Positions 1 to 64,000 of a DNA stretch of 64,000 bases are shown here, one piece after another. The translations under genes and the position numbers were made by a program. The notes under the pieces are model-generated. The model was not told the origin of the DNA. It ran no database searches and saw nothing but the letters and a program-made list of their open reading frames with translations. Every line of letters begins with the position of its first letter. Within the stretch, counting starts at the first letter, position 1. The stretch comes from Christiangramia forsetii KT0803 (lineage in GTDB: Bacteria; Bacteroidota; Bacteroidia; Flavobacteriales; Flavobacteriaceae), in assembly GCF_000060345.1 (NCBI RefSeq), contig NC_008571.1:372001-436000 (forward strand). The letters run 5' to 3'.

Positions 1-39
1 GAAACAGGCTTTAGAGTGAAAAGGGAGAAGTGAAGAGTG

Positions 40-250
40 AAGAGTGAAAAGTGAAAATTGGAGTTTGGAAGTTGAAAAATTCAGAAAGTTTGTCACATTG
101 AGCGCAGTCGAAATGTGTTGTTGGAATTTCACTGCACTCGCAAAGGCACTTAAGAAAGAGAAGAGAGAAATGCGAAGTAAAAAAATGGAAGTTGGAATTT
201 GGAAAATTTAGAAAGTTTGTCACATTGAGCGCAGTCGAAATGTGAAAGTT
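40..250. repeat. Degenerate repeats with two REP-like palindromes
   Basis: The first 299 bases hold no gene I can support. They contain two copies of a palindromic core, GTCACATTGAGCGCAGTCGA followed by AATGTG, at 92-117 and 219-244. Each copy sits in a longer, imperfect direct repeat with a period of about 127 bases. The rest is purine-rich (GAAGTGAAGAGTGAA-like). The open antisense frame across 11-223 is low-complexity repeat translation. The core recurs in other forms at 4172, 7202, 14146 and 15364. Confidence 0.7.
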
Positions 251-299
251 GGAATGTTAGAAGTAATAACTGAAAGCTGGATTTTATTATATTCGTCCT

Positions 300-713
300 A
301 TGCTTTCTAAAAAGACCAAGTACGGAATTAAGGCTCTGGCATATATTGCCAGAAAAAAAGACAGAAAACCTGTCCAGGCATCTGAAATCTCTGAAAGTGA
401 AAATATTTCACAGAAATTCCTTGAAAGTATTCTTCTGGAATTGCGAAAATCAGGATTTCTAGGTTCAAAAAAAGGTAAGGGCGGCGGCTATTATCTCATT
501 AAAGAACCAGCTGAAATCAAAATGACAGCTGTTATCCGGGTTTTGGAAGGACCTATCGCGATGGTGCCTTGTGTAAGTCTTAATTATTATGAGAAATGCA
601 ACGATTGTCCAGATGAAAAAACCTGTTCGGTCCACAAATTAATGATTCAGTTAAGGGATGCGTCTTTAAATGTACTTGGTGAAAACACTTTAGAAGATAT
701 TGCTTTTGTATAG
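300..713 (+). CDS. Rrf2 family transcriptional regulator
   Basis: Winged-helix regulator of 137 residues, the usual length for Rrf2 proteins. The start MLSKKTKYGIKAL and the helix-turn-helix around residues 25-60 (ISQKFLESILLELRKSGFL) with the glycine-rich wing GKGGGYYL are typical. Four cysteines, C91, C100, C103 and C109, lie where IscR/NsrR-type members bind an iron-sulfur cluster, so sensing by a cluster or by thiols is possible. The gene lies directly upstream of the sulfate assimilation operon in the same orientation. Two near-palindromes overlap the operon promoter at 755-814. I infer that this protein controls cysteine/sulfur metabolism, as CymR does in Firmicutes. The ligand is unknown. 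Confidence 0.9.
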   Translation: MLSKKTKYGIKALAYIARKKDRKPVQASEISESENISQKFLESILLELRKSGFLGSKKGKGGGYYLIKEPAEIKMTAVIRVLEGPIAMVPCVSLNYYEKCNDCPDEKTCSVHKLMIQLRDASLNVLGENTLEDIAFV

Positions 714-754
714 TGATTCTTAGAGTGTTAAAATAAGATTTTTTTATCGAAATA

Positions 755-814
755 ATTGGCTGTTAAACCTATAGCGTTTAGATTTGTTTAAAACCTAGTA
801 AACCTATAGGGTTA
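755..814 (+). promoter_or_regulatory. Promoter of the sulfur operon with two candidate operators
   Basis: A Bacteroidota-type promoter is visible: TTG at 755-757, a 21-base spacer and TAGATTTG at 779-786. A near-palindrome, TAAACCTATAGCGTT, lies at 764-778 between the two boxes. A second copy, TAAACCTATAGGGTTA, lies at 799-814 just after the expected transcription start. The second has a CCTATAGG core and only one mismatched pair over 16 bases. The 35-base spacing around a promoter is what a repressor would need. The adjacent Rrf2 protein is the obvious candidate to bind here. Confidence 0.65.
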
Positions 815-834
815 TAGTTTTTAATGAAGAAAAT

Positions 835-1092
835 ATGTTGATGTTGCTAAATAATACTAATGCAAAAAGTACTTATAAAAAGGATAAATCTACGGAGCGT
901 CCTATGCGAAGTATTCTTAAAACCATCAGTTGGCGTATTGTTGGAACTATAGATACTATAGTGATTTCATGGATTCTAACTGGAAAGATAGAAACAGCTT
1001 TAGCTATAGGTTCAGTAGAATTAGTAACTAAAATGATCCTCTATTTTGGTCATGAAAGAATTTGGAACGCAATAAATTTTGGAAAAGAATAG
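835..1092 (+). CDS. DUF2061 small membrane protein
   Basis: Eighty-five residues. The part from RSILKTISWRIVGTIDTIVI to the end matches DUF2061, with two hydrophobic segments (about residues 33-48 and 54-70) and the typical HERIWN ending. Its biochemical role is unknown. DUF2061 genes often sit beside cysD/cysN, so a role in sulfate or sulfite handling at the membrane is a reasonable inference. It is the first gene after the operator-bearing promoter, and cysH follows after 84 bases. An alternative start two codons downstream (841) cannot be excluded. Confidence 0.8.
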   Translation: MLMLLNNTNAKSTYKKDKSTERPMRSILKTISWRIVGTIDTIVISWILTGKIETALAIGSVELVTKMILYFGHERIWNAINFGKE

Positions 1093-1176
1093 TGAGCTAG
1101 GCGCATTAAGACTTCGGAGTAATCAGAATAAATTCTGGTAAGCAAAGAAGCCTATAACACAAAATAGAAGAGACAG

Positions 1177-1806
1177 ATGAAAAGATTTAAAGATATAGAA
1201 CTAAAAAAACTGAATAGTCAGTTAAGGGGCGTTGCTCCATCTGAGATTATTCAATGGGTGTTGTCCTCCAGCGATAAGCCGGTAGTGACCACTAATTTTA
1301 GACCATATGAAGCAGCGATTCTTTATGCATGTGTTCAGGTGGATCCCAATATCAAAGTGATCTGGTGTGATACGGGTTATAATACACCGCAAACATATAA
1401 ACATGCGAATTACCTAATAGATCGATTGGCACTTAATGTAAAACTCTATACTCCTGAGGAGACAGCAGCATACAGAGATGCTTTCTTTAATGGGATTCCG
1501 CAGGTAGATTCTACAGATCATGCCGAGTTTACCAGGCAGGTAAAGCTTGAGCCTTTCCAACGTGCAATGGCTCAACAACAACCTGAGGTATGGTTCACCA
1601 ATCTTCGAAAAGGACAAACAAGTTTTAGGGACAGTATTGATATTTTGAGCTATAGCAAAGACGGAGTTTTAAAGGTTAGCCCCTTTTATCATTGGGATGA
1701 TGAAAAGCTTGATGACTATTTACGCGAAAATAAATTGCCTAATGAGTTCAAATATTTCGACCCTACTAAAGTATTAGAGAATAGAGAATGTGGTTTACAC
1801 GCATAA
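1177..1806 (+). CDS. cysH: Phosphoadenylyl-sulfate (PAPS/APS) reductase CysH
   Basis: Reduces activated sulfate to sulfite using thioredoxin or glutaredoxin. The 209-residue protein has the PP-loop-type nucleotide-binding fold and ends in the catalytic ECGLHA motif, with active-site C205. The paired cysteine motifs that bind a 4Fe-4S cluster in classical APS reductases are absent, so by sequence this is the cluster-free PAPS-type enzyme. No APS kinase (cysC) is in the cluster and CysN is not fused to one, so the true substrate is open. The next gene, cysD, starts 11 bases after the stop. Confidence 0.9.
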   Translation: MKRFKDIELKKLNSQLRGVAPSEIIQWVLSSSDKPVVTTNFRPYEAAILYACVQVDPNIKVIWCDTGYNTPQTYKHANYLIDRLALNVKLYTPEETAAYRDAFFNGIPQVDSTDHAEFTRQVKLEPFQRAMAQQQPEVWFTNLRKGQTSFRDSIDILSYSKDGVLKVSPFYHWDDEKLDDYLRENKLPNEFKYFDPTKVLENRECGLHA

Positions 1807-1816
1807 AAGCTTACAA

Positions 1817-2716
1817 ATGAGTTCAATTTTAAATCAAAATACACTAGAAAGTGAAGCTATTTACATCTTCAGGGAAGTAGTAGCTCAATTTGAAAATCCT
1901 GTGCTATTGTTTTCGGGAGGTAAAGATTCAATTACGCTGGTAAGACTGGCCCAAAAAGCTTTTTATCCGGCAAGAATTCCGTTTCCACTCATGCATATAG
2001 ATACCGGTCATAATTTTCCTGAAACTATTGAATTTAGGGATAAACTGGTAGAAGAATTGGGACTTCAATTAATTGTTCGTCATGTTCAGGATGATATAGA
2101 TAATGGTAAGGCAGTTGAGGAAAGAGGTAAGTATTCCAGTAGAAATTCCCTGCAGACCAATACCCTTTTAGATGCTATAGACGAGTACAAGTTTGATGCC
2201 TGTATTGGTGGTGCCCGCAGGGATGAAGAAAAGGCCAGAGCGAAAGAAAGAATTTTTTCCGTAAGAAATGATTTTGGAGAATGGGATGAAAAGAATCAGC
2301 GACCTGAAGTTTTTGATATGCTGAATGGAAGAATTGATATTGGGCAGAATGTTCGGGTATTTCCAATTTCCAACTGGACAGAACTGGATGTTTGGAGTTA
2401 TATAGATTCAGAAGAAATTGAGATTCCTTCCATTTATTTTGCTCATGATAGAGAGATTTTTGAAAGAGATGGATTGATCTGGACCGCTTCAGAATATGTA
2501 TATAAAGAAGATCATGAAGCTACAGAAAATCGAAGAGTGAGATTTAGAACCGTTGGGGATATCACCTGTACGGCGGCTGTAGAATCTGAGGCAGATTCTG
2601 TTGAAAAAATAATTCAGGAGATAAGGGAGTCGGCAATCTCTGAAAGGGGGGCTCGTATTGATGATAAAAGATCTGAAGCCGCAATGGAAACCAGAAAACA
2701 ACAAGGTTATTTCTAA
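1817..2716 (+). CDS. cysD: Sulfate adenylyltransferase subunit 2 CysD
   Basis: Small, catalytic subunit of ATP sulfurylase, which makes APS from ATP and sulfate together with the GTPase subunit CysN. The PP-loop motif SGGKDS is at about residue 35, and MHIDTGHNFPE and GGARRDEEKAR are family signatures. The frame is open from 1790, but I place the start at the ATG at 1817 (MSSILNQNTLESEAIYIFRE). This gives 299 residues, the family norm, and avoids overlap with cysH. The stop is ten bases before the chosen cysN start. Confidence 0.95.
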   Translation: MSSILNQNTLESEAIYIFREVVAQFENPVLLFSGGKDSITLVRLAQKAFYPARIPFPLMHIDTGHNFPETIEFRDKLVEELGLQLIVRHVQDDIDNGKAVEERGKYSSRNSLQTNTLLDAIDEYKFDACIGGARRDEEKARAKERIFSVRNDFGEWDEKNQRPEVFDMLNGRIDIGQNVRVFPISNWTELDVWSYIDSEEIEIPSIYFAHDREIFERDGLIWTASEYVYKEDHEATENRRVRFRTVGDITCTAAVESEADSVEKIIQEIRESAISERGARIDDKRSEAAMETRKQQGYF

Positions 2717-2726
2717 AAAGAAAAAA

Positions 2727-3971
2727 ATGGAAGTTTTAAAAATAGCAACAGCAGGAAGTGTAGATGATGGTAAAAGCACCTTAATTGGGCGACTGCTTTA
2801 CGATACTAAATCGTTGACATCAGACAAAATTGAGGCAATTGATAGAGTTAGCAAGAAGAATGGACTGGATTATCTTGACTTTTCGCTTGCTACAGATGGA
2901 TTGGTTGCCGAAAGGGAGCAGGGAATAACTATAGATGTGGCGCATATCTATTTTTCCACTCGCAAGAAAAGTTACATTATAGCCGATACTCCCGGTCATA
3001 TAGAATATACCAGGAACATGGTAACCGGCGCTTCAACTTCCCAAACCTCCATTATTTTGATAGATGCAAGAAAAGGAGTGATAGAGCAGACGTATAGACA
3101 TTTCTTCATAAATAATTTACTGAGAGTTAAGGAAGTGATTGTCGCGGTAAACAAGATGGATCTGGTGAATTATTCTGAAGAAGTCTTTAACGGGATCGTT
3201 CAGGATTTCGAAGAATTAAGGGCAAAAAGTGATTTTAAAGATCAAAAACTCACTTTTATTCCGGTAAGTGCGCTATGGGGAGAGAATATAGCTGAAAAAT
3301 CAACTGCAATGTCCTGGTATGATGGTCAAACTATCCTTGAACATTTGGAAGATCTCAAAGCTGATGATTTTGAAGAACAAAGTCAGGCGAGATTCTCAGT
3401 TCAAACGGTGATAAGGCCTAAAACAGATGAATTTCATGATTATCGCGGGTATGCAGGAAAAATTAGCGGAGGCAGTTTAAAAGTAGGGGACGAGGTAACA
3501 GTATTACCTTCTTTAACAACTTCAAAAATCAAGGAAATACATTTTTTTGATAAGTCTTTTGAAGAAGCGCTGGCTGGAAGTTCTGTAACCATCAGTCTGG
3601 CAACTGATATTAATGTAGCCAGAGGCGATATGTTAGTGAAATCCAACGAGGTTCCGGAAGAAATTAAGGTACTTGATGCTATGGTTTGCTGGATGGATAA
3701 TAGAGCGCTGGTTCCGGGGACTAAATATGTGTTACAGCATAACACCAATGGCATCCTGGTAAAGATCGATAAAGTAGAAGGACATGTAGATACCAATTTT
3801 GGAGCAGAAGAGAGAGTGTCTTCTCTTAACCTGAATGATATAGGAAGTGTGAAGATCAAACTAAGTAAGCCAATTTTTGCAGATAGCTATAATATTAATC
3901 GTGCAAATGGGAGGTTTATTCTGGTAGATACGCAAACGAATACCACCGCAGGAGTTGGTTTTATTAAATAA
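2727..3971 (+). CDS. cysN: Sulfate adenylyltransferase subunit 1 CysN (GTPase)
   Basis: GTPase subunit of ATP sulfurylase, related to EF-Tu. The G motifs are visible: GSVDDGKST (P-loop), DTPGH (G3) and NKMD (G4), followed by translation-factor-like beta-barrel domains to the C terminus. The open frame begins at 2658 inside cysD. The ATG at 2727 (MEVLKIATAGSVDDGKST) places the P-loop at the normal distance from the N terminus and gives 414 residues. There is no C-terminal APS-kinase domain, unlike CysNC fusions of about 630 residues. A strong terminator follows at 4076. Confidence 0.95.
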   Translation: MEVLKIATAGSVDDGKSTLIGRLLYDTKSLTSDKIEAIDRVSKKNGLDYLDFSLATDGLVAEREQGITIDVAHIYFSTRKKSYIIADTPGHIEYTRNMVTGASTSQTSIILIDARKGVIEQTYRHFFINNLLRVKEVIVAVNKMDLVNYSEEVFNGIVQDFEELRAKSDFKDQKLTFIPVSALWGENIAEKSTAMSWYDGQTILEHLEDLKADDFEEQSQARFSVQTVIRPKTDEFHDYRGYAGKISGGSLKVGDEVTVLPSLTTSKIKEIHFFDKSFEEALAGSSVTISLATDINVARGDMLVKSNEVPEEIKVLDAMVCWMDNRALVPGTKYVLQHNTNGILVKIDKVEGHVDTNFGAEERVSSLNLNDIGSVKIKLSKPIFADSYNINRANGRFILVDTQTNTTAGVGFIK

Positions 3972-4075
3972 GAATCACGAAATAATGAAACATTTTAATA
4001 AGAACATTTTGTCAGCTATATGTATGCGCGAATTGTCTTTCACTTAGAAGCCTGTTTTATAAACTGAATTATAAA

Positions 4076-4114
4076 AAAGTCCTTTTAAGTGAAATACCTA
4101 AAAGGACTTTTTTT
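4076..4114 (+). terminator. Rho-independent terminator after cysN
   Basis: A perfect 12-base-pair stem, AAAGTCCTTTTA at 4076-4087 with TAAAAGGACTTT at 4099-4110, is followed by a T run to 4114. It closes the Rrf2-side half of the sulfur cluster, so the sulfite reductase gene downstream probably has its own promoter or depends on read-through. Confidence 0.9.
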
Positions 4115-4120
4115 CATATA

Positions 4121-4265
4121 TCGTCATCCTGAACTTGTTTCAGGATCTCAGAAAGTTGAAGAACTTAAAATAGACCCTGACCTTTCGACTGCGCTCAAGG
4201 TGACAGCTTAGGTTGATATTTATGAAATTATCGTCATGCTGAACTCGTTTCAGCATCTCAGGGAA
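4121..4265. repeat. Three REP-like palindromes between cysN and the sulfite reductase gene
   Basis: The gap contains TCGTCATCCTGAACTTGTTT followed by CAGGATCTC (4121-4149), a second element with the core TTTCGACTGCGCTCAAGGTG (4172-4206), and TCGTCATGCTGAACTCGTTT followed by CAGCATCTC (4231-4261). Each can fold into a small hairpin. They belong to the family scattered through this window. The remaining bases from 3972 to 4305 show no gene. Confidence 0.8.
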
Positions 4266-4305
4266 ATAGAGTACGAGTATTTGTAGAAAATTTAAATAAA
4301 ATATC

Positions 4306-6399
4306 ATGCAAAGTTTTAGAACCGAAATCGAAAATCCCGTTGTTGAAAAAGACATCATCGATTTAGAGAAAAAGATCAGACTTTTCCGTGAGGGAAAAGC
4401 CGATGAGGAGAAATTCCGAAGCCTGCGCCTGGCACGTGGGGTTTACGGACAGAGGCAGGCCGGCGTTCAGATGGTTCGAATAAAACTGCCGTTTGGGAAA
4501 GTAACTTCAGAACAGCTGCATAGAATTGCGAATGTTTCTGATGAATATTCCAAAGGCCGTCTGCATATTACTACCCGTCAGGATATCCAGATCCATTATG
4601 TGAGCCTGGATAGAACTCCTGAACTTTGGGCTCAACTTGAAAAAGATGATGTTACCCTTCGTGAAGCCTGCGGGAATACCGTTAGAAATATTACCGCTTC
4701 CCCAACCGCGGGGATCGATCCAAAAGAGCCGTTTGATGTGTCGCCTTATGCAGATGCAGCATTTAAGTTCTTTCTTCGGAACCCGATTTGCCAGGAAATG
4801 GGGCGAAAATTCAAGATGTCCTTTTCTTCTTCTGAAGAGGATACCGCGCTAAGTTATATTCATGATCTTGGGTTTATCGCTAAACTGAAGGATGGAAAAC
4901 GAGGATTTAAAGTTATGTTGGGCGGCGGACTCGGTTCTCAACCACGTCATGCAGATGAACTGTACGATTTTCTTCCTGCGGAAGAGATTATTCCATTAAC
5001 TGAAGGAGTACTTCGGGTTTTTGATCGTCACGGTGAACGTGCTAAAAGATTGAAAGCGAGAATGAAATTTCTGGTCAAAGATATCGGGAAAGAAGCTTTT
5101 ATGGAGTTAGTGGAAGAAGAGAAAACAGCACTTTCTCAAAAACAGCCAGAATTCGAGATAGAAAAATTTGAAGCTGCTCCGCCATTACAGGATGTTGAAG
5201 TCCCTGCAGTAGAAATTGAGAACCAAAAAGATTTTGAAACCTGGAAGAATACAAATGTATTTGCACAAAAGCAGGAAGGATTATTCGCTGTTGGAATTCG
5301 CGTTCCGCTAGGTGATTTTTATACCGGGGGAGCAAGGGAGGTGGCAGATTTGGTGAAGAAATATGCCGGAAATGAGATCAGGTTAACGCTAAGACAGGAT
5401 ATTTTAATTCGTCATATACGTGAAGAATTCCTGCCTTTCTTTTATGCTGAATTAAAAAAACTGGGCTATGCCGAAACCGGATATAACAAAACCGTAGATA
5501 TAACTGCCTGCCCGGGAACCGATACCTGTAATCTTGGGATCGCAAGTAGTACCGGAATTGCCGATGTACTGGAAGATGTTCTAAAAGAGGAATATCCACA
5601 ATTTATAAACGGCAAGGATATAACGATAAAGATCAGCGGATGTATGAATGCCTGCGGCCAGCATAATATGGCTGAAATTGGCTTCCAGGGAATGTCTATT
5701 AAAGTTGGGAAAACAGTTGCTCCCGCATTGCAGGTATTACTTGGCGGAGGAACTTTAGGAGACGGTCAGGGAAGATTTGCCGATAAAGTGGTGAAGGTTC
5801 CCAGTAAACGTGGGCCTGAGGCTTTAAGAGTCTTATTGAATGACTTTGAAGCAAATTCAGAAACCGATGAAAAGTTCGCTGAATATTACGACCGGAAAGA
5901 GAAAACCTATTTCTACGATCTATTGAAAGACCTGGCCGATACTTCCAATCTTTCTGAAAATGATTTTGTGGATTGGGGACACGAGTCACCTTATATCAAA
6001 GCAGTTGGTGTGGGTGAGTGTGCCGGAGTGGTAATAGATTTGATCGCAACACTGCTTTTTGAAAGTGAAGAAAAGATAGACAATGCGAAATCTGCATTGG
6101 AAAGAAAAGATTGGGCAGATAGTATTTACCATTCTTATACATCCATTGTAAACTCAGCCAAGGCACTGCTAATTGCTGAAGATGTGAAAACGAATACACA
6201 GGCCGGGATCATTGCCCAGTTTGATGAACTGTTTGTGGAAACTGGAAAGATAGAATTAGCGACTTCTTTCAAAGAATTCGTTTATCAGTTAAATGAAAAT
6301 GAGCCAAGTGAGGCTTTTGCAAATAAATATTTAGAGGACGCGCATTTATTCCTTAAAAGAGTAGATGCATTTAGAACAAAGGAGGTACAAAATGTATAA
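4306..6399 (+). CDS. Sulfite reductase (siroheme/4Fe-4S) with C-terminal HEPN-like domain
   Basis: Assimilatory sulfite (or nitrite) reductase that takes sulfite to sulfide by six electrons. Two ferredoxin-like plus catalytic repeats are visible: GVYGQRQAGVQMVRIKLP (about residue 45) and the second half from about 315. The cluster and siroheme ligands are C402, C408, C446 and C450 (ACPGTDTC and SGCMNACG). After about residue 560 comes a helical domain of about 130 residues (KDWADSIYHSYTSIVNSAKA) that resembles HEPN domains, so the protein is 697 residues instead of about 550. Context with cysHDN and siroheme genes favours sulfite over nitrite. The start is the ATG at 4306 (MQSFRTEIENPVVEKD). 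Confidence 0.9.
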   Translation: MQSFRTEIENPVVEKDIIDLEKKIRLFREGKADEEKFRSLRLARGVYGQRQAGVQMVRIKLPFGKVTSEQLHRIANVSDEYSKGRLHITTRQDIQIHYVSLDRTPELWAQLEKDDVTLREACGNTVRNITASPTAGIDPKEPFDVSPYADAAFKFFLRNPICQEMGRKFKMSFSSSEEDTALSYIHDLGFIAKLKDGKRGFKVMLGGGLGSQPRHADELYDFLPAEEIIPLTEGVLRVFDRHGERAKRLKARMKFLVKDIGKEAFMELVEEEKTALSQKQPEFEIEKFEAAPPLQDVEVPAVEIENQKDFETWKNTNVFAQKQEGLFAVGIRVPLGDFYTGGAREVADLVKKYAGNEIRLTLRQDILIRHIREEFLPFFYAELKKLGYAETGYNKTVDITACPGTDTCNLGIASSTGIADVLEDVLKEEYPQFINGKDITIKISGCMNACGQHNMAEIGFQGMSIKVGKTVAPALQVLLGGGTLGDGQGRFADKVVKVPSKRGPEALRVLLNDFEANSETDEKFAEYYDRKEKTYFYDLLKDLADTSNLSENDFVDWGHESPYIKAVGVGECAGVVIDLIATLLFESEEKIDNAKSALERKDWADSIYHSYTSIVNSAKALLIAEDVKTNTQAGIIAQFDELFVETGKIELATSFKEFVYQLNENEPSEAFANKYLEDAHLFLKRVDAFRTKEVQNV

Positions 6400-7183
6400 T
6401 TCACCAAAATTAACCGTAGTTGGAGCAGGACCCGGGGATCCGGAATTGATCACCGTCAAGGCTTTAAATACCTTAAAGTCTGCTAATGTGGTTCTTTATG
6501 ATGCCCTTATCAATCGGGAATTACTGGAATATGCGCCACAGGCGGAACATATTTTTGTGGGAAAGCGAAAGGATAAGCATCGTTTTCCGCAGGATGGGAT
6601 CAACGAACTTATTGTGAAATATGCTCTGGAACGTGGTCATGTAGTAAGGCTGAAGGGTGGTGATCCATTTATCTTCGGAAGAGGTTCAGAAGAAATTAAT
6701 TACGCCAGAAGGCATGGACTGGAAACAGCGGTAGTTTCAGGAATTACATCTTCGATCGCCGTTCCTGCCAATGTGGGAATTCCGTTGACCCAAAGAGGGA
6801 CTTCTGAAAGTTTCTGGGTGATTACCGGAACAACTTCCCAGAGAAAGTTATCCAATGATGTTCGGCTGGCGGCGCAATCAACAGCAACTGTCGTGATCCT
6901 GATGGGAATGGGAAAACTGAAGGGAATCGTGGAGGTTTTCAAAGGCTTCGGAAAAGAGAATATTCCGGTTGGAATTATTCAGAATGGAACTACGATTAAC
7001 GAGAAATCTGGTTTTGGTACGATAAAAAATATTGAAAAAGTGGTTTCCGAAAAACAACTGGGAGCACCTGCGATCATTGTAATTGGCGAAGTGGTGAGAG
7101 AAGCGAATGCTTTACAGGCAGTATATAAGAATGTAGAAAACCTTCCGAAGCAATCGAAATTTGTCAAAATAGGAGCTGCTTAA
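6392..7183 (+). CDS. cobA: Uroporphyrinogen-III C-methyltransferase (SUMT)
   Basis: Methylates uroporphyrinogen III twice with SAM to make precorrin-2, the first step to the siroheme needed by the preceding reductase. The SAM-binding motif VVGAGPGDPELIT is at the N terminus, and VRLKGGDPFIFGRG and GIPLTQRG are SUMT signatures. Although the frame is open from 6365, I choose the ATG at 6392 (MYNSPKLTVVGAGPGDP). It overlaps the reductase stop by 8 bases, and GGAGG at 6381-6385 lies just upstream. That is a strong Shine-Dalgarno sequence for a phylum that seldom uses one. Length 263 residues. Confidence 0.93.
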   Translation: MYNSPKLTVVGAGPGDPELITVKALNTLKSANVVLYDALINRELLEYAPQAEHIFVGKRKDKHRFPQDGINELIVKYALERGHVVRLKGGDPFIFGRGSEEINYARRHGLETAVVSGITSSIAVPANVGIPLTQRGTSESFWVITGTTSQRKLSNDVRLAAQSTATVVILMGMGKLKGIVEVFKGFGKENIPVGIIQNGTTINEKSGFGTIKNIEKVVSEKQLGAPAIIVIGEVVREANALQAVYKNVENLPKQSKFVKIGAA

Positions 7184-7201
7184 AATAATGCAAGTTAAAG
7201 A

Positions 7202-7312
7202 GCTGTCACCTTGAGCGAAGTCGAAAGGTCAGGATCTTTAGAGAAGCTGAATCAAGTTCAGCTTGACGTAAAATTAAATTTGTATGAATGTCAAACTGAG
7301 CTTGTCGAAGTT
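7202..7312. repeat. Three REP-like palindromes between cobA and the Met8-like gene
   Basis: Elements are visible at 7202-7237 (TGTCACCTTGAGCGAAGTCG core), 7242-7267 (GCTGAATCAAGTTCAGC, a clean hairpin) and 7287-7312 (TGTCAAACTGAGCTTGTCGA). They fill most of the 142-base gap, and no other signal is apparent. Confidence 0.75.
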
Positions 7313-7325
7313 TAACTAAAACAAA

Positions 7326-7919
7326 ATGGAAGAAAGAAACGAATTATATCCGGTCTTCTTGAAAGTGAATCATCTTAACATTTTGGTTGTTGGTGGAGGA
7401 AACGTAGGTCATGAGAAATTACATTTTCTTTTTAAATCCAGTCCGAACGCCAAAGTTGAAATAGTTGCAAAATGGTTTTTACCCGAAACAGAAGAGCTTG
7501 CAAAAAAGCATGGAGCGAAACTTATAAAAGGCAGATATAAAAAGAAATATCTGAAAAAGAAACATTTTGTGATCGCAGCTACCAACGATGCAAAACTGAA
7601 TAAAAAAGTTTATCAGCATGCTAAAAAGAAATATTTACTAGCCAATATCGCTGATACACCGGAATTATGTGATTTCTATATGGGTGGAATTGTAAATAAG
7701 GGGCATGTGAAAATTGCCATTTCCACCAATGGAAAATCACCAACCACTGCAAAACGATTACGACAATTCTTTGAAGAAGTGATTCCGGAGAATGTAAATG
7801 AGATGGTTGAAAATTTAAATGAATACCGAAAATCCATAAAAGGTGATTTTGAAGCCAAGGTGGACCAAATGAATACAATAACAGAATCCTTAATCGTAAA
7901 AAAAGAGAAAAATGATTAA
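7326..7919 (+). CDS. Precorrin-2 dehydrogenase / sirohydrochlorin ferrochelatase (Met8-like)
   Basis: Oxidises precorrin-2 with NAD+ and probably inserts iron to complete siroheme. It matches the N-terminal half of CysG and yeast Met8: the NAD-binding motif VVGGGNVGHEK is at about residue 22, with the conserved AATNDAKLN (about 88) and ISTNGKSPTTAKRLRQ (about 132). At 197 residues it is a stand-alone enzyme, with the methyltransferase encoded separately just upstream. It overlaps the next gene by 8 bases, indicating co-transcription with the flavoprotein. Confidence 0.88.
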   Translation: MEERNELYPVFLKVNHLNILVVGGGNVGHEKLHFLFKSSPNAKVEIVAKWFLPETEELAKKHGAKLIKGRYKKKYLKKKHFVIAATNDAKLNKKVYQHAKKKYLLANIADTPELCDFYMGGIVNKGHVKIAISTNGKSPTTAKRLRQFFEEVIPENVNEMVENLNEYRKSIKGDFEAKVDQMNTITESLIVKKEKND

Positions 7920-8976
7920 AACAGACATCCTGATAATAGGAGCAGGACCAACTGGTTTGTTCACCGTTTTTGAAGCGGGACTCCTCAAGCTAAAAACACA
8001 TTTAATAGATGCTTTGCCGCAACCCGGTGGGCAGTGTTCAGAAATATATCCAAAGAAGCCAATCTATGATATTCCGGCTTTTCCGGAAATTCTTGCCGGT
8101 GACCTGGTAAGCAATTTAATGGAACAGATTAGACCTTTTAAGCCTGGATTCACGTTGGGTGAACGTGCAGAGACTTTGGAAAAACTTGATGACGGCAGCT
8201 TTATCGTCACCACCAACAAGGGAACTCAACATCATGCCCCGGTGGTTGCAATCGCCGGCGGTTTAGGATCTTTTGAGCCTAGAAAACCACCTATACCTAA
8301 TATTGCTGATTTTGAAGATAAAGGAGTTTCCTATTTCATTAAAGATCCTGAAGTATATCGCGATAAAAAAGTGGTCATCGCAGGAGGTGGAGATTCGGCA
8401 CTGGACTGGGCAATTTATCTTGCAGATGTAGCTTCTGAAGTTGCACTGGTGCACAGAAGAGCAGAATTTCGAGGTGCGCTGGATTCTGTAGAAAGAGTGT
8501 CAGAACTGGCAAAACTTGGCAGGATCGAGATGATCACGAACGCTGAGGTTGTTGGATTAAGAGGAGAAGATAATTTAGAGCAAGTAGTGATTCGTCATAA
8601 AGACAAGGCTCGTGGAGAAGAGTTCAGGGATGTGGACGATTTTATTCCATTATTCGGACTTTCTCCAAAACTGGGGCCTATTGGCAGCTGGGGCTTGGAA
8701 ATTGAAAGAAACGCGATTAAGGTCGACAATTCGTATGATTATCAAACCAATATCCCCGGAGTTTATGCAATTGGTGACGTGAACACCTATAAGGGTAAGT
8801 TGAAATTGATTCTTTCCGGATTTCATGAAGCCGCAATCATGTGCCAGAGTGCATATCAGCGAATATACCCGGATAAGAAATATGTATTAAAATACACCAC
8901 CGTTGGAGGTGTGGAAGGATTTGATGGAACAAAAAAAGAAGCGAAAAAAGAAGTAGTGCAAAGTATAGGAGTGTAA
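7912..8976 (+). CDS. Ferredoxin-NADP+ reductase-like flavoprotein (thioredoxin-reductase fold)
   Basis: FAD- and NADPH-binding oxidoreductase of 354 residues. The FAD motif IIGAGPTGLFT is at the N terminus, the NADPH motif VVIAGGGDSALDWA is at about residue 155, and the second FAD motif GVYAIGDV is near 285. It lacks the redox-active CxxC of thioredoxin reductases, which places it with the TrxR-like ferredoxin/flavodoxin-NADP+ reductases. It overlaps the siroheme gene and ends the sulfite reduction block, and no CysJ-type flavoprotein is present. I infer that it supplies electrons, via ferredoxin, to the sulfite reductase. Confidence 0.88.
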   Translation: MIKTDILIIGAGPTGLFTVFEAGLLKLKTHLIDALPQPGGQCSEIYPKKPIYDIPAFPEILAGDLVSNLMEQIRPFKPGFTLGERAETLEKLDDGSFIVTTNKGTQHHAPVVAIAGGLGSFEPRKPPIPNIADFEDKGVSYFIKDPEVYRDKKVVIAGGGDSALDWAIYLADVASEVALVHRRAEFRGALDSVERVSELAKLGRIEMITNAEVVGLRGEDNLEQVVIRHKDKARGEEFRDVDDFIPLFGLSPKLGPIGSWGLEIERNAIKVDNSYDYQTNIPGVYAIGDVNTYKGKLKLILSGFHEAAIMCQSAYQRIYPDKKYVLKYTTVGGVEGFDGTKKEAKKEVVQSIGV

Positions 8977-9002
8977 TTAGCCAATTTTACTGCTAGTTTA
9001 AA

Positions 9003-9031
9003 CCTGTGAAATTGGATTTTCGCAGGCTTTT
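9003..9031 (+). terminator. Terminator after the flavoprotein gene
   Basis: CCTGTGAA (9003-9010) pairs with TTCGCAGG (9019-9026), including one G-U pair, and is followed by CTTTTA. This is a modest hairpin with a short T run, consistent with the end of the siroheme/sulfite operon. Confidence 0.6.
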
Positions 9032-9147
9032 ATTATAAGTCTTACTAAATTTATTAAGCATAGATAAACAGGTTCAGCCTTACCTTAGGTAGTTAGAATT
9101 GATACGGAAATGTGTAAATTTCTTAACTTCGTAAAAAATTTGAAAAC

Positions 9148-9570
9148 ATGAAGATCAGCTTAAAAAGAATCAACGATAATTATCTATTTGAAACTGTAAA
9201 TGAGCGTGGCAATATTGTGCTTCTGGACAATAAATCTGATGCAGAACCAAAAGGCTCAAGCCCGATGGATCTTATTCTTCGTGGAATTGCCGGTTGTAGC
9301 AGTATAGACGTTGTTATGATTTTGAAAAAGCAACAGCATGAGCTGGAAGATCTTCAGGTAGAGGTTGAAGGCTTTCGTGAAGATGGCGCTATTCCCAATG
9401 TATTCAATAAAATTCATTTGAATTTTATTTTCAAAGGAGAAGTTCCGGCAGCTAAGGTTGAAAGGGCAGTAAAATTATCGATGGATAAATATTGTTCGGT
9501 TTCTAAAATGCTGGAAAAGGCAGCCACGATCAGTTATTCTATTGAGTTAAATTCAGAAAAGATTTTATAG
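9148..9570 (+). CDS. OsmC family protein
   Basis: Probable thiol-dependent peroxidase of the OsmC/Ohr family, 140 residues as usual. Two conserved cysteines are present: C50 in GIAGCSSIDVV and C116 in KYCSVSKM. OsmC-type proteins reduce organic hydroperoxides, but many relatives are uncharacterised and some act in sulfur metabolism. The gene stands alone between the sulfite reduction block and the methionine operon. A TAAATTTC-like sequence lies near 9115, but I do not claim it as a promoter. Confidence 0.85.
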   Translation: MKISLKRINDNYLFETVNERGNIVLLDNKSDAEPKGSSPMDLILRGIAGCSSIDVVMILKKQQHELEDLQVEVEGFREDGAIPNVFNKIHLNFIFKGEVPAAKVERAVKLSMDKYCSVSKMLEKAATISYSIELNSEKIL

Positions 9571-9586
9571 AAAAAAACTGAAATCT

Positions 9587-9618
9587 TTGTTATTGGGTAT
9601 ATTATAACTGTATATTTG
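9587..9618 (+). promoter_or_regulatory. Promoter of the methionine synthase operon
   Basis: TTG at 9587-9589, a 21-base spacer and TATATTTG at 9611-9618 match the Bacteroidota sigma-ABfr consensus. The spacer is identical in length to those at 755 and 31109. Transcription would start about 25 bases ahead of the SAM riboswitch. Confidence 0.75.
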
Positions 9619-9647
9619 TCTTGTAAGTTCATTGTTTACTAACATTC

Positions 9648-9750
9648 GTTATCAAGAAAGGTTGAGGGATTAGACCCTGTGAAACCTTGGCAACCCTCCT
9701 GTAATGGGAGAAGGTGCTACGTTCTACCACGCCAGTCGTGGATAGATAAC
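9648..9750 (+). ncRNA. SAM-I (S-box) riboswitch
   Basis: The aptamer core is recognisable: GTTATCAAGAAAGGTTGAGG, then GGATTAGACCCTGTGAAACC, TTGGCAACC, a variable P3 hairpin, and AAGGTGCTACGTTCTACC, closing with GATAGATAAC. P1 pairs GTTATC (9648-9653) with GATAAC (9745-9750). It binds S-adenosylmethionine and turns down methionine synthesis genes. Downstream, GATAACG at 9780-9786 could compete for the same 5' strand (CGTTATC, 9647-9653). It leads into a 7-base-pair hairpin (9786-9802) that abuts the metH start codon. AAGAC/GTCTT before a T run (9753-9779) is only a weak terminator. Confidence 0.93.
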
Positions 9751-9802
9751 TCAAGACTTCATTTTTCGTCTTCTTTTTTGATAACGTTTTATTTTATAAA
9801 AC

Positions 9803-10849
9803 ATGTCAAAAATTGAAGAGTTACTCTCACAAAAAATATTAATACTAGACGGTGCCATGGGGACCATGCTTCAGGAATATAAATTTTCTGAAGAGGATTT
9901 TCGTGGAAAACGTTTTGCAGACTGGCCGGTTTCCCTTCAGGGTAATAATGACCTTTTGTCTATTACCCAGCCTGAAGCAATTGCGACGATACATCGAAAA
10001 TATTTTGATGCCGGGGCAGATATTGTGGAAACTAATACCTTCTCTGGAACCACCATCGCCATGGCCGATTATAAGATGGAGGATCTGGTTTATGAACTCA
10101 ATTATGAGTCGGCCAGAATTGCCAAAAAGGTAGCGGAAGAAGTTACTGCTGAAAACCCTTCAAAACCACGATTTGTAGCCGGAGCAATTGGTCCTACCAA
10201 CAAAACGGCAAGTATGAGCCCAGATGTAAACGATCCAGGGTATCGGGCGATTTCATTTGATGAACTTAGAAAGGCCTATAAACAACAGGCAAAAGCATTG
10301 ATTGATGGCGGAGCCGATATTTTACTGGTGGAAACCGTTTTTGATACCCTGAACGCAAAAGCAGCACTTTTCGCCATAGATGAACTTAAAGAAGAATTAG
10401 GGATTACTATTCCTGTTATGATCAGTGGTACAATTACCGATGCTTCGGGAAGAACACTTTCCGGCCAGACTGCGGAAGCTTTTTTAATTTCTGTTTCACA
10501 TATTCCATTGTTGAGCATTGGATTTAATTGTGCATTGGGAGCCAAGCAACTTACACCGCACCTTGAAGTTTTAAACCGATATGCGAATTCGGGAGTTTCG
10601 GCTTATCCAAATGCAGGTTTGCCAAATGCTTTTGGAGAATACGATCAGGATGCAGCGGAAATGGCTTCCCAGATCGAAGAATATCTCGAAAAAAGCCTGG
10701 TGAATATTCTTGGCGGTTGCTGCGGAACCACTCCCAAACATATTAAAGCAATTGCTGAAGTAGCTAAAAACTACAAGCCTCGTGAAATTAATCTTCAAGA
10801 TCATGCTGAACTTGTTTCAGCATCTCAACAATCTGATCATAAAATTTAA
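9803..10849 (+). CDS. metH: Methionine synthase, homocysteine-binding part (split MetH, N-terminal)
   Basis: Homocysteine S-methyltransferase domain of cobalamin-dependent methionine synthase, 348 residues. [13 protein letters not shown] at the N terminus and the zinc ligands in [10 protein letters not shown] near residue 307 are diagnostic. Here MetH is divided into two genes; the remaining domains are encoded from 10897. The last 18 residues ([18 protein letters not shown]) lie beyond the conserved domain. They are encoded by a REP-like palindrome at 10799-10828, so the original C terminus has probably been extended by a repeat insertion. Expression is under the SAM-I riboswitch immediately upstream. 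Confidence 0.93.
10799..10828. repeat. REP-like palindrome inside the metH coding end
   Basis: TCATGCTGAACTTGTTTCAG followed by CATCTC is the same repeat family as at 4231 and 47985. Read in frame it gives HAELVSAS, the usual translation of this repeat. It lies within the last codons of the upstream metH gene. Confidence 0.85.
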
Positions 10850-10896
10850 AGGAAAGAGTCCCTGAAATAAATGCAGGCTGACGAAAAATATATGAT

Positions 10897-13800
10897 ATGA
10901 GTACAGCAAGTACAAATTCGATAAATAAAACTAACCAGTCCCCATCGGGGAGGCCGGGAGGGGCCAGACCGTTAAAATTATCGGGACTGGAACCACTGGT
11001 GATCACACCGGAGAGTAATTTTATAAATGTTGGGGAACGAACCAATGTGGCTGGTTCTAAAAAATTCCTTCGGCTTATTAAAGAAGAAAAATTTGATGAA
11101 GCACTGGCTGTCGCCCGGGAACAGGTGGATAACGGGGCACAGATCATTGATATCAATATGGACGATGGCCTCATTGAGGGGAAGGAAGCTATGGTGAAAT
11201 TCCTGAATCTGGTCGTAGCTGAACCTGATATTGCCCGTGTCCCTATTATGATAGATAGCTCAAAGTGGGAAATTATTGAGGCCGGCTTGCAGGTGGTACA
11301 GGGAAAGTGTGTAGTGAATTCGATTAGCCTCAAAGAAGGTGAGGAAGAATTTATTACCCACGCTAAGAAGATCAAGCGTTATGGTGCAGCTGTAATTGTA
11401 ATGGCTTTTGATGAGGTTGGACAGGCTGATAATTATGAACGCCGAATTGAAATTGCCAAACGCTCTTATGATATATTGGTGAATAAAGTAAACTTTCCGC
11501 CGGAAGACATTATTTTCGATCTGAATATATTTCCAGTGGGAACCGGGATGGATGAGCATAGAAGAAATGCGATCGATTTTATTGAAGGAACCCGATGGGT
11601 AAAAGAAAACCTTGCACATTGCAGCGTGAGTGGTGGGGTAAGCAATGTTTCCTTTTCTTTCCGCGGAAACAATCCTGTTCGTGAAGCAATGCATTCTGTT
11701 TTTCTGTATCACGCGATAAAAGCAGGAATGAATATAGGTATTGTAAACCCTTCCATGCTGGAAGTTTATGATGAGATCCCCAAAGATCTGCTGGAACATG
11801 TGGAAGATGTGATCTTTGATAGACGAGATGATGCCACGGAAAGACTGCTGAATTTTGCCGAAAATGTAGTCGGAAGAAAAAAGGAAAACAAAGTAGATCT
11901 TTCCTGGAGGGAAAAACCCCTTCAGGACAGGATTACCCATGCGTTGGTGAAAGGAATTGACGCCTATATTTTAGAAGATATTGAACAGGCCAGGTTGGAA
12001 GCTGAGAGGCCCCTGGACGTTATCGAAGGCCCGTTGATGATTGGGATGAATGTGGTAGGCGATCTCTTTGGAAGCGGAAAAATGTTCCTTCCGCAAGTGG
12101 TGAAGTCGGCGCGGGTTATGAAAAAGGCGGTAGCTTATTTATTACCTTATATAGAAGAGGCAAAAAAGGCCCCCCAACCCCCAAAAGGGGAGCAGTATTG
12201 GAAAACTGCCAATCCGGCGTTATACAATAAAACGAAAGAATTCGCCCGAAAAATGCGCTACGAAAAATCTACAAAAGCAGAGACTAAATTATGGGAGGCT
12301 TTTAGCGGAAAAAAGCTTGAAGGATTTAAATTTAGGAGGCAACATATTATAGGAAGCTATATTGCAGATTTCGTTTGTCTAAAAGAAAAATTGGTAATAG
12401 AGGTAGATGGTTTAATACATCAACTGCCAGATCATAAATTGAGTGATGAAGCACGGACAGCTTGGTTAAAGGAGCAGGGATTCAGAGTGGTCAGATTTAC
12501 AAATAGCCAGGTTCTCGAAGATTTAGATTCCGTATTGGATAAAACTTTGAGTGCTTTAAAAAAAGCACCCCCTTCGGGGGCGGGGGGGGCTGGAAAAGTT
12601 CTGATGGCAACCGTAAAGGGTGACGTACATGATATTGGTAAAAATATCGTGGCGGTAGTTCTCGGATGCAATAATTATGAGATCATTGATTTAGGAGTAA
12701 TGGTTCCCCCGGAAAAGATCATTGAAACTGCAAAAGCTGAAAATGTAGATGTAATTGGACTTAGCGGATTAATTACGCCATCGCTGGATGAAATGGTTTT
12801 TCTGGCTAAGGAAATGCAGCGACAAAATTTTGAGGTTCCTTTATTGATTGGGGGTGCTACCACTTCTAAAGCTCATACTGCCGTTAAGATAGATCCTCAA
12901 TATCATTTCGCGGTTGCGCATGTGAATGATGCTTCGCGCGCTGTGACTGTTGTGGGGCAGTTATTAAAGGAAAGTACCCGCGAAAAATATAAAAGCGATC
13001 TCAAGATTGAATATGATAAATTCCGACTGAATTTTAAGAAACGAAGTAAAGTAAAAAGCTATTTAAAACTACCGGAAGCACGACGTAATAAATTTAAGAT
13101 CAACTGGGAATCTACGAATATCACCAAACCGAATCAATTGGGAACCCAGATAATTGAAGATTTTGACCTAGAGAAACTGGAAGAATATATAGACTGGTCA
13201 CCGTTTTTTAGAAGCTGGGATTTGCATGGCCGTTATCCCGATATTCTGAAAGACGAAAAAGTAGGTGAGCAGGCGCAAAGCTTATTTGACGATGCAAAAG
13301 CCTTACTGGAAAGGATTTTCAAAGAAAAATTGTTGAAGGCTAAAGCGACCTTCGGTCTTTTTGAAGCTAATACTATAAATAACGATGATATAGAAGTGAG
13401 CTACGAAGAAGCTTCTGAAAAGAAAAAGATTGTCTTTAGAACACTTCGGCAGCAATTAAAGAAGTATGCCGAAAAGCCAAATTTCGCGCTTTCAGATTTT
13501 ATCGCTCCAAAAGAAAGCGGAATTCAGGATTATATGGGTTGTTTTTGCGTCACTACCGGTTTTGGAACTGCTGAACTTGCCGCAGAATTTGAAAAAGACC
13601 TTGATGATTATAATTCTATTATGATAAAGGCGCTGGCCGATCGCTTAGCGGAGGCTTTTGCGGAATATCTGCATAAAGAAGTGAGAACAAAGCATTGGGG
13701 GTATGCTTCTGATGAAAATTTGAGCAATGAAGAGTTAATAAAGGAATCGTATAAAGGGATTCGTCCGGCACCGGGTTATCCCGCCTGTCCCGATCATTTG

Positions 13801-14037
13801 GAGAAATTGACGATTTGGGAACTTTTAAAAGTTGATGAAAAAATAGGAGTGGAACTTACCGAAAGTCTGGCGATGTGGCCGGCGGCAAGTGTGAGCGGAT
13901 ATTATTTTGCGAATCCTGAAGCGAGGTATTTTGGTCTTGGAAAAATAAAAGAAGACCAGGTAAAAGATTTTGCTGAAAGAAAAGGAATTGAATATAAAAA
14001 AGCCGAGAAATGGCTGAATCCGAATATCGCGGATTAG
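10897..14037 (+). CDS. metH: Methionine synthase, folate/B12/activation part (split MetH) with inserted DUF559 domain
   Basis: Transfers the methyl group of methyltetrahydrofolate through cobalamin to homocysteine bound by the upstream gene product. Domains in order: pterin-binding (about 30-300), cobalamin cap helices (about 325-423), an inserted DUF559 nuclease-like domain (about 425-565), the cobalamin Rossmann domain with GDVHDIGKN (H578 as lower cobalt ligand, 567-715), and the activation domain (about 740-1046, with [12 protein letters not shown]). The protein is 1046 residues; without the insert it would be about 905, the size expected from E. coli MetH. The insert falls in the linker before [16 protein letters not shown] and keeps the frame. 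A second GC-rich palindrome encodes [10 protein letters not shown] near the N terminus. Confidence 0.93.
10936..10968. repeat. GC-rich palindromic repeat near the start of the second metH gene
   Basis: CAGTCCCCATCGGGGAGGCC followed by GGGAGGGGCCAG. It has the same layout as the right end of the DUF559 insert at 12566-12593: a CCCC/GGGG hairpin, then a G-rich run ending in GGGGC-CAG or GGGGCTGG. It translates in frame to [10 protein letters not shown], before the conserved MetH sequence begins. It looks like a solo copy of the repeat that flanks the insert. Confidence 0.7.
12168..12593 (+). mobile_element. In-frame DUF559 (PD-(D/E)XK-like) insert flanked by GC-rich inverted repeats
   Basis: About 426 bases inside metH, encoding residues 424-566. 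The core ([20 protein letters not shown] to [11 protein letters not shown]) is a complete DUF559 domain with [12 protein letters not shown]491, E502 and D504 in the order of a Vsr-like endonuclease active site. The left end, GCCCCCCAACCCCC-AAAA-GGGGAGC (12169-12192), matches the reverse complement of the right end, GCACCCCCTTCGGGGGCGGG followed by GGGGGC (12565-12590). The ends therefore form imperfect terminal inverted repeats. There are no intein splicing motifs and no stop, so the domain stays in the protein. Confidence 0.75.
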
Positions 14038-14113
14038 TATAGAGTATTGAGATGTGAGTATTTAGATTTTCGCGGAATGAACACTTTAACTCTAAAGAAA
14101 TATAAGGAGTTCA

Positions 14114-14190
14114 CGTCAAACTGAATTTATTTCAGAATCTATAAAGAAGCTGAGCTTTCGACTGCGCTCAAGGTGACAGTTTCAGGTTGA
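14114..14190. repeat. REP-like palindrome pair after metH
   Basis: CGTCAAACTGAATTTATTTC followed by AGAATCT (14114-14140) and GCTGAGCTTTCGACTGCGCT followed by CAAGGTGACAG (14149-14179). These lie in the 361-base gap between metH and metF, whose second half holds the structured RNA element. No gene is visible in the gap. Confidence 0.7.
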
Positions 14191-14273
14191 CGAAATATAG
14201 AATTCTGAAAGCTCAGAATTAGAGATAAATAAAAAGAAATAGGCTTATCGCTGAAGACTGATAAAAAAATAAT

Positions 14274-14374
14274 GCGTTAGGGATTGCAGCGGTATCCTTT
14301 TACTGTTATGCTGAGCTTGTGAAAGTATGACAGTAAAAGATATAGCGTAAAGCCCGGCCTAAAAGGCAACGCCC
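14274..14374 (+). ncRNA. Structured RNA element upstream of metF (Flavo-1-like)
   Basis: A highly patterned leader with GCGTTAGGGATTGCAGCGGT near its start and AGATATAGCGTAAAGCCCGG toward its end. GCGTT (14274-14278) can pair with AACGC (14368-14372). GGAT pairs with ATCC, and CTTTTACTGT (14297-14306) pairs with ACAGTAAAAG (14330-14339). I recall this sequence pattern as common before genes in Flavobacteriia and tentatively equate it with the Flavo-1 motif; I could not check the covariance model. The tip of the long hairpin is itself a REP-like sequence (ATGCTGAGCTTGTGAAAGTA). It ends 25 bases before the metF start. Confidence 0.55.
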
Positions 14375-14398
14375 AAAAACAACAAAAAGTTTAGTTTA

Positions 14399-15352
14399 AT
14401 GAAAGTTACCGAACATATTGAAAAAGCAAATGGGAAAACATTGTTTTCGTTTGAAATAATTCCGCCGAAGAAAGGGAAGAATATTCAGGAACTCTATGAT
14501 AATATAGATCCGCTAATGGATTTTAAACCTCCGTTTATTGATGTGACGACTTCACGGGAGGAACATTTGTATGTAGATCGCGACGGACTTTTTGATAGAA
14601 AAATCACTCGTATGCGGCCGGGAACTGTTGGGATTTGTGCGGCGATCAAACATAAATACAATGTAGATACGGTGCCGCATGTTCTTTGTGGCGGATTTTC
14701 GAGGGAAGAAACAGAATATTTGCTGGTAGACTGTCATTATTTGGGAATTGAAAATGTAATGGCCCTGCGTGGAGATGCGATGAGCCACCAAAGATATTTT
14801 GAGCCTTCTAATGGAGGTCATCCGTATGCCTGCGATTTGGTAAAGCAAATTACCAACCTGAATAAAGGAAAATATTTGCATGATGTGATAGAAGCAGATG
14901 ATTTGGCCGATTTCTGCATTGGTGTTGCCGGTTATCCCGAAAAGCATATTGAAGCTCCTTCCCTAAATTCAGATCTTAAAAGATTGAAGGAGAAAGTAGA
15001 CGCAGGAGCAGATTATGTTGTTACCCAGATGTTCTTTGATAATTCTAAATATTTTGAATTTGTTGAGGAGGCTAAAAAAGCGGGAATTAATGTGCCTATT
15101 ATTCCGGGAATTAAACCCATTGCGATTTCCAGACATTTGCAGTTGTTGCCACAGGTTTTTAAGATCGACCTTCCGGAATCCCTGATCTTAGAAGTTGAAA
15201 AATGTAAAACCAATAAAGAAGTAAGGCAGGTGGGAGTTGAATGGTGTATTCAACAATCTAAAGAATTAATGGAAGGCGGCGCTCCGGTTCTACACTTTTA
15301 TTCTATGGGAAAAAGCAGCAATATTGAGCAAATAGCCAACGCGGTATTTTAA
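14399..15352 (+). CDS. metF: Methylenetetrahydrofolate reductase MetF
   Basis: Reduces 5,10-methylenetetrahydrofolate to 5-methyltetrahydrofolate, the methyl donor for the MetH genes just upstream. The protein is a flavin TIM barrel of 317 residues, the usual bacterial length. Family signatures are FSFEIIPPKKG at residue 16, the LRGD motif in ENVMALRGDAM and DYVVTQMFFDN. It lies 361 bases after metH, with its own structured leader, so it may be transcribed separately from the SAM-controlled operon. Confidence 0.95.
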   Translation: MKVTEHIEKANGKTLFSFEIIPPKKGKNIQELYDNIDPLMDFKPPFIDVTTSREEHLYVDRDGLFDRKITRMRPGTVGICAAIKHKYNVDTVPHVLCGGFSREETEYLLVDCHYLGIENVMALRGDAMSHQRYFEPSNGGHPYACDLVKQITNLNKGKYLHDVIEADDLADFCIGVAGYPEKHIEAPSLNSDLKRLKEKVDAGADYVVTQMFFDNSKYFEFVEEAKKAGINVPIIPGIKPIAISRHLQLLPQVFKIDLPESLILEVEKCKTNKEVRQVGVEWCIQQSKELMEGGAPVLHFYSMGKSSNIEQIANAVF

Positions 15353-15363
15353 TTTTTATTAAA

Positions 15364-15436
15364 ATGTCAGTTTGAGCGCAGTCGAAAACTCTTAGTTACT
15401 ATATACCGGGCTTCGACTAGGCTCAGCCTGACAAAC
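15364..15436. repeat. REP-like palindrome pair after metF
   Basis: ATGTCAGTTTGAGCGCAGTC followed by GAAAACT (15364-15390) and GGGCTTCGACTAGGCTCAGC followed by CTGACA (15408-15433). The second is the reverse-oriented partner of the first type. The two lie about 20 bases apart in the 194-base gap. Confidence 0.75.
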
Positions 15437-15546
15437 AGTGAAATTATTAGCTTTTAAATAAGAGATTACCTACTGGCCTATTTTAATTTTTACAAGTTGA
15501 AAACTTCACGGCATTTTTTTCGTAAATATGTTAGATTTGCCGTTGT

Positions 15547-16650
15547 ATGAAAAAAGTTATCCCCTGCCTGCTATTGCTATTGAGTTTTATCGCTCAGGCA
15601 CAGGAAGAAAAACCTGAAAAATATTTCTCTCTGGATGCTAATTATTTTTATGGCTCCATATTGGAGCATAACCCAGATATTGCTCATTTAATAACCGATC
15701 ATCCTGAGGGTTTTCTATTAACCTGGAACAGGAAAACCTACGGACTGGAAAAATGGGAAAGCAGATATAATTATCCAGATTTTGGATACTCATTCATTTA
15801 TCAGAATATGAAAAACACCTATTTGGGTGAAAATTATTCGTTATATGGACATTTCAGTTTCTATGCGCTTAAAAGGTTATTGATGTTCAGGATTGGCCAG
15901 GGAGTGGCATACACCACAAATCCTTACGATGCTGATGACAATTATATTAATAATGCCTACGGAACAAGATTTTTAAGTTCTACCTACTTAATGGGGAATA
16001 TTAAAAAGGAAAATATTATTGGAGGTCTTGGTATACAGGCTGGAGTCACAATAATTCATTATTCCAACGCAGATCTTGGGTCTCCAAACCACAGCACCAA
16101 TACATTCACTTTTAATGTTGGTTTAAATTATTTACTGGATCATGAAGAGCACCCAGATTATATTCCGAGAGGGGAAGAAGAAAAGTATACCGAGCCATTT
16201 CATTATAATTTTGCTATAAGGAGTGGGATCAATACCGCAGGAGTTATTGGATCTCCCAAACTTCCATTTTTGACATTTTCAGCATACGCAGATAAGGTGC
16301 TGAATCATAAAAGTACCTTACAGGGTGGTGCTGAATTATTCTTTTCAAGATCTCTGGAAGAATTTATAGAATATCAGGCGGCCGCATTTCCACAAAAGGG
16401 TACTACTGGCGATGAGGATGCGAAAAGAGTGGGTATTTTTGTGGGGCATCAACTTACTTTTAATAAAATGTCGCTGATTACTCAGCTAGGTTATTATGTG
16501 TACTATCCATATACAGATTATGTGGAGCAGGTTTATAATAGAATGGGATTGCAAAGGGAAATTTCTGAACATTGGTGGGCATCAGCCACGGTTAGATCTC
16601 ATGGGGCAAATGCAGAAGCGGTAGAATTTTCAATTGGATATAGATTATAA
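15547..16650 (+). CDS. Acyloxyacyl hydrolase / PagL-like outer-membrane lipid A deacylase
   Basis: Signal peptide (residues 1-18, ending AQA) followed by an outer-membrane beta-barrel-like sequence of 367 residues. The motif IIHYSNADLGSPNHSTN contains the His-x-Ser-Asn catalytic signature of PagL-type lipid A 3-O-deacylases, with H171 and S173. Many Bacteroidota relatives are larger than PagL (about 170 residues), as here. The likely role is remodelling of outer-membrane lipid A. A TAGATTTG box lies at 15532-15539, but no well-placed TTG box was found. The gene is followed by a DUF2807 lipoprotein. Confidence 0.75.
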   Translation: MKKVIPCLLLLLSFIAQAQEEKPEKYFSLDANYFYGSILEHNPDIAHLITDHPEGFLLTWNRKTYGLEKWESRYNYPDFGYSFIYQNMKNTYLGENYSLYGHFSFYALKRLLMFRIGQGVAYTTNPYDADDNYINNAYGTRFLSSTYLMGNIKKENIIGGLGIQAGVTIIHYSNADLGSPNHSTNTFTFNVGLNYLLDHEEHPDYIPRGEEEKYTEPFHYNFAIRSGINTAGVIGSPKLPFLTFSAYADKVLNHKSTLQGGAELFFSRSLEEFIEYQAAAFPQKGTTGDEDAKRVGIFVGHQLTFNKMSLITQLGYYVYYPYTDYVEQVYNRMGLQREISEHWWASATVRSHGANAEAVEFSIGYRL

Positions 16651-16697
16651 AAATGATTGTTGGAAAATTACATTCGACCGTAAAATAAAATATACAG

Positions 16698-17447
16698 ATG
16701 AAAAAGATAATATTCTTACTTGCGATAATTGGTTTTTTAGGATGTGATTCTGAAGATACCGGCGACTGTTTTCAAAAAGCTGGGGAGATCGTTCAGAATG
16801 AAGTGGAAGTAGCGAATTTTTCTGAAATAATGGTCTATGATAAGATCAAGCTTTTTATTGAACAGGGTGATAAGCAGAAAGTGGTTATTGAAACAGGGGA
16901 AAACCTAATGAACGAGGTCACTGCTGAAGTTATTGATAATCAATTAATTTTGATGAATGAAAATGTTTGTAATCTGGTACGAGATTATGAAATCACAAAA
17001 ATCTATGTGACGGTTCCAGATCTTACCTATCTGCGGCATGCGGGTAATATTCCGTTGGAAAGCGTTGGAACTTTAAATTTTGAGAATTTATGGCTGGTTT
17101 CTGAAAATCAGGCACTGGATCCTGAAATTCATACTAACGGGGACTTTAAACTGGATCTTGATGTTGAGAATTTAAGGATTACCAATGATAATTATTCAAA
17201 TTATTTTCTAATCGGGACAGTTGAAAACTTTGATGGATTTTTCGCCGCAGGAGATGGCCGACTGGAAGCGAGAGATCTTATTGTGCAGCATTACGAAATA
17301 TTTCATCGTGGGACTAATAAGCTCATTATTAATCCGCAACAAAGCCTCAAAGGTGAAATTGTTAGTTATGGAGATATAATTTCTGTAAATCGACCACCTG
17401 AGGTAGATGTGGAGGAGAAGTTTAGAGGGAAGCTAATATTTGAATAA
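16698..17447 (+). CDS. DUF2807 (head-GIN-like) lipoprotein
   Basis: Lipoprotein of 249 residues: the N terminus MKKIIFLLAIIGFLGC has a lipobox with C16. The rest is a beta-helix-like domain of the DUF2807/head-GIN type, beginning with the characteristic VANFSEIMVYDKIKLFIEQG and IYVTVPDLTYLRHAG segments. The function of the family is not established; members are surface or periplasmic proteins of Bacteroidota. It lies 47 bases after the PagL-like gene and may be co-transcribed with it. Confidence 0.75.
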   Translation: MKKIIFLLAIIGFLGCDSEDTGDCFQKAGEIVQNEVEVANFSEIMVYDKIKLFIEQGDKQKVVIETGENLMNEVTAEVIDNQLILMNENVCNLVRDYEITKIYVTVPDLTYLRHAGNIPLESVGTLNFENLWLVSENQALDPEIHTNGDFKLDLDVENLRITNDNYSNYFLIGTVENFDGFFAAGDGRLEARDLIVQHYEIFHRGTNKLIINPQQSLKGEIVSYGDIISVNRPPEVDVEEKFRGKLIFE

Positions 17448-17477
17448 AAATAAGGATCCTCTGAAAATCTTCATTTT

Positions 17478-17720
17478 CGTCAAGCTGAATTTGTTTCAAC
17501 TTCTTTTTATGAGATCCTGAAATAATTACCATTGAAGTAACTTCTTCATTTGGAAATTATGAAGGTAGATGATTAATTTCAATGACTTCTATTTCCTGGC
17601 CTATCGAAAATATATTGTAAAATTTGAAGTGAGAGCACCGTGAAATTTTAGGCTGTTTGAGCCAAACTAACTTTTCTACAAAAAAGCATCTCAATGGCGA
17701 GTTCCTAAAATTTAGGTGCT
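17478..17720. repeat. REP-like element and a large imperfect inverted repeat
   Basis: The 445-base gap between two convergent genes holds no supported gene. A REP-like hairpin is at 17478-17510 (CGTCAAGCTGAATTTGTTTC). AGCACCGTGAAATTTTAGG (17634-17652) is the imperfect reverse complement of CCTAAAATTTAGGTGCT (17704-17720). Inside it GGCT-GTTTG-AGCC (17651-17663) forms a small hairpin. The structure could be a mobile-element remnant; its identity is unknown. Confidence 0.55.
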
Positions 17721-17892
17721 GAACGATAAATTTAGATAAAGTTTCGTAAGCCTAGAATTTTTTGGTTCGTTTTTTCATCAATGGAAAAAATGAACAGGCA
17801 TCTTAATGAAATTTGTCAATTCCCTATACCATATAATTTTTTTATCACAGGTCTCAGGATGACGTTTTTCCTTTTTAATAGTTTTGATGTAT

Positions 17893-18810
17893 TTAGGAAG
17901 AAGTTACTTCAGTAAAAAGATTTTCCAGATTTTTGGTTTTCTGATTTAGCTGAAGGGTTTTTAATCCGTTATCATGAGCAAAATCAAAAACGGCAGGTCT
18001 CATGTCTTTTTTCGTGTTGAAGATTAATTCATAGGTGAATCCACCCGTATTCTTTGCTGAAGTTAGATTAGGGATTTTCTGTAGTGCTATTTCTTCAATT
18101 CTGTAATCAAATTCTACAAAAATGATCTGGTCGTTGCCTTCCCTTAATTCTTTCAGGTTTTTATCTGCTACGATCTTTCCATTATTAATAATAATGACAC
18201 GATCACAAATAGCTTCTACTTCCTGCATAATATGAGTAGAAAGGAAAACTGTTTTTCCAGCTTTGTCTTCAGAATTATTCTTTCCAATATTCTTAATGAG
18301 TGTCCTTATTTCTACCAATTGATTTGGATCCAGGCCCGTGGTTGGTTCATCCAGAATTAGAACTTCGGGATCATGTAATAGGGCTGCGGCCAGGCCTACA
18401 CGCTGACGGTAACCTTTAGATAACTGATCTATTTTCTTATTTGCTTCAGGAGTGAGCCCGGTGAGTTTAATTATTTCTTCAATTCGATCCTTACCTATAT
18501 TATAGACAGAGGCATTGAAGCGCAAATATTCCCGAACAAACATTTCTGTATATAAAGGATTATGTTCCGGCAAATAACCAATCCTTTTCTGAACCTCAGG
18601 GATTTTTTCTTCTAATTCGAGTCCGTCTATCCTTGCTTTTCCATTATCTGCGGTGATATAGCCGGTAAGTATTTTCATTAAAGTAGATTTCCCGGCTCCA
18701 TTAGGACCAAGAAAACCAACGATTTCTCCTTTAGAAATTTCAAAACTGACATCATCCAGCGCTTTTTGGCTGCCAAAGTATTTCGATATGTTGTTTACTG
18801 TTATAGACAT
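17893..18810 (-). CDS. gldA: Gliding motility ABC transporter ATP-binding protein GldA
   Basis: ATPase of the GldA/GldF/GldG ABC transporter linked to gliding in Flavobacteriia. Walker A GPNGAGKST, the signature LSKGYRQRVG, Walker B VLILDEPTTGLD and the switch histidine in STHIMQE are all present. YLPEHNPLYTEMFVREYLRF matches GldA. I prefer the start at 18810 (MSITVNNISKYFG), giving 305 residues; an in-frame ATG at 18825 adds five residues. The partner genes gldF/gldG are not adjacent here, which is also the case in other flavobacteria. Confidence 0.88.
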   Translation of the reverse strand: MSITVNNISKYFGSQKALDDVSFEISKGEIVGFLGPNGAGKSTLMKILTGYITADNGKARIDGLELEEKIPEVQKRIGYLPEHNPLYTEMFVREYLRFNASVYNIGKDRIEEIIKLTGLTPEANKKIDQLSKGYRQRVGLAAALLHDPEVLILDEPTTGLDPNQLVEIRTLIKNIGKNNSEDKAGKTVFLSTHIMQEVEAICDRVIIINNGKIVADKNLKELREGNDQIIFVEFDYRIEEIALQKIPNLTSAKNTGGFTYELIFNTKKDMRPAVFDFAHDNGLKTLQLNQKTKNLENLFTEVTSS

Positions 18811-18967
18811 GGCTTCAGAATTCAAAATTAGGAATAAATAATTAGGGAGCTTGCTGAAAATATTTCAAAGTTTCAACGAAAATTAATGGGTAGAAATTGT
18901 AATTCTCATTAAAAGATGGTCGATTTTCCGAATATGGGAAATCTCCAAATTTTGAATGTAAATTATT

Positions 18968-18996
18968 TTGAATATAGAATTTAAGCACTACTTTAG
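18968..18996 (+). promoter_or_regulatory. Candidate promoter of the aromatic amino acid operon
   Basis: TTG (18968-18970), 18 bases, then TACTTTAG (18989-18996). The second box differs from TAnnTTTG at one position. Transcription would begin just before the leader peptide start codon at 19016. The rest of 18826-19015 shows nothing else. Confidence 0.45.
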
Positions 18997-19015
18997 TCAT
19001 TCATTATTATTGAAA

Positions 19016-19093
19016 ATGACAAGCTTAATTAATTGGAACGCATTCTATTATTTTTATTTCTATACCAGAGATAGAATCGGGAATGCTATATGA
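19016..19093 (+). CDS. Phe/Tyr-rich attenuation leader peptide
   Basis: A 25-codon open frame, MTSLINWNAFYYFYFYTRDR followed by IGNAI and a TGA stop. Seven consecutive codons at positions 10-16 encode F-Y-Y-F-Y-F-Y, plus one Trp codon at position 7. It lies between a plausible promoter and a strong terminator, directly ahead of the Phe/Tyr biosynthesis operon. This is the layout of a translating-ribosome attenuator: scarcity of charged tRNA-Phe or tRNA-Tyr would stall the ribosome on the aromatic codons and favour the antiterminator. It is too short for standard gene finders. Confidence 0.85.
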   Translation: MTSLINWNAFYYFYFYTRDRIGNAI

Positions 19094-19148
19094 TTAACTA
19101 AAACATAAAATTATATAAAAGTCTCGATCTAAGATCGGGACTTTTTTT
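19058..19148 (+). promoter_or_regulatory. Transcription attenuator (pause hairpin, antiterminator and terminator)
   Basis: Three mutually exclusive pairings are visible. Hairpin 1:2 is TTCTAT (19058-19063) with ATAGAA (19071-19076), covering the last aromatic codons. The antiterminator is ATCGGGA (19076-19082) with TCTCGAT (19122-19128), including one G-U pair. The terminator is AAAGTCTCGATC (19118-19129) with GATCGGGACTTT (19133-19144), a 3-base loop and a T run to 19148. The leader copy ATCGGGA repeats part of the terminator's 3' arm, as expected if both compete for the same 5' arm. The operon's first gene starts 12 bases later. Confidence 0.8.
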
Positions 19149-19159
19149 ATTGTATCAAT

Positions 19160-19987
19160 ATGAATAAAAGAATAGGGATTCAGGGAATAAAAGGTTCATT
19201 TCACCATTTGGTAGCCATGGACTACTATCATAAGGACGTGGAAGTGATGGAGCATATGTCATTTCATGAGTTGGCCGAGAAACTGTCAGTAAAAGAATCA
19301 GATGAAGCGGTGATGGCTATAGAGAATAGTATAGCCGGTTCTATTTTACCAAATTATGCGTTGATAAATGAGTATAATTTAAGCATCATAGGAGAGCATT
19401 ATACCCCGGTTAATATGAATCTTATGGCTGTAAAAGGGCAAAAAATTGAAGATATTAAAAAGGTCTTTTCTCATCCCATGGCTTTATTACAGTGTAAAGA
19501 GTTCTTTAAAAAGCATCCACATATTAAACTAATTGAGGATGCAGATACCGCTGAAGCTGCCAAAAGAATTTCCGAAGAAGGTAAGATGAAAGTAGCGGCT
19601 GTTGCCAGTCCAGCAGCTGCAAAAATGTATGGTTTGGAGATCCTTGCGAAAGAGGTTCATACTATTAAAAGCAATGCCACCAGGTTTCTGGTGTTGGGAA
19701 CAGAAAGGCAAAAACCTAACGGAGAAGTACTGGATAAGGCCTCCATCAAGTTTGACCTGAAAAGTGAAAGGGGAAGTCTGGTTTCTGTACTCAATATTAT
19801 TAGAGATTGCTATCTAGATATGACCAAGATCCAGTCACTTCCGATAATTGATGAACCCTGGAAATATTCATTCTTTGTAGATGTGATCTTTGAAAAATAT
19901 GAAGATCTAGAAAAAGGGCTGGACGTATTAAAATTAATGACGGAAGAATTAAAGGTTTTAGGAATCTACAAAAATAACCTGGTATGA
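19160..19987 (+). CDS. pheA: Prephenate dehydratase PheA
   Basis: Converts prephenate to phenylpyruvate in phenylalanine synthesis. The 275-residue protein starts with the typical RIGIQGIKGSFHHL. It has the catalytic TRF-type motif in SNATRFLVLG (about residue 172) and a C-terminal ACT regulatory domain (from about residue 195, RGSLVSVLNIIRD) for feedback by phenylalanine. It has no chorismate mutase domain of its own; that domain is fused to the DAHP synthase at the end of this operon. Its stop overlaps the start of the aminotransferase gene by 4 bases. Confidence 0.93.
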   Translation: MNKRIGIQGIKGSFHHLVAMDYYHKDVEVMEHMSFHELAEKLSVKESDEAVMAIENSIAGSILPNYALINEYNLSIIGEHYTPVNMNLMAVKGQKIEDIKKVFSHPMALLQCKEFFKKHPHIKLIEDADTAEAAKRISEEGKMKVAAVASPAAAKMYGLEILAKEVHTIKSNATRFLVLGTERQKPNGEVLDKASIKFDLKSERGSLVSVLNIIRDCYLDMTKIQSLPIIDEPWKYSFFVDVIFEKYEDLEKGLDVLKLMTEELKVLGIYKNNLV

Positions 19988-21129
19988 TAACAGCAAAGAG
20001 ACTTGATACAGTGCAGGAATACTATTTTTCGAAAAAACTTCGCGAAGTAGCTGAACTAAGAGCCCAGGGGAAACCAATTATCAATCTTGGTATTGGTAGC
20101 CCGGATCTGGCTCCTCCGCCTGCAGTGTTAACCGCGTTGAATGATGCACTTAAGGATAATGTAGCGCATCAATATCAGCCATATAAGGGGATTAAAGAAT
20201 TAAGGAATGCGATCGCAGGATTTTATGACAGGTACTATGATCTTGAATTGAATACAGAGACTGAAATTTTACCATTAATGGGTAGTAAAGAAGGGATCAT
20301 GCATATTTCCATGGCCTTTTTAAATCCCGGAGATGAGGTTTTATTGCCAGATCCTGGTTATCCAACCTATAGTTCTGTGGCTAAATTATTAGAGGCAAAG
20401 GAGCGGAATTATGAATTGAAAGCTGAAAATGACTGGTTGCCAGATCTGGAAAAATTAGCTGATGAAGGTCTGGAGAATGTTAAAATTATGTGGGTGAATT
20501 ATCCTCATATGCCCACGGGTTCCAAGGCTTCAGACGGTTTCTTTGAGAAGTTGACCAATTTTGCCGAAACACATAAGATCCTGGTTATCAATGACAATCC
20601 TTACAGTTTTATTCAGAATGATTATCCTAAAAGTATTCTTCAAAAAGACGGTTTAAGCGATTATGTGATGGAGCTGAATTCGCTTAGTAAAAGTTTTAAT
20701 ATGGCTGGCTGGCGAGTAGGAATGCTTACTGGAAGTGAGAAAAATATCAATGCGGTATTAAAAGTGAAATCAAATATGGATAGTGGAATGTTCTATCCTG
20801 TTCAGGCAGGAGCAGTTGAAGCTTTGAAATTACCTGAATCCTGGTTTGATACTCAAAATAAGATTTACTCGAATAGAAAAGAAAAGGTCTTACAATTAGC
20901 TGATAAGCTGGGTTGTGAGGTAAGAAAAGATCAGGCTGGCTTATTTGTTTGGGCTAAGGTGCCAGATGGAAAAACTTCAGGAGATATTGTAGATGAGTTA
21001 CTTTATAATAAGGACATCTTTATTACCCCTGGATTTATTTTTGGTAAACAGGGTGAAGGCTATATACGGTTTTCACTGTGTGCAACCGAAGAGGTTATAG
21101 ACGAAGCTTTAAAAAGGATGAAACAATGA
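19984..21129 (+). CDS. Class I/II pyridoxal-phosphate aminotransferase (aromatic)
   Basis: PLP enzyme of fold type I, 381 residues, with LGIGSPDLAPPP near residue 37, YPTYSSVA, NDNPYSF and the PLP-lysine motif SLSKSFNMAGWRVG (about residues 232-245). In this operon it probably transaminates phenylpyruvate and 4-hydroxyphenylpyruvate to phenylalanine and tyrosine; aspartate or LL-diaminopimelate relatives have similar sequences, so specificity is inferred from context. Both ends overlap neighbouring genes by four bases (ATGA), which implies translational coupling. Confidence 0.88.
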   Translation: MITAKRLDTVQEYYFSKKLREVAELRAQGKPIINLGIGSPDLAPPPAVLTALNDALKDNVAHQYQPYKGIKELRNAIAGFYDRYYDLELNTETEILPLMGSKEGIMHISMAFLNPGDEVLLPDPGYPTYSSVAKLLEAKERNYELKAENDWLPDLEKLADEGLENVKIMWVNYPHMPTGSKASDGFFEKLTNFAETHKILVINDNPYSFIQNDYPKSILQKDGLSDYVMELNSLSKSFNMAGWRVGMLTGSEKNINAVLKVKSNMDSGMFYPVQAGAVEALKLPESWFDTQNKIYSNRKEKVLQLADKLGCEVRKDQAGLFVWAKVPDGKTSGDIVDELLYNKDIFITPGFIFGKQGEGYIRFSLCATEEVIDEALKRMKQ

Positions 21130-21998
21130 ATGTTTTTATAATAGGAATAGGCCTTATTGGGGGATCTTTTGCTTTAGATCTTAAAACTGTAAAGAAACAG
21201 GTGGAAATCTATGGTGTAGATGAAAATGAGGAGCATCTTGAGAAAGCTCTGGATCTTGGATTGATAGATAAAAAAGCAAAATTTGAAGATATAAAGAATG
21301 CAGATCTGGTGTATCTGGCCATACCGGTTGATGCTTCTTTAGAGGTTCTGCCAAAAATTCTGGATCTAGTTAGTGATAAGTGTGTAGTAATAGATGCGGG
21401 ATCCACGAAAGAACATCTATGTAAGAAGGTTGAAAATCATCCCAAAAGAAGAAATTACCTTTCTGCGCATCCTATTTCAGGAACCGAATTTTCAGGTCCT
21501 ACCGCCGCAATTCATGGGTTGTTCAAAAATAAAACGAATATCATCTGTGAGGTTGAAAAGACCGCATTTAAACTTCAGGAAATAGCTCTTGAAATTTTTC
21601 AGGCTATAGGAATGAGGATACGATATATGGATCCGGCTTCGCATGATCGCCATATCGCCTATGTGTCGCATTTGTCACATATAAGTTCTTTTATGCTGGG
21701 TAAAACAGTATTGGAAAAAGAGAAGAATGAACGGGATATTTTTGACCTGGCCGGAAGTGGATTTGAATCTACCGTGCGGCTTGCTAAAAGCTCCCCGGCA
21801 ATGTGGACTCCCATATTCAGCCAGAATAAAAAAAATGTGATGGAAACCCTGGATGAATATATTTCAAATTTGAAGCATTTCAGAAAATTAATGGAGGAAG
21901 ATAATTTCGAGGAGGTTTTCAATGAGATGGAAAAGACAAATCATATAAGAGAAGTATTAAACGGAATAAATAAAAACGAAGAATTAAAATTACAGTAA
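21126..21998 (+). CDS. tyrA: Prephenate dehydrogenase TyrA
   Basis: Oxidative decarboxylation of prephenate to 4-hydroxyphenylpyruvate in tyrosine synthesis. The NAD(P)-binding motif IIGIGLIGGSFALDL starts at residue 5, and the conserved SAHPISGTEFSGP and HDRHIAYVSHLSH (with the catalytic histidines) follow. The frame is open from 21078, but the ATG at 21126 overlaps the aminotransferase stop as ATGA and puts the Rossmann motif at the N terminus, giving 290 residues. The gene ends one base before the next start. Confidence 0.93.
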   Translation: MNVFIIGIGLIGGSFALDLKTVKKQVEIYGVDENEEHLEKALDLGLIDKKAKFEDIKNADLVYLAIPVDASLEVLPKILDLVSDKCVVIDAGSTKEHLCKKVENHPKRRNYLSAHPISGTEFSGPTAAIHGLFKNKTNIICEVEKTAFKLQEIALEIFQAIGMRIRYMDPASHDRHIAYVSHLSHISSFMLGKTVLEKEKNERDIFDLAGSGFESTVRLAKSSPAMWTPIFSQNKKNVMETLDEYISNLKHFRKLMEEDNFEEVFNEMEKTNHIREVLNGINKNEELKLQ

Positions 21999-21999
21999 G

Positions 22000-23088
22000 A
22001 TGGAAAATAGTAAAGAACTAAGAACGTGGCTGGATGATTTTGGATTATCTCATCCTTTGGTAATTGCGGGGCCATGTAGCGCCGAAACTGAAGAACAGGT
22101 TTTAACGATCGCACATCAGCTTAAAGATAGTGATGCTACGGTGTTAAGAGCTGGAATCTGGAAACCCAGAACAAGACCTGGGAATTTTGAAGGCGTAGGA
22201 GCTTTAGGTTTAAAATGGCTTCAGAAGGCTAAAGAAGAAACAGGAATGCTTACCACTACTGAAGTGGCCAATCCAAATCATGTGGAGCTAGCTTTAAAGC
22301 ACGATGTTGATATTCTCTGGATTGGGGCGAGAACTACCGTTTCTCCTTTTATTGTTCAGGAAATTGCAGATGCACTTAAAGGAACCGATAAAATTGTATT
22401 GGTTAAAAATCCGGTAAATCCAGACCTTGCTTTATGGTTGGGAGCAGTGGAGAGATTGCACACCGCAGATATTAATAAACTGGGAGTGATCCACAGAGGT
22501 TTTTCAGCATATGAGAAAACCAAATATAGAAACAACCCGGAATGGCAAATCCCGATCGAGCTTCAGAATAAATTTCCAGATCTGCCTTTGATTTTGGATC
22601 CGTCACATATTGCCGGAAGAAGAGATATCATCTTCGATCTTTGTCAAACTGCACTGGATTTAAATTTTGACGGACTCATGGTAGAAACTCATCACACACC
22701 AGATAAAGCCTGGAGTGACGCGGCACAACAAATTACTCCTGAAACACTCATAAAGATAATGGATGATTTAAAAGTAAGAAAGGAAATTTCTGCTAGTGAA
22801 GAATTTCAGAATAAACTAACAGCATTAAGGTCCAGAATTGATATCACAGATAGTCAGATCCTGGAAATTCTTTCAAAAAGAATGAAAATTGCAGAGGAGA
22901 TAGGAGAAGTGAAAAAAAGCCAGAATGTTGCAATTCTTCAGACAAAGAGATGGAACGAGATTCTGGGAAAAATGGTGCTTGAAGGAGAGGAGAAAGGACT
23001 TGGCGAAGAATTTGTTCTAAGAATGTTTAAGGCAATTCACCAGGAATCTATCAATCATCAACAAAAAATCCTTGATGGAAAACGGTAA
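22000..23088 (+). CDS. Bifunctional DAHP synthase / chorismate mutase
   Basis: The first domain (about residues 1-260) is a KdsA-like type I-beta DAHP synthase that condenses phosphoenolpyruvate and erythrose 4-phosphate: IAGPCSAET, RAGIWKPRTRPGNFEG and DPSHIAGRRD are its signatures. A C-terminal type II chorismate mutase (about 270-360, LRSRIDITDSQILEILSKRM) converts chorismate to prephenate for the pheA and tyrA products of the same operon. Fusion of the entry and branch-point enzymes is known in Bacteroidota and allows feedback by prephenate or chorismate. The total is 362 residues. Confidence 0.93.
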   Translation: MENSKELRTWLDDFGLSHPLVIAGPCSAETEEQVLTIAHQLKDSDATVLRAGIWKPRTRPGNFEGVGALGLKWLQKAKEETGMLTTTEVANPNHVELALKHDVDILWIGARTTVSPFIVQEIADALKGTDKIVLVKNPVNPDLALWLGAVERLHTADINKLGVIHRGFSAYEKTKYRNNPEWQIPIELQNKFPDLPLILDPSHIAGRRDIIFDLCQTALDLNFDGLMVETHHTPDKAWSDAAQQITPETLIKIMDDLKVRKEISASEEFQNKLTALRSRIDITDSQILEILSKRMKIAEEIGEVKKSQNVAILQTKRWNEILGKMVLEGEEKGLGEEFVLRMFKAIHQESINHQQKILDGKR

Positions 23089-23095
23089 GGGACAA

Positions 23096-23128
23096 AAAAT
23101 GCTGCCAGAACTCCCTGACAGCATTTTT
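23096..23128. terminator. Bidirectional terminator between convergent genes
   Basis: AAAATGCTG (23096-23104) pairs with CAGCATTTT (23119-23127), extended by an inner CAG/CTG. An A run precedes it and a T run follows. It can end the aromatic operon on the plus strand and the minus-strand gene at 23135. Confidence 0.85.
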
Positions 23129-23134
23129 ATTTTC

Positions 23135-23782
23135 TTAATCTGTATAGCCTAATCTTCTTGAAGCTTTTCGCATCAATGTATTTATGAGGGCATCATTATC
23201 GCTACCCAGACTACCTCTAACTTTTTTATTATAATTCCAAAGAAGTTCTCCTTCTGTAGCGTCATTAACGCTCATGTTAATTACGGCGGTATTGGTGCTT
23301 CCCCAGAATCCGACTAACAGTCCCAAAGCAATAGAAGCCCCATCAGACATTGGTTTGTCTGTTTCAAAAGTACCGGATATAATGGCATCTACATTTAGAA
23401 GTTGTGCGATTTCTTCAGAAGTATGAAGCTTTATATCTGTAATTTCAGCCTTGGCTAGCAGGGCGTTGGTTCTCTTAGGATCCTGAAGATCTACTTTAAG
23501 ATCGCCACGTTTTTTACGTTTCAAGAACCATGAATACATGGCAGATTGAATAGATAAGCCCTCATCTTTTTCAAGATTAGTCATCTGTTCCGGAGACATG
23601 TCTTTCATTTGCTTTGGTCGCAGATTTACACTTGCGTCAAAGGGAATAATTGCAATAATCTTGTGATCAGCTGTTTTTTGATCAAATTCTGGATGCTGAT
23701 AAAGATTTGTTTGGGCCAGTGCTGAATTCAAATTGAATAAGAATAGCATGGCCATGAAAAATTTAAAAGTAAATTTGTACAT
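23135..23782 (-). CDS. Secreted protein of unknown function (lipoprotein GNA1162/CsgG-like fold possible)
   Basis: A signal peptide (about residues 1-23, ending ALAQ) is followed by a soluble domain of about 190 residues. I do not recognise a named family. IIAIIPFDASVNL near residue 42, LLNVDAIISGTFE near 126 and a C-terminal part with SVNDATEGELLWNYNKKV recall the periplasmic alpha/beta domain of CsgG/GNA1162/DUF799-type proteins, which often begin with an 'IAVLPF' strand and include a 'DAVI-G' strand. This resemblance is only at motif level. The gene is transcribed alone, convergent with the aromatic operon. Confidence 0.7.
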   Translation of the reverse strand: MYKFTFKFFMAMLFLFNLNSALAQTNLYQHPEFDQKTADHKIIAIIPFDASVNLRPKQMKDMSPEQMTNLEKDEGLSIQSAMYSWFLKRKKRGDLKVDLQDPKRTNALLAKAEITDIKLHTSEEIAQLLNVDAIISGTFETDKPMSDGASIALGLLVGFWGSTNTAVINMSVNDATEGELLWNYNKKVRGSLGSDNDALINTLMRKASRRLGYTD

Positions 23783-23864
23783 GTTGGTATGTTAAAAATG
23801 AATACGACAAATATATCTTAATATTTTTAAGAAATTTAATATGAATTTTAGTTTTATTTAACTA

Positions 23865-24812
23865 ATGCAGGGAACGGTTTATAAATCTACAGGAAGTTGG
23901 TATCAGGTAAAGGCTGAAGATGGCAAATTTTACGAATGTAGGATAAAAGGAAAATTCAGAATTCAGGGAATTAAAAGTACCAATCCCGTTGCTGTAGGTG
24001 ATGAGGTGAGTTTTGATCTTGAAGAGGGAGTAGAAGAGAAGACCGGAGTAATTAAAAAGATAAAAGAGCGGGAAAATTATATTATTCGTAAATCGGTTAA
24101 TCTTTCAAAGCAAACACATATCATCGCTTCGAATATAGACCAGGTTTTTTTGCTCATTACACTTAATAATCCACCAACATTAACCACTTTCATTGACAGG
24201 TTTTTGGTGACCGCAGAAGCCTATGATATTACTGCGGTTCTTCTTTTTAATAAAGTGGACACCTATTCTATTGAAGAACTTGCTGAAGTGAAATATCTTG
24301 CCGAGTTATATCGCAGCGCTGGATATGAATGCATTGGTATTTCTGCCAAAAACGGAAAGAATGTAGATAAAGTTAAGGATAAGATGATAGGAAATACCAG
24401 TATGATTTCCGGGCATAGTGGAACCGGAAAGTCGACTTTGATCAATGCCATAGAACCTGCTTTAGACCTTAAAACTTCTGAAATTTCCAGGCAGCACAGC
24501 CAGGGACAGCATACTACTACTTTTGCTGAAATGTTTGATCTAAGTTTTAATGCCCGTATTATTGATACTCCTGGAATTAAAGGTTTTGGTGTGGTAGATA
24601 TGGATCGTGAAGAGATTGGTGATTATTTCCCGGAATTCTTTGAAAGGAAACAAGATTGTAAATTTCATAATTGTCTTCATATTGAAGAGCCGAAGTGCGC
24701 CATAAAAGACTCGCTGGAAGAAGGAGAAATTGCCTGGTCCAGGTATAAAAGTTATTTACAGATTATGGAGGGCGAGGAAGATAATTATAGAGTAGACCAA
24801 TATCAGAAATAA
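23865..24812 (+). CDS. rsgA: Ribosome small-subunit GTPase RsgA
   Basis: Circularly permuted GTPase that helps late 30S maturation. An OB fold is at the N terminus. G4 (LLFNKVD) precedes G1 (SGHSGTGKSTLINA, about residue 185) and G3 (DTPGIKGF), the permuted order typical of RsgA. The zinc-binding C-terminal motif C-x4-C-x1-H-x5-6-C appears as CKFHNCLHIEEPKC. Length 315 residues, as usual. It shares one base with the dtd start codon. Confidence 0.94.
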   Translation: MQGTVYKSTGSWYQVKAEDGKFYECRIKGKFRIQGIKSTNPVAVGDEVSFDLEEGVEEKTGVIKKIKERENYIIRKSVNLSKQTHIIASNIDQVFLLITLNNPPTLTTFIDRFLVTAEAYDITAVLLFNKVDTYSIEELAEVKYLAELYRSAGYECIGISAKNGKNVDKVKDKMIGNTSMISGHSGTGKSTLINAIEPALDLKTSEISRQHSQGQHTTTFAEMFDLSFNARIIDTPGIKGFGVVDMDREEIGDYFPEFFERKQDCKFHNCLHIEEPKCAIKDSLEEGEIAWSRYKSYLQIMEGEEDNYRVDQYQK

Positions 24813-25264
24813 TGAGAGCTGTAATACAAAGGGTTTCAGAAGCATCTGTAACCGTAGATCATAAAGTTTGTGCAGTAATGCGGGATGGCTTATTGATTCT
24901 ACTTGGAATTGAAAATGAAGATAATGAAGAAGATATTGACTGGCTTTGTAGAAAGATCATCAATATGAGAATTTTCAATGATGAAGATGAGGTAATGAAT
25001 GAATCTCTTAAGAGTGTAGATGGCGATGCGATTATTGTGAGCCAGTTTACCTTGCATGCCAGCACCAAAAAAGGTAACAGGCCAAGTTATATAAAGGCTG
25101 CTAAGCCTGAAGTTGCCGAGCCATTATATTTAAAATTCATTTCCAAATTTCAAAACGAACTAGGTAAAGATGTTGGATCTGGTATATTTGGTGGAGATAT
25201 GAAAGTTTCACTCCTGAATGATGGTCCGGTAACAATTATAATAGATTCGAAAGAAAAACGTTAA
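24812..25264 (+). CDS. dtd: D-aminoacyl-tRNA deacylase Dtd
   Basis: Removes D-amino acids mischarged on tRNA. The full-length protein is 150 residues, with MRAVIQRVSEASVTVD at the N terminus, the catalytic VSQFTLHAST motif (about residue 76) and the Gly-cisPro-type NDGPVTIIID near the C terminus. The start codon overlaps the rsgA stop by one base, so both are likely translated from one message. Confidence 0.95.
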   Translation: MRAVIQRVSEASVTVDHKVCAVMRDGLLILLGIENEDNEEDIDWLCRKIINMRIFNDEDEVMNESLKSVDGDAIIVSQFTLHASTKKGNRPSYIKAAKPEVAEPLYLKFISKFQNELGKDVGSGIFGGDMKVSLLNDGPVTIIIDSKEKR

Positions 25265-25316
25265 AAAGAGTTAATTTTTTATATATTGCGGGAAAATTTT
25301 CATTTTACATCCCTAA

Positions 25317-27233
25317 ATGAACAAACTTTTTCTTGTTTGTTTTCTTGGCTTTATTGCTAACCTACATAGCCAGGAAAATTATCTGTTAAGCGATATTGAT
25401 CTCAAAATGCTTATCGATGCCAATGCCTTAGTTCGTGAAAACACTTTACATCTGGAAATTAATGACGTTGATAATATTGAGATTACAACCAGAAGGGTTG
25501 TAACTGTCTTTAATGAATCTGGAGAACACTACATCGATGCCTATGAAAATTATGATGATGAAGTTTCCATTCTTGACCAGGAAGCTATAATTTATAATGC
25601 AAAGGGTGAGGAAATAAAGAAGATTAAAAAAAGAGATTTTAAAGACCAGAGTAATTTTCAAAATTTTGTTCTTTTCTCTGATAATAGAATAAGTTACCTG
25701 GATTATACACCAAGATCATATCCTTATACCGTTGAATATACCAGTAAAATTAGAAAAGGGAATAGTGTATTTTTACCTGATTGGTGGCCGCTCGAGGGTT
25801 TTAATGTAAGTGTTCAGAAATCTACCTATAAGCTAACTAATAATACTGAAATTCCAGTTCGTTTTTCTGAGCGAAATCTGGATAGTCTGGATATAATTTC
25901 CGCCAACTCTAACCTGGAACTTGAGTATTCAGCGAGAAACATACCTGCTATTACTTATGAACCCTTAAGTCCTTCCTTAGAGAGTTTTGCTCCAAGATTA
26001 CTTGTTGCGCTGGAAGAATATGAGCTTGAAGGAATTCGTGGAAAATCTACCGATTGGGAAAATTTTGGAAAATGGCAATATGATAATCTGGTAGCCGGAA
26101 GAGATGTTTTACCAGACGCAATCGTTAGTAAAATGTCAAATCTCACCAAAAGCGCTGAGACCATCGAGGAAAAAGCCAGGATCATCTATAATTATGTTCA
26201 GAATAATACAAGATATATAGCCGTAATGCTAGGGATAGGAGGATGGAAACCCTATACGGCGGCAGAGGTTGACAGGCTGGGATATGGTGATTGTAAGGGA
26301 TTGAGTAATTACACTATGGCCCTGCTGGCTTCCCAGGGGATAGAGTCTAATTATACGGTTGTTTATGGTGGAACAAAACGGGATATAGATCCTGATTTCA
26401 CCAAAATGCAGGGTAATCACATTATTTTAAGTATTCCACAAGAGAATAAGGAAGATATCTGGTTAGAATGTACAAGCCAGGACACTCCGTTTAATTATTT
26501 AGGAGATTTTACAGACAACCGGTTCGTTTTAAAATTGAAACCCGAAGGCGGAGAGATCGTTAAAACTAAGAGATACTCGGCAGATGAAAATCTTCAGACT
26601 GCAAATACATTAGTAGTTCTTAAAGAGGATGGTGGTTTTGATGCTGAAATTAAAAGAACAAGTTACGGTGTGCCTTACGGAGATATCTATCTAATAGAAA
26701 ATCAAATTGAAAAGGAGCAAAAAAGATATTACCGGGAAGAATTTTCTTATCTCCAGAATATAAATTTTGAAAAAATAAATTTTAGTAACGATAAGCGCAA
26801 AATAGAATTTGTAGAGAACTTAGAATTTAGTGGTGCTCATCTTTGTAGTAAGGCAGGAAATAGGCTTTTATTGCCTTTAAATTTTTTGAAAGAATTCAAT
26901 TTAAAAGTGGACAGGGTTCAAAATAGAAAGAATAACCTAAAGATTGAAAGAGGTAAAACTTATAAGAATGAAATTAGTTATCAGCTTCCGGTAAATTATT
27001 CTATTGAAGCTTTACCAAAATCTCAAAAGCTGAAAACAGAATTTGGAGAATTGATATTCAATATTAATAAGGTTGAAAAAGAAGGAAAAACTTATATAGT
27101 TGTGGATCGTTATTTGAAAATGGAAGAAGGGGAGTGGCTACCTGAAAAATTTGAAAATTTTAGAGAATTTATAAATAAAGTACACAGCATTAATAATCAA
27201 AAAGCGGTGATAATAGCCAATACCAAAACCTAA
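25317..27233 (+). CDS. DUF3857/transglutaminase-like secreted protein
   Basis: Signal peptide (residues 1-18), then an N-terminal DUF3857 domain (about 40-230) and a transglutaminase-like core. The core has the catalytic cysteine C326 in LGYGDCKGLSNYTMALL and a following His/Asp region (MQGNHIILSIP and WLECTSQDTPF). The protein is 638 residues. Bacteroidota carry many such proteins; their substrates are unknown, and some lie near peptide or polysaccharide systems. A related protein follows after 4 bases and the two seem to form one unit. Confidence 0.85.
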   Translation: MNKLFLVCFLGFIANLHSQENYLLSDIDLKMLIDANALVRENTLHLEINDVDNIEITTRRVVTVFNESGEHYIDAYENYDDEVSILDQEAIIYNAKGEEIKKIKKRDFKDQSNFQNFVLFSDNRISYLDYTPRSYPYTVEYTSKIRKGNSVFLPDWWPLEGFNVSVQKSTYKLTNNTEIPVRFSERNLDSLDIISANSNLELEYSARNIPAITYEPLSPSLESFAPRLLVALEEYELEGIRGKSTDWENFGKWQYDNLVAGRDVLPDAIVSKMSNLTKSAETIEEKARIIYNYVQNNTRYIAVMLGIGGWKPYTAAEVDRLGYGDCKGLSNYTMALLASQGIESNYTVVYGGTKRDIDPDFTKMQGNHIILSIPQENKEDIWLECTSQDTPFNYLGDFTDNRFVLKLKPEGGEIVKTKRYSADENLQTANTLVVLKEDGGFDAEIKRTSYGVPYGDIYLIENQIEKEQKRYYREEFSYLQNINFEKINFSNDKRKIEFVENLEFSGAHLCSKAGNRLLLPLNFLKEFNLKVDRVQNRKNNLKIERGKTYKNEISYQLPVNYSIEALPKSQKLKTEFGELIFNINKVEKEGKTYIVVDRYLKMEEGEWLPEKFENFREFINKVHSINNQKAVIIANTKT

Positions 27234-27237
27234 ATTT

Positions 27238-29283
27238 ATGAGAAGATTTTTATTAGTTCTTTCAATATTGACAATAGTTCAAGCGAATGCTCAAAATTTT
27301 AAGTTCGGTAAAGTTTCAAAAGAAGAAATTAGCGAAAAGGAACATCCCGGTAATAAAGAAGCAAATGCAGCAGTGCTTTACCGAGGGCAGAGAGTTTATT
27401 ATGACTTTAGTGAGCAGGAGGGTTTGCAGCTTGTCACCGAAATACACGAAAGGATCAAGATCTATAATAAGGAAGGCTTTGATTGGGCAACAAAGGAAAT
27501 AAAAAAATATAAGAGCAAAACAGATGAAGCAAGTCTGATCCAGTTAAAAGGATATACTTATAATTTAATAGATGGTAAGGTAGAAGAAGAAAAGCTTAGA
27601 AATGATGAAATTTTTGAGGAAGACTACTCCAGGTACAATGAAGTGACTAAGTTTACTATGCCTGCCGTAAAAGAAGGCAGTGTAATTGAGTATATCTATA
27701 AAATTAAATCACCTTTTCTGGGTTCCATTGGGAAGACATCTTTGCAATATCTCATACCGTTAAATAAATTGGAATTAGAGGTGAAAATCCCCGAATTTTT
27801 CGCTTTTAGCCTGTATTTTAATTTGAGATCTCCTTTAGATTTTGACCTTGAGGAAGGCAAGGATAATTTTAGTTATACATATTCCAGCAGTGAGCGTAGT
27901 GGGTTTTATGTCACTAAAAACTCCTTTTCTAATAATAGAGTTGAATATATGCAGAATGTGTATTCAATAAATCAAACGAATATTCCCGCTTTAAAAGAAG
28001 AATCCCATGTAGATAATTTACAAAATTATGCAGCATTTATAGATTGGGAACTCATGTTTACTAAGTTCCCTAATTCTACGATAGAGAATTATTCAGAAGA
28101 TTGGGAAGGAGTGGCTAAGTCTATTTACAGCGATGTTGGGATTGCTGATGAATTGAACAGAGATAGTTTTTATGATAAGGAACTGGACGAAGTACTGGCC
28201 GGGTTGTCAGATCCAATGATGAAAGTTAATAAGATCTTTAATTATGTGAAACATAAAGTAAAGTGGAATGATTATTTAGGTTTCTCTCCGGAAAGCGGAA
28301 CTAAAAAAGCTTTTAAGGAAGGTTCTGGAAACATAGGAGATATCAATATACTTCTTACGTCCATGTTGAAATATGCTGGTATAAATGCACATCCCGTTGT
28401 TCTTAGTACAACCTCTCATGGTATACCTTTGTTTCCTACCAGAAACGGGTTTAATTATGTGGTTGCAGGTGTAGAATTCCCAGACAATATTATTTTAATG
28501 GATGCTTCAGATCCATTTTCTGCTGTAGGTGAACTTCCAAAGAGGGCAAGAAACTGGCAGGGTAGAATTATTCGGGACGATGGAACTTCAGCCTGGATTA
28601 ATTTAAGACCTAATATACATTCCCAACTGAGATCCCAGATAAGTGTAAAAGTTGAAGAAGGATCTATAGTAGGAAGGTATAATAATATCTATGAAGGACT
28701 TTTTGCAAAAGACTTTCGGAATAATTATTTTAAAACTAATGAGCGGGATTATTTAGATCTCATAAAATCAGGAAATGAGGGCCTTAATATATCTGATTAT
28801 CATATTGAAAATAAGGAGAATGTAGGTCAGAAAATTACCGAAAAATATAATTTTGAGCTAACAAATTCTCTTGATGTTATAGGCAATAAGATTTATATGA
28901 CTCCATTGTTATTTGATACGATGACCGAAAATCCATTTAAAACTGCCGATAGAGTTTATCCAATCTTTTTTGATTTTCCTGAGAAAAAATCAAAGACAGT
29001 TAATATAATGATTCCTAGTGGATACAAAGTGGCGTCCATTCCGGAAAGTAGCGTTGTTAATCTGGGCGATGATTGGGGGCAATTCAGATATATCGTTCAT
29101 CACAGTAATTCTATAATAAGAGTTACTTCAGAAGTTGATATTAATAAGACAGCTTTTCTGCCTTCAGAATATGAGTTTCTAAAAAAGTTTTACGATAATA
29201 TTATTAAAAAACAGAGCGAAGCTATAGTTTTGGAGAAAGAACTGGAAGATGGATTTGAAGAACGCGCAGATAGCGGTAGATAA
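27238..29283 (+). CDS. DUF3857/transglutaminase-like protein lacking the catalytic cysteine
   Basis: Paralogue of the preceding gene, 681 residues with a signal peptide (ending ANAQ), DUF3857 and a transglutaminase-like core. The segment that should carry the catalytic cysteine reads GSGNIGDINILLTSMLKYAG, with no Cys where the upstream protein has GYGDCKG, so it is probably not a cysteine-dependent enzyme. Its histidine region is also changed. I infer a binding or partner role to the upstream protein. The last 35 bases overlap the start of the MazG-like gene. Confidence 0.83.
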   Translation: MRRFLLVLSILTIVQANAQNFKFGKVSKEEISEKEHPGNKEANAAVLYRGQRVYYDFSEQEGLQLVTEIHERIKIYNKEGFDWATKEIKKYKSKTDEASLIQLKGYTYNLIDGKVEEEKLRNDEIFEEDYSRYNEVTKFTMPAVKEGSVIEYIYKIKSPFLGSIGKTSLQYLIPLNKLELEVKIPEFFAFSLYFNLRSPLDFDLEEGKDNFSYTYSSSERSGFYVTKNSFSNNRVEYMQNVYSINQTNIPALKEESHVDNLQNYAAFIDWELMFTKFPNSTIENYSEDWEGVAKSIYSDVGIADELNRDSFYDKELDEVLAGLSDPMMKVNKIFNYVKHKVKWNDYLGFSPESGTKKAFKEGSGNIGDINILLTSMLKYAGINAHPVVLSTTSHGIPLFPTRNGFNYVVAGVEFPDNIILMDASDPFSAVGELPKRARNWQGRIIRDDGTSAWINLRPNIHSQLRSQISVKVEEGSIVGRYNNIYEGLFAKDFRNNYFKTNERDYLDLIKSGNEGLNISDYHIENKENVGQKITEKYNFELTNSLDVIGNKIYMTPLLFDTMTENPFKTADRVYPIFFDFPEKKSKTVNIMIPSGYKVASIPESSVVNLGDDWGQFRYIVHHSNSIIRVTSEVDINKTAFLPSEYEFLKKFYDNIIKKQSEAIVLEKELEDGFEERADSGR

Positions 29284-29575
29284 CTGGATTAAAGAGCATG
29301 GGGTTCGTTATTTTAATGAATTAACCAATATGGCTCAACTTACTGAAGAAACTGGCGAGGTGGCCAGGATTATTGCTCGTCGTTATGGTGAACAGAGCGA
29401 AAAGGAAAGTGATAAGAATAAAGACCTTGGAGAAGAACTTGCCGATGTGGTTTTTGTAGTGCTTTGTTTAGCGAATCAGACGGGAGTGGATCTTCAGGAA
29501 GCATTTGATAGAAAGCTGGATATAAAAACAGAAAGAGATAAAGACCGGCATAAGAATAACGAAAAGCTGAAATAA
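29249..29575 (+). CDS. MazG-like nucleotide pyrophosphohydrolase
   Basis: Small all-alpha NTP pyrophosphatase of 108 residues. ETGEVARIIARR and EELADVVFVVLCLA provide the paired acidic residues (ExxE and ExxD) that bind Mg2+ in MazG/dUTPase-type enzymes. It probably hydrolyses non-canonical or excess NTPs to NMP and PPi. The start lies inside the preceding gene (35-base overlap), and the stop overlaps the next start by one base. Confidence 0.88.
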   Translation: MDLKNAQIAVDNWIKEHGVRYFNELTNMAQLTEETGEVARIIARRYGEQSEKESDKNKDLGEELADVVFVVLCLANQTGVDLQEAFDRKLDIKTERDKDRHKNNEKLK

Positions 29576-29829
29576 TGAAGTTTAAATCAATTATTTCTCA
29601 AAGACCTTTCTGGAAATCTGTTTTCTGGCTCGGCCTTTCGTTTCTGGTATTATATAATGTAATCACTATTTTCTTTGAATATGGTGAGTTTGCTTTTGCG
29701 ACCTTTTTTGAAGAAAGGACGGCAGATGGCAAAATTTATAGATTTATAATCGGTCAGCTCTTAGCCGCTTTTTTATATGGTTTTATTTTAGCCTTCGGGC
29801 AGTTTCGTGGAAAGGAAAAGAAAGACTAA
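29575..29829 (+). CDS. Small membrane protein of unknown function
   Basis: Eighty-four residues with two hydrophobic segments (about 13-33, FWKSVFWLGLSFLVLYNVIT, and 60-77) and charged ends (FRGKEKKD). I do not recognise a characterised family. It overlaps the MazG-like gene by one base and lies 29 bases before aroA, so it is probably expressed with both. Confidence 0.7.
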   Translation: MKFKSIISQRPFWKSVFWLGLSFLVLYNVITIFFEYGEFAFATFFEERTADGKIYRFIIGQLLAAFLYGFILAFGQFRGKEKKD

Positions 29830-29858
29830 TTTAGTATTTCATTCTATTATTTTCTGAA

Positions 29859-31076
29859 ATGACCCTATCACTTCAAAACTCAAATAAAAACTTAATTTCA
29901 GAACTGCAGATTACTGGTTCTAAAAGTGAATCGAATCGATTACTAATCCTGCAGGCTCTTTATCCAGATATTCAAATAGAGAACCTTTCTAATAGCGATG
30001 ATACTACCGTATTGAAAAATGCTTTGGAGAAGGGTTCTGGCGTGATAGATATACATCATGCCGGTACAGCCATGCGATTCCTTACCGCCTATTTTGCTTC
30101 TAAAGAAGGATGTGATGTAGAAATTACCGGAAGTAAAAGAATGACAGAGAGACCCATCAGACTTTTGGTAGATGCATTGCAAAGGATGGGTGCCAATATC
30201 GAATATAAGAATGAAGTGGGTTATCCACCATTATTAATAAAAGGAAAAAAGCTGCATGTAGATTCGGTAAAACTTCATGCTAATGTAAGTAGCCAGTATG
30301 TCTCGGCACTTATGCTCATTGGAGCATCATTACCTAAAGGCCTTGAGATCATACTCGAAGGCCAGATAACTTCTACCCCTTATATTTTAATGACCCTGGA
30401 AATCATGCAACATGCAGGAATAAAAGGGACTTTTAAAGATGATCGAATTTATATAGAACCTGCTAAATCTATAGCGCCTGCTACTATTGCAGTAGAATCT
30501 GATTGGAGTTCTGCTTCTTATTTTTACAGCATCGCGGCAATAACAGATACTGCAGAAATAAAACTTTCAAATTATAGAAAAACCAGTAGGCAGGGAGATT
30601 CATGTTTGGCCGAGATTTATAAACATTTCGGGGTTGAGACTGAATTTCAGGAAAATAGTATTGTTCTTAAAAAACAAGAAGGAACACGTTCTTCAAGAAT
30701 TTGCGAAGACCTTCGGAATTCACCCGATATTGCACAAACAATAGCGGTAACCTGCCTGGCACTTGGACTTGAGTGTAAATTAGAGGGTTTACATACCTTA
30801 AAAATTAAAGAAACCGACCGGCTTCAGGCTTTAAAAAATGAAATGGAAAAATTTAGTGCAAAAGTGGAGATCACTAATGACCATTTACACCTTTTGCCTT
30901 GCAAATCTCTTAATGAAAATGTTGAGGTAGAAACCTATAACGATCATCGTATGGCGATGGCGTTTGCACCACTTGCGCAAAAGGTTCCTCTTTCTATTAA
31001 AGATGCAGATGTAGTGTCTAAATCCTATCCTGATTTTTGGAAAGATCTAAAAAAATTAGATTTTTTAGTGCGGTAA
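29859..31076 (+). CDS. aroA: 3-phosphoshikimate 1-carboxyvinyltransferase AroA (EPSP synthase)
   Basis: Joins shikimate 3-phosphate and phosphoenolpyruvate in the shikimate pathway. Two-domain inside-out barrel of 405 residues. It has GSKSESNRLLIL near the N terminus, HAGTAMRFL, the RPI(R) motif in MTERPIRLL, and KETDRLQALKNEM with YNDHRMAMAFAP in the C-terminal half. It is slightly shorter than the E. coli enzyme (427), as in other Bacteroidota. It is not in the aromatic operon at 19016 but in a mixed housekeeping run. Confidence 0.94.
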   Translation: MTLSLQNSNKNLISELQITGSKSESNRLLILQALYPDIQIENLSNSDDTTVLKNALEKGSGVIDIHHAGTAMRFLTAYFASKEGCDVEITGSKRMTERPIRLLVDALQRMGANIEYKNEVGYPPLLIKGKKLHVDSVKLHANVSSQYVSALMLIGASLPKGLEIILEGQITSTPYILMTLEIMQHAGIKGTFKDDRIYIEPAKSIAPATIAVESDWSSASYFYSIAAITDTAEIKLSNYRKTSRQGDSCLAEIYKHFGVETEFQENSIVLKKQEGTRSSRICEDLRNSPDIAQTIAVTCLALGLECKLEGLHTLKIKETDRLQALKNEMEKFSAKVEITNDHLHLLPCKSLNENVEVETYNDHRMAMAFAPLAQKVPLSIKDADVVSKSYPDFWKDLKKLDFLVR

Positions 31077-31108
31077 TTTATTTAATCTCCAAATAAATAC
31101 TCATTTAC

Positions 31109-31140
31109 TTGACAACCCCTACCTTGAGATTGTATATTTG
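31109..31140 (+). promoter_or_regulatory. Promoter of queA
   Basis: TTG (31109-31111), 21 bases, TATATTTG (31133-31140). This is a close match to the Bacteroidota consensus, with the same spacer length as the promoters at 755 and 9587. The leader would be only about 15 bases long. Confidence 0.75.
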
Positions 31141-31160
31141 CAGCTTTTAAAACAGGAACT

Positions 31161-32216
31161 ATGGGAATGAAACTTTCGAATTTCAATTTTGAACTGCCAC
31201 AGGAACTTTTGGCTGAGTATCCATCTGAAAATCGCGACGAAGCGAAATTGATGGTTCTCAACCGAAAAGAGCAGACAATTGAACATAAAAAATTTAAAGA
31301 TTTAATAGATTATTTCGAGCCGGAAGATGTGATGGTTCTTAATAATACCAAAGTTTTTCCGGCCAGATTATATGGTAATAAAGAGAAAACTGGAGCTAGA
31401 ATCGAGGTTTTTTTATTAAGAGAGTTAAATCCTGAAACCAAACTATGGGATGTTCTTGTAGATCCTGCAAGAAAAATTAGAATTGGGAATAAATTATATT
31501 TTGGTGAAGATGAAAGTCTTGTTGCTGAAGTAATAGATAATACTACTTCAAGAGGGAGAACTTTAAGATTCCTATATGATGGTTCTTATAGTGATTTTAG
31601 GATCAAATTAAAGGAGCTCGGGCAAACTCCACTTCCAAAATATATTAAAAGGGACGTAGAGCCTTCAGATGAGGATAGGTACCAAACGATCTATGCTAAG
31701 AACGAAGGTGCTGTTGCAGCGCCTACCGCTGGATTGCACTTTTCTAAGCATCTTTTGAAGCGACTGGAAATAAAAGGTATTGATTTTGCTGAAGTTACGC
31801 TTCATGTTGGACTGGGGACATTTAGCCCGGTAGAAGTAGAAGACCTTTCAAAACATAAAATGGACAGCGAAGAAGCATTTATTACTAAAGATGCAACCGA
31901 GGTAATTAACAACGCAAAGACTGAAAAACGTAGAGTTTGTGCAGTTGGAACAACGGTAATGAGAGTTTTGGAAAGTGCTGTTTCTTCAGATCAAACCTTA
32001 AATGAATTTGGTGGATGGACAAATAAATTCATTTTCCCTCCGTACGATTTTAATATCGCGAATTGTATGATCACGAATTTCCATACTCCAAAATCTACGT
32101 TGTTAATGATGGTTTCGGCATTCGCAGGTCATGATTTTATGAAGAAAGCGTATGAGGAGGCTGTAAAGGAGAAATATAGATTCTATACGTATGGTGATGC
32201 CATGCTGATTATATAG
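31161..32216 (+). CDS. queA: S-adenosylmethionine:tRNA ribosyltransferase-isomerase QueA
   Basis: Transfers the ribosyl group of SAM to preQ1 in tRNA during queuosine synthesis. Protein of 351 residues with [20 protein letters not shown], the [10 protein letters not shown] motif (about residue 190) and [19 protein letters not shown]. The ATG two codons downstream (31167, [12 protein letters not shown]) is an equally plausible start. It has its own promoter at 31109 and is followed by a strong terminator at 32240. Confidence 0.94.
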
Positions 32217-32239
32217 TAAAACATTGAATAATTTTAATT

Positions 32240-32275
32240 AGACCTCCCAGGTTTTCAAAACCTGGGAGGTCTTTT
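32240..32275. terminator. Near-perfect palindrome acting as terminator after queA
   Basis: AGACCTCCCAGGTTTT (32240-32255) and AAAACCTGGGAGGTCT (32257-32272) are exact reverse complements separated by a single C, followed by TTT. It looks like both a terminator and a member of a dispersed palindromic repeat family. The -7-like box TATTTTTG for the next gene (32277-32284) begins immediately after it. Confidence 0.85.
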
Positions 32276-32288
32276 GTATTTTTGCGGT

Positions 32289-33332
32289 GTGAAAGACAGG
32301 AAGAAAGACATAAGGGCCTTAACGAAAGAACAACTTCAGAAATTCTTTGTTGCTGAAGGGGATAAATCTTTCCGTGGAACCCAGGTTTACGAATGGCTAT
32401 GGAGTAAAGCAGCTCATTCTTTTGACGATATGACCAATATTTCAAAAGAGACGCGCCAAATGCTGAAGGATAATTTTGTGATTAACCATATTCGGGTAGA
32501 TAGAATGCAGCGCAGCAGTGATGGAACTATTAAGAATGCTGTTAAACTTCATGATGCTCTTACCGTAGAGTCAGTTTTAATTCCTACCAAATCAAGAACT
32601 ACTGCGTGTGTTTCATCGCAGGTAGGTTGTAGTTTAGATTGTCAATTTTGTGCTACAGCAAAATTGAAAAGAATGCGTAACCTTAATCCGGATGAAATCT
32701 ATGATCAGGTGGTTGCCATAGATAATGAAAGCAGATTGTATTTTGATCGTCCACTCTCGAATATCGTATTTATGGGAATGGGAGAGCCTCTTATGAATTA
32801 CAATAATGTAATGAAGGCGGTAGAAAAGATTACTTCTCCTGAAGGCCTTGGAATGTCTCCCAAGCGAATAACAATTTCAACTTCAGGTGTTCCTAAGATG
32901 ATTAAAAAATTAGCTGATGATGAAGCTAAGATCAAATTAGCTGTTTCCCTACATTCGGCGAGAAATGAGGTGAGAACCCAGATAATGCCATTTAATGAGA
33001 CGTTTCCGTTAGAAGACCTTCGGGAGGCTTTAGAGTATTGGTATTCAAAAACAACAAGCAGAATCACCTATGAGTATATAGTCTGGAAAGATATTAATGA
33101 TACCAGGGAAGATGCCCAGGCATTAGTACGGTTTTGCAAATACGTGCCTTGCAAGGTGAACCTGATTGAATATAATCCTATAGATGACGGTAATTTCCAA
33201 CAAGCAGCTATAGAAGCCACCAATATGTATCAGGATATGTTAGAACGCAATGGAATAACTGTTACCGTGAGGCGTTCGAGAGGAAAAGATATAGATGCGG
33301 CATGTGGTCAATTGGCCAATAAATCTGCTTAG
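32289..33332 (+). CDS. rlmN: Dual-specificity 23S rRNA/tRNA methyltransferase RlmN
   Basis: Radical-SAM enzyme that methylates C2 of A2503 in 23S rRNA and of A37 in some tRNAs. The 4Fe-4S motif CSLDCQFC, the conserved VFMGMGEPLMNY and the C-terminal methyl-carrier cysteine in DAACGQLA are all present. The frame is open upstream from 32274 (TTG). I choose the GTG at 32289 (read as MKDRKKDIRAL) because KDIRAL is the usual N terminus of this family in Flavobacteriia. That gives 347 residues. No ATG fits, so the start codon is uncertain. Confidence 0.92.
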   Translation: MKDRKKDIRALTKEQLQKFFVAEGDKSFRGTQVYEWLWSKAAHSFDDMTNISKETRQMLKDNFVINHIRVDRMQRSSDGTIKNAVKLHDALTVESVLIPTKSRTTACVSSQVGCSLDCQFCATAKLKRMRNLNPDEIYDQVVAIDNESRLYFDRPLSNIVFMGMGEPLMNYNNVMKAVEKITSPEGLGMSPKRITISTSGVPKMIKKLADDEAKIKLAVSLHSARNEVRTQIMPFNETFPLEDLREALEYWYSKTTSRITYEYIVWKDINDTREDAQALVRFCKYVPCKVNLIEYNPIDDGNFQQAAIEATNMYQDMLERNGITVTVRRSRGKDIDAACGQLANKSA

Positions 33333-33390
33333 GTTCATAAGTTTTCAAGAAGGCTTTTCTTCGGTTTAAATATGTATATTTACGGCCTTT

Positions 33391-34368
33391 ATGAAGGTTA
33401 TTTCCCAAATAAAACTTCCCGTTGAGAAAGAGATGGATCTTTTCGAGAAAAAGTTCTTCGAATCCATGTCTTCCAAAGTTGCGCTTCTAAATCGTATTAC
33501 CCATTATATCGTAAACCGAAAAGGGAAGCAAATGCGGCCTATGTTTGTTTTCCTGGTTGCCAAAATGGTTTCCGAAGGGAGTGTAAACGAAAGAACCTAT
33601 CGTGGAGCATCAGTTATTGAACTTATACATACGGCAACCCTCGTCCACGATGATGTGGTAGATGATTCTAACCGAAGAAGAGGTTTTTTTAGCATAAATG
33701 CATTATGGAAAAATAAGATCGCAGTGCTGGTTGGAGACTATTTGCTTTCAAAAGGACTTTTACTCTCTATAGATAATAATGACTTCGATCTTTTAAAGAT
33801 CATATCGGTTGCGGTTAAAGAAATGAGTGAAGGGGAACTTCTTCAAATAGAAAAAGCCAGAAGGCTTGATATTACAGAGGCGGTTTATTACGATATTATA
33901 AGGCAGAAGACTGCTACCTTAATAGCAGCTTGTTGTAGCCTGGGAGCCGCTTCAGTTAAACCTGAAAGCAACGAAATTGCGAAAATGAGAAGATTTGGGG
34001 AGTTGATTGGGATGGCTTTTCAGATTAAAGATGATCTTTTTGACTATGGAACCCAAAAAATCGGGAAACCAACAGGAATAGATATTAAGGAACAAAAAAT
34101 GACTTTGCCTTTAATTTATGTTTTAAATAATGTATCTGAAAAGGAAAGAAACTGGGTGATTAATTCAGTTAAAAATCATAATAAGGATAGGGCACGGGTA
34201 AGAGAAGTGATAAATTTTGTGAGAGATAAAGGTGGTCTGGACTATGCTGTAAGTAGAATGAAAGAATTTCAGCGAGAAGCATTACTAATCCTGGAAGATT
34301 ACCCAAACTCATCTTACCGGGAAAGTCTTGAACTTATGGTGAATTACGTTATTGAAAGAAAGAAATAA
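33391..34368 (+). CDS. Polyprenyl diphosphate synthase (octaprenyl/heptaprenyl type)
   Basis: Trans-isoprenyl diphosphate synthase of 325 residues. The two aspartate-rich motifs are DDVVDDSNRRRG (about residue 88; DDxxD) and KDDLFDYG (about 213). GKQMRPMFV and the QKTATLIAACC segment are also typical. It elongates farnesyl diphosphate to the long side chain of menaquinone. The exact chain length cannot be read from the sequence. A TATATTTA box lies at about 33372-33379. The gene ends at a large terminator hairpin (34371-34508). Confidence 0.9.
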   Translation: MKVISQIKLPVEKEMDLFEKKFFESMSSKVALLNRITHYIVNRKGKQMRPMFVFLVAKMVSEGSVNERTYRGASVIELIHTATLVHDDVVDDSNRRRGFFSINALWKNKIAVLVGDYLLSKGLLLSIDNNDFDLLKIISVAVKEMSEGELLQIEKARRLDITEAVYYDIIRQKTATLIAACCSLGAASVKPESNEIAKMRRFGELIGMAFQIKDDLFDYGTQKIGKPTGIDIKEQKMTLPLIYVLNNVSEKERNWVINSVKNHNKDRARVREVINFVRDKGGLDYAVSRMKEFQREALLILEDYPNSSYRESLELMVNYVIERKK

Positions 34369-34370
34369 AA

Positions 34371-34508
34371 AGAAGCTGTCTCAAAAGTCACTTTTTCGTC
34401 AAGCTGAATTTATTTCAGCTTCTAAAATATATTGATCATCAATTTTTTAAGATCCTGAAATAAATTCAGGATGACGGCGGCGGCTACTTTCTAGACAGCT
34501 TCTTTTTT
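34371..34508. terminator. Terminator with a REP-like pair in its loop
   Basis: AGAAGCTGTCT (34371-34381) pairs with AGACAGCTTCT (34493-34503), flanked by A and T runs, so the stem can end transcription from both sides. Its 111-base loop is filled by two REP-like hairpins: CGTCAAGCTGAATTTATTTC (34398-34417) with AGCTTCT after it, and GATCCTGAAATAAATTCAGG followed by ATGACG (34451-34476). Confidence 0.75.
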
Positions 34509-34522
34509 GAAATCTACCTTAA

Positions 34523-34768
34523 TTAAGCAGCATCGTCTGTAGCTTCTTCACCATTCACATCATCTGTCTCGTGAATCTCTTCATCGATTTCTTCTCCTAC
34601 TTTTTTTGCTCCTTTTTTGATTTTTTCACCTGCCTCTTCTGCTCCGGCTTCGATGTCTTCACCAATTGCCTTTGCAGCTTCTTCAGTTTTCTCTTGCGTT
34701 GTTTCACGGCAAGAATAGATTGAAAGGCTGAAAATTGCAGCCATAATTAAAATTAATGCTTTTTTCAT
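34523..34768 (-). CDS. Small acidic lipoprotein (paralogue 1)
   Basis: Lipoprotein of 81 residues: MKKALILIMAAIFSLSIYSC is a signal with a lipobox cysteine at position 20. It is followed by a highly charged, glycine-spaced helical repeat (EDIEAGAEEAGEKIKKGAKK) and an acidic end. The frame extends to 34804, but the ATG at 34768 starts the signal sequence. No enzyme motif is visible. It resembles stress-related amphipathic-helix proteins of Bacteroidota. A close paralogue follows upstream on the same strand, pointing to tandem duplication. Confidence 0.75.
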   Translation of the reverse strand: MKKALILIMAAIFSLSIYSCRETTQEKTEEAAKAIGEDIEAGAEEAGEKIKKGAKKVGEEIDEEIHETDDVNGEEATDDAA

Positions 34769-34792
34769 TTTGAATATTTTAGGGGTTAAACT

Positions 34793-34819
34793 AAAAAAAG
34801 CCATTCAAAGAATGGCTTT
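34793..34819 (-). terminator. Terminator of the second small lipoprotein gene
   Basis: On the minus strand, AAAGCCATTC, a 3-base loop, GAATGGCTTT and a T run (complement of the A run at 34793-34799). It separates the two paralogous genes, so they may be transcribed separately. Confidence 0.85.
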
Positions 34820-34842
34820 AATTTTATTAAGAAAGAAAATGA

Positions 34843-35076
34843 TTACATATCATCATCTGCGTTCATATCGTCAGTTCCTTCTACTTCTTCTTCCATTTCG
34901 TTTCCTGCATTTTCAGCAGCGTTTTCTACTTCTTGACCAGCTTCTTCAGCAGAATCCTCGATGTCGTTACCCATTTCTTCTACGGCATCTTCGGTTTTTT
35001 CTTCAGTAGTTTCTCTACAAGAGTAGATTGAAAGAGACATTGTTGCAACAGCAAATAGTAAAAATAATTTTTTCAT
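34843..35076 (-). CDS. Small acidic lipoprotein (paralogue 2)
   Basis: Seventy-seven residues. MKKLFLLFAVATMSLSIYSC ends with the lipobox cysteine (position 20), followed by RETTEEKTEDAVEEM and an acidic helical tail with the repeating pattern 'E-x-A-x-E-A-G'. SIYSCRETT is shared exactly with the neighbouring paralogue. The function is unknown; the protein is very acidic and predicted to be anchored in a membrane. Confidence 0.75.
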   Translation of the reverse strand: MKKLFLLFAVATMSLSIYSCRETTEEKTEDAVEEMGNDIEDSAEEAGQEVENAAENAGNEMEEEVEGTDDMNADDDM

Positions 35077-35124
35077 TGTTAAAATGTTTAATTAGTTGAA
35101 GAAGCAAAGTTAAACAAATTTTAA

Positions 35125-35901
35125 TTATGCAAAAGGACTCTTTTCACTTAAATATTTCCAGTAACGTTTGGGGATATGTTGTACGTGAAGCCTCATGTTT
35201 ACTCGGCTTTTGATATTGGTAGAATCAAAATATTCTTTCCATAATTTCTGAAAGTAGATTTCTCCAAGATCAAAATATTCTGAATTTCCGCCGGAAATGC
35301 CCAAATCTTCAGGTAATTCTATCGAGACATATTCGGTTTTCGATAGATTATAATAAACTCCAAATTTTCTCTTTATATCATAGATCAACCATTTTTGATC
35401 TGCATACCTGCTTTTAAAATGGCTGGTAATTATTGGTAAAACATTAAAATCTGGTTCAATAATGGCAAAATAAATATCATCTTTTGTAAGTCTAAACCTT
35501 ACAAATGCTTCCATTCGGTGTTTTTCTCTGCCTACTTGTTTTGCTACATTGGCAATATACAATACACTAGGGTGGGAGAAATCATGGTCTACTTTTTCCT
35601 GGCTGGAAAAAATATACCTAATCATTTCATATAATCTAATTTCAACTCCTTTGGCTTCACTAAGAAAAGCCCACTTAATCCTTTTTAAACCCATTGAAGA
35701 GATTTTAGTTTTCAATGCTTTTTGTACCCGTATAGCCTTATTTTCTTCAGTAATTATAACTTCAGTATCGCTAAAGAGTTGGTTTTGATCTTCCCCTACT
35801 GGAATAATTTCTACTATAGTTATTTTTTGCTCGTAAGCAATGAAAACACAGGTTAGAAATCCTGTAAAACTACCATCATATTGCAAGACTTTATCATTCA
35901 T
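35125..35901 (-). CDS. TIGR03915/DUF4130 family putative DNA repair protein
   Basis: 258 residues. The beginning (LQYDGSFTGFLTCVFIAYE) and the middle (KQVGREKHRMEAFVRFR and IIEPDFNVLPIITSHFKSRY) match the TIGR03915 family (DUF4130), which always pairs with a TIGR03916 radical-SAM protein; here that partner lies immediately upstream with a one-base overlap. The pair is proposed to act in DNA modification or repair. Some members are fused to uracil-DNA glycosylase domains, but this one is not. Confidence 0.88.
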   Translation of the reverse strand: MNDKVLQYDGSFTGFLTCVFIAYEQKITIVEIIPVGEDQNQLFSDTEVIITEENKAIRVQKALKTKISSMGLKRIKWAFLSEAKGVEIRLYEMIRYIFSSQEKVDHDFSHPSVLYIANVAKQVGREKHRMEAFVRFRLTKDDIYFAIIEPDFNVLPIITSHFKSRYADQKWLIYDIKRKFGVYYNLSKTEYVSIELPEDLGISGGNSEYFDLGEIYFQKLWKEYFDSTNIKSRVNMRLHVQHIPKRYWKYLSEKSPFA

Positions 35902-37160
35902 TAGAAGATACTTAATTGAGTGCCTATATCTTTTCTGAATTTACTTTGGGAATTTTGAAGAATTATAGATTTTAAGTTTTCACTGGAGACTTCTTTAAGC
36001 TCCTTTTCCCGGGAATCACAAATGATAAAATATTTCGCTCTATTCATGGCGATCCCTATTTTCTTTAAATGATCCCAGTTTAGTTTTCTAAATTTTCTCG
36101 CATTGATAATTTTATTCACCGATTTTAATCCAATACCAGGAATTCTTAACAGTAGTCGTTTTTCTACTTTATTTATATCTACCGGAAATAAATGGCGATT
36201 TCTCAAAGCCCAGCTTAGCTTAGGATCTATTTCCATATCCAGGAATTTAAATTCATCATTTAACAACTCTCTAATATCAAAACCGTAGAACCGCATGAGC
36301 CAATCTGTTTGATAAAGTCTGTTTTCACGGAGCATTGGAACCTGGGAATTGAGAGCAGGAAGTCTGGGATCATTGCTTATTGGAACATATCCTGAATAAT
36401 AGACCCGTTTCATATTATAATTCTTATAAAAGAATGCCGAAGAATACATGATATCACGATCACTTTCTCCTGTAGCTCCAATGATCATTTGGGTACTCTG
36501 TCCCGCTGGAGCATATTTTGGAGTGCTTTTTATAAGTTTTGATTCCTGTTTGTATTGAATGATTTCATTTTTAACCTTTTTCATAGGCTTCATAAAATCT
36601 TCATGATTTTTCTCTGGTGCTAATAGTTTTAAACCTGATTTTGTAGGGATTTCAATATTTACACTTAACCGATCTGCATATAATCCTGCTTCACGCATAA
36701 GTTCATCACTGGCACCAGGTATACTTTTAAGGTGTATATATCCGTTGAAGTTTTCTTCTTCCCTTAACTTTTTAGCGACTCTTATTAGCCGTTCCATAGT
36801 GTGATCTGCACTTTTGAAAATTCCGGAACTAAGAAACAAGCCTTCGATATAGTTACGACGATAAAAGCTAATGGTAAGATCTACCACTTCCTGAACTTTA
36901 AAAGCAGCTCTCTTTATATCGTTACTTCTTCGTGTCACACAATAAGCACAGTCGAAGATACAATGATTAGTAAGTAGAATTTTTAGCAGCGATACACAGC
37001 GGCCATCTTCTGTATAGGAATGACAAATACCCATCCCTGAAGAATCCCCAAGTGCCTTAGAAGTATTTTTTCTTTTACTTCCGCTGCTAGAGCAGGAGAC
37101 ATCATATTTAGCTGCATCGGCTAGAATGCTAAGCTTTTCCTTTATTCGGTCAAAGTCCAT
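35901..37160 (-). CDS. Putative DNA modification/repair radical-SAM protein (TIGR03916)
   Basis: 419 residues with the radical-SAM cluster motif in TNHCIFDCAYCVTRRSND and SCSSSGSKR near the N terminus. A C-terminal helix-hairpin-helix-like part (LLLRIPGIGLKSVNKIINAR, about residue 335) suggests nucleic-acid binding. It matches the TIGR03916 family, the fixed partner of the DUF4130 protein encoded next. The substrate is unknown. The gene reads divergently from nothing nearby and has a 90-base gap to the sulfatase gene. Confidence 0.88.
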   Translation of the reverse strand: MDFDRIKEKLSILADAAKYDVSCSSSGSKRKNTSKALGDSSGMGICHSYTEDGRCVSLLKILLTNHCIFDCAYCVTRRSNDIKRAAFKVQEVVDLTISFYRRNYIEGLFLSSGIFKSADHTMERLIRVAKKLREEENFNGYIHLKSIPGASDELMREAGLYADRLSVNIEIPTKSGLKLLAPEKNHEDFMKPMKKVKNEIIQYKQESKLIKSTPKYAPAGQSTQMIIGATGESDRDIMYSSAFFYKNYNMKRVYYSGYVPISNDPRLPALNSQVPMLRENRLYQTDWLMRFYGFDIRELLNDEFKFLDMEIDPKLSWALRNRHLFPVDINKVEKRLLLRIPGIGLKSVNKIINARKFRKLNWDHLKKIGIAMNRAKYFIICDSREKELKEVSSENLKSIILQNSQSKFRKDIGTQLSIF

Positions 37161-37249
37161 AGAATTGGAATTTTTCCAAAATTAGGAAAAATTCCAATTA
37201 GTGAATAAAATTTCAGATTAAGTTTTGACGCTAATCATTAAAAAAAGGC

Positions 37250-38950
37250 CTAATTCAAACTTAGGTTTTTCTCTTGTGGATACGTCTCTGGATCTTCTCC
37301 AGCCAGACGGGCAAAATTTCTATATACCTGTTCTACCTTTTCCTTTGGGGTAGTTTTAAATTCTTCTTCTGTAACCTCATATTTTTTCTGAAGAGATTTT
37401 AATTTTTCATGAAGATTTTTCTGAATTTCTTCGTACTCCACACTACCATATAGATTAATCTCTTCTTTAGGATCTTCTTTCAAGTCATATAATTCCCAGG
37501 TATCGATATCATCATAGAAATGGATCAATTTATAACGCTCTGTTCTTACACCATAATGACGCTTTACCATGTGGAAGGCCGGGAAATCATAATAGTGGTA
37601 ATACACAGCATCTCTAAAGTTCCCGTCTGGATTATTTCCGCTTAATAAAGGTCGAAGTGATTTTCCCTGCATAGATTCTGGAATCTCAGCACCGGCAAAA
37701 TCTAAAAAAGTAGGTGCAAAATCGAGGTTTTGAGTTAAGGCATCTATAGTAGTTCCTTTTTTGATGCCTTTAGGATATTGGATTAATAAAGGCATGGCTA
37801 GAGATTCTTCGTACATAAAACGTTTGTCAAACATTCCTTTTTCTCCCAGATAAAATCCCTGGTCTGTAGTATAAACGATAATTGTATTTTCGGTAAGTCC
37901 CTGTTCTTCCAGGTAATCAAGAATTTTTCCTACACCTTCATCAACGGCAGCAACTGTACCCATGTAGTCTCTCAAATAGCGTTGACCCTTCCATTCGGCC
38001 AGGTCTTTACCGGTTAAGTTAGCATCATGAAAGGCGTCATTTTTCGGTCTATAAGCATCATTCCACGCGATACGTTGTTCCTTGCTCATCCTGTTAAAAT
38101 CTGTTTTCCAGGGATTATGTCTAAGAGAGTCACTCCCTTTAGAAATGGTCATTTTTAGATCATGACCTTCATACATATCTTCATAAATAGTTTGAAGTTG
38201 TTCTTGTGCAGCAACCTGGTTTTCATGTTTAGAGAAATAAGTATCTGGCAACGTAAATGTAATGGAATCATAAGTGTTGATATGTCTCAAAGGAGGCATC
38301 CAATTACGGTGCGGTGCCTTATGGTGAACCATTAAGAAAAAGGGTTCATCCTTTTTTCTCTTTTTCTCCAAATATTCTATTCCCATATCGGTTATTATAT
38401 CTGTAGCATATCCATTAACGATAGAAGTATCGTTTTTATGAATAAATTCAGGGTTGTAATAATTTCCCTGATCCTTAAGAATATTCCAATAATCAAAACC
38501 CTGTGGCTTTCCATGCAAATGCCATTTCCCTACAATTGCAGTTTGATAGCCTGCTTTTTTTAAATACTTAGGCAAAGTTGGTTGAGAACCGTCAAAGGTT
38601 TCACCATTCATTCTAAAACCATTAATGTGGCTAAACTTACCTGTAAGTATTACTGCCCTGCTGGGTCCGCAAATAGAATTAGTACAAAAATTATTTAAAA
38701 ATTTGGCACCATTATTTGCAATCCTGTCAATATTTGGAGTGGGAGCTTTTTGGCTAACAGGATGGCCATATGCACTTATTGCCTGAGCAGCATGATCGTC
38801 GGTCATAATAAAAACAATATTTGGTCTTTTGGCTTCAGACTCTTTATCGTTGGTGTTCTTATTTTTTTTCTCGCTACAACTGCCGAGCAGAAAAGACAAA
38901 ATTAGAAGGAAAAGAAAATTATACTTTTTCAAATTGGAAGATTTCTGCAT
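37250..38950 (-). CDS. S1-family sulfatase lipoprotein
   Basis: Sulfatase of 566 residues with a lipoprotein signal (LLGSC near residue 25). IVFIMTDDHAAQAISAYG holds the metal-binding aspartates. The formylglycine signature C-x-P-S-R is present as CGPSRA at C94, and KWHLHG and TTDQGFYLGEKGMFDKR are further active-site regions. It removes sulfate esters from a polysaccharide. It is divergent from the membrane regulator at 39043, sharing a 92-base promoter region with it, so it probably belongs to the polysaccharide locus. The target sugar is not evident. Confidence 0.88.
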   Translation of the reverse strand: MQKSSNLKKYNFLFLLILSFLLGSCSEKKNKNTNDKESEAKRPNIVFIMTDDHAAQAISAYGHPVSQKAPTPNIDRIANNGAKFLNNFCTNSICGPSRAVILTGKFSHINGFRMNGETFDGSQPTLPKYLKKAGYQTAIVGKWHLHGKPQGFDYWNILKDQGNYYNPEFIHKNDTSIVNGYATDIITDMGIEYLEKKRKKDEPFFLMVHHKAPHRNWMPPLRHINTYDSITFTLPDTYFSKHENQVAAQEQLQTIYEDMYEGHDLKMTISKGSDSLRHNPWKTDFNRMSKEQRIAWNDAYRPKNDAFHDANLTGKDLAEWKGQRYLRDYMGTVAAVDEGVGKILDYLEEQGLTENTIIVYTTDQGFYLGEKGMFDKRFMYEESLAMPLLIQYPKGIKKGTTIDALTQNLDFAPTFLDFAGAEIPESMQGKSLRPLLSGNNPDGNFRDAVYYHYYDFPAFHMVKRHYGVRTERYKLIHFYDDIDTWELYDLKEDPKEEINLYGSVEYEEIQKNLHEKLKSLQKKYEVTEEEFKTTPKEKVEQVYRNFARLAGEDPETYPQEKNLSLN

Positions 38951-39042
38951 GATAATTTATTTTGAACATGGAAATTACGAAAGTTTTCCTTGAAAATTAT
39001 TACTTTTCACCTGCTCAATGACTGCACAAACCTATATACAGG

Positions 39043-41784
39043 ATGAAAAAAAATATTCTTAAATACCTGATATTATTAGTATTGACAATAAATAGCACTT
39101 ATTCTCAGGAACTGGTACCACCCATACAAAATTATTCTCCTGCTGAATATCCTGGCGCCAGTCAAAATTGGGATATCGCACTGGATGAAAAAGGTGTTGT
39201 CTATACTGCCAACAACCGGGGCTTGCTGGTTTTTGATGGTTTAAGCTGGGAATTATTCCCCTTGCAAAGTCAATCAATAATAAGATCTGTCTATCCTCAT
39301 GAGGGCAGGATTTACACGGGTTCTTACAAGGAGTTTGGTTATTGGGAAACTCAGGTAGATGGTAAAATGGTTTATAACTCTCTTTCTCCCTTAATGTCTG
39401 ATTTCGATATGCAGAGTGATGAATTCTGGGAAATAATCGCTTATAAAAAGGCAATATTTTTTCGGTCTTTCGGGGCGGTTTATAAGTATGAAGATAATAA
39501 GGTGTCTAAGGTTCATGATATTGTATCTACTTCTTTAGGAGTTTTTCAGGATAAATTAATAATGGCTCCAAGAAAAGATGGGTTGGTATATTTTGATGCT
39601 AATGAGGAGATTGTGGCTTTAGAAGGTAACCAGGGTATTCTAAACGAAGTCAATATTGTAGATATTGAAGCTAAAGGAGATACTTTGTTTATTGGAGGAA
39701 AGGAATCTCTTTACACTTATTATGATGGAAAATTTTCACTTTTTTGGGACAATAGGCTTAATGACCTATTGGAAAAATCAGAATTGAATCATGTAATTTC
39801 AGTTTCAGATAAAGAGATCGTTTTAGGTACTATAAAAAATGGGATAATTAATTATAATATAGATACCGGAGAATTTCAGGTTTTTAATAGAACATCCGGC
39901 TTACAGAATAATACAGTTTTGGGGATGAGTTATGATCGGGGGCGATTATGGTTAGCATTAGATAAAGGTGTTGATATGATGAACCTGAAAGCACCTATAA
40001 TTTTTTATACGGATAATACCGGTGAATTAGGGGCAGTTTATGATATACAGAAATATCAGGAGAAATACTACCTGGCTAGTAATACTGGTATTTACAGCTT
40101 TTTTGATGGCACATTAAAATTAATAGATAATGCTGAAGATCATACCTGGAATCTGGAAGTTATAGACGATGTTTTATATGCGAATCATAACACAGGTATC
40201 TATAAAATTGTAGACAGTAAATTTATCTCCATAGAATCCAGAACTGGTAGTTTTAGTATTGAGAAAGTAAATGAGGAGGCTAATAAATTATTGATTTCAA
40301 GCTATACGGGAATTAGTTTGTATGATAAAAAGGATAATGAAATCAGGGAGTTAGGTGCTATTAATTTTCCGGTAAAGAATATTATTCTAGATGGGGAATC
40401 AATTATATGGGCGGCTCATCCTTATGAAGGTATTTATAAGGTTTTTCATGACAATTTCAAGGATTTGGAAGTGAAAAAAATACAGGCGCTAGGTGGAAAA
40501 GCAAATTTTAATCCTAAGCTCTATGAGTTGAATAAGCAGATTGTCATTTATGTGAATGACAAGTGGTTTAAATACAATCCTTTTCAGGATGATTTTGAAA
40601 ATTTTAATGAGCTGAATGTTTTCGGTAATTCACAACTAATTTTTGAAGAAAATGCCGATTATGTTTTCGCTAATTCTGAGAACGGATCTATTATCATTAC
40701 AGATTTAAAAGACAATAAAATTGTTATTTCATCAGAAAGATTGAATAACAGGCTTGTAAGGTCTAATGAGAATTTTATCAAAGAAAATGATTCCATTTTT
40801 TATATAACTCTAAACGATGGATTTGCCAGGTTGAATCTTAACCGATTAAAAGCTGAAGATGCGAATCAATGGATAAGCACTCCTTATCTAAAGGAATTTT
40901 CAGATGAATTGCAACGCTATCCACTTTCTGAATCACCGGTTATTCCTTATAAAACTTCAAGGAGCATTACGTTAAAGGCGGGGTTACCTGTTTCTGAAGC
41001 TACCGGGTTAAAATATAGCCTGCAAGGAGAGGAAGTTTTAAATGGTTCATTCAAAGATGGAGTATTAAATTTTAGAAATCTAAAGCATGGTGATTATGAA
41101 TTAGAATTAAACGCAGCTGGGAGTAATAAAGAGAATGCTTCAACAAAAAAATTCTTTTTTAGTATTGCTCCACCATGGTATTTTTCTGTCTGGATGAAAA
41201 CTGTCTATGTTTTATTATTTATAAGTACTATCATTTTTATTTACTGGCTGAATAAAAAAAAGCTTAGAAAGCATCAGTTGGAACTTGAAGACAAATTTGA
41301 AAAGGAGCATTCCGAAAGGTTAAATAGAATAGAGAAGGAGCGCCTAATGAATGAAATTGACCTGAAAAGGAAAGAATTGGCCAATACAACAATGATGGCT
41401 GCAAAAAAGAACGAAGTTCTCATGGAGATCCAGGGTGAGCTAAATAAGGATAAAAGTAAGTTTTCAAATCAGTTTCGATTAAAGCATATAATGAACAAAA
41501 TTAATAATGCGGTAAAGAATAAGGATGAGTGGAAAGTATTTGAAACTAACTTCAATGAGGTTCATGAAGACTTTTTTAAGGATGTTTTGGAGAGATTTCC
41601 AAAACTTACGAGTAAAGATCTAAAGCTTTGTTCCTATCTTAAAATGAATCTGAGTTCAAAAGAAATAGCTCCGTTAATGGGAATTTCAGTTCGGGGAGTG
41701 GAAGTTCACCGATATAGATTACGAAAAAAGATGGACTTGGAAAGTGATGTGAATTTGACAAAATTTCTTATAAAAAATTTTTAA
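39043..41784 (+). CDS. Membrane-bound sensor with propeller, Y_Y_Y domain and LuxR-type HTH
   Basis: One-component regulator of 913 residues. A signal peptide (1-22) is followed by a propeller-like periplasmic sensor (to about 620; GVVYTANNRGLLVFDGLSWE is a typical blade). Next come a Y_Y_Y-type beta domain (about 625-705) and one membrane segment (about 712-733, VYVLLFISTIIFIYW). A coiled coil (about 740-800) leads to a LuxR-type helix-turn-helix (about 852-900, MNLSSKEIAPLMGISVRGVE). There is no histidine kinase, so it resembles a hybrid two-component sensor that lost its kinase. It lies directly before SusC/SusD, so it most likely senses the glycan and switches the locus on. Confidence 0.88.
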   Translation: MKKNILKYLILLVLTINSTYSQELVPPIQNYSPAEYPGASQNWDIALDEKGVVYTANNRGLLVFDGLSWELFPLQSQSIIRSVYPHEGRIYTGSYKEFGYWETQVDGKMVYNSLSPLMSDFDMQSDEFWEIIAYKKAIFFRSFGAVYKYEDNKVSKVHDIVSTSLGVFQDKLIMAPRKDGLVYFDANEEIVALEGNQGILNEVNIVDIEAKGDTLFIGGKESLYTYYDGKFSLFWDNRLNDLLEKSELNHVISVSDKEIVLGTIKNGIINYNIDTGEFQVFNRTSGLQNNTVLGMSYDRGRLWLALDKGVDMMNLKAPIIFYTDNTGELGAVYDIQKYQEKYYLASNTGIYSFFDGTLKLIDNAEDHTWNLEVIDDVLYANHNTGIYKIVDSKFISIESRTGSFSIEKVNEEANKLLISSYTGISLYDKKDNEIRELGAINFPVKNIILDGESIIWAAHPYEGIYKVFHDNFKDLEVKKIQALGGKANFNPKLYELNKQIVIYVNDKWFKYNPFQDDFENFNELNVFGNSQLIFEENADYVFANSENGSIIITDLKDNKIVISSERLNNRLVRSNENFIKENDSIFYITLNDGFARLNLNRLKAEDANQWISTPYLKEFSDELQRYPLSESPVIPYKTSRSITLKAGLPVSEATGLKYSLQGEEVLNGSFKDGVLNFRNLKHGDYELELNAAGSNKENASTKKFFFSIAPPWYFSVWMKTVYVLLFISTIIFIYWLNKKKLRKHQLELEDKFEKEHSERLNRIEKERLMNEIDLKRKELANTTMMAAKKNEVLMEIQGELNKDKSKFSNQFRLKHIMNKINNAVKNKDEWKVFETNFNEVHEDFFKDVLERFPKLTSKDLKLCSYLKMNLSSKEIAPLMGISVRGVEVHRYRLRKKMDLESDVNLTKFLIKNF

Positions 41785-42011
41785 ACTCTTAATTCAATAG
41801 TGAAATATTCCTAAAATTTACCACAACATTAGTACATCATATATATTATTTACAGCACAAAATATACTTCATTAGTTGTTTAAATACTTGATATACAGGT
41901 TTTTATTGATTAAATTAGTTTGATGTAGTAGTTGTGTACTACAACGATTGCGTTAAGATTACGTTACAGCGTATCTTTCTAATACAAATCAAGCAAAAAC
42001 ATCTAACGAGT

Positions 42012-45000
42012 ATGAAAGTAAAACTATTCTTCGCCTGTGCGATTTTTCTAGTATTCTCTGGGCTATCGTATGCGCAACAAACCAAAACCATTAGCGGTAC
42101 AATAACAGGTGCCGATCAGGTTCCATTACCGGGAGCAGAAGTTAAAGTTGACGGTAAGGAGATTTTTGATGTAACCGATTTTGACGGAAATTTCACACTG
42201 GAAAATGTTGAAGTTGGAGATGTCTTTAGAGTAACATTCCTGGGGTTCTCTCCGCAGAATGTAGAAATTACCAGTAGTTCAAATTATTCAGTAATTCTGG
42301 AGGAGGATGCTGGTCAATTAGATGAAGTGTTGGTTGTAGGATATGGTAGCCAGAGTAGATCTGATATTACAGGGGCTATAGCTTCGGTAAAATCAGAGGA
42401 TATTGTAAAGCAACCGGCATTAACTGCAACTCAGGCAGTTCAGGGAAAAGTAGCGGGTGTTAATATTATTGCCAATGATGCTCCCGGTTCCACTCCAACT
42501 GTCCTGGTTAGAGGGCTTGGTACTGCAGAAGGTGGTAGAGATCCTTTTTATGTAGTAGATGGTCAGCCGGTTCAGGATATTAAAAATATTAGTCCTAATG
42601 ATATCGAATCTATTGAGTTTCTTAAAGGTGCTTCTTATGCAAATATATATGGTATCAGGGCTGCAAACGGAGTTATCCTAATTACCACTAAAAGAGGTAA
42701 GGGAAAGCCAACATTTAGTTTTGATACCTATTATGGTATACGCACGGTTTTGAATCAGGTCGAAATGGCTAGTGCTTCTCAGTATATAGAGTATTTTAAC
42801 GAAGAGAGTGCAGCTTCAGGAGGTTTTCAGCTTCAGCAAAATCAACCTTTTGAAACAGACTGGTATGATGAATTGCTTCAAAACGGAACAATTACCAATA
42901 ATAGTTTCTCTGTTTCAGGTTCTGGAGAAAACATAGATTACTTTCTTAGTTATAATTATTACGACGAAGAAGGAATTTTAGAGGAAAGTAACTATAGCAG
43001 GGGTACTATTAGAAATAATAATACTTATCATTTGTTTGATGACAGATTTCGAATTATTCAAAATCTAAATATTAGTTATACCGACGAATCGCCTAAGCCA
43101 TTTGGTTCATTTAGTAATGCATACAGGCAGTCACCTCTTGTACCTGTTTTCTATCCTAATGGGAGATATGGACAATCTTATGTTAATCAAACTACAGGAA
43201 TTGTAAATTATATTGGTGAAGAAGGGGAGTCTGTTGGTAGATTAAACTCTCATGGTAACCCCGTAGCAGATGTTTTCTTTGCAGATGATGAGATTAATAC
43301 CACTACTTTACAAGGGCAAATCACTGCGGAACTTGATCTTACAGATTATTTGACGCTAACTACAAGATTTGGTGCAACTCAATTTTACTATAAAAGGTAT
43401 TCCTATAACCCAACCAGAGAACGTTGGTTGAATGCTGATCCAAGAAGAACCCTGGAGCAGTTTCAACAGGGAAGAATTGATGAAGACGGGGATGGTTCTA
43501 TATCCACGGAATTCGCCAACAACTCTTATGAAGTTCGTGATGAAAACTTCTTCAGATGGAATTTAGAAGGTTTTCTAACCTTTGAAAAATCATTTGGTAA
43601 TCATAATATAGATGCAACTGTAGGTGTGAGTCGCGAGAATTTCGGAGGAAGGGAATTTTTGGAAGCTCAGGCCTTTGATGTTTTTGAAGAGAGACGTCTT
43701 CGAGAAATTAGCAGAAGAACTGCCAACTTTTTTGACAATACGGTTACACAGGAATTTAGTCAATCTACAAACCTGCAATCATACTTTGCCAGAATGGAAT
43801 ATAATTTTGACAAGAAGTATTATTTAAGAGCAGTGGTTAGACGAGACGGTTCCAGTAACTTTATTACAGGAGATAACTACTTTGCGACGTTCCCGGCATT
43901 TAGTGTTGGTTGGACGGTTACCAATGAAGAATTCTTGAAGAATAATGATGTATTAAACTATTTTAAACTCTTTGCAGGATGGGGAGAGATAGGAAATGCA
44001 AATGTTCCTATTAATATTCAACAGGTGAATTCTGGGGAAGGTAGTAGAAATACAAATTATGTGTTTGGTCCATCTCAATCATTGATATTAGGTGCCGCTT
44101 TTGGTAGTCCGGTAGAAACTCTAGAATGGGAAACCACAGAAGAATGGGAAGTTGGATTTGACTATAGTTTATTTGATAGAAGATTATCAGGTACTATAGA
44201 TTATTACCAAAGAACGAATACAAATGCGATTATTGAAGTTACTCCATTATTGAACTCCGCGGCAGAAGGTAACTTCCTTGCACAGGCAGCTGAAGTTGTA
44301 AACGAAGGGTTTGAATTTCTTGTTAATTGGAGTGATGATATCAATGATGATTTCAGTTATAATATTGGGGTAAACCTTTCTACCAATGAGAATACAGTTC
44401 AAAATGTTCGTGAAGCTTTTGACGGTCAAATTGGGGGTAGTTTAGGAAATGGTCAAATTACTAAAAGATTGAAAGAAGGAGAGCCACTATTTGCCTGGTG
44501 GATGTATGAGGCAGATGGTGTATGGCAAACTCAGCAGGAGATTGATAATAATGCTTCAGTAGGTAATGCCGCTCCAGGACATTTACGATATGTAGATCAA
44601 AATGATGATGGAGTTATTGACGATCGGGATAAGAAATACTTCGGCTCTTATATACCTACTCTTAATTATGGGGTAAGCCTTGGTGCTAGCTACAAAAAAT
44701 TTGATTTCAGTGTTGATGGTTATGGTGTAGGAGGTAATAAAGTGTATAATGGACTTAAAAATACCAGATTAGGCGGTGAGAATATTTCCGAAGAAGTTTT
44801 TAATAACCGATGGACAGGGCCCGGTTCAACTAACTCCGCTCCTGGAGCTGATAGGGACGCCCTCGCTTCTTCTTATTATCTGGAAGATGGGGACTTTTTT
44901 AGAATCAATAATATGACAGTTGGATATACTTTAAAAGATATGTCTATTGTTAATAGTGCAAGAATCTATTTCACTTTGCAGAATCCTTTTATGTTCACTG

Positions 45001-45122
45001 ATTATTCTGGTTTTACTCCTGAATTAAATCAGAACGGGAATCCAAAGCAAACAACTGGTATTGAGTTATCAGCTTATCCAACAACTCGTTCCTTTATTAT
45101 AGGCGCGAACTTTCAATTGTAA
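42012..45122 (+). CDS. SusC-like TonB-dependent outer-membrane transporter
   Basis: Imports oligosaccharides together with the SusD lipoprotein. Signal peptide (ending SYAQ), a carboxypeptidase-D-like domain (about 25-95, ISGTITGADQVPLPGAEVKV), the TonB-box region LDEVLVVGYGSQSR, a plug with NGVILITTKRG and a C-terminal barrel. I choose the ATG at 42012 because it begins the signal peptide (MKVKLFFACAIF), giving 1036 residues; the frame is open from 41934. The 227-base leader before it holds a weak inverted repeat (GTAGT-TGTGT-ACTAC, 41928-41942) and no clear TAnnTTTG box. Confidence 0.95.
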   Translation: MKVKLFFACAIFLVFSGLSYAQQTKTISGTITGADQVPLPGAEVKVDGKEIFDVTDFDGNFTLENVEVGDVFRVTFLGFSPQNVEITSSSNYSVILEEDAGQLDEVLVVGYGSQSRSDITGAIASVKSEDIVKQPALTATQAVQGKVAGVNIIANDAPGSTPTVLVRGLGTAEGGRDPFYVVDGQPVQDIKNISPNDIESIEFLKGASYANIYGIRAANGVILITTKRGKGKPTFSFDTYYGIRTVLNQVEMASASQYIEYFNEESAASGGFQLQQNQPFETDWYDELLQNGTITNNSFSVSGSGENIDYFLSYNYYDEEGILEESNYSRGTIRNNNTYHLFDDRFRIIQNLNISYTDESPKPFGSFSNAYRQSPLVPVFYPNGRYGQSYVNQTTGIVNYIGEEGESVGRLNSHGNPVADVFFADDEINTTTLQGQITAELDLTDYLTLTTRFGATQFYYKRYSYNPTRERWLNADPRRTLEQFQQGRIDEDGDGSISTEFANNSYEVRDENFFRWNLEGFLTFEKSFGNHNIDATVGVSRENFGGREFLEAQAFDVFEERRLREISRRTANFFDNTVTQEFSQSTNLQSYFARMEYNFDKKYYLRAVVRRDGSSNFITGDNYFATFPAFSVGWTVTNEEFLKNNDVLNYFKLFAGWGEIGNANVPINIQQVNSGEGSRNTNYVFGPSQSLILGAAFGSPVETLEWETTEEWEVGFDYSLFDRRLSGTIDYYQRTNTNAIIEVTPLLNSAAEGNFLAQAAEVVNEGFEFLVNWSDDINDDFSYNIGVNLSTNENTVQNVREAFDGQIGGSLGNGQITKRLKEGEPLFAWWMYEADGVWQTQQEIDNNASVGNAAPGHLRYVDQNDDGVIDDRDKKYFGSYIPTLNYGVSLGASYKKFDFSVDGYGVGGNKVYNGLKNTRLGGENISEEVFNNRWTGPGSTNSAPGADRDALASSYYLEDGDFFRINNMTVGYTLKDMSIVNSARIYFTLQNPFMFTDYSGFTPELNQNGNPKQTTGIELSAYPTTRSFIIGANFQL

Positions 45123-45149
45123 CTATTAAAAAGATAAAAAACAAAGGAT

Positions 45150-46580
45150 ATGAGACTAAAAAATTTAATTCATTTACTCCTGTTTTCGCTTATCATCGTT
45201 TCTTGTGATGAAGAGTTTGTAGAGGATGTGGAGATTGTTGATCCTACTGCGGAAGAAAGAGGAGAATTCAATGTACCTGTAGATTTTGTGAACGGAATAT
45301 ACGGTAGACATACCGATTTTGCCTATGCATTTTCTTATTTGGGGATTACCGAAATCATCTCGGATAATGCTGATAAAGGAAGTGCGCCAACAGATACGGG
45401 TGCAGATAAAAATCTATTAGATGGTTTAACACATACCACATCGGTTCCATCAGTTAGAGCTATGTGGACGCAATGGTATAAAACGATTGGCAGAGCAACG
45501 CTTTCCATCGAATTTACTGAGGAATTCTATACAGAAAATCCTGATTCAGATAATTTAGAGGATAGACTAATAGGTGAAGCCAAATTTTTAAGGGCGTTAA
45601 ATTATTTCTGGTTGGTAAGATCTTTTGGGCCAATACCTTTACAACATGTAAGTTTGGTTGAAAGAGCTCCTGTTGAAGAAGTATACGCCTATATAGAACA
45701 GGATCTTACCGATGCTATTCAGCTTTTACCTGCTAAAGGAGAGTATGCAGCATCAGATCTTGGAAGAGCTACAAGCGGAGCTGCGCAGGCACTGTTATCT
45801 AAAGTTCATTTATATCAGGAAGATTGGCAAGCAGCTGCAGATGCAGCAAATAGTGTAATTACTTCTGGAACATATGAGTTGGAGGATGATTATGCTACCA
45901 TTTGGAGGGAATCTACAGAAAACGGTAGGGAATCTATTTTCGAATTACAGGGGAGAGGAGAAATTCCTGCTCACGGAATTCAGCAATATTCTTCAACCCA
46001 AGGTGCTCGTGGACCTAGTGGTTGGGGTTGGGGATTCAATACTCCAACTGAAGATCTTGTAAATGCTTTTGATTCAGAAGAAGATGAAATAAGAAAGAAT
46101 GCAACAATTGTTTTTGCAGGTGAAACTTTGTGGGATGGAAGAGAAGTAGATCCAGCTGTTGAGAATCCAAGGTATAACGAGAAAGCATACTCTAGTGATA
46201 ATGCCGGTGAAGGAGATGGCGATAAGAATATTAGAGTTCTTAGATATGCAGAAGTGCTGCTGATCTATGCTGAAGCTTTAAATGAATTGGGTCAGACTGC
46301 GCAAGCTGAAGATTTCCTAAATATGGTTAGAGAGCGAGTAGATATAGCACCTAAAACAGGACTCAGCCAGGAAGCTCTAAGACAGGCAATTTGGAAAGAG
46401 CGTCGTCTAGAACTTGCTATGGAACATGATCGTTGGTTCGATCTTATAAGAACAGGCGAGGCAGCTGAGGTAATGCAGGAGCATGGTAAACCATTTCAAA
46501 CTGGTAAGCATGAGTTATTCCCGATACCTAACGATCAATTGATTCAAACTCCAGAAATGGAGCAGAATCCAGGATGGTAA
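45150..46580 (+). CDS. SusD/RagB-family glycan-binding lipoprotein
   Basis: Surface lipoprotein that captures glycan for the SusC channel. The signal sequence ends at IIVSC (lipobox, about residue 19). LIGEAKFLRALNYFWLVRSFG is the typical TPR-like SusD segment, and ERRLELAMEHDRWFDLIRTG near the C terminus is the most conserved part of the family. It is 476 residues and lies 27 bases after susC, with the GH144-like gene 4 bases downstream. Confidence 0.94.
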   Translation: MRLKNLIHLLLFSLIIVSCDEEFVEDVEIVDPTAEERGEFNVPVDFVNGIYGRHTDFAYAFSYLGITEIISDNADKGSAPTDTGADKNLLDGLTHTTSVPSVRAMWTQWYKTIGRATLSIEFTEEFYTENPDSDNLEDRLIGEAKFLRALNYFWLVRSFGPIPLQHVSLVERAPVEEVYAYIEQDLTDAIQLLPAKGEYAASDLGRATSGAAQALLSKVHLYQEDWQAAADAANSVITSGTYELEDDYATIWRESTENGRESIFELQGRGEIPAHGIQQYSSTQGARGPSGWGWGFNTPTEDLVNAFDSEEDEIRKNATIVFAGETLWDGREVDPAVENPRYNEKAYSSDNAGEGDGDKNIRVLRYAEVLLIYAEALNELGQTAQAEDFLNMVRERVDIAPKTGLSQEALRQAIWKERRLELAMEHDRWFDLIRTGEAAEVMQEHGKPFQTGKHELFPIPNDQLIQTPEMEQNPGW

Positions 46581-46584
46581 TTTT

Positions 46585-47943
46585 ATGATACAACAATTCA
46601 GGACATTAAGTTTACTATTTTTTGTTTTAGCTATAATAGGTTGCAGTAGTGATTCGGGTACCAATGAGGTGCCCGAGGAACCTGTTACAGAAAAACCTGA
46701 AGAAAAGGAGGAAGAGGAAGAAGAGATTGTTTCTCTTTCAGATTCTGAACTATTGGAGCTGGTACAGGAACAAACCTTTAAATATTTCTGGGATTTTGCA
46801 GAATCAAATAGCGGAATGGCTAGAGAGCGATCGCAGGATGATGCTTATGGAGGTCAGGGAGCAGATATTGTAACCACTGGAGGAACAGGCTTTGGTCTTG
46901 CTTCATTTCCTACTGCGGTAGAAAGAGGCTGGATAAGTCGTGGTGATGCTTTAGCGAGATTAGATAAAATTCTGGACTTCCTGGAAACCGTACCTACCTA
47001 TCATGGAGCCTATTCACATTGGTACCTTGGAAGCACGGCAAATACCCGTCCTTTTAGCGATCTTGATGATGGAGGTGATCTTGTGGAAACTGCATTTCTT
47101 ATTCAGGGATTACTTATATGTCGTGAATATTTTCAAGATGAAGACATAGATTCCAGGATTACTAAAATATTTGAAAATGTAGAATGGGATTGGTATACAC
47201 AGGGGGAAGATGTAATTTACTGGCATTGGTCACCAAATAATCAATTCGCTATAAATTTGCCAATTAAAGGTTGGAATGAGGCTTTAATAGTATATGTACT
47301 TGCAGCTTCATCTACTACGTACCCGATTACTAAAGATGTTTACACCCAGGGGTGGGCATCTAATGGAAATATGGTAAACAACCGGTCACATTATGGAATA
47401 AATATGCCTTTGGGACCTTCTTATGGCGGCCCATTGTTTTTCAGTCATTATTCTTTTATAGGTCTTGATCCAAGAAATCTTCAGGATCAATATGCTAATT
47501 ATTGGCAGCAAAACGAGGCTCATAGTTTGATTAATTATAATTACTGTGTAGATAATCCTAAGAATTTTGAAGGATATGGACCAGATTCCTGGGGCCTAAC
47601 GGCATCAGATAGCAGAACAGGATATGCGGCTCATAGCCCTACCAATGATCTTGGAGTCATAACTCCTACTGCCGCATTATCCTCTTTTCCATATACTCCG
47701 GAAGAGTCTATGGCTGCGATGAGATATTTTTATGAAGAGCAAGGTGATATTCTGTGGGGAGACCTCGGATTTTATGATGCTTTTTCTGAAGAATACAACT
47801 GGGTTGCCGATGGTTACCTGGCAATAGATCAGGGACCAATTGTGGCTATGATAGAAAATTATCGAACTCAATTGCCATGGAATTTATTTATGGCCAATCC
47901 TGAAATAAAAACCGGATTAGACAAATTAGGGTTTTCCTATTAG
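46585..47943 (+). CDS. GH144-like endo-beta-1,2-glucanase lipoprotein (copy 1)
   Basis: 452 residues. Lipobox IIGC (C20), a glutamate-rich linker (EEPVTEKPEEKEEEEEEIVS), then an (alpha/alpha)6 'glycoamylase-like' domain (PF10091): QTFKYFWDFAESNSGMARER, TTGGTGFGLASFPTAVERGW, GAYSHWYLG, YWHWSPN and the end DQGPIVAMIENYR. In characterised relatives (GH144, for example from Chitinophaga pinensis) this fold cleaves beta-1,2-glucan to sophoro-oligosaccharides. The lipid anchor and position directly after susD suggest surface cleavage of the polymer. The assignment to GH144 instead of another PF10091 family is inference. Confidence 0.82.
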   Translation: MIQQFRTLSLLFFVLAIIGCSSDSGTNEVPEEPVTEKPEEKEEEEEEIVSLSDSELLELVQEQTFKYFWDFAESNSGMARERSQDDAYGGQGADIVTTGGTGFGLASFPTAVERGWISRGDALARLDKILDFLETVPTYHGAYSHWYLGSTANTRPFSDLDDGGDLVETAFLIQGLLICREYFQDEDIDSRITKIFENVEWDWYTQGEDVIYWHWSPNNQFAINLPIKGWNEALIVYVLAASSTTYPITKDVYTQGWASNGNMVNNRSHYGINMPLGPSYGGPLFFSHYSFIGLDPRNLQDQYANYWQQNEAHSLINYNYCVDNPKNFEGYGPDSWGLTASDSRTGYAAHSPTNDLGVITPTAALSSFPYTPEESMAAMRYFYEEQGDILWGDLGFYDAFSEEYNWVADGYLAIDQGPIVAMIENYRTQLPWNLFMANPEIKTGLDKLGFSY

Positions 47944-47967
47944 AATTTTAAAATAAGTTATTCAATT

Positions 47968-48120
47968 ATTGTATATCCGTAAAGTGTCCTAAATTGATAA
48001 ATGACGTCATTCTGAACTTGTTTCAGAATCTCGGGACGTTAGTAATTACAACAGGAACTAGAGACCCTGAAACAAGTTCAGGGTGACGAAATAACTATAG
48101 GAAGAAAAACGGATATACAA
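47968..48120. repeat. Inverted repeat enclosing a REP-like pair between the two GH144 genes
   Basis: TTGTATATCCGT (47968-47979) is the reverse complement of ACGGATATACAA (48109-48120). Between them lie CGTCATTCTGAACTTGTTTC followed by AGAATCTC (47984-48011) and GAGACCCTGAAACAAGTTCA followed by GGGTGACG (48060-48087), which are opposite-oriented REP-like hairpins. No T run follows, so this is not a clear terminator. The architecture equals that at 34371-34508. Confidence 0.75.
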
Positions 48121-48136
48121 TTCAATTATCACTCAA

Positions 48137-49516
48137 ATGTATAATAAATCATTATTAATACTGGCACTCTCTGTTTCCGTTCTCACAGGTTGTAAGAATG
48201 ATAAGAAAGATTCTGAAAATTCTAAAGTAGAAAAAACTTCTAATGAAGATCAGCTTTCAGAAGAAGCTTTATTGGATACCGTTCAAAGACAAACATTAAA
48301 ATATTTTTGGGATTATGCTGAACCCAATAGTGGAATGGCCAGAGAACGGTTTCATCCAGATGGCGAATATCCTAAAAATGATGCTCATGTGGTAACTACG
48401 GGTGGTTCAGGTTTTGGATTGATGGGAATAGTTGCAGGAATTGAAAGAGATTTTATTCCACGCGACTCTGCAGTTGCCAGGCTGGATAAAATTGCAGATT
48501 TTCTTAAAGCAACACCGCGATTTCATGGAGCATGGTCACACTGGATAAATGGAGAAACCGGAGATGTTCAGGCCTTCGGGGAAAAAGATAATGGCGGTGA
48601 TATTGTAGAAACTTCCTTTCTGGCACAAGGATTTATTGTGGTGAGAGAATACCTTAAAAATGGTTCAGAAGCGGAAAAAGCAGTAGCGAATAAATATGAT
48701 GAGCTCTGGAAAGGGATTGAGTGGGACTGGTACACGAATAATAAAGATGGTATCTACTGGCACTGGTCACCGGATTATGAATGGGAAATGGATTTTAAAA
48801 TCGAAGGTTATAACGAATGTCTTATTACGTATGTAATGGCAGCCTCCTCCCCAGCTCATGTCATAGATCCAGAAGTTTATCACAATGGGTGGGCACGCAG
48901 CGGAAATATCACTACAGATGTGGAATCTTATGGTTTACCCTTAATATTGAAGCACAATACTCGTGGTGATAAAGGCGGCCCTTTATTCTGGGCCCATTAT
49001 TCTTATTTAGGTCTGGATCCAAACGGACTTTCAGATAAATATGCAAATTATTGGGATCTGAATGTGAATCATACGCTAATCAACTATGAATATGCACAGG
49101 AAAACCCAAAGAATTTTAAAACTTATAGTCCGCAATCATGGGGTTTAACGGCTAGTTATACCCGGAATGAAAATGATGGAATTGGTTATACCGCCCATTC
49201 TCCAGATACAGACAAGGGAGTGGTTTCTCCAACGGCAGCAATTAGCTCTATTCCATATACTCCTGAAAAATCTTTAGCTGCAATGAGGTATTTCTATACA
49301 GATCTAAATGATCTTCTTTGGGGACCGGCAGGATTTTATGATGCGTTCAGTCTGGAAGGTGAAAAATGGGTTGCTCCAAAGTATCTTGCTATAGACCAGG
49401 GTCCAATGGTGGTGATGATAGAAAACTATCGATCCGGATTGATCTGGGATTTGTTTATGGGCGCTCCGGAGATACAAAATGGATTAAAAAATTTAGGTTT
49501 TACATATGAAAAATAG
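48137..49516 (+). CDS. GH144-like endo-beta-1,2-glucanase lipoprotein (copy 2)
   Basis: Second PF10091 enzyme, 459 residues, with lipobox LTGC (C19) and the same blocks as copy 1: QTLKYFWDYAEPNSGMARER, TTGGSGFGLMGIVAGIERDF, GAWSHWING, YWHWSPDYEWEMDF and DQGPMVVMIENYR. The two copies are clearly homologous but well diverged (for example GDVQAFGEKDNGGD against TRPFSDLDDGGD), so this is an old duplication or a separate acquisition. They may differ in chain-length preference. A repeat cluster separates the two genes. The stop overlaps the esterase gene by 11 bases. Confidence 0.82.
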   Translation: MYNKSLLILALSVSVLTGCKNDKKDSENSKVEKTSNEDQLSEEALLDTVQRQTLKYFWDYAEPNSGMARERFHPDGEYPKNDAHVVTTGGSGFGLMGIVAGIERDFIPRDSAVARLDKIADFLKATPRFHGAWSHWINGETGDVQAFGEKDNGGDIVETSFLAQGFIVVREYLKNGSEAEKAVANKYDELWKGIEWDWYTNNKDGIYWHWSPDYEWEMDFKIEGYNECLITYVMAASSPAHVIDPEVYHNGWARSGNITTDVESYGLPLILKHNTRGDKGGPLFWAHYSYLGLDPNGLSDKYANYWDLNVNHTLINYEYAQENPKNFKTYSPQSWGLTASYTRNENDGIGYTAHSPDTDKGVVSPTAAISSIPYTPEKSLAAMRYFYTDLNDLLWGPAGFYDAFSLEGEKWVAPKYLAIDQGPMVVMIENYRSGLIWDLFMGAPEIQNGLKNLGFTYEK

Positions 49517-50309
49517 ATTGAAATATTTACTGATAACTTTTGGATCAATATTGTTATTGTTGCCTTTAACATTGAAGGCTCAGACAAAAGATGACTTTAA
49601 AAAAGAGCATTTTATTTTTGAAAATGATACGCTCAACTACAGAATTCTTTATCCAAAGAATTTTTCTGAAGAAGAAGAAGAGTATCCTGTTGTACTTGTT
49701 TTACATGGTGCGGGAGAAAGAGGAGATGATAATGAAGCTCAATTAGTGCACGGGAGTGATCTGTTTCTGAAAGCTGAAAATCGTGAAAAATTTGGGTCAA
49801 TTGTAATATTTCCTCAGGCACCTAAAGAAGATTACTGGGCAAAGGTAGAAGTGAAAAGGGATACCATGCCATTTCAATTTGATTTCAAGAATAAAGAGAA
49901 GCCTACTAAATCATTAAATCTGGTAATGAAATTAATGGATTCTCTGGTTGCTGAAGAATTCGTGAATGAAAAACAGGTCTATGTTGGCGGACTTTCAATG
50001 GGCGGAATGGGAACTTACGAGATACTCTATAAAAGACCTGATATGTTCGCGGCGGCTTTTGCTATTTGCGGCGGGGCAAATCCAGAGATCGCTTCAGAAT
50101 ACCAGGATGGTTTAAATATTTGGATTTTTCATGGTGAAAAAGACGATGTAGTGCCACCAGAACTATCAAAAGATATGGCAAGAGACATAAATCATCATGG
50201 AGGTAACGCGAAATTATCTCTATATCCTAATGATAACCACAATAGCTGGGATTCAGCATTTGCTGAACCTTATTTGTTACCATGGTTATTTTCAATACAA
50301 AAGCAATAA
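49506..50309 (+). CDS. Secreted alpha/beta-hydrolase (esterase, PHB-depolymerase-like)
   Basis: 267 residues with a signal peptide (ending LKAQ). The alpha/beta-hydrolase fold is clear: oxyanion region VLVLHGAGERGDD, nucleophile GLSMGG (G-x-S-x-G, about residue 165), acid in FHGEKDDVVPP and histidine in NDNHNSW. Proteins of this type in polysaccharide loci are often carbohydrate esterases (CE1-like). Beta-1,2-glucans can carry succinyl or other ester groups, so side-group removal is a reasonable but unproven role. It overlaps copy 2 of the GH144 genes by 11 bases. Confidence 0.8.
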   Translation: MKNRLKYLLITFGSILLLLPLTLKAQTKDDFKKEHFIFENDTLNYRILYPKNFSEEEEEYPVVLVLHGAGERGDDNEAQLVHGSDLFLKAENREKFGSIVIFPQAPKEDYWAKVEVKRDTMPFQFDFKNKEKPTKSLNLVMKLMDSLVAEEFVNEKQVYVGGLSMGGMGTYEILYKRPDMFAAAFAICGGANPEIASEYQDGLNIWIFHGEKDDVVPPELSKDMARDINHHGGNAKLSLYPNDNHNSWDSAFAEPYLLPWLFSIQKQ

Positions 50310-50315
50310 AGTACA

Positions 50316-52118
50316 ATGAAATTTACTAAGCTTATCATATTTTCCTTTTTCCTTTTTAGTATAACCATTCATTCACAGGAAGCAGTTCCGGAAACCTATA
50401 TTAATCCACTGGATATAGATTATACTTATATGGTATATAATTCCAGTAAGAATATTTCCTATCGTTCTGGAGCCGATCCGGCGGTAATAGAGTTTCGTGG
50501 GGAATATTTTATGTTTGTTACCCGATCTTTTGGATACTGGCATTCTAAAGATCTTATCAACTGGGAGTTCATTAAACCTGAAAAATGGTTTTTTGAAGGT
50601 TCCAATGCGCCAACTGCTTTCAATTATAAAGATTCCCTGGTGTACTTTGCGGGTGATCCTGCAGGTTACGGGAGTATTCTTTATACCGATGATCCGAAAA
50701 ATGGAAAATGGCAACCAACAGCTTCGATTTCTAATAATATCCAGGATTCGGAATTATTCATCGACGATGATGGTAAGACTTATCTATATTGGGGCTCTTC
50801 GAACGTACATCCATTAAAGGTAAAGATGCTTGATAAGGATGATCGTTTTCTTGAAACAGGCGTCCAAAAAGAACTGATTAACCTGGTGGAGGAGGAGCAC
50901 GGCTGGGAACGTTTTGGTGAAAATAACTTCCATCCCACCTTAAAGGAGGGATATATGGAAGGTGCTTCGATGACCAAACATGATGGTAAGTACTATTTGC
51001 AATATGCTGCGCCCGGTACACAATTTAATGTATATGCCGATGCTGCTTATGTTGGAGAAACTCCGCTTGGTCCTTTTAAATACATGAAAAATAATCCTGT
51101 GAGTTTTAAACCGGGTGGTTTTACCAATGGTGCAGGCCATGGGGTAACCATGAAACAAACCAATGGCCAGTACTGGCATTTTGCCACGATGGCTCTGGCT
51201 TCCAATTCTCACTGGGAACGCCGTCTGGCAATGTTTCCCACCTATTTTGATCAGGAGGGTTTAATGTATACAGATACCAGTTATGGCGATTATCCGTTGT
51301 TCGGGCCAGATCATCCAACAAAAGCTGGCCAGCATAGCGGCTGGATGCTACTTTCTTACAAAGGAGAAACAACAGTTTCCTCTTCGCAAATGCAGGTTAG
51401 AAAAAGTACTTCCACTGATGGGGAATTTGACATCACTGAAATGCCTCTGAAGAAAAACAGTGCAGGTGAAATTATTTCGGAAGTCTTAACCGATGAAAGT
51501 CCAAAATCATTTTGGGTTGCTGAAGCCAATGATGAGAAACAATGGGTGAAGATTGAAATGCCTGCACCCGGAAATATATATGCTTTTCAATTGAATTTTC
51601 ATGATGAAGAATCAGGAATCTATACCCGAACTGAAGGTTTAAAACATCGTTTTACACTGGAAGTTTCAGAAGATGGAAATAATTGGGAACCTGTGGTAGA
51701 CCGAAGCAAAAGTTATGAAGATGCACCCAATGCTTATATCACCCTGAATCAACCAGTAAAAGCTAAATACGTTCGCTACAAGAACGTAAAAGTTCCCGGG
51801 AAGAACCTGGCATTATCTGAAATCAGGGTGTTTGGGAAAGGTTTAGGCAAGAAGCCTGCGAAGGTTAAAGGCTTTGAGGTTTCACATGAAGATGATCGTA
51901 GAAATGCCTCTTTTTCCTGGCAGCCGGTAAAGGGTGCTCAGGGTTACAATATTCGCTGGGGGATCGCTCCAGATAAACTGTATCATTCCTGGTTAATCTA
52001 CGATAAAAATGAACATTTTATGCGTAACCTGGATCGTGATACCCAGTATTACTTCAGTATTGAAGCCTTCAATGAAAATGGTATTTCAGAAAGAACGGAG
52101 ACGATATTAGTCAAATAA
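50316..52118 (+). CDS. GH43-like five-bladed propeller protein with discoidin and Fn3 domains
   Basis: 600 residues. Signal peptide (ending IHSQ), then a family-43-type beta-propeller (about 30-340). The propeller has GADPAVIEFRGEYFMF near residue 52, ELFIDDDGKTYLYWG near 148 and EGASMTKHDGKYYLQYAAPG near 215, which supply the three acidic residues usual for GH43 (Asp, Asp, Glu). A discoidin/F5-8C-like domain (about 370-505) and an Fn3-type domain (about 510-600) follow and probably bind carbohydrate. The enzyme is likely exo-acting; its substrate is unknown. It is co-directional with neighbours and 6 bases from the esterase gene. Confidence 0.82.
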   Translation: MKFTKLIIFSFFLFSITIHSQEAVPETYINPLDIDYTYMVYNSSKNISYRSGADPAVIEFRGEYFMFVTRSFGYWHSKDLINWEFIKPEKWFFEGSNAPTAFNYKDSLVYFAGDPAGYGSILYTDDPKNGKWQPTASISNNIQDSELFIDDDGKTYLYWGSSNVHPLKVKMLDKDDRFLETGVQKELINLVEEEHGWERFGENNFHPTLKEGYMEGASMTKHDGKYYLQYAAPGTQFNVYADAAYVGETPLGPFKYMKNNPVSFKPGGFTNGAGHGVTMKQTNGQYWHFATMALASNSHWERRLAMFPTYFDQEGLMYTDTSYGDYPLFGPDHPTKAGQHSGWMLLSYKGETTVSSSQMQVRKSTSTDGEFDITEMPLKKNSAGEIISEVLTDESPKSFWVAEANDEKQWVKIEMPAPGNIYAFQLNFHDEESGIYTRTEGLKHRFTLEVSEDGNNWEPVVDRSKSYEDAPNAYITLNQPVKAKYVRYKNVKVPGKNLALSEIRVFGKGLGKKPAKVKGFEVSHEDDRRNASFSWQPVKGAQGYNIRWGIAPDKLYHSWLIYDKNEHFMRNLDRDTQYYFSIEAFNENGISERTETILVK

Positions 52119-52154
52119 ATCGAACAACTAAATAAATAACCAAAAGAGAAGACA

Positions 52155-54428
52155 ATGAAGAGAACTTATTTATCGATATTCTGTATAGCTTTTATGGGAA
52201 TTTCATTCCTGTCGGCACAGGAAAAGATTCCGCAGGTAGAGAAGTTGCTTGCAAAGATGACGCTCGAGGAGAAGATAGGGCAATTAAACTTATTGACGCC
52301 CGGAGGTGGTATTGCTACAGGTTCTGTAGTAAGTGAAGATGTAGAAACTAAGATCAAAGCCGGGAATGTAGGAGGAGTATTTGGTGTTTCAAGTCCGGAT
52401 AAAGTGAGACAGGCACAGGATATTGCGGTCAAGTCTTCACGACTGGGAATTCCGCTTTTAATTGGTTCAGATATTATTCATGGTTATAAGACCACCTATC
52501 CAATTCCATTGGGACTTTCTTCCAGCTGGGATATGGAATTGATAAAGAATGGAGCACAAATAGCTGCAAAAGAAGCTACCGCTGATGGGATTAACTGGAA
52601 CTTTTCACCAATGGTTGATATTGCCAGAGATCCTCGATGGGGTCGTATTGCTGAAGGTGCCGGCGAAGATCCATACTTAGGATCTCAGGTAGCCATAGCG
52701 ATGGTGCAGGGTTACCAGGGAGAAGATCTAACTCAGCCCAATACTATGATGGCCACGGTGAAACATATGGCTTTATATGGTGCTGCTGAAGCTGGAAGAG
52801 ATTACAATTCGGTGGATATGAGCCGCCTAAAAATGTTCAATGAATATTTCCCTCCTTATAAAGCAGCCGTAGATGCGGGAGTTGGAAGTGTGATGACTTC
52901 TTTTAATGATATTGACGGGATTCCTGCTTCAGGAAATAAGTGGTTGCTAACAGATCTTTTAAGAGAAAGATGGGGCTTTGACGGATTTGTAGTTTCAGAT
53001 TATACTTCAGTAAACGAAATGATCGCTCATGGATTGGGTGATCTTCAGGCGGTATCAGCTTTGGCAATTAATGCCGGTCTGGATATGGATATGGTTGGGG
53101 AAGGTTTCCTTACCACCTTAAAAAAGTCTGTTGATGAAGGTAAAGTTTCCGAAGAGCAGATCACCATTGCAGCTAGAAGAATTCTTGAAGCAAAGCATAA
53201 ACTAGGGTTGCTTGACGATCCTTATCGTTATTCAGATGAAAGCAGACCAGAAAAAGATATTCTTACTGAAGAGAACAGAAGTTTTGCGAGAAAGGCTGCA
53301 ACGAGATCATTTGTTCTTTTAAAGAAACATGAAAATACATTGCCGCTTGCTAAAAATTCGAATATCGCCTTGATAGGACCTTTGGCCGACAATAAGAATA
53401 ATATGCTGGGAACCTGGGCTCCTACAGGAGATCCATCGCTTTCCATTCCTGTTTTAGAAGGTTTAAAGAATGTTGCGCCAAATGCCACTATTAATTATGC
53501 AAAAGGAGCAAATATCTCTGATGACAGCACATTTGCTAAAAAAGTGAATGTTTTTGGCCCACGTATACAGATCTCTGAAGAGTCTCCTGAAACCCTACTG
53601 AAGGAGGCTCTTGATCTGGCAAAAAAATCTGAAATGATCGTTGCGGTTGTTGGGGAAGCTACCGAAATGAGTGGAGAAGCAGCGAGTAGGACAGATATTA
53701 CCATTCCAGATTCTCAGAAGAAATTAATTAGAGAACTTGCCAATACCGGAAAACCAGTGGTGCTTGTTCTAATGAGCGGTAGACCCTTGGATATTTCCGA
53801 AGAAATGGATCTTCCTGTAAGTATTTTGCAGATCTGGCATCCTGGTGTAGAGGCTGGGAACGCCGTTGGGGACGTTTTATTCGGGAACTATAACCCTTCA
53901 GGAAAATTAACCAATAGCTGGCCTAGAAGTGTAGGACAGGTGCCTATTCATTACCGAATGAAAACTACGGGAAGACCGGAGCCTGAAAGTGGAGAGTTTC
54001 AGAAATTTAAGACCAATTATCTTGATTCTCCAAATTCCCCGTTACTGGCATTTGGATACGGACTTAGTTATACGAATTTCGAATATAGTGATGTGAAGGC
54101 GAGTTCAAACGAACTGGGAGCAAACGCCACTGTGAGTTTGAGCGCTACCGTTACTAATACTGGTGATTTTGATGGAGAGGAAACCGTACAGCTTTATATT
54201 CACGATAAAGTGAGAAGTATTACCCCTCCGGGCAAAGAACTGAAAGGTTTTAAAAAGATCATGCTGAAAAAAGGAGAGTCCAAAACTGTGACTTTTGAAA
54301 TAAGCGCGGAAGATCTTAAATTTTATAATTCAGATTTAAAATATGTTTCTGAACCTGGTGAATTTGACTTCTTTATTGCAGGATCTTCAGATGCTGATTT
54401 TAAAGGTTCTTTTACCTTGAAAAAATAA
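52155..54428 (+). CDS. GH3 beta-glucosidase
   Basis: Periplasmic GH3 enzyme of 757 residues with a signal peptide (ending LSAQ). The (beta/alpha)8 domain contains the nucleophile D282 in GFVVSDYTSVNEM. The alpha/beta sandwich carries the MSGEAASRTDI acid/base region, and a C-terminal Fn3-like domain follows (EETVQLYIHDKVRS). Domain order and length match BglX-type beta-glucosidases. In Bacteroides thetaiotaomicron a GH3 beside a GH144 gene degrades sophoro-oligosaccharides, so beta-1,2 specificity is likely here. This is the last plus-strand gene of the locus. Confidence 0.92.
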   Translation: MKRTYLSIFCIAFMGISFLSAQEKIPQVEKLLAKMTLEEKIGQLNLLTPGGGIATGSVVSEDVETKIKAGNVGGVFGVSSPDKVRQAQDIAVKSSRLGIPLLIGSDIIHGYKTTYPIPLGLSSSWDMELIKNGAQIAAKEATADGINWNFSPMVDIARDPRWGRIAEGAGEDPYLGSQVAIAMVQGYQGEDLTQPNTMMATVKHMALYGAAEAGRDYNSVDMSRLKMFNEYFPPYKAAVDAGVGSVMTSFNDIDGIPASGNKWLLTDLLRERWGFDGFVVSDYTSVNEMIAHGLGDLQAVSALAINAGLDMDMVGEGFLTTLKKSVDEGKVSEEQITIAARRILEAKHKLGLLDDPYRYSDESRPEKDILTEENRSFARKAATRSFVLLKKHENTLPLAKNSNIALIGPLADNKNNMLGTWAPTGDPSLSIPVLEGLKNVAPNATINYAKGANISDDSTFAKKVNVFGPRIQISEESPETLLKEALDLAKKSEMIVAVVGEATEMSGEAASRTDITIPDSQKKLIRELANTGKPVVLVLMSGRPLDISEEMDLPVSILQIWHPGVEAGNAVGDVLFGNYNPSGKLTNSWPRSVGQVPIHYRMKTTGRPEPESGEFQKFKTNYLDSPNSPLLAFGYGLSYTNFEYSDVKASSNELGANATVSLSATVTNTGDFDGEETVQLYIHDKVRSITPPGKELKGFKKIMLKKGESKTVTFEISAEDLKFYNSDLKYVSEPGEFDFFIAGSSDADFKGSFTLKK

Positions 54429-54455
54429 AACTTATAAAGATTGTAAATTGAGAAA

Positions 54456-54541
54456 AGACGTTATTCTGAACTTGTTTCAGAATCTAATAAGAATATAAGT
54501 CACTATAATAGAGACTCTGAAATAAGTTCAGAGTGACGAAA
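54456..54541. repeat. REP-like pair after the GH3 gene
   Basis: CGTTATTCTGAACTTGTTTC followed by AGAATCTA (54456-54485) and, in reverse orientation, GAGACTCTGAAATAAGTTCA followed by GAGTGACGAA (54511-54540). Orientation and spacing are the same as at 47984-48087. Confidence 0.8.
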
Positions 54542-54566
54542 TCCTGTATATAGGAATAATATATTT

Positions 54567-54603
54567 AGCCCCGGGTGTATATTTTTACTCCGGGGCTTTT
54601 TTT
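54567..54603. terminator. Terminator between the convergent GH3 and GH2 genes
   Basis: AGCCCCGG (54567-54574) pairs with CCGGGGCT (54590-54597), followed by a T run. It serves the plus-strand GH3 gene and overlaps the stop region of the minus-strand GH2 gene. Confidence 0.9.
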
Positions 54604-57175
54604 ATAGCTTCTCCAGTCGAATTCCGGAAAGGATTGTTTTGCCAGATTTACTCCTGAATTCAATCTTTATATTTTCCTCAGTGACTATTTCGTAATTAAG
54701 TTCCACCGCCTGTAGAACTCCATAATCTGCAGCGAGATTCAGGTCATTTTCTACCATCTGCTCATTTATCAAAATATCAAAAACCCTTGTCTCTTCTGAA
54801 AAGTTTTTCTGGTCAGATCCAAGGTTGTAAATATTATTAGTGGAGGCAGCTCTATTTGGTTCTGTCATAAGCAATGAAACTCTATACGTTCCTTCTGGCA
54901 CTTCAAAATTATAGGAGTTTAGACCTTGTCTCATAGTTTGATAAACAGGTTCTTTTGCAGTCAGCTTGATATTTGCAGCAGTTCCCTGGAATTTATTTTC
55001 GGATTGTTGAAACGTTTCTCCTCCCATATATCCAAAATTATTTTCTGAAAATGCCTGGTCAGCTATCCAGATCTCGCCGGTTTCTTCATCAATAAAATCG
55101 CTATGGCTTCCTACATTTATGGTAATGGGATTTTTGTTCAAATCCTTGATGAGGTTTACACGGAACCTTACTTCAATATGTCTCTGAAATGTTGCATCTC
55201 CTGAAACTGCTTTTATTAAATGCTTTCCTTCTGGCAGGTTTAGGCTGAAAGTGGCAATGTTATCTATAACTCCCGAGGTTTTCCCTGGCGTATCATTAAT
55301 CGTCAATTCAACTTGTTCAGCATTTGAAAAAACTTTGATAAGAACAGGCTGATCTTTTTTGATAAATCTGTGCTCAAAATTTTTTCCGGCGATATATACA
55401 AAGTCTTTATCTGTCAACCTGGCTTTGTAATAGTAATAGACATCTTTAGGTTCCCGGTTAAAATTCACCAGTCCTTTCTGATTTATATACGGCCGGCTAT
55501 CCTGCCTTCCCGAAGAACCAAAATCGGCAAAATTCCATGCGGCCATTCCTAACATATAATCTCTTTCAATAACCTGATTTAAATAACTCACATGGCTCTT
55601 TAACTGATAAGCTTCACTATAATCCCAGGGTTTTGGATCGTTGGTTTGGATTCTGGAATCACTTCCAGGGCCATATTCTGAAATGAGAATCGGTCTTTCA
55701 GGATACTTCTTATGTTGTTCATCAAGGAATTTCCCAAGGTTTTCAAGGCCCATGGTATACCATCCAAAATAAAGATTCCAGCCAATAACATCGGGAATAT
55801 CTGCAATGCCGGAAGTGTTATAAAGATCATTTTCATGTAATGCCATTACACTTAATCTGGAAGTATCCAGCTTTTTTGTTTCGGCCTCCAGTTTTTTTGC
55901 CAGTGCAACACTGGTTTTAATTTTTGCATTTTTATCTACTTCACTCATATCGCCAGTAAAAACAAGTCTGATAAAAATTTCATTCATATATCCCCAGAAA
56001 ACGATGGAAGGGTGGTTGTAGAGTTGTAGGATTTGCTCTCGCTGCATATCGATTGCGTTTTGATGATATGCTTCAGAATCTGTAACATCATTTATTACGG
56101 GAACTTCTGTCCAGACGAGCAATCCAAGTTCATCACAAATACGGTAAACTTCAGGATCCTGGGGATAGTGGGCGGTTCTTATAAAATTAGCACCCATGTC
56201 CTTTATCATCTGATAATCTTTTCGATGGATAGCATTAGGAACAGCATTTCCCATATTTTCAAAATCCTGGTGCCGATTGGCTCCAATAAGTTTTATGGGT
56301 TTTCCATTTAGTAAAAAACCTTTTTCAGGATCGGCTTTAAACCAGCGGCAACCAAATTTTGAAGAATAAGAATCCAGTGTTTCACCCGATGCGGAATCTA
56401 TGAGATTAGCCTCTAAAGTGTAAAGTTCTGGATGATCTGGAGACCATAATTCTGGATTTTCTATGCTGAAATCTATGGAAAATTCTTCGGTGGTTAGCGT
56501 TTTATCATAAGCTGAAACCTTATTACCGGAAGGATCGGTAATTTGAATTTTCAGGTCTAAATTTTGATTAAAATTCGCAACCTGTCCATTAAATACCACT
56601 TTTGCGTTTTCTTTATTGACTTCAGGAGTCTTAATAAGTAGATTTCCGGCCGCCTCACCTTCTAATTGAAAATGGCTTTTCCCGGTAATAATTAATTCCA
56701 AATCGCGATATATTCCGCCGTAAAAATTGAAATCGGCTTCCAAAGGAGGGATATCAGGATTATGACTATTATCAACTTCGATACGGATAGAATTCGCACT
56801 GCCAGCATTTAGAAATTTGGTGATTTCAAAAACAAAAGCGGTATAACCACCAATATGTGTTCCGGCTAGTTTATCATTTATAAAAAGACTGGTTTTTTGA
56901 TTGGCTCCTTCAAATCTTATAAAAACAGCTTTTTTATTCCAGTGGTCGGGGACAACTAATTGCTTTTCATAAATTCCTGTTCCGCGGAAATACTCTTTAT
57001 TATCTATAAAAGCATCTTTTGCATTCCAGGTATGCGGAATGTTTATTTTTTTAATTTCTTCAGAATTCTCTAAATGGAACTCCCATCCCGAATTGATGGT
57101 TTTTACCAACCTTTGCGCCTCAGTTTTTGTAGCAATAAAGAATAGGAGGAATGCTAGATATTTCAACAATTTCAT
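54602..57175 (-). CDS. GH2 family glycoside hydrolase (beta-galactosidase-like)
   Basis: 857 residues with a signal peptide (ending TEAQ). Jelly-roll sugar-binding domain (about 20-175), Ig-like domain (about 185-280) and TIM barrel with RTAHYPQDPEVY. The acid/base is E399 in FWGYMNEIF and the nucleophile is E500 in LISEYGPGSD. The C-terminal 200 residues (DEETGEIWIADQAFSENNFG onward, ending TILSGIRLEKL) look like a malectin-type carbohydrate-binding domain. GH2 members act on beta-galactosides, beta-glucuronides or beta-mannosides; I cannot tell which. It overlaps the PHP-protein gene by four bases. Confidence 0.88.
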   Translation of the reverse strand: MKLLKYLAFLLFFIATKTEAQRLVKTINSGWEFHLENSEEIKKINIPHTWNAKDAFIDNKEYFRGTGIYEKQLVVPDHWNKKAVFIRFEGANQKTSLFINDKLAGTHIGGYTAFVFEITKFLNAGSANSIRIEVDNSHNPDIPPLEADFNFYGGIYRDLELIITGKSHFQLEGEAAGNLLIKTPEVNKENAKVVFNGQVANFNQNLDLKIQITDPSGNKVSAYDKTLTTEEFSIDFSIENPELWSPDHPELYTLEANLIDSASGETLDSYSSKFGCRWFKADPEKGFLLNGKPIKLIGANRHQDFENMGNAVPNAIHRKDYQMIKDMGANFIRTAHYPQDPEVYRICDELGLLVWTEVPVINDVTDSEAYHQNAIDMQREQILQLYNHPSIVFWGYMNEIFIRLVFTGDMSEVDKNAKIKTSVALAKKLEAETKKLDTSRLSVMALHENDLYNTSGIADIPDVIGWNLYFGWYTMGLENLGKFLDEQHKKYPERPILISEYGPGSDSRIQTNDPKPWDYSEAYQLKSHVSYLNQVIERDYMLGMAAWNFADFGSSGRQDSRPYINQKGLVNFNREPKDVYYYYKARLTDKDFVYIAGKNFEHRFIKKDQPVLIKVFSNAEQVELTINDTPGKTSGVIDNIATFSLNLPEGKHLIKAVSGDATFQRHIEVRFRVNLIKDLNKNPITINVGSHSDFIDEETGEIWIADQAFSENNFGYMGGETFQQSENKFQGTAANIKLTAKEPVYQTMRQGLNSYNFEVPEGTYRVSLLMTEPNRAASTNNIYNLGSDQKNFSEETRVFDILINEQMVENDLNLAADYGVLQAVELNYEIVTEENIKIEFRSKSGKTILSGIRLEKL

Positions 57176-58365
57176 GGTTGTTTTTTTGATACAGGTTGTG
57201 TCCAGGCTACTTCAGTATCTCCCTTTTGATATGGGTTCTCTTTTTCCTTATCTGAGACAATCTTTGCTCTTACAAATATCACGTCTTCCGGTAATTCATA
57301 AGAGGCTTTTGCTCCATTTATAGATTGAAATATTTCGCTTTTAGTTGAACCTTTTTTTACTCCGATGAACTGAATATCATAATTCACATTATTTTCTGCC
57401 TGAACTTCAATACTAAGCTTGTTATTCTCGAATTTTAATTCTAAAAGTTCAACGCCTGTACTGGCATAGAAATCTCCTCTTTCCATAGCCTCGATAATAT
57501 TTGTTGGATGGAGGGTTTCGGACTTTACCACCACCCAGCCCCTTCCGGCATTACTCCATTTTGATCCGAATTTGTGGTAATGATGGCTGTCATCTGTAGC
57601 AATTCCAAGTAATAAAGGTTTTTTCATAGAATGATAGGCAATATTTACCTGATCCCACATTTCCTCTGTACTGTCATGAATACTATCTCCGTAATTATTT
57701 ACATATGGATGACCATTAAAAACTTCAAAAAAACGCTCGCCATTAATTTGTTTGATGTCTTCGGCAGTAATAGCATAGGTGAAATTGGGATGGTTAAGAT
57801 GCTGCAACACCGGCCGGCCTATTTTCTTTTCATGCTCTTTTATAGCATCAAGATTATTCTGAATAAGTTCGACAATGGTAGCGCCTTTTTGTGGTTCTAT
57901 AACATTCTCAATATTAATCGCTCCCATATGTACCGCTTTATCATCCAGATAAGAAGTAACTTCTTCTGCCTTGAAAATCATAAATTTTTCAGGCTCTTCG
58001 AAAAGTGGTTTGAACTCTTTCAGGGTTTTTAACTGAACCTGAATACCCTTGGTTGTTTCTCGATAATTTATCCAGTCTTTTCCATATTTTTTCAGGTATT
58101 TTTTAAAGGCTTTCTGATAGATCTTCTCCTGCGGAATTATCTTAGCTTTTACTCCTTCAGCAATAATATTATGGTCTGATAATGCTACAAATTGGTAGTC
58201 ATGATCTTTGTACCATTCCATGATCATTTCTGGAAACTCGTCCCCGTCACTCCAGTAAGAATGTGTGTGTAGGTTTCCCTTATACCACTTACTTTCCTGG
58301 GCAGTGGTTGTTGAAAAGCTGAAAATTGCCAGAACCAGGCTTAATATTTTGAAATATTTATTCAT
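57172..58365 (-). CDS. PHP-domain metal-dependent hydrolase (CehA/McbA-like)
   Basis: 397 residues, with a signal peptide (ending TTAQ). WYKGNLHTHSYWSDGD contains the HxH motif of PHP phosphoesterases, followed by LSDHNII, LNHPNF and GIATDDSHHY with further metal-binding histidines and aspartates. Secreted PHP proteins of the CehA/McbA type occur in many polysaccharide loci of marine Bacteroidota; hydrolysis of phosphoesters or other esters on glycans is the usual guess. It overlaps its neighbours on both sides by four bases, so GH2, PHP and esterase genes form one operon. Confidence 0.82.
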   Translation of the reverse strand: MNKYFKILSLVLAIFSFSTTTAQESKWYKGNLHTHSYWSDGDEFPEMIMEWYKDHDYQFVALSDHNIIAEGVKAKIIPQEKIYQKAFKKYLKKYGKDWINYRETTKGIQVQLKTLKEFKPLFEEPEKFMIFKAEEVTSYLDDKAVHMGAINIENVIEPQKGATIVELIQNNLDAIKEHEKKIGRPVLQHLNHPNFTYAITAEDIKQINGERFFEVFNGHPYVNNYGDSIHDSTEEMWDQVNIAYHSMKKPLLLGIATDDSHHYHKFGSKWSNAGRGWVVVKSETLHPTNIIEAMERGDFYASTGVELLELKFENNKLSIEVQAENNVNYDIQFIGVKKGSTKSEIFQSINGAKASYELPEDVIFVRAKIVSDKEKENPYQKGDTEVAWTQPVSKKQP

Positions 58366-59267
58366 TTATATATGCTTGATTGAATTTTATTCTTTTCAAA
58401 AACTACCTGTTTCAGGAATTTAAATACATCTGGTAAGTACTCAAAAGGCATTCCTGAGATCTCATGACGTGCATCCTGAAAACTGTAGAATAGGTAGGAA
58501 GAATTAAGTTCTTCAAGTTTCTCAACGATAGTTTTAGAGCCGTCCAGAATGAGATATCCCGGTGCAGCGTTTTCGCAGTAATGGTGTGGCGCCGTTGCAT
58601 AGGGCACCAGGTTATCATCGGTGCCATGAAAAAAGATTCCGGGAATTGCCTGTTTTTTATTCAAATATCTCACATCTGCGATAGCCCCGGCCAATGAAAT
58701 CACAGCAGAAATCTTAACATCTGAATATTTTTCAGAATTATCGAACATGAGGTCTGGATTATAGACTGCATTTAAAACGCCTTCAGCACCAGCGCTACTT
58801 CCACCCACGATTATTTTATCCGAATCAATATTGAACTTTTCAGCATTGTCTTTCATGAATTTCACAGCATCCATAAAATCATCCGCAGCAAATTGAAAAG
58901 TTTTTATTTTTCCCGAAGCTTCAAAATCACATCCAAAGCCATTTTTCTCTCCTTTTCTAACAAGCCGATAGGATATAAGTCCAACGGCATAACCTCTGGA
59001 GGCCGCCAGTTTCGCAAATTTCACTTCCTGAGGATTTTTTGGGTTACCTCCTGCAAATCCGCCACCATGCATAAAGATGATCAGAGGTCTTTCTTTTTCT
59101 GAATTTAAAGGTTGATATAAGTCAATGATCAGTTTTTCACTGTCTTTTTCGGCATAAATTTCCGTCTGAACTTTTTGAACCTTATAAAGACTGTCTATGT
59201 ATTTTTCCTGAGCTTCAGCACTTTGAAAGATAAGTATGAAAAAAAAGAAATATAAAATTCGTTTCAT
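58362..59267 (-). CDS. Secreted alpha/beta-hydrolase (hormone-sensitive-lipase-like esterase)
   Basis: 301 residues with a signal peptide (ending AEAQ). The HGGGFAGGNP oxyanion motif and GGSSAGAEG nucleophile motif (serine at about residue 159) identify the HSL/BD-FAE-type esterase group, and FHGTDDNLVPYA holds a likely acidic residue. First gene of the minus-strand trio with the PHP and GH2 genes. It probably removes acyl groups from the glycan or from oligosaccharides. There is a short promoter region shared divergently with the YqeY gene. Confidence 0.82.
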   Translation of the reverse strand: MKRILYFFFFILIFQSAEAQEKYIDSLYKVQKVQTEIYAEKDSEKLIIDLYQPLNSEKERPLIIFMHGGGFAGGNPKNPQEVKFAKLAASRGYAVGLISYRLVRKGEKNGFGCDFEASGKIKTFQFAADDFMDAVKFMKDNAEKFNIDSDKIIVGGSSAGAEGVLNAVYNPDLMFDNSEKYSDVKISAVISLAGAIADVRYLNKKQAIPGIFFHGTDDNLVPYATAPHHYCENAAPGYLILDGSKTIVEKLEELNSSYLFYSFQDARHEISGMPFEYLPDVFKFLKQVVFEKNKIQSSIYK

Positions 59268-59371
59268 TGTAATTTTTCATTTAAGACCTTGAATATACTC
59301 AATTTTGAAAGGATAAATAAGTGGTGAAATCAAGTAGAAAATTTTATCTTCGCACCAACAATTTTTGCGTT

Positions 59372-59821
59372 ATGAGTTTACAGGAAAAAGTGATGGCCGA
59401 AATGAAGGTCGCGATGAAAGCTAAAGACAGTACTAAGCTTGAGGCATTAAGAGCTGTTAAAGGAGCTATTTTACTGGCTAATACCGAATCATCTTCAAAA
59501 GATGGATTATCTGAAGAAGAAGAAAATAAACTTTTACAGAAATTGGTAAAGCAGCGTAAGGATAGCGCTCAAATCTATAAGGAGCAGGGGAGAGAAGATC
59601 TTGCTGAACCGGAGTTGGAGCAGGCTGCAGTGATTGAGCAGTTTCTACCTGAGCAAATGAGTGAAGCTGAAATTGAAGCTGAAGTTGAAAAGATCATAGC
59701 TGAAACCGGAGCTTCCGGAATGCAGGATATGGGTAAAGTAATGGGAATGGCCTCTGGAAAGTTAGCTGGTAAAGCTGATGGGAAAACAATATCCATGATC
59801 GTAAAAAAGAAATTGAGTTAA
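59372..59821 (+). CDS. GatB/YqeY domain protein
   Basis: A YqeY-type protein of 149 residues: MSLQEKVMAEMKVAMKAKDS, EALRAVKGAILLA, and the C-terminal part DMGKVMGMASGKLAGKADGK. It resembles the tRNA-binding tail of GatB. Its role is not established. The frame is open from 59321, but the ATG at 59372 begins the conserved N terminus. Downstream lies the tRNA-Arg gene. Confidence 0.9.
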   Translation: MSLQEKVMAEMKVAMKAKDSTKLEALRAVKGAILLANTESSSKDGLSEEEENKLLQKLVKQRKDSAQIYKEQGREDLAEPELEQAAVIEQFLPEQMSEAEIEAEVEKIIAETGASGMQDMGKVMGMASGKLAGKADGKTISMIVKKKLS

Positions 59822-59900
59822 GTTAAAAGTAAGGAGTAAATAGTGAGAAGTGTCAGAAAAGGTTTTTTAGGAACGATTTAATTTTCTGATAACTGATAAC

Positions 59901-59974
59901 GGCCCCGTGGCGCAACTGAATAGCGCATCAGATTTCGGCTCTGAGGGTTGCAGGTTTGAATCCTGCCGGGGTCA
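59901..59974 (+). tRNA. tRNA-Arg, anticodon UCG
   Basis: Full cloverleaf. The acceptor stem is GGCCCCG (59901-59907) with CGGGGTC (59967-59973); a GCGC/GCGC D stem and a TCAGA/TCTGA anticodon stem surround loop TTTCGGC (anticodon TCG). The T stem is GCAGG/CCTGC with loop TTTGAAT. CCA is not encoded. Position 19 is A instead of G and position 56 is T instead of C, so the tertiary pair is probably A19-U56. A long palindrome begins seven bases after the gene. Confidence 0.95.
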
Positions 59975-59980
59975 CGAATA

Positions 59981-60260
59981 AATAGTTCAATAAGAAAAAA
60001 CGCCAAGCTCGCTTGAGCGTTTTTTCTTATTGAACTATTTTCAAAGCGGAGCTTTGCAGGATGCGCTATGCGAATCCTTATGATGAAGTTAGAAAACGCC
60101 AAGCTCGCTTGAGCGTTTTTTCTTATTGAACTATTTTCAAAGCGGAGCTTTGCAGGATGCGCTATGCGAATCCTTATGATGAAGTTAGAAAACACCAGGC
60201 TCACCTGAGCGTTTTTTCTTATTGAACTATTTTCAAAGCGGAGCTTTGCAGGATGCGCGC
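59981..60260. repeat. 96-bp tandem repeat with a long palindrome after tRNA-Arg
   Basis: The unit starting CGCCAAGCTCGCTTGAGCG recurs at 60001, 60097 and 60193 (period 96); the third copy has changes (CACCAGGCTCACC) and decays near 60257. In the first unit AATAGTTCAATAAGAAAAAA plus CGC (59981-60003) is the exact reverse complement of 60017-60039, giving a near-perfect palindrome of 59 bases. Each unit also contains AAAGCGGAGCTTT and AGGATGCGCTATGCGAATCCT hairpin pieces. The antisense open frame across it is repeat translation. Confidence 0.9.
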
Positions 60261-60280
60261 GGCGAAATGATAAAGCTGAA

Positions 60281-60313
60281 AAAATCGTAAAGCTAAATGC
60301 TTTACGATTTTTT
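60281..60313 (+). terminator. Strong terminator after the tandem repeat
   Basis: AAAATCGTAAAGC (60281-60293), loop TAAAT, GCTTTACGATTTT (60299-60311) and further T. A perfect 13-base-pair stem. It could end the tRNA-Arg transcript after the repeats. Confidence 0.88.
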
Positions 60314-60325
60314 ATTTTATAAAAA

Positions 60326-60386
60326 ATGCCAGATCAGATAAATCAAACCGACCCTACTCAGTTATCTTATCTTTTTGATCTGGCAT
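60326..60386. repeat. Inverted repeat in the gap before the adhesin gene
   Basis: ATGCCAGATCA (60326-60336) is the reverse complement of TGATCTGGCAT (60376-60386), with a 39-base loop in which GATAA and TTATC can also pair. No T run follows. The function is unknown. Confidence 0.6.
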
Positions 60387-60607
60387 GAAATCTAAACTAT
60401 TTCTCTTAGTTCAATTCTATTATAATCCAAAGCTATAAATTTTGACGTAGAGTTTTTATGGATTTCCGTAACCTGACGGTTATATGGTTAAAATTTATGG
60501 ACGGCGAAAATATGGAATTGCCAGTATTTTCAAATACTTCAATTAGAAATTATTTATAAACGAATATATTTTAAGCAGGTTTACGAAAAAATGGTCTGCA
60601 TTAAAAA

Positions 60608-60622
60608 TAGGGGAAAACCCTA
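60608..60622. promoter_or_regulatory. Short palindrome, possible operator
   Basis: TAGGG-GAAAA-CCCTA, a 5-base inverted repeat in an A/T-rich stretch. It lies about 370 bases before the adhesin promoter box and 56 bases before the small peptide frame. It may be a protein-binding site; nothing else supports this. The rest of 60387-60977 shows no clear gene besides the small frame at 60678. Confidence 0.3.
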
Positions 60623-60677
60623 GTATTTAATCTTTTTAAACCTGATTAAATTGATAGCACCAATTAAAACCAAGAAA

Positions 60678-60770
60678 ATGATTCAGGATTATAGCAACCT
60701 TTACCGTAACATAGTTTTGGGCCTAAGCGTTTTGCTTGCCGTATATATTGTCTTTAAATATCTTACCTAA
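60678..60770 (+). CDS. Possible 30-residue single-span membrane peptide
   Basis: ATG to TAA with 30 codons. The peptide begins MIQDYSNLYRN, then has a hydrophobic stretch (IVLGLSVLLAVYIVF) and ends KYLT. The charge pattern and length are those of a small single-span membrane protein. AAG at 60672-60674 and a poly-A context precede the start, but there is no clear ribosome binding site, which is normal in this phylum. It stands alone in an 840-base gap. It could also be chance, though a clean hydrophobic helix in AT-rich DNA is suggestive. Confidence 0.35.
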   Translation: MIQDYSNLYRNIVLGLSVLLAVYIVFKYLT

Positions 60771-60980
60771 TTAATTAAGAAGACAGATATAACCTTTTTG
60801 GATTGTAAAAAAAATCTGGCATAATCAGGATAATTTTAAATACATTATTACTTCATAGATACTTATTAAGTATGAGGTGAAATATCACAATTTCAAACCG
60901 GGGCTAAAACAAAGTTCAATATTCATTTATTTTTAAGGTTAGTATTAAATCTTTGATAGGTATTTAATTTAGGGCTCATT

Positions 60981-61011
60981 TTGATACTAAATTAGTATAA
61001 AATTATCTTTG
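60981..61011 (+). promoter_or_regulatory. Promoter of the adhesin gene
   Basis: TTG (60981-60983), 20 bases, TATCTTTG (61004-61011). It matches TAnnTTTG. The expected transcript would have a leader of about 210 bases, unusually long here, before the start at 61228. Confidence 0.65.
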
Positions 61012-61227
61012 CTGTAATTTAGATACTTCCGAATTAGGTTTTTTGTCGATTTAAACTCGCAATTCTTCGAAAAAATATATTTTTAATTAAAACAAATCTA
61101 AAAAAATTGTTAATTCACTGTGTTTTAGAAAATTATAGTTAACGAATTCCCTTTTCTCAAATTACCTACATATGGATATCTATCCCTAAAGATATTCAAA
61201 ACTAGTTCTCAACTAAAACCAACTATT

Positions 61228-64000
61228 ATGAAGAATTATTTACCTGAAACGGGTAAAATAAGGAGTTTCTTTTTCCTTTGTTTTTTCCTGTTATTAAATG
61301 TGTTTATGGGTGTTGCGCAGTCGGTAACATCAGATAAAGATGACTATGCTCCCGGAGAGACAGCAATTATTACTGGAAAGGGTTGGACAGGGGACTCTAT
61401 TGTCAACGTTCATTTTAATGAAGCCCCGGTGGTGGATCACATTCACGACTATCACGATACAACTGTTGATGAAAATGGAAATTTTGTTATCAATTTTCCA
61501 ATTTTGGAAAGGCATTTAGGTGTGGCTTTTAAAGTTGAGGTGGTAGGAGCAACAACAGGAAGGAAGGCTTTTACTTATTTTACGGACGGGAATTCGGTAG
61601 TGTTGTCTGCTGGTAGCCAAAATGGTGCAGTTAATAGCGGAACAGGAGGTAATGTGACGTTTTTAATAAATGCTCAAAGAGATGGTGCAGGAAATGCATT
61701 TTCAGTAGCTCTAACAGCTAATAGTCTTCCGCCTGGGGTGACTGCCAGTTTTTCTCCTTCAACCTTGAACTATCCAAAGCAAAATCCCAATATAGTTCTC
61801 AACTCCACCCTTACATTAAATGTAGGAAGCGCAGTATTAGCTGGTTCTTATCAATTTAATATTTCACCCTCGGATGGAGATACTATTTTAGCTATTTTAA
61901 TTGTGGATGGTACTGCTTGCACAGTACCAGTAATAAATGTGCCATCTAATATTATCTCCAATAGTGCCGCTGATAGTTGCGGTTCAGTAATTAGCTATAA
62001 TGTTTCAACAACAGCGGGAACACCACCTTTTTCTTATACTTATTCTACTACTGGTGCTACGGTTACGAATAGCACTTCTGGAACTGGTAGTGGGTCTTTG
62101 TTTAATGTGGGAGTAACAAATGTCACTGTTACTGCTGGCAATAGTTGTGGGAATGATAAGGAGAGTTTTGCGGTGACAGTGACCGACGATGGCCCTCCTG
62201 TCCTTACCGCAGGCGCTAACCAGGATGTAGTTCTTGGCGAGAATTGTTCGATAATAGTTCCTGATGTCACCGGATCTGCAACCGACAATTGTGCGGGCAC
62301 AATGATTACCCAACTTCCAACAGCCGGAACAGTGGTGACTGCTATTGATGGAGAGATCATTAATGTTGAAGTAACGGCTACGGATGCTGCTGGAAATACA
62401 GATACCGTTAATGTTATACTGACTGCTCAGGACGAAACTGATCCAGTCCTTACCGCAGCTGCCAACCAGGAGGTTGTTCTTGGCGAGAATTGTTCGATAG
62501 TAGTTCCGGATGTCACCGGATCTGCAACCGACAATTGTGCGGGCACTACTATTACCCAACTTCCAACAGCTGGAACAATAGTAACTGCTATTGATGGAGA
62601 AACGATTAATGTTGAAGTGACCGCTACAGATGCTGCCGGAAATACCGATATCGCTTCTGTGGTATTGACCGCTCAGGATGAAACTGATCCGATACTTACT
62701 GCAGGGGCTAATCAGGATGTAATCCTTGGCGAGAATTGCTCGATAATAGTTCCGGATGTAACCGGATCTGCAACCGACAATTGTGCTGGAACAACGTTTA
62801 CCCAACTTCCAACAGCCGGAACAGTAGTAACTGCTATTGATGGAGAGATCATTAATATTGAAGTAACGGCTACCGATGCCGCTGGAAATACCGATGAAGC
62901 AACAGTAGTACTTACCGCTCAGGATGAAACTGATCCTGTACTTACTGCAGCTGCAAATCAGTATGTAATTCTTGGTGAGAATTGTTCGATAGTAGTTCCT
63001 GATGTCACCGGATCTGCAACCGACAATTGTGTGGGTACAACGATTACCCAACTTCCAACAGCCGGAACAGTAGTAACTGCTATTGATGGAGAGACCATTA
63101 ATATTGAAGTAACGGCTACGGATGCTGCTGGAAACACAGACACTGCTAGTGTAATACTGACTGCTCAGGATGAAACTGATCCGATACTTACCGCAGGGGC
63201 TAATCAGGATGTAATTCTTGGCGAGAATTGTTCGATAGTAGTTCCGGATGTAACCGGATCTGCAACCGACAATTGTGCTGGAACAACGATTACCCAACTT
63301 CCAACAGCCGGAACAGTAGTGACCGCTATTGACGGAGATACAATCAATGTTGAAGTAACCGCTACGGATGCTGCTGGAAACACAGATACAGCTACCGTGG
63401 TATTGACCGCTCAGGATGAAACTGATCCTGTACTTACTGCAGCGGCCAACCAGGATGTAATTCTTGGCGAGAATTGTTCAATAGTAGTTCCGGATGTCAC
63501 CGGATCTGCAACCGACAATTGTGCTGGAACAACGATTACCCAACTTCCAATAGCCGGAACAGTAGTAACCGCCATTGATGGAGAAACCATTAATGTTGAA
63601 GTAACGGCTACGGATGCTGCTGGAAATACAGACACTGCTAATGTAATACTGACTGCCCAGGATGAAACTGATCCTGTCCTTAACGCAGGTGCCAACCAGG
63701 AGGTTGTCCTTGGCGAGAATTGTTCTATAATAGTTCCGGATGTGACCGGATCTGCAACCGATAATTGCGAGGGCACTACTATTACCCAACTTCCAACAGC
63801 CGGAACAGTAGTGACCGCCATTGATGGAGAAACCATTAATGTTGAAGTAACGGCTACGGATGCTGCTGGAAACACAGACACTGCTAATGTAATACTGACT
63901 GCCCAGGATGAAACTGATCCTGTCCTTACCGCAGGCGTTAATCAGGATGTAATCCTTGGTGAGAATTGTTCGATAGTAGTTCCGGATGTAACCGGATCTG
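61228..64000 (+). CDS. Giant secreted adhesin with HYR-like repeats (partial, continues past the window)
   Basis: Open from the ATG at 61228 to the end without a stop: at least 924 codons, 3' end missing. The signal peptide reads KIRSFFFLCFFLLLNVFMGV, ending AQ at about residue 31. An Ig-like domain follows (SVTSDKDDYAPGETAIITGK, to about residue 130), then a linker with a second Ig-like part (to about 310). From 62185 come tandem 82-residue repeats with two cysteines each (LGENCSI and TDNCAG), of the HYR type. Such proteins (SprB-like) are surface adhesins, usually exported by the type IX system; the C-terminal sorting domain would be outside the window. The upstream neighbour is far away, so it is likely a single gene. 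Confidence 0.88.
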   Translation, partial: MKNYLPETGKIRSFFFLCFFLLLNVFMGVAQSVTSDKDDYAPGETAIITGKGWTGDSIVNVHFNEAPVVDHIHDYHDTTVDENGNFVINFPILERHLGVAFKVEVVGATTGRKAFTYFTDGNSVVLSAGSQNGAVNSGTGGNVTFLINAQRDGAGNAFSVALTANSLPPGVTASFSPSTLNYPKQNPNIVLNSTLTLNVGSAVLAGSYQFNISPSDGDTILAILIVDGTACTVPVINVPSNIISNSAADSCGSVISYNVSTTAGTPPFSYTYSTTGATVTNSTSGTGSGSLFNVGVTNVTVTAGNSCGNDKESFAVTVTDDGPPVLTAGANQDVVLGENCSIIVPDVTGSATDNCAGTMITQLPTAGTVVTAIDGEIINVEVTATDAAGNTDTVNVILTAQDETDPVLTAAANQEVVLGENCSIVVPDVTGSATDNCAGTTITQLPTAGTIVTAIDGETINVEVTATDAAGNTDIASVVLTAQDETDPILTAGANQDVILGENCSIIVPDVTGSATDNCAGTTFTQLPTAGTVVTAIDGEIINIEVTATDAAGNTDEATVVLTAQDETDPVLTAAANQYVILGENCSIVVPDVTGSATDNCVGTTITQLPTAGTVVTAIDGETINIEVTATDAAGNTDTASVILTAQDETDPILTAGANQDVILGENCSIVVPDVTGSATDNCAGTTITQLPTAGTVVTAIDGDTINVEVTATDAAGNTDTATVVLTAQDETDPVLTAAANQDVILGENCSIVVPDVTGSATDNCAGTTITQLPIAGTVVTAIDGETINVEVTATDAAGNTDTANVILTAQDETDPVLNAGANQEVVLGENCSIIVPDVTGSATDNCEGTTITQLPTAGTVVTAIDGETINVEVTATDAAGNTDTANVILTAQDETDPVLTAGVNQDVILGENCSIVVPDVTGS
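62185..64000 (+). repeat. Tandem 246-bp coding repeats (7 full copies plus part)
   Basis: Copies begin at 62185, 62431, 62677, 62923, 63169, 63415 and 63661, with an eighth at 63907 cut by the window end. The period is exactly 246 bases (82 codons). The unit includes DETDPVLTAGANQDV, LGENCSIIVPDVTGSATDNC, TQLPTAGTVVTAIDGE and NVEVTATDAAGNTDTA. Near-identical codons between copies point to recent duplication or gene conversion. Long open frames on the antisense strand here (62005-63297 and 63411-63881) are by-products of the repeat. Confidence 0.97.

Follow-up and report, generated by a model that had tools for sequence, protein, structure and literature searches.

Inteins with homing endonucleases place a nuclease in frame within conserved genes, and empty and filled alleles of these genes occur side by side. 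To our knowledge, selfish DNA in coding genes has been known only as spliced elements (introns and inteins) or as short palindromes that carry no gene. Short gene-less palindromes in coding genes are treated in the accessible part of PMC3733652, in which Rickettsia palindromic elements (RPE) and other in-frame REPs are described as short palindromes lying in frame in unrelated protein genes. According to the accessible part of PMC12907096, the DNA damage response of a Caulobacter methylase mutant depends on the DUF559 protein VsrA, a predicted Vsr-like nuclease that is encoded by a separate gene and for which a role in mismatch repair was proposed. The accessible part of PMC10448857, on phage homing nucleases, contains nothing on DUF559.

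We analyzed a stretch of 64,000 nucleotides from Christiangramia forsetii KT0803 (hereafter, the window), in which a DUF559 unit bounded by repeats lies inside the gene for methionine synthase (MetH). The presence of this unit, first noticed in a preliminary description of the window, was confirmed. G and L numbers are our labels for genomes and loci.

Results

Structure of the metH locus and its insert

The features of the locus are summarized in Table 1. The homocysteine half and the pterin, cobalamin, and activation part are encoded by separate ORFs; thus, MetH is split into two genes. The Pfam domains of the insert-bearing ORF are arranged in the order Pterin_bind, B12-binding_2, DUF559, B12-binding, and Met_synt_B12. 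A search of the own genome (3.8 Mb) returned a single match to the insert-bearing MetH and no match to MetE (PF01717).

Table 1 Features of the metH locus (positions within the window).
Feature	Position	Strand	Basis
SAM riboswitch ahead of both met genes	9646..9752	+	Rfam
Homocysteine S-methyltransferase half of MetH, neighboring ORF	9803..10849	+	ORF list and Pfam
metH, C-terminal part of methionine synthase, 1046 aa, insert-bearing	10897..14037	+	ORF and Pfam
Solo repeat AGTCCCCATCGGGGAGGCCGGGAGGGGCC, in frame, near the N-terminus of MetH	10937..10965	+	Hairpin pattern
In-frame element, 423 nt = 141 codons, GCC to GCT	12169..12591	+	Ends from two-copy alignment in a relative
Left terminal inverted repeat GCCCCCCAACCCCCAAAAGGGGAGC, translated APQPPKGE	12169..12193	+	Sequence, hairpin pattern
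DUF559 nuclease domain, MetH residues 445-554, E 5.6e-34	12229..12558	+	Pfam PF04480
Right terminal inverted repeat GCACCCCCTTCGGGGGCGGGGGGGGCT, translated APPSGAGGA	12565..12591	+	Sequence, hairpin pattern

The element is located between the cobalamin cap and the cobalamin-binding domain, and the reading frame is open throughout. When human MetH was compared, the host matches ended at residue 757 and restarted at residue 773, indicating that the insert occupies a short linker. The preliminary description had assigned the inserted domain to DUF559, with D491, E502, D504, and a conserved motif of 11 residues; all of these were present in the window copy, and H508 completes the set of putative catalytic residues. 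The element had been placed at 12168-12593. Its length of 141 codons was retained, and the ends were shifted to those in Table 1 by the alignment of two copies in a relative. The ends are imperfect GC-rich inverted repeats, as had been proposed. A solo repeat at 10936-10968 had been reported as well; it does lie in frame in metH, at the slightly shorter position in Table 1, and is a variant of the end repeat (CCCC-NNN-GGGG...GGGAGGGG) rather than an exact copy. The same variant type was found elsewhere in the genus (L323 and L331), and solo repeats were located at the same N-terminal place of MetH in G003 (L058) and G418 (L107).

To count the repeats, overlapping matches to a hairpin-plus-G-rich-tail pattern were merged over the whole 3.8 Mb genome. 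Three places were detected, all in metH (the two element ends and the solo repeat), and none with the reversed pattern used as a control. A chance origin of the repeats was rejected on the basis of these counts.

Pfam detected only DUF559 and its relative MTES_1575 in the window insert, and no Hint/intein splicing domain. No intron was found by Rfam at 9500-14500 with E values up to 1. Accordingly, an intein was rejected (no Hint domain; the ends encode the peptides APQPPKGE and APPSGAGGA), and so was a group I or II intron, as no Rfam match surrounded the nuclease frame. A known defense system was rejected because no PADLOC defense family was matched. A phage origin was also rejected, the PHROG matches being weak (best E 3.7e-6).

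Conservation of the terminal repeats as DNA

We compared the agreement at fourfold degenerate third positions between the repeats, the nuclease, and the host codons; rows were kept by the peptide pattern at the repeats, which left 12 rows for the MetH linker, 8 of the 37 rows of the tRNA-synthetase cluster, and 7 of the 12 RecG rows. In MetH, agreement was 0.86 in the repeats (709/827), 0.34 in the nuclease interior (254/752), and 0.37 in the host flank (286/770), with approximately 0.28 expected from base use. Addition of L016 and L017, both with decayed repeats and the former also without the catalytic E, changed these values to 0.77, 0.34, and 0.37, respectively. The corresponding counts were 121/124, 27/76, and 95/370 for LeuRS, and 89/109, 33/58, and 77/247 for RecG, where the contrast with the nuclease was less sharp. 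Synonymous sites are thus conserved in the repeats and not in the nuclease or host codons, indicating that the ends are kept as DNA. The left repeat was translated in at least two frames in different MetH copies, and hence the peptide is not the conserved feature. No stop codon was present in any of the six frames of the two consensus ends tested, and the repeat consensus is translated into Pro/Gly/Ala-rich stretches.

Inverted ends scored above displaced controls in 64 of the 100 embedded domains (median score 23, displaced mean 16.6), 19 of the 26 domains near an edge, and 8 of the 14 lone domains; the remaining 36, 7, and 6, respectively, did not. In a second set, consisting of free-standing DUF559 copies, the ends were above the controls in 21 of 28 and not above them in 7. 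The outer ends of the copies read were AGCCCC...GGGGCT or close to it. As single strands, the repeats folded no better than shuffled sequence (z = 0.09, − 1.69, 0.02, − 1.40, and − 0.59).

Empty and filled sites among relatives

The MetH linker was readable in 22 of the 24 genomes of the genus Christiangramia. Five linkers were filled (G000, G003, G007, G016, and G021) and 17 were empty. All empty linkers consisted of 45 residues between two anchors, had nearly one sequence, and contained no repeat remnant; filled linkers consisted of 180 residues, corresponding to a net gain of 135. In a tree of the genus MetH built without the insert, the filled genes were scattered. Five changes were needed, three of which were forced by strong branches, and a single clade of filled genes was rejected (AU p = 8.9e-5). 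A wider MetH tree with 45 rows (27 filled and 18 empty) needed seven changes, five of them forced by strong branches.

LeuRS showed a similar pattern, being filled in G007, G019, and G021. Among the distinct unfilled loops listed, 11 had 34 residues and three were longer. In two genomes, a different palindrome (CTGAAC..GTTTCAG type) was located at the same place of the LeuRS loop, so that this loop seems to be a general hot spot. For the changes on the MetH trees, gain and loss were indistinguishable.

Identity in the 120-base windows beside the MetH site was 0.84 and 0.79 between filled genes and 0.83 and 0.81 between filled and empty genes, in flanks that are approximately 20% diverged and could hide an old tract. 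Identity between filled genes was not clearly higher, and no co-conversion tract was seen around the site. Empty and filled alleles exist, as in intein homing, to which the preliminary description had likened the insert. The same description had suggested an alignment of related MetH proteins in search of empty sites and target duplications. The former were found in 17 of the 22 readable linkers; no clear target-site duplication was found at the filled sites, and short stretches of the host linker were missing from the filled genes. Its reading of the insert as a mobile element that does not splice agrees with the 17 empty linkers, the repeats around other DUF559 domains, and the lack of a splicing signal in the window insert. 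It had also set out what would speak against mobility, namely an insert in all relatives, no empty sites, and repeats unique to this locus; the opposite was observed on each of these points.

Two copies of the unit in one MetH

MetH of G238 (L162) contains two DUF559 copies, one in the linker and one in the activation domain, with 91.4% protein identity. The DNA similarity of the two copies begins at AGCCCCCC and stops at GGGGGGGGCT, i.e., at the repeat ends, and thereby defines the extent of the unit. In G401 MetH, the activation-domain copy is present and the linker is empty. The two activation-site copies were nested in a linker-site clade of the insert tree (support 97/88). The L162 copies differ by a dS of 1.5 and a dN of 0.05, indicating that the jump within the gene is old rather than recent and that both copies were kept. 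The crisp repeat-to-repeat boundary looks more like transposition of a repeat-bounded unit than like homing.

Distribution of DUF559 inserts and their host genes

DUF559 was detected in 188 of 397 genomes in a search of the family and in 222 of 395 genomes in a search of the phylum. We collected 153 DUF559 domains in 150 loci, 50 of which were from public-genome relatives and 100 from fetched regions. The fetched regions comprised 56 from the family search (57 rows; G000 and G003 were already included), 41 of the 43 further rows of the phylum search (G559 and G243 were left out), and three from another search. Among the domains, 101 were inside a larger frame, 32 were near one end, and 20 were alone; the embedded regions were picked for open frames of at least 300, and their in-frame position is thus partly due to selection. 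Among the best 150 matches listed for the family search, at least 59 long frames were counted by eye, and the frame lengths formed two groups, up to 202 residues and at least 346 residues. The listed matches of the phylum search include a few intermediate frames (204 to 306).

The host ORFs formed 30 clusters, and 25 of the 26 representatives scanned contained a host family besides DUF559. Internal inserts were found in MetH (two sites), LeuRS (two sites), MetRS, IleRS, RecG, CinA, and adenine deaminase; in restriction enzymes and enzymes of methyltransferase type (HsdR, HsdM, Eco57I-type, type ISP, and others); and in a methylmalonyl-CoA-mutase/MeaB fusion (IcmF-like, by inference), an M23 peptidase, and UvrD-like helicases. 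Inserts near one end were found in uroporphyrinogen-III synthase (HemD), coproporphyrinogen oxidase (HemF), guanylate kinase, a HisA/HisF-type protein (PF00977), histidinol dehydrogenase, a GATase_5 protein (probably PurL), N-formylglutamate amidohydrolase, and TruB. Some inserts replace loops inside domains, such as the LeuRS editing domain and the MetH activation domain. Insertion between domains, as originally proposed, thus applies to the MetH linker, and loops within domains and protein ends are used as well.

A DUF559 tree was constructed from 146 of the 153 domains after seven domains of less than 85 residues were dropped. The host-site label needed 41 changes over 34 embedded labels. 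Copies at the same site clustered (five changes for LeuRS vs a shuffled mean of 27.3, and four for the MetH linker vs 22.4). One change sufficed to separate the 90 copies in the main housekeeping hosts from 46 free-standing copies, in a tree with few columns and many unsure forks. The in-frame habit in the main housekeeping genes may therefore have had one origin, followed by spread.

Conservation and kinship of the nuclease

The putative active site was examined in 133 embedded or edge DUF559 domains. The D, E, D, and H positions were kept in 133, 131, 132, and 132 domains, respectively; we take the D/E/D residues to be catalytic. As exceptions, the putative catalytic E is A in L016 and K in L191, and the second D was changed to E in L013. 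The median dN/dS was 0.25 for the 117 pairs with dS between 0.05 and 1.5. The low dN/dS and the kept active site indicate that the nuclease is under purifying selection. The L016/L017 pair still had a low dN/dS of 0.134 despite the decayed repeats. A profile of 36 DUF559 sequences matched PDB 3hrl (E 1.8e-33) and 3r3p, entitled 'Mobile intron protein' (E 4.3e-5), the latter being presumably I-Bth0305I, a Vsr-like mobile-intron endonuclease.

Solo and paired repeats in the genus

A search for the terminal repeats beyond the insert, as recommended in the preliminary description, detected them alone, in pairs, and flanking other DUF559 domains. Two or more extra hairpin places outside DUF559 inserts were present in five of the six genomes of the genus that carry a nuclease of the window type vs two of the 18 others (Fisher p = 0.0027; places were merged by hand, and the count includes the G022 palindromes and all G002 places). 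The two exceptions among the latter were G002, with seven hairpin places of the same make and no embedded nuclease of the window type, and G022, with palindromes that look unrelated. Of the extra places counted, 26 belong to the six nuclease genomes and 19 to the remaining genomes (six of these are G022 sequences), indicating that the repeats are associated with the nuclease by genome and are not its monopoly. The own genome has one solo repeat only.

Some of the hairpins form inverted pairs of the AGCCCC...GGGGCT type or similar, in which a short spacer replaces the nuclease. In-frame hairpins were found in genes for a class I tRNA synthetase (IleRS, as judged from its place and sequence), rhomboid proteins, a glycosyltransferase, and an NAD-binding sirohaem-type protein, as well as in MetH, at N-termini and in the activation loop of L163 and L168.

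Discussion

DUF559 units are nested in frame in many unrelated genes, have empty counterpart sites in close relatives, were repeatedly gained or lost, and are bounded by repeats. The repeats are conserved at the DNA level, the nuclease is under purifying selection, and the two co-occur in one genus. In our view, the insert likely represents a small mobile element of DNA in which one DUF559 frame is enclosed by hairpin-type terminal inverted repeats on both sides and which is translated without splicing as a domain of the host protein.

In the mechanism that we propose, hairpins would form both ends of the unit, and translation of the host gene would continue into the nuclease frame between them. 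The stop-free repeats, coding for Pro, Gly, and Ala, would double as DNA ends and peptide linkers. An insertion into coding sequence would persist only if it preserves the frame and falls in a protein loop that tolerates a domain, and an element in such a loop would be expressed together with the host gene. Most frameshifts and ragged losses would break a host gene that is needed, broken copies would be lost with their hosts, and the nuclease would stay open. Both the hairpin ends and the target DNA are probably substrates of the nuclease, which would thereby move the unit as well as its short derivatives. Among these derivatives we would count the solo repeats and the short repeat-spacer-repeat units, as having been moved or left behind by this enzyme. 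From the anatomy of the element, we infer cleavage of the repeats or of the target by DUF559 itself as the driving force of these steps, and the insert presumably stays in the protein and is not removed. With some reserve, we favor the wider reading that the insert represents an unnamed class of mobile elements, in which an unspliced nuclease domain resides in housekeeping proteins, the repeats serve as ends and linkers, and DUF559 moves the element together with the solo and paired palindromes.

Other readings were considered. The unit could instead be an unspliced homing endonuclease that cuts the empty allele and is copied through flanking homology, the repeats merely marking its ends and jumps to new sites being rare accidents. 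The clustering of same-site inserts across genera (five and four changes vs 27.3 and 22.4), the patchy presence in the genus MetH, and the kinship of DUF559 with the mobile-intron nuclease 3r3p are all consistent with this possibility. However, conserved repeat DNA and repeats lying solo or paired away from DUF559 inserts would be unexpected, and the 120-base windows show no co-conversion tract, a weak test in flanks diverged by approximately 20%. As a complete account, homing is possible and rather doubtful; homing to empty alleles is a live alternative as the route of spread between strains. We think it unlikely that another enzyme, such as a tyrosine or other transposase, moves the element and the solo repeats, with DUF559 as cargo or for maintenance. 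In the accessible part of PMC3733652, the movement of other kinds of REP repeats is attributed to RAYT transposases, and G002 has hairpins without a nuclease of the window type, but in the genus the extra hairpins accompany the nuclease (five of six vs two of 18 genomes). Moreover, DUF559 is the sole domain detected in the window unit, its active site is kept across copies, and inverted hairpins likewise surround free-standing DUF559 genes, with scores above the displaced controls in 21 of 28.

Domestication, i.e., an accessory domain that is useful to the cell from within housekeeping proteins, inherited vertically, and frequently lost, would explain the long-term purifying selection and the site-specific clusters of inserts, and the changes on the trees do not separate gain from loss. 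It appears improbable, since the hosts are unrelated, one MetH carries two copies, the empty linkers of the genus are nearly the same and without repeat remnant, the repeats are conserved at synonymous sites, and no PADLOC defense family was matched. More improbable still is removal of the insert, whether through cleavage of the protein, bypass during translation, or processing of the RNA. Several hosts are housekeeping enzymes, and GC-rich repeats might stall or fold; yet the embedded copies read, which were selected for long frames, contain no break in the frame across either repeat, neither a Hint/intein domain (Pfam) nor an intron (Rfam) was found in the window copy, and the presence of the left repeat in at least two frames across copies runs contrary to a conserved peptide signal.

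In the literature that we searched, with most subscription journals and bioRxiv outside its scope, no paper was found that combines DUF559 with methionine synthase, with palindromes in Bacteroidetes, with repetitive extragenic palindromes, or with endonuclease insertion and inverted repeats. Nor was a like element described in the titles and abstract openings found in searches on palindromes lying in frame, on homing nucleases that do not splice, and on insertions into tRNA synthetases. If our reading is true, selfish DNA can reside inside proteins in a manner not known before, with a nuclease element persisting in the reading frames of enzymes such as LeuRS, IleRS, MetRS, MetH, and RecG across members of a phylum. 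A class of palindromic repeats would gain a candidate enzyme, and the element could be tested as a source of new protein domains and linkers; it may also explain DUF559 fusions in annotated genomes. The inserts also mark natural sites in housekeeping enzymes that accept a domain of approximately 140 residues.

Among the described systems, inteins resemble the element in their in-frame nuclease domain within conserved genes and in having empty and filled alleles, which here occur at one conserved site (five filled and 17 empty, the filled ones not forming a clade). They differ in that no splicing domain was found in the insert and that its terminal repeats are conserved DNA. By its PF04480 match and its D, E, and D residues, the inserted domain belongs to the PD-(D/E)XK/Vsr-like DUF559 proteins. 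The DUF559 profile is related in sequence to 3r3p (E 4.3e-5); the latter is named for an intron, whereas no intron was found at metH. VsrA of Caulobacter likewise contains a DUF559 domain and is a predicted Vsr-like nuclease, but it is a separate gene with a proposed mismatch-repair role, the accessible part of PMC12907096 mentions no gene insertion, and palindromes are absent from its main text.

REPtrons, in which a RAYT gene lies between inverted palindromes with dispersed solo repeats (accessible part of PMC3733652), correspond to the element in this arrangement, as palindromes flank an enzyme gene here and solo copies are dispersed. RAYT is an HUH tyrosine transposase in that source, whereas the enzyme here is a PD-(D/E)XK/Vsr-like DUF559 and the units are nested in genes; DUF559 is the only domain detected in the window unit, and the outer ends are AGCCCC...GGGGCT or close to it instead of bearing a GTAG or CGTC tetranucleotide tag. 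Rickettsia palindromic elements are likewise in-frame palindromes, and both types have tRNA synthetases, TruB, and repair genes among their targets (accessible part of PMC3733652). The in-frame palindromes of the present type also occur in unrelated genes (MetH, class I tRNA synthetase, rhomboid, and others). The accessible part of the same source describes no nuclease frame for RPE, whereas here a nuclease lies between the repeats as part of the host frame; an element without coding capacity of its own is at odds with a DUF559 carried under purifying selection. Thus, the match to inteins, introns, REPtrons, and Rickettsia-type elements fails in each case on at least one of the defining features tested here, and part of the features of each is common to the element in MetH.

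In-frame palindromes in the LeuRS editing domain

The loop of the leucyl-tRNA synthetase (LeuRS) editing domain that holds DUF559 in some genomes carried an in-frame repeat of the CTGAAC..GTTTCAG type instead in G003 (locus L305) and G012 (L306). Because this repeat occupies the same loop, the site seems to be open to several kinds of in-frame palindromes. The LeuRS frames of G002 (L309) and G019 (L289), at 1062 and 1216 residues, respectively, exceeded the others in length, and both showed a second break at query residue ~830-850. Thus, a further insertion, of whatever kind, may be present near these residues in the two proteins.

Fusions of DUF559 to HemD-like proteins

DUF559 was joined in frame to the N-terminal end of a HemD-like protein at nine loci (L165, L175, L178, L184, L191-L193, L195, and L201), one representative of which (L192) was covered by the domain scan. 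These fusions lay on a branch of the DUF559 tree separate from the domains inserted within larger host frames.

Other repeats and RNA features

A perfect 28-base palindrome, CCCCTCCGGGGGGTACCCCCCGGAGGGG, was found at three places in the related genome G022 (G022:C1:219816, 1491150, and 2303028) and is apparently without relation to the DUF559 repeats. The features located in the window are summarized in the table.

Repeat copies and RNA feature located in the window.
Feature	Position	Context	E-value
GCTGAACTNGTTTCAGC repeat copy	4238-4254		
GCTGAACTNGTTTCAGC repeat copy	10805-10821	In frame, C-terminal end of upstream met ORF, reads HAELVSAS	
Flavo-1 RNA (RF01705)	14271-14363	Downstream of metH	1.4e-9

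In C. forsetii itself, GCTGAACTNGTTTCAGC constitutes a second palindromic repeat, with 24 copies genome-wide versus 0 for the control, and may belong to the repeats with a CGTC tag that have been described in this group.
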